64,000 nt of DNA from Cristatella mucedo (Eukaryota > Bryozoa > Phylactolaemata > Cristatellidae): NCBI GenBank assembly GCA_009760855.2, contig WPIO01000016.1:1110001-1174000 (forward strand), in the 5' to 3' direction. The position numbers and the translations under genes are program-made. The notes beneath the pieces were generated by a model. That model saw only the letters and a list, made by a program, of their open reading frames with translations. It did no database searches and was not told the origin of the DNA. Positions 1-64,000 of this stretch are shown here, in pieces (position 1 is the first letter of the stretch; every line of letters begins with the position of its first letter).

Positions 1-664
1 GTGACTGACAATGACTTGCTGAGTACAGGTAGCAGGTTTAGTTTTCAAAAGTGAAATAGGAAAAGTGCGACTTATACTCGTAAAATATGGTATATTTGTC
101 CAAGGTAGGTGCGCACTGGGCTATGCCAGTTGTTAAATTTGATGTGACTTTTCAATAAAGCTTTTCGCGGCGCTAGTGATATTTATTTATACATATATAT
201 CATTTCGCTAGGGATATATATATATATATATTATCTAGTGATATTTTGGCCTTGCCAGCCATTGCAGCTGTGTCGGGGCAAATCCTATCTTCAATGCTGG
301 TGCTGGTTCATCTTTTTAAATTTATTTTTTACTTTGAGTCACGTAAAGTTAACTGACACTAACAAGATTGCAAAAATATCTGCAGCTGCACAAATTGAGC
401 TTTTATTGCCAACGTAACGTCTGCCATGCTCGTTGCCGCTTTACCTCGGAATCAACAACGGCCTCTGATCGCACGTAATCCAAGTCCGAAAGGCTGCTCA
501 GTCTCGAACGGGCGCTTCGATCGTATCTTGACCGTGGAGGCGTGAAAATGGGACCTGCAAAGATTCGATTTGCAGCATCCCCGCTTGCTGCTGCGCACTG
601 ACCGCCGCAGACGATTTACGGCACTGGCCGAGATTCTTGAATACAGGCAATGGGAATGATCTAG
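1..664. other. No gene recognised
   Basis: AT-rich start with a short (TA)n at about 216-230; the rest shows no recognisable coding or repeat signal. Confidence 0.5.
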
Positions 665-985
665 ATGAGATTTATTTTCCAAATGCGAGAACTATTGTGG
701 CTGCCATACTCTTGTCTAAGCATGCTACAATTTCGGCAATTTTTATCTGAAAGTTGGCAGACTTAACACTGGAAGAAATGCGCTCATCAAATGACAAGTC
801 GCTTGGGAATAGTACTTTGGCGATTACGCGAAGACGCATAAGTGGACTGACGCTGAGCTGAAGCAATCTTGAGGGTAAGTCTTCTAATCTTTGGGTGACA
901 TTAGGTTTTCCCATAACTATCACGTGGGTCTTATCATCGTTGAGCTTCAAGAAGTGAGTGGCCATCCAAGTGCGAAGATCAGCGC
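665..985 (-). pseudogene. LINE-A reverse-transcriptase fragment
   Basis: The minus frame reads MATHFLKLNDDKTHVIVMGK and continues with a CR1/L2-type C-terminal RT segment (KIAEIVACLDKS). Truncated at both ends. It abuts a LINE-A 3' tail in the opposite orientation. Confidence 0.8.
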
Positions 986-1048
986 CTAGAGAGAGATTAA
1001 GTTCTCTGAGGGCGCTTTATCAAGTGAATTATTATTATTATGTAGGCG
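986..1048 (+). repeat. LINE-A 3' tail with (ATT)n
   Basis: GCGCCTAGAGAGAGATTAAG, then TTCTCTGAGGGCGC, TATCAAGTG and (ATT)n. This hairpin-like tail recurs about twenty times in the window. Confidence 0.85.
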
Positions 1049-1350
1049 GCGAGGGAATCAAGAGAGTCACGTGTCGAGCAAGGCTTAGAATGGTCTACGA
1101 GTAGGTAGAGCCGAATGTCGTCGGCGTCGGAAGGGAAGCCGAGACTGCGTCTGGCGTTGGCAGCGGCCAAAGAGAGAGTGGCCATATTGGGAATAGAATG
1201 GGCTGGGACCTGGGACCGAAACCTGACGTATATCGAACATTAAGGACTTCCCCGGATGACCGACCAACAGCCATTTATATCTGCACTCTGAAATCTCGCA
1301 GCGAGTCTTGAACTAACGCAGTTTAGCACTGCGCCGGCGATACCTAAAAC

Positions 1351-1504
1351 AAATATCAGCTGATTCAACAGCCTCGTTTGCATAGCGGCAGAAGACCCTT
1401 AACAGCTATCACAAACCACTTGGTGTTGGCAATAACGGATCGCCCACTGCTGGATTCTAGACCACGACCACCGATAGTGAAGAGTGAGCACCTTACCTAC
1501 TGGC
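1351..1504 (-). repeat. SINE-A copy, degenerate
   Basis: Reverse complement of the tRNA-derived family: CAGCTGATTCAACAGCC at the 3' end and a decayed tRNA-like head at right. Confidence 0.6.
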
Positions 1505-1635
1505 GTTTGTAGAAGTGCTCATGGATCTGGTGGTCAATTGTGTCAAATACTGAGAGACCTAAGAGAGTTAGCAGAGATACCCCACTGAGATCAGCATTGT
1601 TATGTCAGGAGGTCATTGTTATATCAGCACGTCAG

Positions 1636-1704
1636 GAGGCTCGAGCCCACGACCTCGGCCTCGACCTTGCTCAGGGCGAGCACCTTAACCGCCGGGCCAA
1701 ACCT
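1636..1704 (-). repeat. SINE-B head
   Basis: Minus strand GGTTTGGCCCGGCGGTTAAG then GTGGGCTCGAGCC B box: a tRNA-derived head distinct from SINE-A. Confidence 0.7.
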
Positions 1705-2240
1705 GCGCGGCATTTGAAATTGCTTGAGGTTTCTGTACCCCTGCTGGATAAATGCACTTGTAAACTTAAGGTCGCTGCACTTGTGTTGCATATGGCTGCG
1801 AGAACTCGGTTAACAGGATGCCTCCGGGCGTCCGTCTCGGCACGGTCTCGCTGAGGCCCAGCTGCAGCGTACACGACGCCTACAGGCAGCACCGGCACGA
1901 CCTTCACCTCGCTCCGATGAGCTCTTCATCTTATGTCTGCCAGAGTCTAACCGCTCCTGCTCCAGCGGCTCCTGCTCCTGCGGCGGCTCCGTCGCAGTGT
2001 TGATGCGAATAGATATTCATTCCGAAGCGTACGACCCTTTGCGCAGCGTCCTTCACGTAGCCGAGAGACACCGAGGTGACTCGCAAGGCAGCAGTCTAGA
2101 CTCTAGCCAGAGGCGAAGCCAGCATTGGAGCGCCGGGTCTTGGCACGGGGGGGAGGGGGTCTAGGGGCAGAGCTCGTTACAAAGGGGGTGTGGAGGCGTC
2201 ACCCTTCAGCGCCTGTGGCAAGCTACAATTAAATAAATAA

Positions 2241-2399
2241 ATCCTAGCTGATTAAACAGCCTCTTTTGTATAGCGACAGAAGAGCCTTTGCGGCTATCAC
2301 CACCGCTTGCAGTAGCGATACAGAATCGCCCACCGCAGGAATCGAACCCAAGGCCTCGGGACCGAGGTCGTGAAAGCAACCCCCTTACCTAGTGTGCCA
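2241..2399 (-). repeat. SINE-A copy, near full length
   Basis: On the minus strand the head TGGCACACTAGGTAAGG (A-box-like) is followed by GGGTTCGATTCC-type B box, then a body ending AGGATT. Typical tRNA-derived SINE. Confidence 0.85.
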
Positions 2400-4655
2400 A
2401 CAATTGGCCGATATGACGCCGCAACGGCCAGTCAAATAGACCATGGCCGCTGGCCAACCGACCGGCTGTCCGGCTCGGCTGCCACCTGCCAGGCCAGTGG
2501 CAGGTGGCAGCTGCCACCCCTGCCACCCTCCCGGCATCGCCTCTGTCTCTATCCATCCTCTACTCGTGCGTCCTTGCCCTTGTTCCACAGCACGAGTGAA
2601 CTTCCTAGAAATACGCGCACCGAAATATGATCGGCCTCCTATATCGCACACCTGGTTACCCAGTGCACGCGACTGGTAGCCCCCTGCTACGTTCTGCTTA
2701 GCTGTTCAGCTTTGCAGGGCAATTACACCCGACAATGCTTTAATAAGTTTCAAAGCGAAGCAGGCCGCAACGTTAAAGTGCAGCAGGCCGAGAATAGTCA
2801 AAAGTTCGAAATTTTAATAGGCCAGCACGAAGCGCCCGTCGAGGTACCCTTCACGCCCCAAACGTTAGCAGAAGGAAAACCTTCACGCTTCGCTCCTGAT
2901 CAACTTATCGATGTATCAACGATGTACCAATCTTAGCTGCTTGCCCAGCGCAAACTCGCCCCAATCAGTTCGAGCAGACGAACGCAGCAGACTCCCCAAT
3001 GGACTCTTTGGCTGCCGAGCTTGACATCACAACGTCAAGCACGTCAGTGAGAGACTCTCCTTCGGGTGGGGGTCAGCAGATGTCAGCAGAGGTCTGCAGG
3101 GGGGGGGGTGGCGGGCGTCAAGCACGTCAGTGAGAGACTCCTTCGGGAGGGGTCAGCAGAGGTCAGTAGGGGGTTGGGCTCGGCAGGCGGCGGCGAGCGG
3201 CACACCGTGCTGGCGGCAGAAGCTCTCACCCAAGCTGAAGTCTATGGAGCTTGATTCGTAGTTGAACGGTCTAGCCGTATACCTGACGGTGCCAACGTTG
3301 GTATAGATTCGCCTCGCTTTCGTCTGCCGGTCGACGTAGCCTGATTTACAACGGGAAGCCGCACTGCAGCCGCCGCTGCCGCTGCCACGCAGCTGCCTGC
3401 GCCGGTGGCCGGTGGTGGCGGTGGCCGGCTGCGGCCGCTCGCCGGCTGCGGGCAGTCAGTCGCTCTGATGACAGCTCGCATGCGACTCCGAGGCTCCGTC
3501 GCTCGGAGTCGCAAAGCGAAACTTCCGACGTCGCGAGCAATTGGCGCAACACTGCACTCTCGTCCGTCGTGAAGCGACCACTCGGTCGGATTCTGCCTTC
3601 CACCCCCCATCCCACGCCCCGTTCGTCGATGCACGCTACCATCGATCTGTCAGAGCCAGTGCTCGCGAGGGACAAAGGTCAAGACTTGCAGGCACCAACC
3701 GGCTATGCCTGGCAGAGGCATGTAATGTGAGATCCTGCTTCGCTGCTCCTGCTCCTGCTGCTCCTCCTCCTCCTCCTCCTCCTCTTCCTGCTCCCGATGC
3801 CTGGCGCCAATACCGCTGCTCAAGTCTATCGCACTGTCGAGACGGTATGTCTGCAAAACAAGCACGAATGAATGAAAGGCGTTGCTGTTCAGCTCGCAGT
3901 CTCCTCGCTCGTCGAAAATAATGATCGCGATGTTGAGTACGAAGACTCGTTTACTCGAGCCAAAACTTGAGCGGATCCGATTGCCGGATGTTCAGCAGCT
4001 GAGTATCCCCGCTCTTCCGTTCCAGCAGCATTCATTTAGTCGCAGCCGCCTTAGCCAGCGCTACGAGTAGCACGGCGAATGGACTGAAACGCAGCCCGGT
4101 CTGCCGGGCTGCTGATCGAGCTGCGACAGCACCCCTCCCTCCCCCCCCCGAAGCTCCTTCTGAGACCAAACGCATAAAATGTAACAATTGCAGAACTTCT
4201 GCATTTTTTTAAAGAAGACATACATAGCAATTCAACACGAATATATTGGAACACAAAGGCCCGGAGACTCCAAAGCCGCCTCCAAAAGTATCCAGTACAC
4301 TACAGTGGGCTTGAACCGTCACGCCATACAGCCCAGGCCACCACTGTCCACTATCAAATAGATTATTTTTTCATGGCGAAGGACTGGCGTGGCGGATATC
4401 TATGTAAGATGCGGTCTAACCGAGACCACTGCCGAATGACTTCAGCCTATGAATCAGACAAAAGAGCACGCGTTCGCTATCAGGTGCTCAAGCAGGTGCA
4501 CGACCAACAGCCGGCTAGCTTAATGTCACGCGACCGACTTCCGATTAGCCGTCCCTCCCTTGGGCCCTCAGGCTTTAGACACTGTTTCCGGCTACTATCG
4601 GGTGAGCTACCCTTATCCTGCACGAACGGTTGCGAACACGAGCGGTCGTGCTCTC
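2400..4655. other. GC-rich stretch without a recognised gene
   Basis: Apart from the tandem duplication at 3034 and a (CTC)n run near 3760-3785, I see only overlapping open frames on both strands that look like GC-content artefacts. Confidence 0.4.
3034..3170 (+). repeat. Imperfect 83-bp tandem duplication
   Basis: GTCAAGCACGTCAGTGAGAG occurs at 3034 and again at 3117, each followed by GACTC, CTTCGGG and CAGCAGAGGT-type sequence. No coding potential recognised. Confidence 0.75.
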
Positions 4656-4707
4656 TCACCTGGCTGATCCAGCGCTCTCTCACCTTGCTGATCCAGCGCT
4701 CTCTCAC

Positions 4708-4954
4708 CTTGCTGGCCGATGCGGCCGGCTGGGATTGCTGCAGGCTCGATATCCAGACGGCTTCAGCGGGTTCCAGCTTTTTCTGCTGCAGAACGTCTCC
4801 GATGGCTAGGAGAAAGTCCTGTCGTGTCCTTGGCATTAAACTAACGTACTTCTCGACTAGGCGTATTAGTTCGTCCGTATCTGTTAGGTTCTTGACTTTC
4901 TCCAAGATCTCCAAAAGGAAGTCCTTAGGCAGATCCTTCAGCTCGTTTAGCAGC
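4708..4954 (-). CDS. Putative exon with tandemly repeated splice donors, unidentified protein
   Basis: A CTCAG acceptor is followed by 82 codons of helical, charged sequence (LLNELKDLPKDFLLEILEKV, then MPRTRQDFLLAIGDVL) and a donor AAG/GTGAGA at 4708. Two further GTGAGA donors lie exactly 24 and 48 nt downstream, at 4684 and 4660, because a 24-bp unit is repeated. Use of the later donors would add one or two VRERWIS-type octapeptides without changing frame. Entry phase 2 fits the exon ending at 8995. No family recognised. Confidence 0.45.
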
Positions 4955-6140
4955 CTGAGTCATACAAAAACTTAATTTCAACGACTCAAAAATAATTGCC
5001 ACAGTTTCGTCACGTAAACCACGCGTTTTTAACAGGCTAGTTCTTCAACGGATCTCAAATTTTAATAGATCTTAAAAACGATAAAATAAAAGAGTGCCTG
5101 TTAATGCATTTGTCTACTGCAAAAAACCTTTGAAAAGTAAAAAATCTTTCGCAAAGATGAGACTCGTCTAGTTAATCTACTTAATTTAATTAATCGGGAG
5201 CGCAGCGAGGGGGAGAGCGGGCCGGAATTTTAACGAACAACAAGCGACGGTCCAATGCAGCACTCTGAAGAATCCGGACTTTCACCTTTCACGTTTACGG
5301 ACGCCTTAAAGTAGAATGATAGCAGTCTGGCAGTGCGAGTTAGCGAAGGACATCGAGGCACAGCAGAAGAATAGAGATAGCATAGCATTGAAGGTGAGCA
5401 GCGCGTTGTCACTATTGCGTATTTAGTCACCGTTCGGATTCCGATTGTATAACTTTAGTTGCGTTCGCGGGTATATGCTTCCCGCTTTGATTTGCGAATG
5501 TCAGCTTTGATCGAATCGTCGGTGCGCCTGCTTTTATCTCAATTGCTACCATGCAGCACCAAGACCTGGGACCCCACAGACAGCTCTAAAGCCACGCAGG
5601 GCCTAGTCCTGGGCAACACAGATAGACATGAAACTTAGCAGAAGCCTGGCAGAGAGCTTGCTTTGCGAACTTGCTCTGTTAAGTACCTCGAGAGCACAGC
5701 TGCAAGCTAAAACGAAAGCCCTCTATGCCACGCTCGTAAGGCAGCTGACCGGAAAAGCTAGCCTGCTGGACGCTGAGGATCTGAGAGACCCACTGTAGCT
5801 TGAGAGCGGTCCTGCATAAGCTACCTTCTTAGGAGGAGGCCTGACACATTGAACTTTCATTATAAACTACGAACAGTGTGATAAAAGTGAAATCTGCTGG
5901 AATGACTGCGAATGACCGAGAAAATGCATAGCAATTGGGTGACCACTTTGACTCGTTGGCAAGTACGATCGTCTCGCTCTCAAAGAGTCTGCTGAGCGAT
6001 GATGGGTCATTTAAGAAAGAAAATCTACGAAAAGCAAAGATCTGGCAGGCTCTGCATCGCCAGGCAAGCGGTTATTCAATCGAAAGAGTCTGCATCGAAG
6101 CAAGCAGCGCACGTCTGCAAGAAAAAGGAAAATACTCGGT
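4955..6140. other. No feature recognised
   Basis: If the exons at 8995 and 4954 belong together this is intron. No clear repeat or exon. Confidence 0.4.
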
Positions 6141-6408
6141 CATTTAACAGCCTCTTTTTCGATAGCGACAGAAGAGCCTTTACGGCCATCGCCACCGCTT
6201 GCAGCGGCAATAAAGGATCGCCCACTGCAGGATTCGAACCCACGACCTCGGGACAAAGATCGTAAAAAGCAATCGCCTTACGTAATGTAATGTAATGTAT
6301 CTCCGTCAGTAACTCCACAAAGTCATAAAGACCATGTGGGTGTTACGCAGGAGAGTTTGTATAGCGCACTCACAGCCTAATCGGCTTTCGGTGCCATCAC
6401 GGCTCACC
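6141..6408 (-). repeat. SINE-A copy interrupted by LINE-B
   Basis: SINE body and B box at 6141-6284, first bases of the head (GTGCCATCACGGCTCACC) at 6391-6408; the LINE-B end lies between them. Confidence 0.8.
6285..6390 (-). repeat. LINE-B 3' end inserted in a SINE
   Basis: ATCTCCGTCAGTAACTCCAC ... GGGTGTTACGCAGGAGAG and CTCACAGCCTAATCGGC are the reverse complement of the LINE-B terminus. It splits the tRNA-derived SINE 6141-6408. Confidence 0.85.
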
Positions 6409-6470
6409 AATTGAATTAGAAAAACCAAAAGAACGAGCGAACGACCGGGCACCTCAATCATGCACCTCAA

Positions 6471-6860
6471 TCATGCACGTATCCCTTGAAGTGTGCGCTG
6501 CACCTTTTTGCTGACGGATTGTGCTGCCTGCGAACTGCATACTTGCAACAGCAGTGACATGATTAAGCCGAGTCTTGATCGGATCGTAACACCGCGATCA
6601 TCAGTAAGCGCCAAGATTACTGTCTCGACATGGCTAGCCAGAGCTGGCCATAGCGGTCTAGCACGTCTGACCCCGAAAAGCTGAGCTGACGAAGGCTGGC
6701 TCGTGGCCTGTTCGGAGGAAACCTGTTTTCCTCGATACGATATGTAACCCCCGAGACGCTTAAAATTCGCATGGAGATTCGCATTTTTCAATAAGACATC
6801 AAATGGATCAGCATGTTGCTGCTTTGACGTGGAACCAGTTCCGATACTGCAGTTACGCAC
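6471..6860 (-). CDS. Hypothetical open frame
   Basis: 129-codon frame ending in a stop codon; a possible acceptor lies at about 6842. Some segments look protein-like (DPFDVLLKNANLHANFKRLG; LGLIMSLLLQV), others do not. No family recognised and no supporting neighbour; it may be a chance frame in an intron. Confidence 0.2.
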   Translation of the reverse strand: MRNCSIGTGSTSKQQHADPFDVLLKNANLHANFKRLGGYISYRGKQVSSEQATSQPSSAQLFGVRRARPLWPALASHVETVILALTDDRGVTIRSRLGLIMSLLLQVCSSQAAQSVSKKVQRTLQGIRA

Positions 6861-7770
6861 TGTCAGACACAGAGCGCCTCTTGGCTGCCCCGAGAGCTAG
6901 AGCTACTTACAGCTGCCCGCTACGAGCTCTTGGCTGCGACGATTTCGTTTACAAGTGATCAGGGAAAGAATTGCAAAGGCACTGCTCTAACGTCACCTTG
7001 CGTTAACTGCCTGCTCAGTCAATAAGACGCGTGTGCAGCCCTTGACAGCGCCTAGTTGAGAAGCAGCTGCGGTGGCATGCAGCGGATTGCACGTCCAGTA
7101 ACAGGCTCCAGGTGTCCGAGTGAACGTCGGTCACTTTCAACTTACTGCTGCCGCCTGTCGTGAGGTACTAGTCCGACGTTAGGATACGGCTGGCCACCAG
7201 TTGGAAGCGGCACTTTCTCGTGGATGTCTTTCTTCTGTAACTAAGGAAGTCCACCGCTTGATGTACATAACTACAGGCTAGGCTGCGAAGCGGCTGACAG
7301 ACGGTAACATTAAGGATCATAAACGCAGCCGATTAGCACACCTTTGCTCGAAGCTGTGTCAAAGGGGAATCTCCTTCACATGACTGGAAAAGCTCAGGGC
7401 TTTTATTCTAAAGACGTGTCGTAAGGACTCCCGAAACATTTTGTATAACGAACGCTCAATATTTTCTGAGAACCCAAGCAAACATTATTGCATGCAGCAT
7501 CATGTACGACTTGCGTCCCAACTTGCTGAACCTTGGTACATCGAGGTACATGTTTGCAGCTTGTTGATGTGCATACTTGTGACTTGTATTCTGCTTTCAT
7601 TTACATTGTAGCCTCGTGCCATGTAAAATCCATAACTTGGACAATACTGCACTGATCAACGTGTAATGTCAAATGTGAGTTTAGCTCTGCTTGTGCACCA
7701 GTTCATTAGTTCACCAGTTCATTGCGCATTAGTTCATTACTAAGTTTGGCTGGATAAGTGCTTATACTGG
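6861..7770. other. No feature recognised
   Basis: Unassigned sequence between a hypothetical frame and a SINE. Confidence 0.4.
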
Positions 7771-7935
7771 GCCGTGATAGCCCAAGAGGTAAGGTGCTCG
7801 CTCTTCACGACCGAGGTAGTGGCTTGGAATCCTTCAATTGGGTGACTCTTTATTGCAAACTCCAAGCAGTAGTGATAGCCAACAAGGCTCTTCTGCCGCT
7901 ATACAAATAAGGCTGTTACATCAGCTAAGATTTGT
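7771..7935 (+). repeat. SINE-A copy
   Basis: GCCGTGATAGCCCAAGAGGT head, degenerate B box, body AGGCTCTTCTGCCGCTATAC and end CATCAGCTAAGATT. Confidence 0.8.
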
Positions 7936-8149
7936 TTCTACACCTGTCATCAAGCGTCCTGGAGCTATATTTTCTGCAATCATGGACATGTATGGCAATA
8001 AATATTTAACTTGAATCACAAATAAACTGCTGCAGCAATGTGCAAGTAGAGATGAACTCAAAAAGATCTAAAAGTTGTATGTATTCATGCATTCGTGCAT
8101 GAATGTATCTATCTATCTATTCATGTGGAAGAGAGTCCGGTATGAGTGT

Positions 8150-8200
<51 letters not shown>

Positions 8201-8990
8201 TGCTTACGTGTAAGTGAGTGAGTACATTTTTGTACACGTGCGTTTGTGTGCATACATGAAGGGAGCCAGAAAAAGAAGAGAAGGGTGTACGTATGACAAT
8301 ATTCGCTGATGCGACAGAACTCCTGTTTTTTCAAATCTCTCTGAAATCCTCTCCTTCCTCTATTTTCAATAATTTTACAAGAACTACGGCAATGGCAACC
8401 CGCTTCTAAGTAACGTACAGCTACAGATCTAGCACCATGACCTAGCCGACTCTACTCACGAGGACTGTGGCGTTCTCTGGGAGTAGGGCTGCCTTCTCGA
8501 GGATGTCTTGAGCGGAAGACGGTTGTAGACTAAAAGCTGGTATGAGCTCATTTGTAAGATTCCTTATAGGCAGAACTTCAGGTCCTTTTGTAGCTTTGTT
8601 AAGACACAACCTAAAAGCAGAGACACTCCATCGTAAATATAAGTAATCAGTTCAGTGACCCGTGAGATTGCTATCACCCAAAAGACAATCGACCCAAACC
8701 CACTCCCACAATTCCGCAGCTGCCAATAGCCCTCATCATCATCCTATCCTTGCACTACCAGTTTCAACTGTAAAATATCCCTAGTAACACACACAAAATT
8801 TAATATCCCATTTTGATGTTTACAAGTTAAGGTGTTGAAAATTGTCAACGCAACGACACCGGAGGGCTGCAGAGGGAGTCCATTCTCCAGCAAACATCAA
8901 ACTGACGCTGCCTCTCTGTCGACGAAGCGGTCGACGAGCGGCAGAGCGAACCAATTGCTCGCTTCAAAGTGCGCCAGCTTTTAAGCTGCT
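7936..8990. other. Only a microsatellite recognised
   Basis: Contains the (TG)n tract; otherwise nothing I can support. Confidence 0.4.
8153..8198 (+). repeat. (TG)n microsatellite
   Basis: About 23 TG units. Confidence 0.95.
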
Positions 8991-8994
8991 TTAC

Positions 8995-9045
8995 CCGCTA
9001 TCGGACGCCTCCTTGTTCTCTTTCTTCTTTCTCGTGCGGGATTTT

Positions 9046-9076
<31 letters not shown>

Positions 9077-9327
9077 GCATCCAGACGTACACTGGCCGAG
9101 CCACGAACGTCTCGTCCCAGTACTCCTTGAGCTCTTCCACGTCGAACACCTCTTGCACTTCGACGCTTCGAAGAGTCTTTTGCATCGAAACTTGCCCGCC
9201 GCCGCCGCCGCCGCCGCGGCCAAGCGCGCCGTCTGCGCTCCTCGACAAGCCGCCGCCTCGCCGAGCGACCTCCGGTCTCCTTCGCAGTGACGAAGCAGCG
9301 TCTGCCTGCGACCTGCTAATGTTTAGC
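8995..9327 (-). CDS. Putative CpG-rich exon with poly-glycine runs
   Basis: The open frame contains two Gly runs made by (GGC)n around an acidic, clearly protein-like block (VEVQEVFDVEELKEYW, then FVARPVYVWMP). A Lys/Arg-rich end follows, with a GTAAAG donor after 8995 in phase 2. That phase fits the exon at 4954-4708, but also an ORF segment beginning near 6841. A methionine at 9185 could start translation; the CpG richness would suit a first exon near a promoter. Upstream limit uncertain, function unknown. Confidence 0.4.
9047..9075. repeat. (GCC)n, poly-Gly coding on the minus strand
   Basis: Trinucleotide run inside the putative exon 9327-8995; a second run is at 9196-9219. Confidence 0.9.
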
Positions 9328-10004
9328 AATCTCTTAAAGCTTCGAGCTCGTCAGTCAGTCAAAATCGCGGACAGCGAGTAAAAACCAGTGCTGAGGCGAT
9401 GAGGCTAATTTAGGTTTTTCAGAAAGGCTACCCGAATTATCTATAATTCTTGTAATTATTTATAGTCAAAAAGCAGCGCTCTTGTATAGTGCCATAAGTG
9501 AACCAAATCTCTATCCAGGCGCTATACAGCTCGCTGTAAAATAATCAATAGCCGAGAGTTAATAGAAAGCCCGGTATCACGTAAAGACAAGTATGCAAAA
9601 AGTCACACAAGTATCATGCTTAGACAGGCATAAAAAGGCACGCAAAAAGACACTCGTAGCCACTGGTTAGCAGGACGCGTGGTCATGCACTGAATCATTT
9701 ACTGGCAAGCACGTGAGCGCACAAAGCGAACATGAATGAAGACAAATTCACTGTGGCGCAGCGAAATTGATCTTTAACTGGGGCTTAAATGGCGCTAAGT
9801 CAAAGCAGATGGCTGCAGAAGCCAGAAGCGATATTGATGCTTTCTGTGCAAACGAGCTGAAGCCACGATCACCAAGAGATTCTAATCCACTGCAAGGGGC
9901 GGCAAGACGGCTAGAAGCTGAGGAGTGAATGGACTGCGAGAGCGCACAATGGAGCAGCAATGAGGTCAGTTATCTGGGCTGGTGCAAGCAAGTGAAGCTA
10001 CGTG

Positions 10005-10006
<2 letters not shown>
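9328..10006. other. No gene recognised
   Basis: A short SINE-B tail-like piece (about 9490-9530) is the only similarity seen. Confidence 0.4.
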
Positions 10007-10047
<41 letters not shown>

Positions 10048-10156
10048 GAGAGAGCAAGTGAGAGAGAGAGAGAAAGAGAGAGTGGGAGAGAGAGGAAGAG
10101 AGAGGAAGAGAGAGAGGGAGGGAGAGAAGGGAAGAGAGAGAGAGGAAAAGAGAGAA

Positions 10157-10187
<31 letters not shown>

Positions 10188-10255
10188 GAGAGTGGGAGAG
10201 AGACGAAGAGAGGGAGAGAGAGAGAGGGAGAGAGAGGGAGAGAGAGGGAGAGAGA

Positions 10256-10296
<41 letters not shown>

Positions 10297-10801
10297 TGGG
10301 AGAGAGAGGAAGAGAGAAAGGGAGAGAGAGAGAGAGAAAGAGAGATGAAATTTAGAGAGAGAGAGACAAATAGAGACAGAGAAGAAGAGAGATGAGAGAG
10401 AGAGAGAAAGGGAGAGTGGGAGAGAAAAGAAGAGAGGGGGTGGGAGAGAGACGAAGAGAGAGAGGGGGGTGGGAGGGAGAGAGAGAGAGGAAGAGAGGGA
10501 GAGAGAGATTGGGAGAGAGAGGAAGGGAGAGAGAGAGGAAAAGAGAGTGGGAGAGAGAAGAAGAGAAGGAGTGGGAGAGAGACAAAAAGAGAGAGATTGG
10601 GAGAGAGAGGAAGAGAGAGAGAAAGTGGGAGAGAAAGGAAGAGAGAATGAGAGAGAGAGAGAGCGGAAGAGAAATGAAATTGAGAGAGAGAGAGACAAAT
10701 AGAGACACAGAAGAAGAGAGAGAGAGAGAAAGAGAGAGTGGCAGAGAGAAGAAGAGAGGGGTGGGAGAGAGAGGAAGAGAGAGAGAGAGAAAGAGAAAAG
10801 G
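10007..10801 (+). repeat. 0.8-kb GA-rich polypurine tract
   Basis: Almost pure (GA)n with G and AA interruptions across about 795 bp; pyrimidines are rare on the plus strand. Long open frames in several phases are artefacts of the repeat. Confidence 0.95.
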
Positions 10802-11509
10802 AGTGTCTTAAAGTCGATTCGATCTATGTTAAGAGAGCCAGTGAAGCTCAGATAGAAGTGATGTGGTGTGGCAGCTATGCCGTTGACGACAGACCAGATG
10901 AGCTTTCGAGTTTTTCACCAGTTGCAAACAATTGAGGGAACAAACCAAGAGTCCTAAATCACAGAACATGAAGTCATTTAGACGCGGTTTCGCAAATGCG
11001 AAAACTAATTTGCCTGTTGCGCACTCACCTATGAAGGTCCTAATTTTAGCAATGTTCCTCTGCTAAAATTAGCGGACTAGACAGTGGAAATGAGGTGCAA
11101 GTGCATGCAGTGTAAGAAAACGACACGTGGTCTAACATAGCGAGACATGGCTGCATAGACTAGGAGTCATGCGAAATAGTCGGAAGCATTTTCTAGCACA
11201 TCAACCAAATAAAGTGCATCGTTACGGACTGCTAATCTCGTGGTCGTCAAATCTGCGTTTTTGTCGCGTCTGTGTTTAGCTGCAACATTATTAAAACGAT
11301 GTACAGGTGATAAAGCTGATAAGGATGATGATGATGATCTAACAGCCTTGCTCCGCTTGTTGCAGGCAATGAAGGATTTTCTGCTGCAGAACTCACCCAC
11401 GACCTGGATAGTGAAGAACAAACACCTTATCCCTAAGCTAAGAAACCGAACTGCTGCTCATAGGATACCCTAAGCGTGCGGCTGGATTAAAATGCTTTGA
11501 TCTTCTAAT
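10802..11509. other. No feature recognised
   Basis: Unassigned sequence between the polypurine tract and LINE-B. Confidence 0.4.
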
Positions 11510-12352
11510 AGTTGATGCTGTCGTGCGACCATCACCATGTGCTCAAATTTAGGTGTCGTTTTAGACAGCTGCATAAGTTTTAAAAGCTTCATTCAGAAGA
11601 CTGTTTCTAAAGCTAGCTATCACGTTCGATCCCTATCTAAGATTAGGAGCTGTCTTCTACACTGGCTTACAAAAAATTTAACTAGCTCCTTAGTTTTGCC
11701 TCAGCTTGATTATTGCCATTCCTTTTTGGCTGGTATACAAAGAAAGCAACTAGGCTACTACAGCTGGCTTGAATATGGCTGCAAGGCTAGTTTCAAGTCT
11801 CAAAGGTTTGACAACGTGTCTCCTTTGCTAAAAGAGCTGGGATGGCTGACGGTTGAGCAGCGGATACAGAGCATAGTTATTACGCTGACCCACAAGGCCC
11901 GCCATGGCTTGGCTCCTCCATACCTAGCTGAACTGCTGCATCAGTTTCAGCCTCTTCGTACCCTCAGGTCCTTATGGACGATTAATTGGCTGTTCCATTC
12001 CTCTGCTTAAAGACCTTCGGTGACAAAAGCTTTAGCTCTGTAGGTCCAAGACTGTGAAACTCGCTTCCACTATTCTTACGCAACAACAACTACTCTCCTG
12101 CTGCCGACTATGGCTCATCTTTTTCAGCGGTCCTGAGCTGCTACTTCGATGCTACTCACTACCTCAACTGATCTCCTGACTCTGCTATGCTTCCCACTTT
12201 CTCTTGGTTGCGTGAGATGAAGTCTGTTGGCTACCGAATGCGTACCAAAAGCCGCTTAGGCTATGAGTACGCTATACAAAACTCTCCTGCGTAACACCCA
12301 CAGAGTTTTTGTGGCTTTGCGGAGTTACAGACGGATATACATTACATCCAGG
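11510..12352 (+). pseudogene. LINE-B 3' end (second CR1/L2-like family)
   Basis: Plus-strand frames encode NLGVVLDSCISFKSFIQKTV, LVLPQLDYCHSFLAGI, SPLLKELGWLTVEQRI and HGLAPPYLAELLHQF, the C-terminal RT blocks. The 3' UTR ends with TGTAACTCCG-type sequence read in reverse (GTTACAGACGGATATACATT). 5'-truncated and frameshifted. A different family from LINE-A by coding sequence and tail. Confidence 0.88.
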
Positions 12353-12885
12353 TGTACTTAATGCTGCTTACAAGCTCAATACATGTATAGCCAGAGACAT
12401 ATCAAACAATTTTCTGCACATAAAGCGTTTTGTCTTGCACTATTTCCTAGTCTGTATTCAGCATATAGTTTACATATTATTAAGCCTACCACAGGCTTCC
12501 TTTGAGCTCAAGATTTCGTTCCAATTAAACACTTTACATCAGATACCGGCTATTGACGTCTTTTAATTCATATTTCATTTTGAATTGCCTTTTACCGGAA
12601 AAAAACATGAAATAAAATGCTCTCTGTCGCTGCATATATCCAAATACTTCAAATCTATTAAGCTATCTCGAATATTTCACACGTGTGTCATCCTTAAATT
12701 ATTCATGCAATTACTTTTAAATAAAACATGCTCGCTCTTTCACTCCTTTATTCTCTCGTTCCATCTCTGTCTACCTCCGTGTGGGCAAATGTAGTCCTGT
12801 GCATTGTTAGCAACCCGTAAGCAAAAGAAATGAGTTTGAATACGCAATCTCCCAAACACTCGCGGCCTGTGCAGAAATACCTTAC

Positions 12886-13016
12886 TCGCCTGGTGCCGTA
12901 CACAATGTCGCCTCTTTGATGACTTGCACGGCCGCCGAATTTTGATGGGAAGAGATCAAGAGGACTCTCTCCATAATCATCCAGCATGTTCGAGACTTTG
13001 AGTGTGGGCAGACCCT
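12886..13016 (-). CDS. Putative internal exon, unidentified protein
   Basis: Open segment with a TTTTTAG acceptor (a second AG two bases later gives phase 0) and a GTAAGG donor. It encodes GLPTLKVSNMLDDYGESPLD followed by a Gly/Arg-rich end (GDIVYGTRR). It can join in phase with 14393-14314 through the first AG, or with the 13.3-13.6 kb segments through the second. Family not recognised. Confidence 0.4.
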
Positions 13017-13472
13017 CTAAAAAGCATTAATAATTGCTGCTTAATGCAATTTGTAAAACATTTGCCTCGACATATTCAGTCGCAGCTACCCAAATATGTG
13101 TGACCGTGCTGGTACAGAAAGTACAACGCTTCCAGTTACAACGTACATATCAAAATCACAATCGAGCTTCAAATTACAATCGAGCAGAGCTTAAGTGATT
13201 CCATAAAAAAACATATAGAGTCCCTTGGTGACTTTTATACAATCTGCTAAAGTCCCATGAGCACCATTCTTAGCGAGGACTTCATTTGGTTTAAGATATT
13301 TATAACTTACCTTTGGTTCTTCAATGTCAAGCTACCAGACTTCGGTTAAAATTATGCCCAGTTGAGATGGAACTAAGTGAGTTGTTAGACTTTGGCTGCG
13401 AGCAGACTTCCGAGATTATAGGTTGGTTCTAAAGGACGATGCACCCAATCTTCTCAAGTTATCTGGACTTAC

Positions 13473-13592
13473 AATATAGTCAAGCAGGGAATTCATGTTG
13501 TGGTTGAGAATGCTCAACTTCATCCACATCAAGCACGACTGATTAATTTCCAAACACTCACTGTATGTCTTCGATCCCAAGTATCCAATAAG
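13473..13592 (-). CDS. Putative internal exon, unidentified protein
   Basis: Forty codons between an AAAG acceptor and a GTAAGT donor. The peptide contains YLGSKTYSECLEI and LMWMKLSILNHNMNSLLDYI, which look like a folded helical domain. The frame is closed by a stop just upstream of the acceptor, as expected for an exon. A 21-nt micro-exon candidate (13331-13311, LDIEEPK, donor AAG/GTAAGT) follows in phase. The opposite strand also has an 87-codon ORF here, so strand assignment rests on splice signals and peptide quality only. Confidence 0.35.
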
Positions 13593-14313
13593 CTTTCAGT
13601 AACAGATACGCTTTCAGCGATCATCCGGATTGGCTGTGAATTTTGTTACCTAACACGTTTAGTTGGTGATAATTTTTCTTTAATCGAGGTTTTTAAAACT
13701 ATTTTTAAGAATCCCCTCTCGATGTTGCTAGGGCGGTGTAAGACGTTGCCTTTCACTCAATGACTGAAAACACTTGTTAGAATACATAGGTCAAAATGTG
13801 CATTATTGTGATACAATGAATACAAACATTATACCATGTGGAAAAATCGTCGTTTGTATGCCTTGTCTATTTAACTTTTTCAGCATTCCATCAGCTACTA
13901 ACGGTAATACATACCGCTATACATTACGTCTTTTTTGATGAAATAGCTCTCTATCAGTTCTCTTGAAAGCTTAGCTACATTCTAAAATGTCATACTTAAA
14001 ACCCGACAGTATCTGCATACCTAAATTGTACGTAATTGTGACGTTACATACCCATCTAGAAATTCTTCACAAATCAATGAGAAATATTTGAAAATGTACC
14101 TTTCTTTCTAAGCTTCTGCTAATCAATGGGTATTTCAGTATGAGAGTAGTCTACTGTGCGCTTAGAGCCTCGCCAACTTCAAAGGGCAAATTGACGGCGT
14201 GTCGACATGGTCTGCCTATCAGCAAGCTCTTGGGAGTCGATTCAGATAATAAAAAACGGCTGCGACCATAAGGTAAAAAAATGCACCGTATTTCTCGCGC
14301 AGCATCTATTTAC

Positions 14314-14393
14314 CAGAGCCTATTAGGCTAAGGTCTTGCTCGGCGAGCGGCTCTAGCATATCCGCGATGTGTTGTCGTCTTTCGATGTCAGAA
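14314..14393 (-). CDS. Putative internal exon, unidentified protein
   Basis: An 80-nt open segment between a TAG acceptor and a GTAAAT donor encodes SDIERRQHIADMLEPLAEQD and a few more residues, with a helical, charged character. Its exit phase (1) fits the acceptor at 13016 of the exon ending 12886. Its entry phase does not match the exon at 14924, so at least one exon between them is missing or they belong to different genes. Confidence 0.35.
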
Positions 14394-14557
14394 CTACATC
14401 CGTACGCGATCAAGTAAGCATAAACGCAGTAAATGATTGAGAATTAGTACAGCTGTTCAATGTTAGCGTCTGGATTTCTTGAACATCTTATATACGTGCA
14501 GATATATATCATGATTTCATATCATACATGCATGCAGCTACTTACAGATACATAACA

Positions 14558-14706
14558 TTAATTCGGTTTCTTTCGTGTCTTCGAATCTGTCCACTCTTTG
14601 CCTGTCCACTTTTCCGTTTCATCATATCTTGGCTTAGAGTTGAAACTTAAGCCCATCTCCCTGACCACCCTTATGACATGAGGCCTGTAGTCAACATATT
14701 GTTTGA
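14558..14706 (-). CDS. Putative terminal exon of an unidentified gene
   Basis: Acceptor GTTTAG at the upstream edge is followed by 48 codons and a TAA. The peptide looks protein-like (KQYVDYRPHVIRVVREMGLS, then a Lys/Trp-rich end with KWTGKEW). It joins in phase to the alternative reading of 15078-14924, where a protein of about 100 residues could start at an internal ATG. Family not recognised. Confidence 0.4.
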
Positions 14707-14923
14707 CTAAACTAAGTCACTTCTAAGGCTTCCTGTGCATGAGTCGTAGCCCGACACGCAACTAACAAAGAAATCTTGGGAAATAAATCTAAGAAAACCC
14801 ATTTTATGTTTTTTCTGTAAAGATGTCAATTGTATTTCTAGATTATGTTATCGCATATCTAATTCATTAGCCACCTCGAGTTTACTGGCACTTTAGTGGT
14901 GATAACGGTACTGGCAAGCTTAC

Positions 14924-17634
14924 CATCCTCCTGAGAAGTCTGACGGCCTCCAATCGACTCAGAACAGTAGCTGGGAGATCTGTTGAGTGTTCTGAGCACA
15001 CGCCAGCAGTGCGGATGCCCACAGGAGAGGCTGCATACCGAGCCGTCGCGTGAGCACTTGAACTCAGCCATCGCTGATCTATAGAAGACAAGCGTCACGA
15101 GCAGCCCATCGAAGCCAGTCCGGACTTGATAAATTCAAAGGGAAATTATAGAGGGCCTTTCAAACTTCCAAGAATCTTTTCGCAAGGTATTACCACACTC
15201 ACACTCACTTAACACAATTGTTTAGGGACAGTCGCAACACAACAGCCGGCCTTCAACGGAAGCATTGCGATTGAAGGGAATGCAGACACCGCTCCGTGCT
15301 TAAACTCGAACCATGCTGCGCATTTTGCCTAATACTCACAATAATTTCCGGGTTGAACATATACTGATAATCCTTGCACCAGCTCATGAGGCAAACAGGG
15401 TGGGCTGGTTATAGCGCTCAACCGGATGTGGAACTGGCCGCCATATTGTAGTTGTTCCCCTGGCAACCAATCAAGCGACCTTGGCCTTAGAAGTTATATG
15501 GGTTGCAAGTGGCCGGCACTTGTATCTCCGTCTGTAACTCCACAAAGTCAGAAAAACTGACTGCGTGGGTGTTACGCAGGAGAGTTTTGTATAGCGAACT
15601 CACAGCCTAAGCGGCTTTCGGTACGCATTCGGTAGCTAAGAGACTTCGTCTCACGCAACAAAGAGAAAGTGGGAACCATAGCAGAGTCAGGAGAGCAGTT
15701 GAGGTAGTGACTTGCGTTCTTGATGCCGAGATCGGTTTACGTAATTTCTCCTTTACTCAGTCCAAAATGAGTCGCAGTCTTTTCTGGCACTCGCTAAGGA
15801 ACAGTCGGCTACCTTGTTCACGGGAATCAGTTATCGACTCAATTTCCCTCGGTCATCAACAGTCAAGAGTATTCTTTCCACACTTGTCACTGATGGAGGG
15901 CATGGCGCCCTGCCTTGCAGCGGAGAATGCTCCAAGCGGCGGTTTTTGGCTCTCTCAGTAGCCCACGCCTTCCACCGTTATATAGCCAAAGCCGGGGCAC
16001 GCGGAAGCGCCCGACCAGCGATCGGCATCGAGGCTTGGTCCACTCGCGGACTTGTACAGGGTGTTAAAAAGCCCGCAAGTGGTGCGATAGCCGCTAGGAC
16101 TCTTCTGTCGCTATATAAATGAGGCTGTTGAATGAGACGACCTTTTCTGTACTCAATTATACTCTATCTAGTTATCTATCTCTCGTCTACCTCTTTCTGT
16201 GCTGCCGGTCTTGCCGGCTGTGTGTTTCGCTACCTCTTCTGTACCATCAGAAGTTCTGAGAACAAGTATTTCCTTCCTTTCTCTTCTTTCTGAATATCTG
16301 CCTTGTACTGGCAATGCGCTGATACACCCGCCCCCTCTGCGATCACGATATGCTTTCGTAATCAGATCGTCTTGGAACTGCAGATTGCCAAAGGCATGCT
16401 TCGAAAGAGATACTGCTCTCGCCTTCGGTCAACAAGGTCAACTTCCGTTAAACAGAAAAGCGACAAAAAGCAAAATCAAGTCACACTCGGCTAATTTTTA
16501 TGCACCTCAAAACTCAAATCGTCTATAGTTTCTGCTGCCAATATCAACGCTATCCTCACACCCATGAGATTTCTGCATGATTTTCAGCCACCAGTTGTCG
16601 TAAATCAAGCACTAAACGCAAACACGTTCTAGCAAGGACATAAGTACCCAAACGGATTGCTCAGCGGTTATGGTTTTTGTTAAAGCGAACAGCCTGCAAG
16701 ATTAAAAAGAAGAAACTGGTACGTGCGCATGAGCATCTGAGCATATAAATAAAGGAAGGCTGTGAGCTATTGGTAGGTTTTAAACTTCCTCTCTTTAAAG
16801 ATACCGGGCTGAAAGCCGGCTATAATACCAACAATAGCTATATGACGATGACATATATATATATATATATATATCGGTATACGCCGTGCTTTTCAAAACA
16901 GTACTCTCAAAGCAAGGGCGACTTAGAATCGCTTTTAGTGGCCAATAAAAAAAATGCTTCTCACGAAATGAAGCCAGAGAAGTTCATAGCTGTAGTTTCA
17001 GAATAGCAGATAGAGGTGACATAATTACCTAATACTGTAAGTAGCAGCACACACAGTTCTTCCACCTTGTTCCCCAGCATTAGCAGCAATGTAGGATATG
17101 CTAGAATGATTTGCCAAAACTGGTGCACCTACGGATTACCACTTATCAACGGCTTACGTGTGGCCGATTCGACTACAGTGATTGGTCGCACAAGTCAGTG
17201 CAGAAGCAAATTCTGCATCACGTTGTAAGAATCAGGAACCTTGACATTCTAGAACAAATAGATCTATCACCAGCTTTTAGCAAACAAAAAAGATTGCTAA
17301 TCTACTGAGAGAACGTGACGCATAGAGAAGGCATATACCCTGAAGTAGCTTTTCTAAATAACGACCCATTCAGCAGTAGGTCATCACGGTCAACCGAAGG
17401 ACTCACTTTAATTCGCTGTTGGAATGGGAGAGATTCAATTGCCTCTATAGCTCGCTCAGCTCAGCTTCGCCTGCACTGCTCAATTCACTGTATTAAATTA
17501 CTGTCCGCACCGGTATAAATGCAATGCAAAAGCTTACTAAGCAAATATGTCAAGTGCCCAAGAACTGCAGCAGTGTTTACAAAGATTATTAACGATGGAC
17601 AGACATTGTGCACCACAAGATCACACAGCAGCTT
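14924..17634 (-). CDS. Unidentified gene, four phase-compatible putative exons
   Basis: Putative exons 17634-17538, 17444-17407, 17128-17029 and 15078-14924 join with matching phases and GT-AG borders (donors GTAAGC, GTGAGT, GTAATT, GTAAGC). They give an uninterrupted, leucine-rich, probably alpha-helical segment with pieces such as AIESLPFQQRIK, VHQFWQIILAYPTLLLML and RLEAVRLLRRM. I do not recognise the family; a HEAT-like helical protein is a guess. No start codon was found: the first exon has none in frame, and RIOK1 ends just upstream on the same strand. The last exon is also open in a second frame (from an ATG at about 15070) that would join in phase to 14706-14558, so its reading is ambiguous. 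Chance open frames cannot be excluded. Confidence 0.45.
15523..15715 (-). repeat. LINE-B 3' end
   Basis: ATCTCCGTCTGTAACTCCAC, GGGTGTTACGCAGGAGAGTT and AGCGGCTTTCGGTACGCATT identify the reverse-complement LINE-B terminus. Confidence 0.85.
15716..17020. other. Mostly unassigned
   Basis: Holds a SINE-A fragment (16081) and a short (TA)n run (about 16853-16874). No convincing exon. Confidence 0.4.
16081..16135 (+). repeat. SINE-A 3' fragment
   Basis: GATAGCCGCTAGGACTCTTC ... GAGGCTGTTGAAT is the 3' part of the family only. Confidence 0.65.
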
Positions 17635-17679
17635 CTACGGTTCGAGTGTGCAAAGCTCGAGAGGGAAGGGACAAGAACG

Positions 17680-17685
17680 TTTATT
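17680..17685 (-). terminator. Probable RIOK1 polyadenylation signal
   Basis: A canonical AATAAA on the minus strand lies about 165 nt after the RIOK1 stop codon. It is the first such hexamer downstream and fits a short 3' UTR. The next exon-like segment on the same strand begins only about 45 bp further on (17634). Confidence 0.6.
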
Positions 17686-17850
17686 CCTCGAAAACGTTTG
17701 CAGGTAGCAGCGAAGGCCATCGGTGACGGAGGTCAGCAGCAGCCACAGACCACGATGTTCTATATCGAGAGAAGACAGTGGAGATCTGGGGAACAGCCTC
17801 GCTCCTGATCTCGCCGGCTGGCTCTCGAATGCTGGCCGTGACAGCTCCAG

Positions 17851-20310
17851 CTACTTCCCTTTGACCACTTTCTCTTTCCGTTTCTTGACGTGCTTTGGCA
17901 CCTTGGTCTTGCGCTTTTCGGCCTTTGCGTCTTTGGCAGCTTTCTTTCGCTCCTGAAATTAATCACTCGCGAATAAACTGGCGATTGCACGCACTATACA
18001 GGCTCTCTCGAGCCAGCGGCGGCAGTCATCTGGTAAAACACTCGAACGAGCTGCTCTCCGGGCAAGCAAGCCCAGCCGCAACACGGAGCTAGTGCCCTAG
18101 ATGGGCTAGATTGGTCCAGTTACACAGAACTAGGCACACGACCTTCACAGGTGCTCACATTGAAAGGCCTAGGAGCAAAGCCAACAGCAAGCGATGCTAA
18201 AAAGATTTTTGCATCTGTTCTTCTACTCATGTTCGAACAGATTAGAAATTCAACCACACACAAATATTAATCGTTGCCAGAAAACAACACCGACCGCTGC
18301 CTTCTCCACTAGACAGCAAAATATAGCATAATCACGGTATTGCATGTACAGGCAGGATGAAATGCAGCTCGTCAAAAAAAATGCCAGCGTTTTGCAAATG
18401 CACAACTGAATCCAAAACTTGAAACTGGTGTAAGGTAAGATTACACTACCGCTGCATTCAGCTGTTCACGCCGCCGAGATTGAGCCTTCTGATTGGCTGC
18501 TGGGTAAGCATGGGACAAAGTAGCATCCCAGGATTTGGTGGTGCCACCCTGCACCGAAGGAGCAAGAAGGCGGAAGTGCTTGACTGCTGGAATATGATAG
18601 GTCACACATGCTATATATTAGCTTGTTGGTCATACAGCGACAAATCAAGGCACGACATCAATGATCTCTCTTGGTAACTGATAGAACCCAACTTTCTGCT
18701 GTCGAACAATAGCAGCTAAAAAAAAAAGCCCAATGGCAGCCAAGGAGCACTCCAAATGCCAATGCCGCTGTACAAGCTTCGTGAAGAGACCAGCGATACT
18801 CAACTGGATTCCGTCTGTGTGTGTAGTAGTAGTAGTGATAGTACTGCTCACACGTGGGCTCGAATGATGTCACCAAGCCATCAACAACCATAGCCGTGTG
18901 TAAAATGCAGAAGAAAAGTGACCCAACGGCTGACCCCTGCGCATACCCCTTGCCTCGCCCAAAGAAAGGACTTCACGAGCAGATAGGCGAGTGCAGGAGT
19001 CTGCGTGCATCTTCCTTACAGATAAACCTGTCCAATGCGCGACCAGAATCACTCGTTCGTTGCAAAGGGTTTCGCGGTTTCCGCCGCAGCATCTAACGAG
19101 GCAGGCAGGCAGGAGAGTTGCAGTAATGCAAGTCGTCCCTCGGCTTTCCAGCCTCACTCGTCGCGAGCATGCGATCCGTACGTCGATCGCTGTCCTACCC
19201 CCAATAGCAGGCATCGACCTGGGCCGCCCGTTATTCCTACACCGCCTGACCGTCAACGACGACGAAATTATGTCCAACTCTATGAGCAACCACCTAGCTG
19301 GCGTCGAATAAACAATAATAATAAATAAATAATATAAGAGTGAGCTACAAAGTTTCTTTACAGGCGTGTCTTGCCGGCCCTACATGAAAATCTCGTGGGT
19401 CTTGCACCACACAGATGAAATCCTGGCTCTCAGACTGAATTGCATCTCGGATCTCCTCCTCCTCCTCCTCCCCCCCCCACCGTGATGTTGGTGGCCATGA
19501 GACATCAGCTGCAGCAGGCTGCCACAGCAGCTCCGCAGGACGAGCGAGCGCACCTCACCTTTCGCTCGATTGCTGACTCGCCTCGAGGTCGCACAATCGT
19601 GGGACCATCGGACGTGCCCTTCTCTTCATCGTTGCAATCGCTGCCACTGTCGTCACTGCCGCTGTCGCTTTCCGAGTCACTGCAGCTGCCTGCCTTCGAC
19701 CTCGCCGGTGTGACAAAGGTGCAGCGAAGCGGAGACGTCACCGAGACCCCGACAGCGCCGACACCGGCAGCAGCGTCCGGCTCGCACGTGTCCCTTGAGG
19801 CGGGGCACGGCCGGTCGGCAGCCGAGGCTTGGCCGGAGGCGCCGCCCGAGCTGACCGCAGAGCGAGGCTCTGACAGCAGGGCAGGAGTGGTGCGCACCGC
19901 CGACAGGTCGGCAGCAAGACCGGTGATGGTGCTGTACACGAGATCCCGACGCAGTTGCCTCGCATCGCGACTGGACGTCAAGGCTGTGTCGTCACCTCCA
20001 TGTCTACTGCCAGACAAGGCCTTTGCTATGTCAGCCTCAAAATCAACCACCTGGCCAAGGTTTTGTGGAATGAATACATTCTTAAACACTTCCTCGTCAA
20101 CCTACAAGACCGAAGACTTCTGGCTATTGGATGTGACAGTATGTAAATCGCCCATCATAAACAAAATAAGTAAGCTAAGCTAACAAACTTGTAAAGCCTG
20201 TACACAAATGCACACCGACTCACATGCAACCGCACTACCTCACGCACCCACACGTACACATCTTCACACACGCATGTCTGCACGTGCACAGGTGCATGCA
20301 CACGGACTGG

Positions 20311-20384
<74 letters not shown>

Positions 20385-23300
20385 TGTGGGTATGTGTTTG
20401 TGTCTCGTGGCTATGAACTCGCTAGCAACGACAGACACAGCTGCATCGGTCACCCACAAAAATACTTCATTTGTATAGCAGCTTAAAAGAATTTAATCTT
20501 TATCCAGGTGCATTGCATTTGCTGCAGCGCTCGAGCCCACGACTCGTTAAAAGGCAAGCACCTTACTCCTAGGCCGAAACCGAGGTCGTGTCCTCTCTGT
20601 ATAAATGCATGTCTTTTCACTTAGCTCAAACCGGACCTTTCCCACCCACCACAGAAGCCACCATAAAAAGACAGTTTGTGCATTAGCATTATATAAAGAA
20701 AAACCAGCGCTAGCATGAGGTCGGTTGGAATCTGTAGCACCTGTAGCAATCACAATACAAAAATCCTGTTAGCACGACAGCTAGAGCTCTATGCCATGTT
20801 ATGTTGTTTACCCCATGATACCACTCACCACTCGATCGTGTTTCCTTTGCAGCAAATGTAAAGTGCCTAGAAAGAGATTGAGTTCTCTGAAGGCGCTTTG
20901 TCAAGTGTATTATTATTATTATTATTATTATATGCAAAGAGGCGCCTGGCCATCAGCTCAGCTAGACTTGAAGTGTAACACCAATGACTCAGCTGGCTCT
21001 GATGCAGCTCTCCATTAGGATAACAGGTCAAGAAACACGAGTAAGCCTAGGGAATTCTAATTCTTTACAGCCTAGAAACCCCAAATCGTGGTGGTAAGAA
21101 CAAGTCAGTGAACCAAATCTATGTACAGCAATTTACATGTGCTGTAGTGGACGCACGTCGTTTGCTTTGGGATAGCATGTTTTTCATGACCTCGGTCACG
21201 AGGTCATGGGATCGAAAAAAAATCCTAGCTGATTAAACAGCCTCTTTTTGTATAGCGACAGAAGAGCCTTTACGGCTATCACCACCGCTTGCAGTGACGA
21301 TAAAGGATTGCCCACCGCCGGAATCGAACCCATGACCTCGGTCCCGAGGTCGGGAAAGCAACCGCCTTACCTAGTGTGCCATCACGGCTTGACCCATTAT
21401 ACAACCACACGGTACTTGCTTGCCTCTAGGACGAGCTAGTTAGGCTATCAACTGACCGCTCGTGGCACTGTTCTTCTTATTCCCAACTTTACAAATTGGA
21501 CCACGCTTTCGAATTCTGTCACCACCTGCAATGACTTCCCGTCAGTTAAGTCTAACCTAAAAACCCAATCGTTCTGCTCAGCTTTGCTGCACATCAGAAC
21601 TTTTCTCTTTTTTTTGCCCCGTGTGCTTTTCGTGCTAACCTGTACACGATTCAGTGCATGCTACTTACTAACCGGGGGCTCTAATAATCTGTAGTCATGA
21701 GTGTCTTCTTTTGTGATTGTGCATGCTAACCAAACCAAGATAATTGTTGCTTGTGCATGCTTTTCTTCTAAGCATGATACCGCACACATCACTCATCCTA
21801 GGTCATCGCTCCTCTTTTAGCGAGTTGTAAAGCTCTTTCATGGAGATCTGGTTCTGCTGAGGTGTGTTACAAACTACTATTTTCATTACTTTTATTTATA
21901 TCATTATTAGTGTTATTCTTCCTATCATTATTATAGCTTGCTGGCATTACGTGCACGAGTCACGATCCAAAGCATATACAATGTAAGCAGGCTGATGTTG
22001 TCGGGATGAAAAAGAAAAAGAGCAACTTGCCTTCTCCTGAGCAGTGCGATCCGTGTCCGACCTCGCTGCTGCCATGCTCATGCAGCGATCCAGGTAGGCA
22101 TCGATATTTGCAGAAGTGATGGTTGGATCCGTAACGAAGTCGAACAGCTCCTTCACCGTGAGTGCGCAAACACCTAAGTTAGGCAAGTGGCTTTAAAACG
22201 CCGACGCCCAATCATGACTGTTGGCCAGCGGTCGACCGCCCATCGCAAGGCAGGCAAGCAGGCCAGCACAGAGCGGTCAGCACTGGATCGCAGCAAGCTA
22301 GCAGAATCAGGATAATCACTTTCGCACCTGCCTTTCTCAGGAAATCTCGTATACACAAATGCTATCTAACAGGTGGCAAAACCAGGCCATGGCTACAGAT
22401 TGCAAATCAGATATGCCACGAAAGACCAATCAAATTACTAGGTCTCACCGTTCTTAGCAAAGAAGTCGTTAATGTTGGTGATGTCCTTACGAAGGAAATC
22501 CAAAGCGTGCGGATGATCGTGCTCCACCGACTGCGACACATCAATGACGTACGCTGAGCCGTTGTGATAGAGTAAATTGTACTCCGACAAGTCTGCATGC
22601 ACGAGTCGGCAGTCACAGTACAGAGTACGCAGCATTCGTACACACTGCAGGTACAGCTCTCGTGCTTTGGACTCTGTCAAACGAAAGAAATGCGTGTGAG
22701 CGCGAAATCGACGGAAAAGAAAAAGCAAGAAAAAAGAAAAGCCAAGAAAAGCAAGCGATGAAGACGAGAGCAGCGGCGGCAGCAGCGCAGGATGCGAGCA
22801 GGTGGCTACAAAGTGAACAAGGATTTTTACATCATTAACATACCACTAGGCAACTGATGCAGCATTCTTCCCACCTGAACTGTGCAAAACGTATCTCAAG
22901 CAAAAACAGTACCACTCCGCATGCCATGGACATATGGAAACTTCCGAGGTTTGGTCCCGTGCTATCACTATTTTGCTCGGGTACAACTGAACTTGCCTCT
23001 ACAGCATGCACTATCGTGGCAGTGGATGATTATGAAAGATGATTTTGAAAGAAGCAAGATATAAAATCCCTAAGACATCTTCAGCTACAGTCAAGTCGGC
23101 CTACTATCAGCAACGTACTATCGCAAAAAGCCAGCTTAGGCAAGGATACCACTACCTAGCTGATCATACATTTGTGACATCGTGTTTAAGACTTCTGTAA
23201 CTCACTACTCACAGGTCTTCCGGCAACAAGACGTAGCAGCTGGTGCAAAACTCGGGTAGGCCTACCTGTCGAGGACTTTATCACATTACAACATTACTAC

Positions 23301-26300
23301 ATTACAACACTTCTCACCAACCTGCACTGGCTCCCCGTCAAGAAGTATCGATATCGTGTATCGATTTCAAGGCTCAGTCACTACCTTCTAGGACCTGTCA
23401 CCCGCTTGTCCTACAATGTCTAAACTCAATGTATACAATCCAAACAATGTCTAACCCGTATGTAAACCTGAAGAAACATAGCTAAATATAGAAATATTAA
23501 CCGATAGCTGCATTATATGCAATCTGTATCCCAACTTGTTGAACCCTGGTTGATCCTTGAACCTTGATAGATCGAGGTACATGTGTGAAGCGTTTTGAGG
23601 TGCAAGCTTGTGACTTGTATACCACTTCATTTCCAGTGTAGCTTGATGGCTTGTACACTCCATAACTCGGCTAATACTTCAAGCATCGGAGTAAAATTTG
23701 AAATGTGAGTTCAGCTCTGCTTGTATCAAATTATTAAGTTGCTATACGTGTCATCAAACGTTCTGGAGCTTTATTTTCTGAAACCATGGACACGGAATGG
23801 AGGTAGTTAGGAAGTGACAAGCGCAAATCAGTCAGCAAGTAACAGAGAGCCAGAGACATACACCAAGAGACAAGATGAAGAGACACAGGTCTGAGAAAGA
23901 GACTAAGAGACAGAGAGTGAGAGATCCAGAAACTCCACCGCCCTTCTTGAATACACTTGCCACTGAGCAGCACGTCCTTGAGCTTTGGAGCAGGCCAGCC
24001 GTCCGAGCCTATGAAGTCCATTACGAGCACGTGACTGCGCAGATAGTGTGGCCGTGGAGCCGGCAAACCCTCTCGCTGTAGACGCAGCAGGTTCCGCATC
24101 TCCTTTTCTGCCCATGTGCGTACCATCTTACGTGGGTTGTGCTTACAGTAGCCACGCCGGAACCGGAACTCACCAGTCACATACTTATCTCTGAAAAATC
24201 ACGGATCTGCTGCAGGTGGAGGCAGCAGAGCACCAGACACGAGTACCACGTATACAACCGAGGACGAGGCTATACTACCTGCGACTTCCACAGAATAATA
24301 AAGTCGGGACTAAGCTATTTTGCCCTAAAAAGAATGTCAGCCTAGAATCTGACAGTATTAAGTAAATAAGAGATGCTTAACTTACTGATCGCCACAGTCG
24401 TGCGATCGAATAACTGCATGCAGCTAGTTTTTGCCAAGTATTAAGAATCAGCTCGGTCCTAACTACTGTAACGTATTTCAATATGTCACATGCTTTACCA
24501 AGTTGAAGCATTTTGTATTAATAAAAGCATAGCTGCTCACGACTTAGCAAGGAAAATCGAAGCCAAATGTGTTTGTAGTTTGGTACACTCGGGCAAAACA
24601 CAGCTGGCAATATGCACAAACAATAAGTCACCTTATCAAATACATCTTAAAAATCTTACATTTTGAACACAGTCCAACAAGCACGACATTCTTAACACAA
24701 GCTGCTACTGTTATATGGTGTTAAGCACAGCACTGCTTACTCTACAGCACATGCCAAGTGCCTAGAAAGAAAGAGACTTAGTTCTCTGACGGTCTATACA
24801 AATGTATCATTATAATTATTAGTCTTGCGAAAAAACCATTGCCGAGATATCCTGCATCTGCCACAATAATTTCAAGAGGCACCAGCACTAATCGCCGGCT
24901 AGTGTAAATGCAATTACATTGTACAACAAAGCAGTCTCATTCTTCTGCCAACAGCACCGAGACTGAGCTTAATCAGTGCAGCACCAAGAAAACATGGCAA
25001 ATCAGATCAATCACCAAGGCATCGGGAAATAGATTAAGAAAATCGGGGCACAGTGACGGATTCAGCAAATTCGTTCCACTAAATTGGCCACATTAGCAAA
25101 ATTCACGAATGCCAGCAGCAGCGACATACCTATCCTTAAACACGAGGATTGACGTTTTGTAAACTTTGATGGCCCGGTGCTCTCCCGACGGTGTGACAGC
25201 GTGATACACATTGGCTTCTTTACCTATGCAAGCAGAGCATAATAAAAGCTACGACTTCACCGTGTAATAATAATAATAATAATAATACATTTGATATAGC
25301 CCCTCAGAGAGCTTAATCTCTTTCTAGACACTTCACATTTGCTGTAAAGGAAGCACGATCGAATGGTTAGGGGTATAGGGGTAGCATACTCAATAAACAA
25401 CAACTTGGTTAGGAGTGACATGCACAGGGTCAGCACGCAAGTATGTCATTTAAAGCATTATCACATAAAGGATGAATCACAGGGACCCACTAAATGCTGT
25501 CAGAAATAGATGTTTCAAGTTTCTTTTTAAAGGTGGTCAAGTCACGAATGTCATGACGCAGGTCGGGAGTCAGTTCCACGCTTTGGGAGCATACGAACTA
25601 CAGGCATGGTCTCCAAAGGATTTGAGATTTGTACGAGGTATAGTTAAACACTTAAGACTCCCAAAAGCGGGTAGTACAAAGCTTAGCCTGGTGGGGCAGT
25701 AGATCAGATACGTAGGCTGGAGTCAAAGAATAAAGAGACCTGAAAGTGAGTGACATTGACCCTTCCCTTGAATTCGATGTGTTGCCTGACTGGGAGCCAG
25801 TGCGGGTCGGCGAGAAATGGTGTCATGTGGCAACTTCGACACTCACGACAGACAAGCCTAGCTGCAGTGTTCTGAATCATGCACAAGTACTCACACGCCT
25901 GTACAGCCTGCCTGCAGTGACGACTGAATTCACACAGCACCTGACATGGAATGTCGATTTAAAAAAAAGTCACAGTGAACACTATACAAGTTGCCAAGGT
26001 GCTTGGAGAATGTAGGACCAAGACAAAAAAGCACTTCCGTGCGGCGAAAGGAACGGCAGCAGTATTCAGTGAGTCCTGGTCTTTCACAAAAGTCCCATTA
26101 TTTCCAGTGGAGGCAGAACTATAAGTTCTGACCTGCCAGTAGCTATGCACCACAGACACCTCCATCAGGCTCCAATACATCTCGCAGGCAGACGACCCAT
26201 CCTAATGGCTAAAATGAATTGCAGGCTAAAGTCAAGATAACAGTATACTCAAAGGTTATGCAAAATGTCGTTTAAATGCTAAATATGCCTTAAGAATTCA

Positions 26301-29300
26301 AAAGAGACAAGACTGGTAGACCATTTACTAATTACGTGTACGTCCCACCAATAATTTAAAGCTACACGCCATAGCTGGGCATAGGGACGCCGAGATAAGG
26401 GCATGCAGCCATGAAGAATCACGTGAGTACACGAACCCAGACCGGAGCCACATTTTGAGAACTAGATGCGCAGCATGAGCACCAAACTCGCCAGCCGAAA
26501 TGCATTTGACTTCATCACCTGATACATTCATTTAGCACCTAGAAAGAGATCTGAGTTATCTGTGGGCGCTTTATCAGGTGCATTATTATTGTTATTATCA
26601 TTCCAAACCGCTCTCAAACCCTGCCTTCATCGAATGCCAGAAAGCAAGTCTAAGTAGGCAGATAAATTGCTCGGTGGCATGCTTCAAATCTTTTTCCCAG
26701 ACATGAGTGTAAGCAGTGCAAGTGCAGCCGTGATTGCTGACCAGCTCATTTCGGAAGGGGGTGTGCATACCGGGGACATGAGGTTAAGCGGTGTAGCCCT
26801 TGCTGAGCTGAACACGAGCAAGGGCATCTGCTGCTGAGGCTGCACCGCCGTGTCTCTACCACAGACGAGCCATCAGAAGAAAGCGCATATGCAGGCTACA
26901 AAGCTTCGCCATCGTCGCGTGATCTCCAATCGCGTCAATACCACACAGCCGAAGGACCGTGGCTTCATGTGACACGCGCGAGTATTTACGAGCAATCAGA
27001 CAAGACTGGATGGTGCGAGCACGGCCAGCTATTGGTCTCCCAATGAGGTCCCCAGACCACTGTCTCCCAATAGCTCTGCAAGCTCGTCCAACCATCGGCT
27101 ACCTTTTTCAAACAAACAAAAAACAGCAGACAATACTCCGGTGGCGGGCACTTCCCGGCAACGACAGTCACTCTATTCAGAGGCTCCGCTACTCCAGCAT
27201 TCCTCGACAGCCACGCATGCCTGCGACGTGTCCAAGCATGACCGATTGCTACGCTGCAGGCCCGAGAGAATCACTGCACGAGCATTCAATTCAACACATC
27301 GATGCACTTCACTAAGAACGAAAAGCTGAAAGGAAAGGGGTGAGGCAGTGGCCCGGCGGAGAGAGGCATCGCGGCAGCAGCAGCAGCAGCAGCGGGGCGG
27401 TGGCTCCGCCCACCTGTGCTTATGCAGCCGTTGATTTCGCCAATCTCGCCACGGTTGAGCATCTTGAAGAGAATCATTCTCGTCCTCGGATCGAGCACCT
27501 GCTCGACGGTGGCTCGATCGGCCTTGTCCTTGCCTGCGAGGCGCCAGGGAATGCGCTGCTGCAGCGCTGCTGCTGCTGCCGCGCTGCTGCTGCCGGAATG
27601 GCTATCGCAGCCGGCAGGGAAGGCGAGGGCGTGTGCCGTGCTCAGCCAGACGACGTTTAGCGCTTCTCGTCCTGCGCTTTCTTGGCAGCGCGCTGCAGAG
27701 ATGCGTCGCCGCGCCGCCCGAAGCCCGGAGGCCCCGGAAATGCACGCCGCCTCGCGGGCAGGCGGCAGCTGAGGCACGGACCGAGCGTGCGCAGCAGCTC
27801 GCACCTCGAACGCTACACTTTGGCTAGCTTTCATCATCGCACGGCACGCCGCGATCACCTGAGCAGCAGCCAAGCCCGAGCGCCAAGCACCAGGGCCTGG
27901 CCACCGAGCAGACAGAGATGGCTGCGGCTGCGCTCGGAGGCGGCGGCGCTCGGAGCTGATGCAGCGAGGCAAACGAATAACGCCCACCCCTGGCTCGGTC
28001 GCCATCCATCCTCAGCGATGCATCGCGAATCGCGCTCGACCCTCTGTCGCCGGCCATGTCCATCGTCGGACCGCTGTACTTGTCCACCGATATGCGGTCC
28101 ACGTATTTGGCGTACACCTTCTCAGCTGGCTGAAACTCGGTGAGTCGGTGCGCCGCCGTCTGGACGTTCGGGTGCGAACCGTGGTAGCTCGAGCCTTTCG
28201 AGGTGCCATCCTAAACGATCGCCCATCGAATTGGCTGAATTTCGAAGAAAAGTATCCGAGCACCAGCAGAGAGCAGCCATCATCACGAATCGGCTGAAGG
28301 AAGTGAGCGTGTCAGCATGCTGCTGAGGCCAGGCATGCCCGCCCGCCCGCTCGGGCTCGGCGTGCCTGGCCTCAGCACGGCAGTGCCCCCCCCCCATTCA
28401 GTAGACAGTCTGACGTGACTCGCAACAGCTGGACAGTAAGAGTACAGCTTCGGGGGCGGAGGTATACAGCAGTGGAGGCGGCTTGCTGCACTGAGCGCAG
28501 GTTCGCGCACAGCCTTGCGAGGCAGCAGCCCGACTACTCCGGTCAATTCCAAAAACGAGCATGGCTCATGCGCAAGAACGCTCTTGCTTGGCCCTTCCTA
28601 ACTCAGCTGCCAGCGCGTCTCCAATCCTGAGGCGTGCACAACCAGAAGACCACAACAAGACGGCTGTAAAGCTCGGCATGAATGGGGCGGCAACATTTCT
28701 CCTGCAGGGCGACAGTTTGCCCACCTCCCCAGAGGCTGGTAGAAAAACGACACAACAAATGAACGGAGCCTCGTGAGCAGTAGCTGACATGCTGTGACGG
28801 ACGGCTAGACTTCGGCTGTGCAGCTGGGCAAGCGGTCGAGCACCGAATCAGCACAAAATGGCTCTGACCAAAACAAAAAAGCCATCAGCAAAACCATGAA
28901 GAGAACCTGATCGCATTTAGCTGAAATGAAATGACATTGAGCATAAACATTGCGCCCAGCTGGTGCTAATCACGGTAGTAACACGATACTTGGCGAATCG
29001 GTGCAAGCTACTGATCTACGGTCATGCTGCATCTGCTTACATAAACTCATATTAGACTGGGCGCAGTGGGTTGCTGGCGCACCAATTTATGAAACCCACA
29101 GGGAAGTGCAGTGTAAGATGGCAATAGGGACCAAAGATAGCTGAGACAGACTGGCAAGACATCAGACACTGAATGAGACATAAACAGAAATAAAGACTTC
29201 AAGATATATAGAGAGAAACAGAAAGAGATAAATAAAGGACAGACAGACACACAGCGACGAGAGAGACAGACATCAAGGTAGACAAATGGGTAGACAGACG

Positions 29301-32184
29301 CAGAATCACAAGAGATGTAAAGAGTGTGACAAACTGATACAACGAGTGACGCCAGAGACAAGACTAGTTGAAAGTGAGAATGAGAAACAGAGAGGCAGGG
29401 ACCGACAGGGTGATAAAGGGAAAGAGAAGGAATAAAAAGATCATTAGAAATTCGAGCCAACAAGAGGAACATGCAGACAGAGAGACGAGGAGAGATCAAA
29501 AGTCTGAGCTCAAACTGGGGGTCCTAGAGCCGAAATTGGTATGGCAATAGAAGACAGCATATATACACTAGTCAGATCTTTGCATAGTCGTCACAGATTC
29601 GACAAGCCCGTGAGTGAGAGAGACTAGGCTGGTATGTTAATGGCCTTAGGTTGCATTCCTGTGGGCAAACACATTAAAACATATGATGAACGCAAAAGAT
29701 TAAAACGGTTAAGTGGCAAACCAATCGTTCTTTCACAAGGACTTAAAACTTGGCCAAGGATGACAAGAAGGGAATAGGTGGCACTGATATTGCTAAAATT
29801 CGGGCTTGTTTAGATAAAAAAAAACACATCTAAGTTGGTCCATGCATTTGTGACATCCCGTCTTGACTTCTGTAACTCACTGTTTGCTGGCCTACCGGCA
29901 TGTGCAATCAGGCGCTTACAGCTGGTGCCAAACTCTGCAGCTAGGCTTGTCTGTCGTGAGCGTCGCAGTTGCCACATCACACCACTTCTCGCCGACCTGC
30001 ACTGGCTACCAGTCAAGCAACCCATCGACTTCAAGGTTTTCTCGCTCATTTTTAAGTGACTTCATTACTTGGCTCCAGCCTATCTCTCAGATCTACTCCC
30101 TCACCAGGCCAAGCATCGTACCACCTACTTTTCGGAATCCAACAGTTTATCAATCAAACCTCGTACAAACCTCAAACCCTTTAGAGACCCTGCATTTAGT
30201 TCATATGCTCCCAAAGCTTGGAACTCACTCCCGACTTCGTCACGACATCCCCTGACTTGACCACATTTAAAAACAAATTAAAAACATCTATTTAGGACAG
30301 CATTTAGTGGGTCCCTTTGATTTGTCCTTTATTTGCTTATGAGTGCTGACACTGTGCATGCTGACACTAACCACACTTGCATGCTGACCCTGTGCATGTC
30401 ACCCCTAACCATGTTATGCATGTTCTTCATCAAGCATGATATTACTCACGATTCAATCGCGTTCCCTTGCAGCAAATGGAAAGCGCCTAGAAAGATTGAG
30501 TTCTCTGAGGGCGCTTTATCAAGTGCGTTAATATTATTATTACGCTGTTTTTAAGACCATACAAGATAGCATGGAGTTCACATCCAACACATGGTAGCTT
30601 TGAACTCAGCCATCGACCAGTCACCAATGGTTATGGAGAGGAGCAGTGACTAACTACGGCCGATCATCGCCATTACAGAATGAACTTGAGCAAATCAGGT
30701 AGACCGTATGACAATTGCACAGCAGTAGCTCAGCACGATATTTGTTCAGATTACATCAACCTATTGTTCAGGACGATTCACAAGATTAGAATTTTGTGAA
30801 TTAGGCAACTGGTTGCCTCCTATAATACTAATTTTAGCATCGACACAAAATCAAAGTGCCCAGCATTAACCATGAACACAGTATATCCTCTCTACTGCAG
30901 ATTCACTTTAAATGGGGAAATGCAAAAATGGCAATCATAAATATTAAGATCGGCAAAATTTTTCAACTAAAGAACTAAGAACTGGCACAGAGAACTAGCA
31001 CCGAGACGGGTAAGGTATGCAATGATGCAACAGCCACCGGTAGCTCACCTGATTCCGAGTCTTAAAACCACTTGCTGACACCCCTGCCTCACTCAGCCAA
31101 TCGTAGTCGTCCTCATCGTCATCGTCTTCCTCACTATATTCTTCATGGTACTCGAATTCCTCAGGGTGATCTAGTATAAGATTGCTGCAGGCTAAACTTA
31201 TAACTGCTGAAAGCATACCATTAGACCGATGGCAATTGCTGGTAAAAGCTCAGCACACACCTTCCGGTGGCACTGTGTTGGACTGATCACAGACCATTTC
31301 GGAAGCCGCGTTGAAGGCAGGTGAGGCATTCGATGGCTGCTTCAAGGTTTCCGTGGGTGAGCAATCCGCGTCATCAAACTGACCCTCACAGGGCTCTTCG
31401 TTAGCTGCATGCCTTGGCGTTTTCGTTATGAACGTCGGGCGCTGCAATTAGATTACATCACAATTCAAAACCGTAGTCGATCTTACAGAAAAAACTACCC
31501 CTAAAACAGTAGCTTCAGACGACGACGCAAGCGCACACACTTAATGCGCACACTTCCAAAGGTTACTGTCAATGGTGAGCACCAAGACACAGCTGGCTGT
31601 GGGCTTACTACGAACTCTTCAGCAGTGAGCCTAGATTGAAACATCTGGGCCGTCAAACTAAGCAAAAGAAGTATTTATTTATTCATCGTTTACGTTCGAC
31701 TTTGACGAAGTCAGTCGTGCCTCATTCCCCTTCAACCTTTAAAGTTCTCTTGCAGCTACACATTGAAGGAGGCCGCACTTCCATCAGAGATAGCCTGAGA
31801 GAAAAAATTCAGTTAGCAGGCTCAGCTAGGATTTTCAGCTAACTGATAGATTTATACCAGAAACTGTATTGAATAGTGCATCCAACATCAGAATTATAGA
31901 GAGGTAGTGGAAAAGCTGGAGACAGATTCACGCGGTTGACTTTTCTAACTGGGGAGCATTTTACTGCCACTACAAGCCACTTTTTACAAGCCACTACAGG
32001 GAGCATTTCAAGCTTGAGCTGCCCTCTCCTTTGCACAAATTAAATAACTCACGAGAGATTTCGACTCCGCATGTTTATCATCTTACCCCCTCCTCCGCAG
32101 AATCGCCGAGCCTAGGACGATCAATCTCACCTGAGGCGCAACACTTGTACCACCAACCATGCTCCTCGGGACCGGAAACGACAT
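17851..32184 (-). CDS. RIOK1: RIO-type serine/threonine kinase 1, complete, 11 coding exons
   Basis: Atypical RIO kinase/ATPase of late cytoplasmic 40S subunit maturation; in animals it is also an adaptor of the PRMT5 methylosome. Coding exons, in transcript order: 32184-32131, 31441-31261, 31170-31049, 28129-27988, 27533-27414, 25223-25130, 24190-23961, 22673-22449, 22173-22031, 20101-19559, 17952-17851. All phases agree and give 651 residues (human about 568). Visible motifs: PRMT5-docking GQFDDAD (38-44), an acidic Asp/Glu run (about 85-100), P-loop [14 protein letters not shown] lysine in AIKVYK (K226), catalytic [10 protein letters not shown] (D342), metal-binding [13 protein letters not shown] (D359), and a Lys-rich C-terminus. 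Exon 10 carries a Ser/Asp-rich extension longer than in the human protein. The start in exon 1 is chosen because its donor joins in phase to exon 2. Introns 7 and 9 have GC donors. Identity is very secure; exon 1 and the extreme 5' end are less so. Confidence 0.95.
19030..19335 (+). repeat. Possible retroelement 3' end with (AAT)n tail
   Basis: Two overlapping plus frames end at an AATAATAATAAATAAAT tail. The polar Arg/Pro-rich peptide is not recognised, so only the tail suggests a retroposed origin. In RIOK1 intron 10. Confidence 0.25.
20317..20382 (+). repeat. (CA)n microsatellite
   Basis: About 33 units in RIOK1 intron 9, so (UG)n in the RIOK1 transcript. Confidence 0.95.
20471..20581 (-). 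repeat. SINE-B copy
   Basis: tRNA-like head at right with B box GTGGGCTCGAGC; tail at left matches the LINE-A hairpin-like tail (AAAGAATTTAATCTTTATCC). In RIOK1 intron 9. Confidence 0.75.
20838..20931 (+). repeat. LINE-A 3' tail
   Basis: Hairpin-like tail followed by (ATT)7, inside RIOK1 intron 9, antisense to the gene. Confidence 0.85.
21215..21392 (-). repeat. SINE-A copy, full length
   Basis: Complete element on the minus strand from the head (GCCGTGATGGCACACTAGG) through B box GGGTTCGATTCC to the T-rich end. In RIOK1 intron 9, same strand. A plus-oriented tRNA-like piece (21183-21214) abuts it. Confidence 0.9.
23164..23400 (+). pseudogene. LINE-A RT fragment
   Basis: Degenerate plus-strand copy of the RT C-terminal region: CTTCTGTAACTCACT, then CACTGGCTCCCCGTCAAG (HWLPV-type motif). 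Lies in RIOK1 intron 7. Confidence 0.6.
24745..24822 (+). repeat. LINE-A 3' tail, degenerate
   Basis: GTGCCTAGAAAGAAAGAG ... TTCTCTGACGG with an AT-rich end. In RIOK1 intron 6. Confidence 0.7.
25265..25945 (-). pseudogene. LINE-A 3' end, 5'-truncated
   Basis: The (AAT)n tail at the left edge marks the 3' end. Towards the right the minus strand encodes remnants of the RT C-terminus ([23 protein letters not shown]). Lies in RIOK1 intron 5, same sense as the gene. Confidence 0.85.
26532..26600 (+). repeat. LINE-A 3' tail
   Basis: GCACCTAGAAAGAGATCTGA ... GGGCGCTTTATCAGGTG followed by ATT-rich sequence, in RIOK1 intron 5. Confidence 0.75.
29785..30542 (+). pseudogene. LINE-A 3' end, best-preserved copy
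   Basis: Contains, in order, [50 protein letters not shown] and [13 protein letters not shown], the usual C-terminal RT blocks of CR1/L2-type LINEs. [14 protein letters not shown] and an [12 protein letters not shown] block in another frame follow, then a 3' UTR with the hairpin tail and an ATT-rich end. Frameshifts and a 5' truncation make it inactive. In RIOK1 intron 4, antisense. Confidence 0.9.
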
Positions 32185-32600
32185 AGCACAGTTGTCAAGG
32201 TCGTTGATTGCGCAAGTAGCCGCACTGTGATTAGCTTTTCCGGTGATTCGGTAGCGATTTTTTTTAATTATTATCTTTATATTTGTATAATTTAATATAT
32301 ATTAACTCCCACCATAAACGGACACACGTTTTTTTGCACATGCTCGCTAGCGGCATGCGCTTTCTGGCGCGTTCGCGTTTGTCAGTGGATTGGTAATAAT
32401 AATAATAATAATAATACATGTGAATATATTGTAACAATAAATTAAATATAATTATACATTTAAATAATAACATTAATAAAAATTATTGTGGGTATTTTTT
32501 GCGTACTTGCACGCGCACACGTACAAGCGAGTGTATGCGTGAGTGTGCGCGGCCAACTAATAGGTCTGTCTGAAGCCCGCTGAGGAATCTTCATACCCTG

Positions 32601-33290
32601 TTATGTATTGGTGATATGTACTAACTTACGTCCGTGAACAATCACGACAAGTTCAGTGCGATATTGCAATGTGGGCCTGGGCGTCCGCAGACCAAGCGGC
32701 GAGCCCGGCCTACTGTTCGGCAAGGAGAGCGCAGCGGTCGACCGGTCGCGCGCGCTCTCGACCTGGCCGAGCGACGGCAGCACGAAACCAGACCCGTCAC
32801 GATTGGTCGGCGCGCCTGCGACCGACTTCTTCAGTCTCTTCCTGCAGTAGAGTCTGTTGTACGCGAAGTTTCGCTTGAGCTTCGGCACTGAGTGGCTCTC
32901 ATTGTTGCTTTCTCGTTCTTCTCGCTGCTGTCTGCGAGCGGTGCGTGCTTGTATTCTGCTCGCTTCGCTCCATTTTGCTTCCAATTCAGTGCAGCGAAAA
33001 CTCGCCGGTCCACAATGGCGGTCGGAAACCGCAGACTGTACGTGGAAATAGAAATTAGCGTGCACCTTTTCTAGAAAAATCAGCCTGCACCCGCGAGACG
33101 GAAAATTGCACAACTTGTCGTAGGAAAGTGGGCCCGAGTATTCGCCGGCCGAGCCCGAGTTAGTTCGCCCTCTCGGACTGCCAAGCTTAGAGTTCTTAGT
33201 TAATGGAACAAAATCTGTGTAGCAGGAAAAATGAAAGAAAAAATGCTTCAAAATTGTGGTTAATAGTATACACCACTCACACGTGTGCAC
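32601..33290 (-). CDS. Hypothetical 229-codon frame in a CpG-rich block
   Basis: This long frame lies about 0.4 kb upstream of the RIOK1 start, on the same strand, in a locally CpG-rich region (about 32.64-33.01 kb). It contains a Lys/Arg-rich stretch (VPKLKRNFAYNRLYCRKRLK) but no recognised domain. The plus strand is also open for 85 codons, so the length may simply reflect GC content. It could equally be promoter or CpG-island sequence. Confidence 0.2.
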   Translation of the reverse strand: MHTCEWCILLTTILKHFFFHFSCYTDFVPLTKNSKLGSPRGRTNSGSAGEYSGPLSYDKLCNFPSRGCRLIFLEKVHANFYFHVQSAVSDRHCGPASFRCTELEAKWSEASRIQARTARRQQREERESNNESHSVPKLKRNFAYNRLYCRKRLKKSVAGAPTNRDGSGFVLPSLGQVESARDRSTAALSLPNSRPGSPLGLRTPRPTLQYRTELVVIVHGRKLVHITNT

Positions 33291-33426
33291 GTGTGCGTGT
33301 GCGTGCGTGCTCGCGTGCGTGCATGTGGGTGGGAGTGTGGGTGGGCGTATGCGTGTGTGTGTGTACGTACAAATAGGATACGTGTGTACATATATATATA
33401 CACCTTATAACCGCTCACCCACATAC

Positions 33427-33434
33427 ATCTACAG
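33427..33434. repeat. Left target-site duplication of the hAT element
   Basis: ATCTACAG, identical to the copy at 33622-33629 immediately after the element. Confidence 0.9.
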
Positions 33435-33621
33435 CAGTAGTTTTAAACCTTCCTAATGCCGCAACCCTTAGATACAGTTCCTCATGTTGTGGCGACTCCC
33501 AACCACAAAATTATTGTGTGAGAAATGTGGAAATGCGTGTTTTCCGATGGTCTTAGGCGACCCCTGCGAAAGGGTCGTTCGACCCCCAAAGGGATCGCGA
33601 TCCGCAGGTTGAGAACCGCTG
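33435..33621 (+). mobile_element. SPIN-like non-autonomous hAT miniature element
   Basis: A 187-bp element begins CAGTAGTTTTAAACCTTCC and ends GGTTGAGAACCGCTG, imperfect terminal inverted repeats of the SPIN/Charlie hAT type. The internal blocks TAATGCCGCAACCC, TCCTCATGTTGTGGCGAC and TTTCCGATGGTCTTAGGCG match, from memory, the SPIN consensus known from several tetrapods and some invertebrates. It is flanked by identical 8-bp copies ATCTACAG (33427-33434 and 33622-33629), the duplication size typical of hAT transposition. It has no coding capacity, so it was mobilised in trans. Confidence 0.9.
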
Positions 33622-33629
33622 ATCTACAG
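33622..33629. repeat. Right target-site duplication of the hAT element
   Basis: ATCTACAG, identical to 33427-33434. Confidence 0.9.
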
Positions 33630-33782
33630 TATTTGTATATAAGTGTATGTGGTTTAGCATGAATGCACGGTGTTTGTGTGAGTTTGAGTGTTTCCCGTTT
33701 GCAATTTCCCAAACCCCCAGGACTAGGGTTGTTAGCCAACAGGTTTCACCTCGACCGAGAAAGAAAAAGCGAAGCACAAATA

Positions 33783-33857
33783 ATAATAGTAATGATGCAC
33801 TTGTATTGCGTACCCAGAGAATTTAATTCCTTTCTTGGCACTTTACATTTGTAAGGG
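33783..33857 (-). repeat. LINE-A 3' tail
   Basis: AAT-rich left end followed by the reverse complement of the hairpin-like tail. Confidence 0.7.
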
Positions 33858-34984
33858 GACTTCCGATGAGGTTAGTGGCAACAAAGTAACGAAAGTATGG
33901 CTTTGAAGAAATTTCCAGAATAAGCAGTTGGGAAAACATTTCACCGACGCGAAATATTGAAAAACATCAATATTAATATATAGACTAATACTATATATAT
34001 ATATGTATATATATAGTATTATTATTATTAAAATACATTAGAATTTTAGTAGTTCAGTGAAGAATAGTAAATTATTAAGTCTAGGGCCCTCAGAAAAAAG
34101 CGTGTATTACTACGAGTCCTTATCGATAAGCGGCAGAAAGGTAAAACCAACCTATAACCTCTACCTCTAACCTCAACTGACATCTACGACCAAATGGGAT
34201 ACGTAGCTGGATGTGTTAGATTTGGGGGCACTCTACCAACAATGTTTATGACTAATTGTGAAAGCTTACCTTGCCCTTTTTCGCCAGCCTCTTAAACGAA
34301 TTGAATTACAGTAACTTATCGAAAGAGGATAGTGAAGCTACTGACACCTCTTGATTAGCTATTAGCGTAAGTAACGCCAAGTTATGGATCCTTTGCAGCG
34401 AAACTATGTTTGTTCCGGGGATTGTTTTTAGAATAGCTCTTGCTCGTAATGCTGAATTTCAGCCTGAAGTTCACTTCCTACAGACGGAGCGACATGGTCT
34501 GATTTGACGACGCTGAAAGCGAAGCTAAAACGCACCTTCTCCACACAGCGTTTGCTGTTGCTGGGCCATTACGAATTGTTCTTAGTGTTGTTATGCGTGC
34601 TGACATTGTGCATGCAAAATTTCTGTAGTTTGAGTGTATGCCGGCTCCTCTGATGAGCCTGTGATGTGGCACGGACACAGGCCGGTAACCGCTGGTGGCC
34701 AGATGGTGGATTCACCATCAGGGTCGGCCGCTGCACAGTTGTGGTCCTCGATGAATCATCGGGGTCGACCAGAGGAGTGGAAGAGGGGAGTCTCGAGTGT
34801 GAGAAGGGGGCGAAGGCAGTCGTGCGTCTTGCTGCTCCGTGCCTTGTACAATAAACCGTTGGCGTTGTTCTGGACCAGCGTTCTGTATGCCGAACCACAA
34901 TTTCAGCTGAGGTATTCGTCACAGTCAGACTCTTCAAAGGAATCGTGGTCACGCCTATGGCGGCTTATAACATAAAAATGCCAA

Positions 34985-35345
34985 AACTTAGGAATGCTTA
35001 GACAGGGATATCACAATTGGTCCATATGTTCGTGACATCCCGTCTCGACGTATCTCGACTGCTTGCTGGTCTACCGGCCTGTGCAATCAGGCTCTTATAG
35101 CTCCTGCAAAACTCTTAACAGCGGCGCTTGTCTGTCGAGTGGATTGCAGTTGCCACACCACACCCCTTTTAGCCGACATGCACTGGCTCCCAATCAAGCA
35201 GCGTACCGATTGTATTGTTCTGTCACTGACCTGTGGATCCCTTTACTCTGTGGCTGCAGCCTACCTATTAGAACTATTCCCCCCCCCACCAGGCTAAGCA
35301 TCGTACCGCTCGCTTTTCTGGCTCAAGGGGGAATGTCAGAAAATA
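34985..35345 (+). pseudogene. LINE-A RT fragment
   Basis: Degenerate RT segment recognisable from GTGACATCCCGTCTCGAC, LPACAIRLL-type coding, and CACTGGCTCCCAATCAAGCA. Several frameshifts. Confidence 0.75.
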
Positions 35346-35502
35346 CTTATACAATTTGTCCGACAATCGAGTATTTGCTTAGGCGGCCTTTCGAAAGACA
35401 AATATGTTAGAACTCGGGGATCGGAAGATCTTAGCACTTTTGCATAAAACGAAAATGGCTGTGCAAACAACGTCTAAAACGCGTGTATACCAGAAGCAAC
35501 AT

Positions 35503-35690
35503 AATAATAATAATGGTAATAATGCACTTGATAAAGCGCCCTCAGAGAACTCAATCTCTTTCTAGGCGCTTTACATTTGCTGCAAATGGAAATGCAATTG
35601 AATGATCATGCTAGATAAACAAACAAAATGAATAGCATGGTTAGGGGTGACATGCTCATGGTCAGCATGCAACATATCCACGAATGAAAA
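35503..35690 (-). repeat. LINE-A 3' UTR and tail
   Basis: AAT run, then reverse-complement hairpin-like tail, then the 3' UTR with the GGTGACATGCTCATGGTCAG block common to other copies. Confidence 0.8.
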
Positions 35691-36099
35691 ATTTACAAAT
35701 TTCGGTGTAGCTTTGGCTATCGTCGCGAATATCACGAAACGCCAGCCGACGAGCAACACCACCAGATTATTTAACCGGGCACGGAGCACCTCTCTTCGCC
35801 CCTCTCGCACACCGGAGTGCCAGCGACGCCCTTGTCACAACAATCACTAATAGCACATCCCGACCGCATAACTCGGCTTCACGTATCGGAGTGAAATTTG
35901 AAATGCGAGAGAAAATGAATAGAGAGGGAGTATATTCTCAGCTTTCGAATCTTACTCCAGCCAGCATGGCCGAAATCCCTGTATTTAATGTGCTTCACAA
36001 GTTGCAGCGGGAGTTTAAATAACTTATTATTATTCTTAACAGTGACAGAGGCGCGTATCATTAGGACTAGCAACGTTCAATGTTCTGCTTTTGTGATAA

Positions 36100-36625
36100 A
36101 ATAATAATAATACTTTTGATAGTGCGCCCTCAGAGAACTAAATTTCTTTCTACGCGCTTTACAATCGCAGCAAAGTGGTAGCAAACTCAATAAACTATAA
36201 GAATAACATGGTTAAGGTGACATGCACAGGGTCAGCATGCAAGTGTGGTTAAATGGCAGCATGCATAGTGTCACCACGAATAAGCACATAAGGGTTGAAT
36301 CACAGGGACCCACTAAATGCTGTCATACATAGGTGCGTTTTTAAGTTCTTTTTAAATGTGGTCGTCAGATGTCGCAACACAAGTCGAAAGTGAGTTCCGG
36401 GCTTTGGGAGCACGCAAACTAAAGGCACGGTCTCCAATTTGAAGTTTGTACGAGAAATAAGTAAACAGTTAGATTGCGAAAAGCTGGTGAGACGACGCTT
36501 AGCCTGGTGGGGGAGTAGATCGGATGGGTAGGCTGGAGCCAAAGAATGAAGGGATCTGAAAGCCAGTGACAAAACCTTGAAGTCGATGCGTCGTAAAACC
36601 GTAAGCTCCGTAAGAACGGCTGCAC
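36100..36625 (-). pseudogene. LINE-A 3' end
   Basis: AAT tail at left; minus-strand remnants [20 protein letters not shown] and FSQSNCLLIS correspond to the post-RT region of the copy at 29785. Immediately followed by an oppositely oriented copy. Confidence 0.8.
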
Positions 36626-36629
36626 GAGC

Positions 36630-36990
36630 TAGTCAGTTACTGTAACTCGCCACTCTTAGGTCTTTCGGTCTGAGCAGTAAGATGCCAAAAGTAGTGCAAA
36701 GCTCTTTTGCTCGGCTTGCCCACCGCGACCTCGATAATTGTCCCATTACACTACTTTCTAAAGACCTGCACTGGCTCCCCGCCAGACAGCGAATCGAGTT
36801 CAAGGCTTAGTCACTCTCCAGCCCAACTTAAGAAAAGACTTCCTGATTCCAGGCTTTGCAGCGTAGCGCCCGCCCTGGTGACTCGTCGTTCGGCAGCCCA
36901 TTTAATTAGCCTGACATCTATTTGAGACCGTGCCTTCAGTTCGTTCGTGCGCTCACAAAGCTTGTAGACCGGCATCCCGAGTGGCATCGC
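36630..36990 (+). pseudogene. LINE-A RT fragment, opposite orientation
   Basis: CTGTAACTCGCCACTCTTAG and CTGCACTGGCTCCCCGCCAG mark the RT C-terminal region. Head-to-head with the preceding copy. Confidence 0.7.
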
Positions 36991-37697
36991 GACTTAATTG
37001 CACTACTTTATGGCATTTAGAGGAAGCTGAAAATCCACCGGCGCCGCACATCGATTCGCTCCATCTGATTGCATCATTCTTCTTGTATGCTTAAGCGTCT
37101 TATCGGTGCTTACGCTGCGAATGCTATCACCAACCAATTGATAGGCTTTCCTTCCAGCGTCTGTCAGGTGTGTAGGAATATTTGGTTCTCATAGGTTGCT
37201 GTACTTTTAATTATTGTTGATATTATTACTAGCATTATTTTTGTCCTTACCAACGGCAGTGTGAGTCAATATCGAGAGCTTTCAACCCCGGGTATGTCCG
37301 CTTTCGGATAAGCAGCAAGCTTGTAAGAGCAAAATGGTGAGCGAGAGTTCTTCTCCAATCAAGATCGGGGCAGCTCGGGCACCACACCCCCCCCCCCGCT
37401 GCTTTCCCTTCTTGCGTGCGGCTGCCGATTCCGAAGGCCGCACGATTCAAGGACAGGGCGGCGTCCGAGGCTCAGGGAGGCGTGTAGCGGTCTGACAAGA
37501 TTCTTAAGCCGTTAGGTTTGGTATTATTGGTAATAAAAATCTGGATAAAATATATACATTATTTTTCTAAATGGTTTTTAGAAAGAATTGAGCTCAACCT
37601 GTTTTCGGCGGTGGCGCGCCGGCTCCTTGCGATTGTCGCTGCACGCCGTAGCGGCGCTAGATAGACCGTTTTGCCGCCCTTATTCGCTGTAGCAAAC

Positions 37698-52059
<14,362 letters not shown>

Positions 52060-53960
52060 TGGCTTGCGTGCTCTGCGGTCAGCAGGTAACGTTGCCTTTC
52101 TGTCTTGATAGCTTTAGATTTTCATTCGTTAGCTACCACTCTCCGAATCATATTATGTTTGTTGCTGTTGTTTATTGGGTCCCCGTGGTTTTTGCCCATA
52201 TAGGAATGACATCTATGAGCATGCTTGTGCTTATCTGTGACTAGTTAGTGCCTTTGATGGCCGGTTTAATGGGGCAGTTGTTCGTGAGGTACTGAGCCGA
52301 TCGTGCAGTGACCCGAGTCACGTGGCAGCACCGCTGTAACAAATCGTCCTGCTTTGCTACCCACATGCCCGTGCCTCATTTGGCCCACAAACAGCTGCGA
52401 ATAAGCATCTTGAGGCAAACCTAGCAGGACTTCAAATTCAGCTCTGCGACAACGAAAGTAGTCGGTTCCGGCATGCAGCACATCCCTCACCTTTCTCGCT
52501 ATGTGTTGCGCTCGGTTTTAAGCACGGCTGAAGGAGCAGTCGCCAGCGGTTTTCGGCCTGTGTAGCTGGAATGTGTTCGCACATCCTGCTGTGCTAGATC
52601 TGCTTACCTATTTACTCAAATGATTGGATTGTTGACAGAGATTTCGTGCTATAGCATTTGACAACTTATAACGGGGCAACTTGCTGGGCTGTTTATCTAC
52701 CTCTTTCGTTTTGACGACCAAGAAAGTGTGTAATATAGACGACCGATCCAGCTTGCCGATGCTGTTGGGAGTCGACCTCGTGACCTCGATGTCTGCCGAA
52801 TTTTCTGGTTCTGTGGGCGTCGGCCTGACGAACCTGATGCCGGCAAGCATGGACACTTAACTACTCAGTCTCATTGCTTGGTCGTGGTGCAGCACTTCTG
52901 TACAGGTTTCCTTTGCTCACTTTCTTACCCGGACTCGAATGAATTAACTTAGTTACCGGCTACTTGGTTGTCTTTTTGACCTCACTGTCGTCAGTTAGTG
53001 TCTGGTAATATGCCGCGATGCTAACATGTAATTTATCTCCCATGAACTATTTTGAGCTAATGTTGTAGCACATTTGCTATGCCTATGTGGCTTTAAGTAG
53101 TTATTCATTTCTCCCGATAATCTAGGTTAAATTAAGCCTTTTTATTTATGTAAGCAATATAGGTTCTATGAATTTGAGCCGGTATTTTTGGTCATACATA
53201 TGTTAATGTAGCTGCTGTGGTTGGCACATGCTGAGCTCGTTGCATTACTCGCATGCTCGTTTTGGGCGCTGTAACGATACTATGCTGTATGGTTGTCCAT
53301 CGTTCCATTTTAGGTTGTGCCTCAACATGATGACTTTGTTGACATGCATTGACCTGGTTGCATTGTTGAAATAGTTGCATATATACGTTAAAGCACAAGG
53401 ACCGTGGCCGTATATATTAGTGATATTGCTGCTGCTGCTGCTAAAGTCATTGTCCTAGCTGGCCTCGATTTTCTATTGTCTTGACACTTTCACATAGTTA
53501 TCATGTGTGACCACGTGTCTTGTGAAAAGGGAGTGACCGTGGGACTTCCTTTAATGGAAGCAATAGGTGGAACGACCAAGCCCAAACGACAGGCGGCTAT
53601 GTAAGTAGCTGTTCTTGATTAAATGAACTCGGGATATATGAGAGTACTTGTCTGATGCTGTTGTCGGATGCTAACCTGTCAGCACTGCTGTGCAGCTTTG
53701 CTGCTGTACTGATTCCCTACTGAAACGTCTAAAACTGTGCATGATTGGTGCCTTAGCTGTTCTCATCTTGAAATTGTGTTACTAGTAACTGAGGCTCAGT
53801 AGGTGGCACCATCATTGATAGCATGCAGGAATGGCCAACCAAGCCTTCACGAGGTATCAAATCCGTGCTCATAAGGCAGGATGCACTGAGCAGCACCATT
53901 CATTTTTGTACAGCTTTGCTTGCAATTTCATGTAAATAAAGATTCTGGAAAAGTTGTTTT
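52060..53960 (+). other. Putative FUBP 3' UTR
   Basis: About 1.9 kb without a convincing gene between the FUBP stop codon and the first good polyadenylation signal. It is T-rich on the sense strand and has no recognisable transposon. Its extent is inferred only from the signal position; a 3' UTR intron cannot be excluded. Confidence 0.45.
53931..53940 (+). terminator. FUBP polyadenylation signal overlapping a Pumilio-type site
   Basis: AATAAA (53935-53940) overlaps TGTAAATA (53931-53938), which fits the Pumilio element UGUANAUA. It is the only canonical hexamer I saw downstream of the FUBP stop on this strand. The overlap may be chance. Confidence 0.55.
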
Positions 53961-54118
53961 AAGCATGCTATAATTAACAAGAATGACTTTTCTAGAACGG
54001 CCGTATTTGTCTTCACAATTGTGTGTCGATCTTTGACCAGTATGCTGGAATACATGCACATAACCTTCGCTGCTACTTTACCGTATCCCTGTGTCCATCG
54101 TGAGTCAGAACGGTAAAA

Positions 54119-57100
54119 TTACGATTCTGTAGCGACTTCGGCTTGTGCATATACGAAGAAGGGTCCCTGTCGCTCGTAAACGCGTAGGCGTAGAACAAAA
54201 GCAGCATCAAATACTAGGCAGGTCGTTGGAGAGGCAACAAGCTTCTGGATCACTTTGAATTTAAGCTCTTTACCTTCTTTATCTTGTTCTGTATCTCTGT
54301 CCAGCAAGTACTCGCAAAACAGTGGAGTGTCGTGCATGATGGACTGTCCCCACTGACACGTGGCTAGTGCCGCGTATACCCGAATGCAAGCAAATCGAAC
54401 GTCAGCAAATGGCTGTCGAGACAGTTTTAGCAAGTGCTCTAGCAGAGGTCGTTGCCCGGATATGCACTGGTACCAGTTTGCAGTAAGCTGGAGTAGCTCA
54501 TCGGTCTGGTCTTCCACCTGTAACGAATGCCCACAATGTGAGGTCTGTAGTAGATCCACATAGGATCTGTAGTGAGCATGAGGCTTGGGATCTAGCAGGC
54601 AGCACATTAAGTGTTCTGTACGGTTCTTGAGTTAGGTCAAGTGAAGAGTGAAATGGGTTACTGATGAAAGACTTCAGACGACCGAGGAGATTTACCAGGA
54701 GCCTCTCTCTGTATAGCATCGGAAAAAGCCTTCATGACTATCACCGCTGCTTGCAGCAATAAGGGGGTCGCCCACGGAAGGATTCGAACCCACGACCTCG
54801 GGATCGAGATGGTGAAAAGCAACCGCCTTACGTAGTGTGTCATCGCCACAAAAAATGCCTGGCGCTGGCCTTACCTATATTTACCTGTAACCATATTAAG
54901 ATTGTGTGCAGCTGCATTCTACGAGGGAAACAGGTTTTATTAGCATGCCATAATATTAAGACTTGGGCCACGAATCACTGACTGGCATCAATTAACCGTC
55001 CTTGTCAGACTTTATCTTATACATCCATTCCTCAGAGATAACCTACCTTTTTAAGACGGATCTAAACAATGCCCACATCTGGCCTATTAAAAGCCTGGTA
55101 AATCGTTAATTCACCTAATTAAAGAGCTCTGACCACACGCCTGTCTGTTATCAAATAATTTTTACTGCATGATTTTATTTCCACCTCAAGCTTAATGGAA
55201 AGGCGATCGAAATTGTACATGTGCGGATCTCCAGTTTGCTTGGCCAGCAATAATTCAAGAGCCAACAGAAGCTTGCAGGCAGGGCAGATTTATTGCGACG
55301 AGTTTTTCGGCAGCACAAATAGCACGGGATAGAAATTTCAAGGTCGCTGCCAATACTTAATGAGCTGCTCAATTCAGAACATGACTGATGGTTGGTTGAC
55401 AGCTGGCTAGATGTGGTGGTGACTAAAAATAACAGGAGTGCCGTGGTTCAAAACTGGTGGATTTCAATACCCTTTTCCGGCAGCCAGCCGGTTTGTTTCG
55501 TGCTAGCAAAGCAGGAACTAGAATCAGTCGGTAGCTACCAGCGAAACTAAATGATGCACTAGCTTAAATGTGGTTATAACTTTGTGAAACGTTGCATGCC
55601 TCATGCTGACATGGATGTACCCAGTAGTACATCCCCAGACGGAGGTACAGGTAACTTGATTTGGTACTTGATTTTAACCAAATGAAACGAGTTAATAATA
55701 ATATATTTGTATAGCACCACCAGAGAACTTAATCTCTTTCTTATTACACTCATTAAAAATATGACAATACCTTGAGATAAATTAGCTTCGATATAGTGTT
55801 GAGTACTTTAGACTTCACCTCGTTTGGTCCTCCTCGGTAAGTTGCCTGTCCGAGCTGGTTGAGAGTTTCACTGAGACGTTGACCTTAAAACAATTAACAA
55901 TTACGACTTAAAAAGTAATACTTCGGTCAATGCCCTAGTCTGGAACAGACTATCCCAGTACAAATACAGCTGTGGCAAAAGAACCTGCAGTTGTCAAAGT
56001 AGCGATTTCAACAGCCGGGATGAACGGGGAATGAGCTTAGGCTGCTTCCCCGACAACCATTCCTTGCAGAAGGGTTCCAACGCACGACCTGGGCCAGGGC
56101 CCACTAGACCTCGGCCAGGCCTTGGTCGGGGCGAGCAACTTTACCACTTGGTCAAACCAGCTCGGTAAATAAGCCTGTAGTGGCTTCACAGCCAACGATA
56201 TTTTGGACCTGTCAAGTGTACCCTCTTCGTGTAAAATCTCCCGACTGTGTGCTAGATGCTTCCTCAGATTACTAGTAAAGCTTCGGAATGAGTTTTCACG
56301 TCCGAAACTCGGGGCCATTAGAACAGAGGCAAGCAGGATGTCAGACAGTAGTCGAAATATGCCGAAATCAACCGAGCGCTATATTTCAGATAAACGTACT
56401 AACAATTAGCCGTGTACTATTTTTTTTTACTCATTTAGTGAGAAAACTGCATGCACTTGATAATAATAGTAACTATTTGTATAGCACCCTTGGACAACTA
56501 AATATCTATGCACGTTAAAGATAATAATATAATAATAATAATTCACTTGATAAAGCACCCTCAGAGAACTTAATCTCTCTCTAGGCGCTTTACATTTGCT
56601 GTAAAGTGAGAAAGCAGTACCGGACGATCGGTGGTTACAGCAACAGGCACAGGGTAAGCAGGCATATGCACACGAAGGCCGAATTACAAAGAACCTCTAG
56701 GTGCTGTAATAACCCGGTGTGTGTGAAGCTTATTTTAAAAAGGCATGTCGGGGGACGTTTCAATGACGTCAGGGAGCCTAGATAGTTGGTTCTAGGCTTT
56801 CAGAGCATAAGAACTAAAGGCACGGTCTCCAAAGGTTTTGAGTTTCGTATAATTGAACTTTTTTTTAAAACGGTGATTATAGATAATCGTGATTTTGGTC
56901 GCGAAAGTCGACGATCCGTTGCATACGCTACTACAGACTCATATTTATCAGAAAATAATTGTGTGTGTGTGTGATAATCCTGCCTCAAACAGTTATTTAT
57001 TGCCAGCAGCAAGCGGCGAAAGCAGCAGCAGCTCTCTGGGTGATACTTATAAAGGAAACTAAATAACGTAAAGTAAATAACGGTGTAAACGGTATACATG

Positions 57101-60100
57101 TAGAAAATAAAGGTAATTGATTTAGTGGTTTCACACACACACGCGAGAGACCGCTGAATCAAGTACTTTTATTATCCTTATTCACCTTGTATTCTCGAAT
57201 TCTTGCTCCCCAAGTTTCCATAATATAATTCTCGCTTAGATTCGGACCATGTCGAACTTCGTCAGCCAGAGCACGACTTATTCTGCAAGGCTCCTGAATT
57301 ATAATGGTTTAGAAGCCGGTTATGTAACAATCTATGGCAGAGGCGGTTTCGGCATAAAAGCCGAAGCATTGTAATAGGCAGTTAGCTGTGCCTTAGAAGT
57401 TCGGGAGGTTAAGATATAGCTTGAGGCATTGAGTCAGGCAGGTGTTTCGCTCTACACCTCGAGTCAGGCAGTTGAGAGGTGCTCTAGGCGTCGTACGAGT
57501 TGTCATGGCTGATATTAGATGCCAGCAATCCTCCAGCAATGTCGCACAGACTTCCCTACGCTGCGGATGTGGACTCGTCTTGAGTTATCTTTATCGTCAT
57601 CTCTGTCTTTATCTTACAAGTTCTGCACGGTCTTCATTGCAGCCTCCGGTTGTGGCTGGCTGGCCTTTGCTACTTCCGCGTTCCGACACTTCCGGCACGA
57701 CCTGGGTGCACAAGTCGCTTGCAGTAGCTCAAAGAGGCTCAGAGCGTAGCAGGCGTAAGTCTCGCGTCGGCTGGCTGGATGCGGAAGCCGCTCGAACACA
57801 CGTTTCTACATACTTGGGAATGCACAAATAAAACCTGAGAGCAGCCCTTCGATGCCCCCATCCTTAAGCAAGATCGAGAATTTAAATTGCGATCGATCAA
57901 GACCCTTAGCAGCAGGGCTCACAGTGCCCCTTCAGCACTACTTACCAAGCTAGCACCCCTCGGCACCATGTAATCGCCGAGGTCTGAGCGGAAAGTCGCT
58001 GCCTGAAAATAGCTGCAGGTAACCTGATGGCACAGAAGTATGCAACGTCTGGCACGGCAAGGCAACTGATCGATTCGAAATTACAAGGCACTCAAGACTA
58101 GATCGAGCAGTCTTGGACAAACTAAACGGTATATATAAACAGTGTGGCCGGCATCATGAGCGCGGCTGTTGCTTACGAGCCCCCCCCACACCCGAATCTG
58201 AATTGGATGGGGAGCGGCATTTGCACGAAGCATGACGCACGCATTGCATCAGTGCTGGCTAGTCACTGCCAAGCTGCTTGCAAGGAGGGAGCGACACGCT
58301 CCTAATGTCAAGGCGACAGGCCTCCCTTCCTGTCCCGAAAGCAGCTTCGGGTTTTAGCGCAGGCATTGTCTGCCGCTCTCAGCTCATCGAAGCTGCAAGG
58401 CGCAGGCAGCACGGCCGTCTGCCGCCGAGATGTAAGCGCGTGCAGGCGGCAGCAGGAATGCAGGACTCACCGAGGAGCTGCTGCATCGGTGGCCTGCACT
58501 CGGGCGGCTCGGCGACAAAGCCGAGCGTCTCGATGCACAAGCTCCTGCACTGCTCGTCGGCAGCGAGAACGCCGCGACACGTCGACGAGTAGAAATCCGG
58601 GTAGCTGCTGCACGCCACCTTTGGCTGCAGGCGCGCAAGGCCGGCGAAGAGCTTCATCAGACCTGTAGTGCAGGTGCCGCGGGCGTACTGGTGAGGCGGC
58701 GGCAGCGACACAGAAAGGCACAGGCAGACAGACAGACAGAATGCATGGCACCGGGGCAGCAGGAAGCAGCCGTGGCAGCGACAGGCAAGAATGCGCACAG
58801 AACCTCTGCGTGCTAAAGGCTAATGAGCGACTTTCGAATTTGCTTCGGGTATTCTGTCAGTCGTTCGCGAACAGCGCTGGAGCAATGGGATGACGGCGCT
58901 CGTGCACTCGGAACGCAGGAAAGCTATGTCAGGTATGATCTGGCCAAGTCAGGTATGACCTGGCTAATTACAGAAAGGCTTCCAAGTCCAACCACCGCCG
59001 GCTAATGCAATGTATCTCCGTCTGTAACTCCATATAGACTATGTGGGTGTTACGAAGGAGAGTTTTGTACAGCCCACTCACAGCCTAAGCGGCTTTCGGT
59101 ATGCATTCGGTAGCCAACAAACTTCATCTCACTCACCAACAAAGAGAAAGTGGGAAGCATAGCAGAGTCAGGAGAGCAGTTGAGGTAGTGAGTAGCATGG
59201 AAGTAGCAGCTCAGGACCGCTGAAAAGGACGAGCCATAGTCAGCAGCAGGAGAGTAGTTGTCGTTGCGTAAGAAGAGAATAGTTGGCTAGGCCGCCAGAA
59301 CAAGACATCAGCCATTAGGTCACTGCAACTGGTGCTGAATATATATGGAAGGCTAGCTTACAAATCCCAGAGGGTTGACTGCATGTCTCCATTGCTGAAA
59401 GAGCTTGGATGGCTGCCGGTTGATAAACGGATTTAGTCGAGTTCTTATGCTGACCCGCAAGGTCTAGGCGACGGCATGGCTCCTTCATACCTAGCTGAAC
59501 AGCTGCACAAGTTTCAGCCTCCTAGTGCTGTAAGTTCATCTACGGACGGTAAATTAGCTGTTCCATGTAGGTCCTCTGCTTATAGACCGTTGGCAACAGA
59601 AGCTTTTGCTCTGCAGGTCCTGGACTGGGGGAACTCACTTCCACGATTCTTGTGCAACGACATCTACTCTCCTGCTGCCGACTATGGCTCATCCTTTACA
59701 GCCGTCCTGAGCTGCTACTTCCATGCTACTCACTACCTCGATTACCCTCCTGACTAAGCCATGCTTCTCACTTTCTCTTTGTTGCGTAAGATGAAGTCTT
59801 TTGGCTACCAAATGTGCACCCAAAGTCTCGTAGGCTTTGAATGCGCTATGCAAAACTCTGCTGTGTACAACCCACATAGTCTTTGTGGCTCCGTGAAGTT
59901 ACAGACATAAATCAAATGACATTACATCAAGGTGGCTTAGACGGTCTGCTGAAGACAGCTGCACTACACGATAGGAAGGGGAGTGTAGCCGAGCAAGCCA
60001 CAAGTCACCAGAAGCCACGATGAGACCAAACTTAGCACGTGCAAACAGTGCAGCGCCGCTGTGTGGACGAGAACGCTTTTTCAGTGAGCGGCCACGAGAG

Positions 60101-61475
60101 TGAACTACTCTGAGTGAACGCTGGAGGGCCGCTTTCGGCTAAATTCAGCCTAACAACCACCCAAAGGACTCCCCGAAAGGGTAAAAGGTGCTTTGTGGTT
60201 AATAGGAAAGCGACGAAAGCGGATTCCAATTCTTTGGTTAAAACAATTGGGTTCGAGTAAGCAAAAAAAAAAAGAGGAATGCAGAGGTGACTGCTTGTAG
60301 CACACCGAGACGTACATATCACGTGGTGCCGGGCATATCGCAGACGTACATATCACGTGGTTTGGGGGCTCTTCCAGAGCAGATCTCGGACAGCTGCTCC
60401 ACATTACTTGCATTGTGGACCGGAATGTTTGTGAAGCTATGCAAAATATTGGCATTCCAACGCTCGATACATTTTGGGCGATCGATATAACATTTCAATA
60501 AATACTTATTTAATCATAACTAACATTTAAATGAATACATACTATTTAAATAAATGTTTAAATATAATAAATAATATTTAAATAAATATAGTATTTACAT
60601 AAATACTTTTGGGCTTTATTTATCAGCGACATATTGGGCCAGTTTTCCGACCATATAGTAGGCCTGCATAAATACTTATGGCCCTGAGTAGTGTATAGTG
60701 TGTAGACATCGTCTTTATTTGTCTGAATAGTACACTACAAACCACCTTGAGGGTGCTACCGTACATGCTGAAAAGCTTTCCCACTGCAGGACTCGAACCC
60801 ACTAGCTGGATCGTATAGAGCAAGCATCCAACCGACCCGGCTATTGTCCATCATTCATTGAGCAATTTCCTTGCTGACATGTTTAGCTTTCAGGGTGCTT
60901 GAGCTGAGCTCAGAGACCGGCATCTCCGAATTTGCTAGCATATCGCCCACAGAACGACCTTTGACGACTCCATTGAAATGTTTGCAAATGTATCTCTGAA
61001 TAAGACAGGTGGTTTTTATGTAGGCTTGCCCTCACTGTATTCATTTTCCTATAAAATCAACTAAGATGCTGTCAGCAGGCATTATATTTAAATCCTTTGA
61101 AGCCGGCTGGTGGCAGGACGGCTGCAAATATTAACCTGTGGACAAACGCCTGCAGTGGTCATCTATAATAAGGCTTTGCAGAAGTGTAAGGAACGTTGAA
61201 GTAGACTGTTCATTGCACAATTTATCAAGCAGCACTAACAGGCTCCATTTGCATTCCCTGTGATTCGTCCTTCATGTGCTTATGCGTGCTGACACTGCAT
61301 GCTGCCACTAACCACATTTGCATGCTGACCCTGTGCATGTCACCCCTAACCATATTATTCATTTTTTTTTGTTTTTCAAGCATGATTTTACTTAACATCC
61401 AATTGCATTTTCCTTTGCAGCAAATGTAAAGCGCCTAGAAAGAGATTAAGTTCTCTGAGGGCGCTTTATCAAGTG

Positions 61476-61508
<33 letters not shown>

Positions 61509-62501
61509 GTACTACCGCGAGCTGACCGGGAGTCAGGTACTCACCTGGCTGCAACAATGCCATGACTGGATCGTCTTCGGCACGGCGAAACATGCCGTAA
61601 AACGTACTAATGATGCCGTGCTGCTGTAGGAAGCCGTAGCCGTGCCGTGTGACCATGAGCTCGCCGAACAAGTCGATCAGGCAAAGTTGTGACAAGAGGT
61701 CATCCGTTCGCATGCACTCGTCCATCTTGTTCAGCAACATGCCGAGCAGGCCACAGCCAGCGCAGGCAATCATTGTCGCTTCGCTCGCTTTGCTAGCATC
61801 CACAATCACCTGCAGTGCGCGTAAGTAGAACTATGCTGCTAGCCACACATCAAGGAAAAAGCTGACAGCTGAAGCGTACTGCAACCACGCAAAGTGGTTT
61901 AGATTCTGCGCATATCACATGGAACTAGTAAGGGGCATCAATAAAAAGTGCACACTAAAGCAGAACTAGCAGTCTGACAGCTGGAAGAAGGATGGTCTGA
62001 ACCCATCTGTTGGGCGACTTGCACTGACTGGAGGGCAGGCAGGCAGAATCGTCGGCACATAGTTAAGGTGAGTAACAACCCTAATTAGGATGTCTGCTGG
62101 ATGTTTGCTGGCCGATCTGCTTTAGCTTCACTGCAGTGAAGGCAGCTCCGACTCTGATCCGTGATCAGAACAGTAATCGCTTTGATATAACGTGAAGCAC
62201 TGTTTTGCCAAGCAACAGTTTATGTAATACAGCTTTACTCTTATACAGCATTGTAAAGTCCACGCATCCCCGGGGTCAAGATACTGCCTCGAAAGTAGCT
62301 GAGTCACTGCCACCTAGGTTTGCTTACCAGGGGTGAGAACGTGCAAAAACGAGGTGGTTTCCATCAGTTTCGGATCGAGTTGCAATTTTTCAAGGATATT
62401 TTTTCTCTTGGCGACATCAGAGCACTGCCAAGTAAGATTGACTTGATGGGCTAAGTATCCACATATTGAAAAATGTATTTCAACGGATTGTGTCTGGCCT
62501 T
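54119..62501 (-). CDS. PSMD5: 26S proteasome non-ATPase subunit 5 (19S base assembly chaperone), 5'-incomplete
   Basis: HEAT/armadillo-type chaperone (S5b) that holds the Rpt1-Rpt2-Rpn1 module during assembly of the 19S base. Exons in transcript order: 62501-62328 (partial match), 62313-62285 (tentative), 61809-61545, 58662-58471, 55883-55771, 54517-54119 (stop). Junctions are phase-consistent, for example LLQP/GLMKLFAG and QQLLG/QRLSETL, both aligning to the human protein. The last exon (DQTDELLQL ... RLRVYERQGPFFV) aligns to the human C-terminus up to a short divergent tail. About 390 codons are visible against 504 in human, so the N-terminal part is off the window or not recognised. About 45 residues expected between the second and third listed exons were not found, although those two exons are phase-compatible. 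Introns contain LINE copies, including an inverted pair. Convergent with FUBP. Confidence 0.88.
54698..54849 (-). repeat. SINE-A copy
   Basis: Reverse-complement body, GGATTCGAACCCACGACC B box and head. In the last PSMD5 intron, same strand. Confidence 0.85.
55693..55742 (-). repeat. LINE-A 3' tail
   Basis: Reverse-complement hairpin-like tail with an AATAAT end, about 30 bp beyond the donor of the PSMD5 exon 55883-55771. Confidence 0.65.
56070..56160 (-). repeat. SINE-B head
   Basis: Minus strand GGTTTGACCAAGTGGTAAAG, then an internally duplicated segment and a degenerate B box (CGTTGGAACCC). In a PSMD5 intron. Confidence 0.7.
56518..56845 (-). pseudogene. LINE-A 3' end
   Basis: AAT-rich end, reverse-complement tail, 3' UTR with GCACAGGGTAAGCAGGCA, and the conserved AAGGCACGGTCTCCAAAGG block. 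In a PSMD5 intron. Confidence 0.75.
59006..59280 (-). repeat. LINE-B 3' end, left arm of an inverted pair
   Basis: Reverse-complement LINE-B terminus; the matching plus-strand copy occupies 59325-59932. In the PSMD5 intron 58663-61544. Confidence 0.85.
59325..59932 (+). pseudogene. LINE-B 3' end, right arm of an inverted pair
   Basis: Coding remnants SPLLKELGWLPVDKRI and APSYLAEQLHKFQPPS, then DYGSSFTAVLSCYFHATHYL and the family tail. Frameshifted. Confidence 0.85.
60690..60848 (-). repeat. Third tRNA-derived SINE (SINE-C) or tRNA-like element
   Basis: Minus strand shows GGTTGGATGCTTGC and a strong B box GGGTTCGAGTCC, followed by a non-tRNA body (GTAGCACCCTCAAGG). The fold does not make a clean tRNA acceptor stem, so a SINE head is more likely than a tRNA gene. 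Confidence 0.5.
61230..61508 (+). repeat. LINE-A 3' UTR and tail, well preserved
   Basis: 3' UTR blocks (TGCTTATGCGTGCTGACACT, CTGTGCATGTCACCCCTAAC), the canonical hairpin-like tail and (ATT)n. Inserted antisense in PSMD5; its end lies 36 bp from the 3' end of the exon 61809-61545. Confidence 0.9.
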
Positions 62502-62639
62502 CTACAGGAATAGTCAAGGTTTAAAGAATCGGGCTTTGCATATGTAACAGTAGGCCAAACAAGAAATCTGAGACAATTAAGACTATAGAGATTAGCCGAA
62601 CCTATGAAATGTTCAATGAGATTATGTTGGTAATTATAG

Positions 62640-62706
62640 AAAAATGTATAACACCTTAAGAGAACTATATCTCTTTCTAGGTACTTTAACATATTGTAAA
62701 GGAAGC
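62640..62706 (-). repeat. LINE-A tail fragment
   Basis: Reverse-complement tail with AAGAGAACTATATCTCTTTC. Confidence 0.55.
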
Positions 62707-62879
62707 ATAGTAATTGGTTAGTGATAATATGCAAATCGATATGCTGTTTGACGGTATTACCAAGAGGTCTGCCAGCATGGCTTGGTCAAAAACAGAGGTA
62801 GTTTAGAGAGCTCCTTTTCCAGTAAAGGTATCAGATCGCTGCATCACATTTCTGGCATTATGGACTAGAATTAGTATCT

Positions 62880-62980
62880 CGAAGTGCTTCACAACTTATG
62901 AATTCTGTCTGCCAGAAGTCATTTTGGAGGTCAATTTATGCATTAGACAATGACCCAAAGCATACTCTAAAGTAATTTGC
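62880..62980 (+). pseudogene. Tc1/mariner transposase fragment
   Basis: The plus strand encodes DNDPKHT at 62946-62966, the signature around the second catalytic Asp of Tc1-type transposases (usual form QQDNDPKHTS). The frame stops a few codons later and no other conserved block is clear. Decayed remnant. Confidence 0.6.
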
Positions 62981-63689
62981 AAGATATCTTTCTTACTCGA
63001 AAGTGATCATCACAGACCACAAGAAATCGATGGTGCCACTGGAGCAAGAAACTAGCCACAACTACTGTGTCCTCATAAGACAGGACTTCGATACGTATAA
63101 AAATACTACAGAAGTCACGGCAAATACCTGAAATGCCAAAAAAGTGATCTGTATGCATTAGAGTTTCAATTGAGATCACGAGAAATCAGTCCAATTTAGT
63201 ATATGCTTTTGGCAAACCGAGAGTAGGGACATGAGATAGTCTAAAAATAATTCCGTAATCCCTTTTCATCAGAAAATGCTGTTTGGCAGTTTTTCCTTTG
63301 TACATTGCCATCGATTTCTTACATAGTTTTTGAACCATTTTTTTTAGGAAGCTCATAATAGCGTGCTTTAAACCCTTGATAACTGTTGAGAAAATGCCAG
63401 ACATGGTTGCTAAGATACATTTTTAGAGAGGGCGATACTTGGTGCATCCAGTAAATCTTACTTCCCAGTGCTCAGAAGGTGCTACAAAATAATATCCTTG
63501 GAAAATGGCGACTATGTCAAATGCGAGAGATTACTTCAAATCACATGTTTTGACACCTAGTAAGCAAATCAAGGTGATAGCATGCAGATATTTTACAAAT
63601 ATTGTCAGCTCACGTGAATCATGTGTTCTAGCACCTAAGTAAGATAAAGCAAGTCCGATTTCAAAGCTCAAATACTCTGCTTGGGGCTT
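62981..63689. other. Unassigned sequence between two Tc1-like remnants
   Basis: Short open frames on the minus strand show no recognised domain; possibly more transposon debris. The missing PSMD5 5' exons were looked for here and not found. Confidence 0.4.
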
Positions 63690-63835
63690 GGTACATTTGG
63701 CAGCCAGATAATGACCTTAAGCACAGGCCGGTGAAGCACTTTTAAGTCCTTGTTTGACACACATGCAGTGGCCAGCATAATGCCTAATTTAAAACTCATA
63801 GAACGACCATGGAGCGATATCGAAAGGCGGCTGAG
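63690..63835 (+). pseudogene. Tc1/mariner transposase C-terminal fragment, second copy
   Basis: WQPDNDLKHRPVKHF (63698-63742) matches the Tc1 DNDPKH region. It is followed, after stops and a frameshift, by a TGGCC-coded WP and then PWSDIERRLR, which match the WPSQSPDLNPIENLW block and what follows it. Heavily mutated. It may be a separate insertion from the copy about 0.75 kb to the left. Confidence 0.6.
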
Positions 63836-64000
63836 GCCTACAACTCGGCTAATACCAATAGCCGACCTTTTCAGTAAAACTGGAAAGCGCAACAGCAGAA
63901 GAGACAAAGCAGAAGCTTGAGGCCTCTACGCTTAGCAAGACACGGGAGGTCATAAAGAATCATGATAGGAAGACATCTTACTCAATGCATACGTGCAGAA

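Follow-up and report, generated by a model that had tools for sequence, protein, structure and literature searches.

Sequence context and anatomy of the element

The stretch of DNA analysed here, referred to as the window, comprises 64,000 nucleotides with a GC content of 43–53% per 4 kb and carries exons of host genes with matches to RIO1 kinase and to a proteasome 26S non-ATPase subunit (closest solved structure PSMD5). Two further features were noted within it: a degenerate GA-repeat tract of 789 bp at positions 10,008–10,796 (period 2, 71% matches) and, at 11,516–12,010, a 164-aa frame that resembles the final part of a LINE reverse transcriptase and gives no Pfam match at E 0.001.

The element under study is 187 bp long and occupies positions 33,435–33,621. 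It is assigned to the minus strand, on which it has the same orientation as the provisional consensus used here for the SPIN (SPACE INVADERS) transposons. On either side lies the target-site duplication ATCTACAG, at 33,427–33,434 on the left and at 33,622–33,629 on the right (no strand being assigned to either copy), and the two copies are identical at 8/8 positions, for which the chance calculated from base composition is 1.6e-5 per site. The left terminal inverted repeat, CAGTAGTTTTAAACCT (33,435–33,450, plus strand), is degenerate in the window copy, and the right repeat (33,606–33,621) reads CAGCGGTTCTCAACCT on the minus strand. Compared by eye, the two ends match at 12/16 bases in the window copy and at 15/16 in the consensus of 40 copies described below. 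The 187-bp element with hAT-type inverted ends and identical 8-bp flanks that had been predicted from these letters is hereby confirmed, its ends being imperfect.

A target-site duplication of 8 bp combined with short terminal inverted repeats of about 15 bp is the arrangement of hAT transposons. In addition, the element is non-coding and exists in many near-identical copies of one length, with 40/40 scored copies covering most or all of it, as is typical of miniature inverted-repeat transposable elements (MITEs). No second copy was found in the window by blastn, which returned, besides the self-hit, only matches of 11–26 bases with E values of about 1 or more. Taken together with the family data below, the element is probably a single member of a non-autonomous family (MITE) that falls within the SPIN group (Buster clade) of the hAT transposons and resides in an invertebrate nuclear genome.

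Target-site duplications across the family

All 40 scored copies were read with their flanks. At the predicted ends, the flanks match at 8/8 positions in 13 copies, at 7/8 in 15 and at 6 or fewer in 12; three of these last 12 (L007, L015 and L032) reach 7–8/8 if one end is shifted by up to 4 bases. Matches of 7–8/8 thus occur in 28/40 true pairs of flanks, compared to 22/1,560 mismatched pairs. Among the 28 copies with such a duplication, TA occupies positions 4–5 of the left flank in 27 and of the right flank in 24. The family flanks therefore fit the target consensus of the Buster clade, nnnTAnnn, as does the ATCTACAG of the window copy. In PMC3499496, nnnTAnnn is given as the target duplication of TcBuster, and SPIN is placed with the Buster group of hAT. 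The description of the element as a SPIN-like hAT miniature in the original prediction is supported; Buster-type duplications are seen across the copies read, and the copies are many.

Copy number, divergence and age in the host assembly

The assembly searched was the one from which the window derives (572,011,866 bases in 688 contigs). The family search yielded 2,208 candidates, and the best 40 of these were scored; all 40 places match, comprising the window copy and 39 others at 88–90% identity. Being the closest matches to a single copy, they give a biased picture of the family. The consensus derived from all 40, window copy included, has a length of 187 bp. Within this set, distances average 0.058 to the consensus and 0.107 between pairs of copies, which indicates that the copies radiate in a star-like manner from one source. 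CpG sites were changed about twice as often as other sites (107/958 vs. 323/6,510 in the 40 copies).

Short blocks were used for counting across the whole assembly. A CpG-free block of 25 bases near one end has 181 exact matches and 1,458 matches with up to 3 mismatches, while its reversed version, serving as a control, has none in either search. A block of 30 bases near the other end has 108 exact matches, and its reverse again none. The copy count and divergence, both proposed with the original prediction as a check in the host assembly, were extrapolated from these block counts, assuming binomial changes, to ~1,750 copies and a family divergence of ~8.7%. The host genome thus probably holds more than a thousand copies. 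At a divergence of 5–8.7%, the burst would have an age of 23–39 million years at 2.2e-9 changes per site per year, or of 6–11 million years at 8e-9, both rates being assumed for this host.

The intact flanks had been taken to indicate a young insertion, which is overstated. The window copy differs from the 40-copy consensus at 13/187 sites (K2P 0.074), as against 0.058 on average for the best 40 copies and the family estimate of ~8.7%. It is an ordinary member of its family that has gathered about 7% of changes, and is not fresh.

Search for an autonomous partner

With a provisional TcBuster protein sequence as a query, 890 candidate places were obtained in the assembly, of which 69 were scored as Buster-type transposase relics that are 28–34% identical to the query. 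At least one in-frame stop is present in 65 of these 69. No SPIN end block is located within 9 kb of a relic among the matches listed (100/181 for the 25-base and 100/108 for the 30-base block, i.e., 200/289), the nearest lying at 9,557 bp; exact end blocks catch only part of the SPIN copies, which makes this proximity evidence weak. Likewise, SPIN ends were absent from the 50 of 138 matches to the domain PF05699 whose sequence was inspected, comprising 30 loci of 3.2 kb and 20 weaker ones of about 6 kb. The proposed search for an autonomous SPIN transposase in the host was therefore answered in part: transposase relics exist in this genome, and none of them is tied to SPIN ends among the end places listed and the loci read.

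The same domain search revealed another, very young hAT family without SPIN ends. It is represented by the first 30 loci obtained with PF05699 (L042–L071, e.g., C62:104187-104423), whose main aligned pieces are 98.8–99.8% identical to L043. Open frames of up to 642 aa are found in the PF05699 matches, and the family looks recently active. Three further hAT relics (L084, L087 and L076) show a weak match to the dimerisation domain and lack SPIN ends in the surrounding ~3 kb; we take them to be reminiscent of Charlie-type transposases.

The host lineage and the purity of the assembly

The mitochondrial contig of the assembly (C688) has a length of 21,008 bp, of which all but ~6.9 kb was read. Its COX1 and CYTB genes were found by Pfam search and the remaining genes were named by eye. 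COX1 reads with TGA as tryptophan and AGA/AGG as serine, some of the AGA/AGG codons falling at presumably conserved serines, and both AAA codons stand for lysine at positions where lysine is expected. Under the usual mitochondrial codes, this excludes vertebrates, echinoderms and flatworms, and by its mitochondrial code the SPIN-bearing host is an invertebrate. One strand of C688 carries the blocks COX3-ATP6-COX1-ATP8-ND3 and ND1-ND6-CYTB-ND4L-ND4, the other strand ND2 and COX2. This gene block and the wording of COX1 lead us to lean towards a lophotrochozoan host. Mollusc haemocyanin (PF14830) had no match in the assembly, in a search run without a positive control. A lamprey host was considered and dropped, as a lamprey globin used as a query had no match either and the mitochondrial contig shows an invertebrate code. 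PMC7070016 contains none of the words lamprey, hAT, SPIN, Petromyzon or jawless.

Repeated mitochondrial sequences were encountered at two places: a direct repeat with a spacing of 2,115 bp and at least 300 bases of 100% identity in C688:10450-14115 (L097), and pieces of cytochrome b about every 4.16 kb in C663:151836-177292, which, judged by match positions only, look like a mitochondrial insertion in a tandem array.

Contamination of the assembly by vertebrate or other DNA, named with the original prediction as a finding that would speak against a further host, would be another origin for the window contig. The assembly is indeed not pure, as it includes at least one bacterial-looking contig, C3. 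In this contig of more than 1 Mb (around position 1093498, L095), a cytochrome b that is open in the standard code lies beside frames that, by eye, resemble gyrA and the DNA polymerase III epsilon exonuclease, and it possibly belongs to an alphaproteobacterial endosymbiont or contaminant. The SPIN end blocks, on the other hand, are spread over 83 contigs among the matches listed (200/289), and the CpG observed/expected ratio of the window, 0.80, is unlike the strong depletion of vertebrates. TGA is in frame in all 6/6 COX1 matches of the assembly, the coding having been read for C688 only. Finally, contig C166 combines three exact SPIN blocks with a stretch that is 96–97% like the mitochondrial contig. 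Given the invertebrate mitochondrial code and the joint occurrence of SPIN blocks and mitochondrial DNA on C166, a vertebrate source of the SPIN copies looks unlikely, and contamination of any kind is a highly improbable explanation of the window contig.

The mitochondrial stretch on C166 (around position 4375626, L093) deserves a description of its own. On this contig of more than 4 Mb, at least 3.7 kb are 96–97% identical to C688, with ~520 bases missing in mid-stretch, which reflects either a misjoin or mitochondrial DNA that was recently copied into the nucleus; the part read is mitochondrial throughout, and the junction to nuclear DNA lies outside it.

The host could also be one of the known invertebrate carriers of SPIN or a close relative of these, namely, an assassin bug or a freshwater snail, in which case nothing new would have been found. 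SPIN is reported in the assassin bug Rhodnius in PMC11614815, and PMC5440852 describes, for the freshwater snail Biomphalaria, a hAT element with significant identity to SPIN in ~1,000 copies. Against such a host speak the search for the arthropod cuticle domain PF00379, run without a positive control, which gave no match in the assembly, and the mitochondrial contig of 21,008 bp, whose gene order with ND2 and COX2 on the opposite strand is unlike the compact order of pulmonate snails. Moreover, the GC content of about 45–47% in the stretches that were read exceeds that of the assassin bug and snail hosts. An identity with these known hosts is therefore considered unlikely, and the case is best described, as far as the mostly non-subscription papers searched show, as a new host for a known kind of element.

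Resemblance to SPIN

SPIN is a classic example of a transposon that passed between distantly related animals. The SPIN reference used for comparison is provisional, not being a database record, and was written down after the consensus of the family had been seen, so that the comparison does not constitute an independent test. With this reference, two end blocks of the element align on the minus strand. In the block of 85 bases (33,537–33,621), the window copy matches the provisional SPIN at 81/85 positions and the 40-copy consensus at 85/85; in the block of 75 bases (33,435–33,509), the corresponding values are 66/75 and 74/75. Across the entire element, the consensus is identical to the provisional sequence at 179/185 aligned positions with 40 gap columns, and the window copy at 166/187 with 36 gap columns. 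The 40 gap columns of the consensus are due to its short middle, which differs from that of the provisional SPIN. The local alignment score of the consensus against this reference is 279, whereas the best of 200 shuffles scores 26.

The match to SPIN that was stated in the original prediction is thus reproduced by the family consensus, again against a provisional reference; the two references point the same way, yet they may share a source. An independent SPIN copy was sought in several collections. Pattern scans of viral contigs returned 0 copies and those of genome contigs just one stray match, of 20 bases and on an archaeal contig. BLAST searches of phages and plasmids gave a single 29-base match (E 0.6) and nothing else, and six SPIN fragments looked for in the text of papers were not found. 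We regard the match to the provisional sequence as a strong lead for SPIN identity. The view of this genome as another SPIN host accordingly stands as far as the many copies and the invertebrate host are concerned, and its SPIN identity depends on the provisional reference.

A different reading would be that the hAT miniature family is native to this invertebrate clade, was passed on by vertical descent and is similar to SPIN only through conserved Buster-type ends, without any transfer. Buster elements are at home in the host genome, as the 69 scored relics among 890 candidates illustrate, and the SPIN reference is a provisional one. Conversely, the resemblance to this reference extends far beyond the terminal repeats into 85/85 and 74/75 non-coding positions, and the star-like divergence of 5–9% speaks for a recent burst and against a native, vertically inherited family. 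A purely vertical origin thus appears rather improbable to us.

Proposed mechanism and putative horizontal transfer

The window element, which is without a gene, keeps both transposase-binding ends and is built like a deleted transposon that would have been mobilised in trans. In this model, a Buster-type transposase made elsewhere would have excised the element and inserted it at an nnnTAnnn site, where the 8 bp ATCTACAG were duplicated. SPIN would have entered the host lineage by horizontal transfer, and one deleted form would then have been amplified to roughly 1,750 copies. A transfer is suggested because non-coding ends so close to those of tetrapod SPIN should not outlast the split between invertebrates and vertebrates under vertical descent. 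The ends, the duplications, the many dispersed copies, their star-like divergence and the invertebrate host are matters of direct observation; horizontal entry followed by a burst would be the simplest account of the near-identical non-coding ends, provided that the provisional reference holds.

SPIN is also reported in the painted turtle (PMC4054807) and in mammals, where the transfers are dated to 15–46 million years ago (PMC5857283). We tentatively propose, as a conjecture we hold with less than even confidence, that SPIN invaded a major animal lineage for which no SPIN report was found. This lineage may belong to the lophotrochozoans, outside the snails already known as hosts, and the invasion may have coincided with that of the mammals. 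With its many Buster-type relics, such a lineage could have served as a reservoir of the SPIN wave besides receiving it. A further invertebrate host whose many copies can be dated would widen the map of this wave and help to ask which carriers were involved, and when.

Comparison with known elements

The family of the window shares with SPIN, in its provisional form, two end blocks (85 and 75 bases) and the 8-bp nnnTAnnn duplications, and, like SPIN, it occurs as a short deleted form in many copies. It differs from the provisional form in its short middle, and its host lies, so far as the mitochondrial DNA tells, outside the invertebrate hosts of SPIN found in print. With TcBuster, it has the 8-bp target duplications of the nnnTAnnn type in common (PMC3499496), whereas TcBuster codes for its own transposase and the window element does not; the host assembly contains relics that are 28–34% identical to the provisional TcBuster protein. 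The SPIN-like hAT of Biomphalaria glabrata, compared here by its description in PMC5440852, also inhabits an invertebrate and is present there in ~1,000 copies, compared to the ~1,750 estimated for the family described here.
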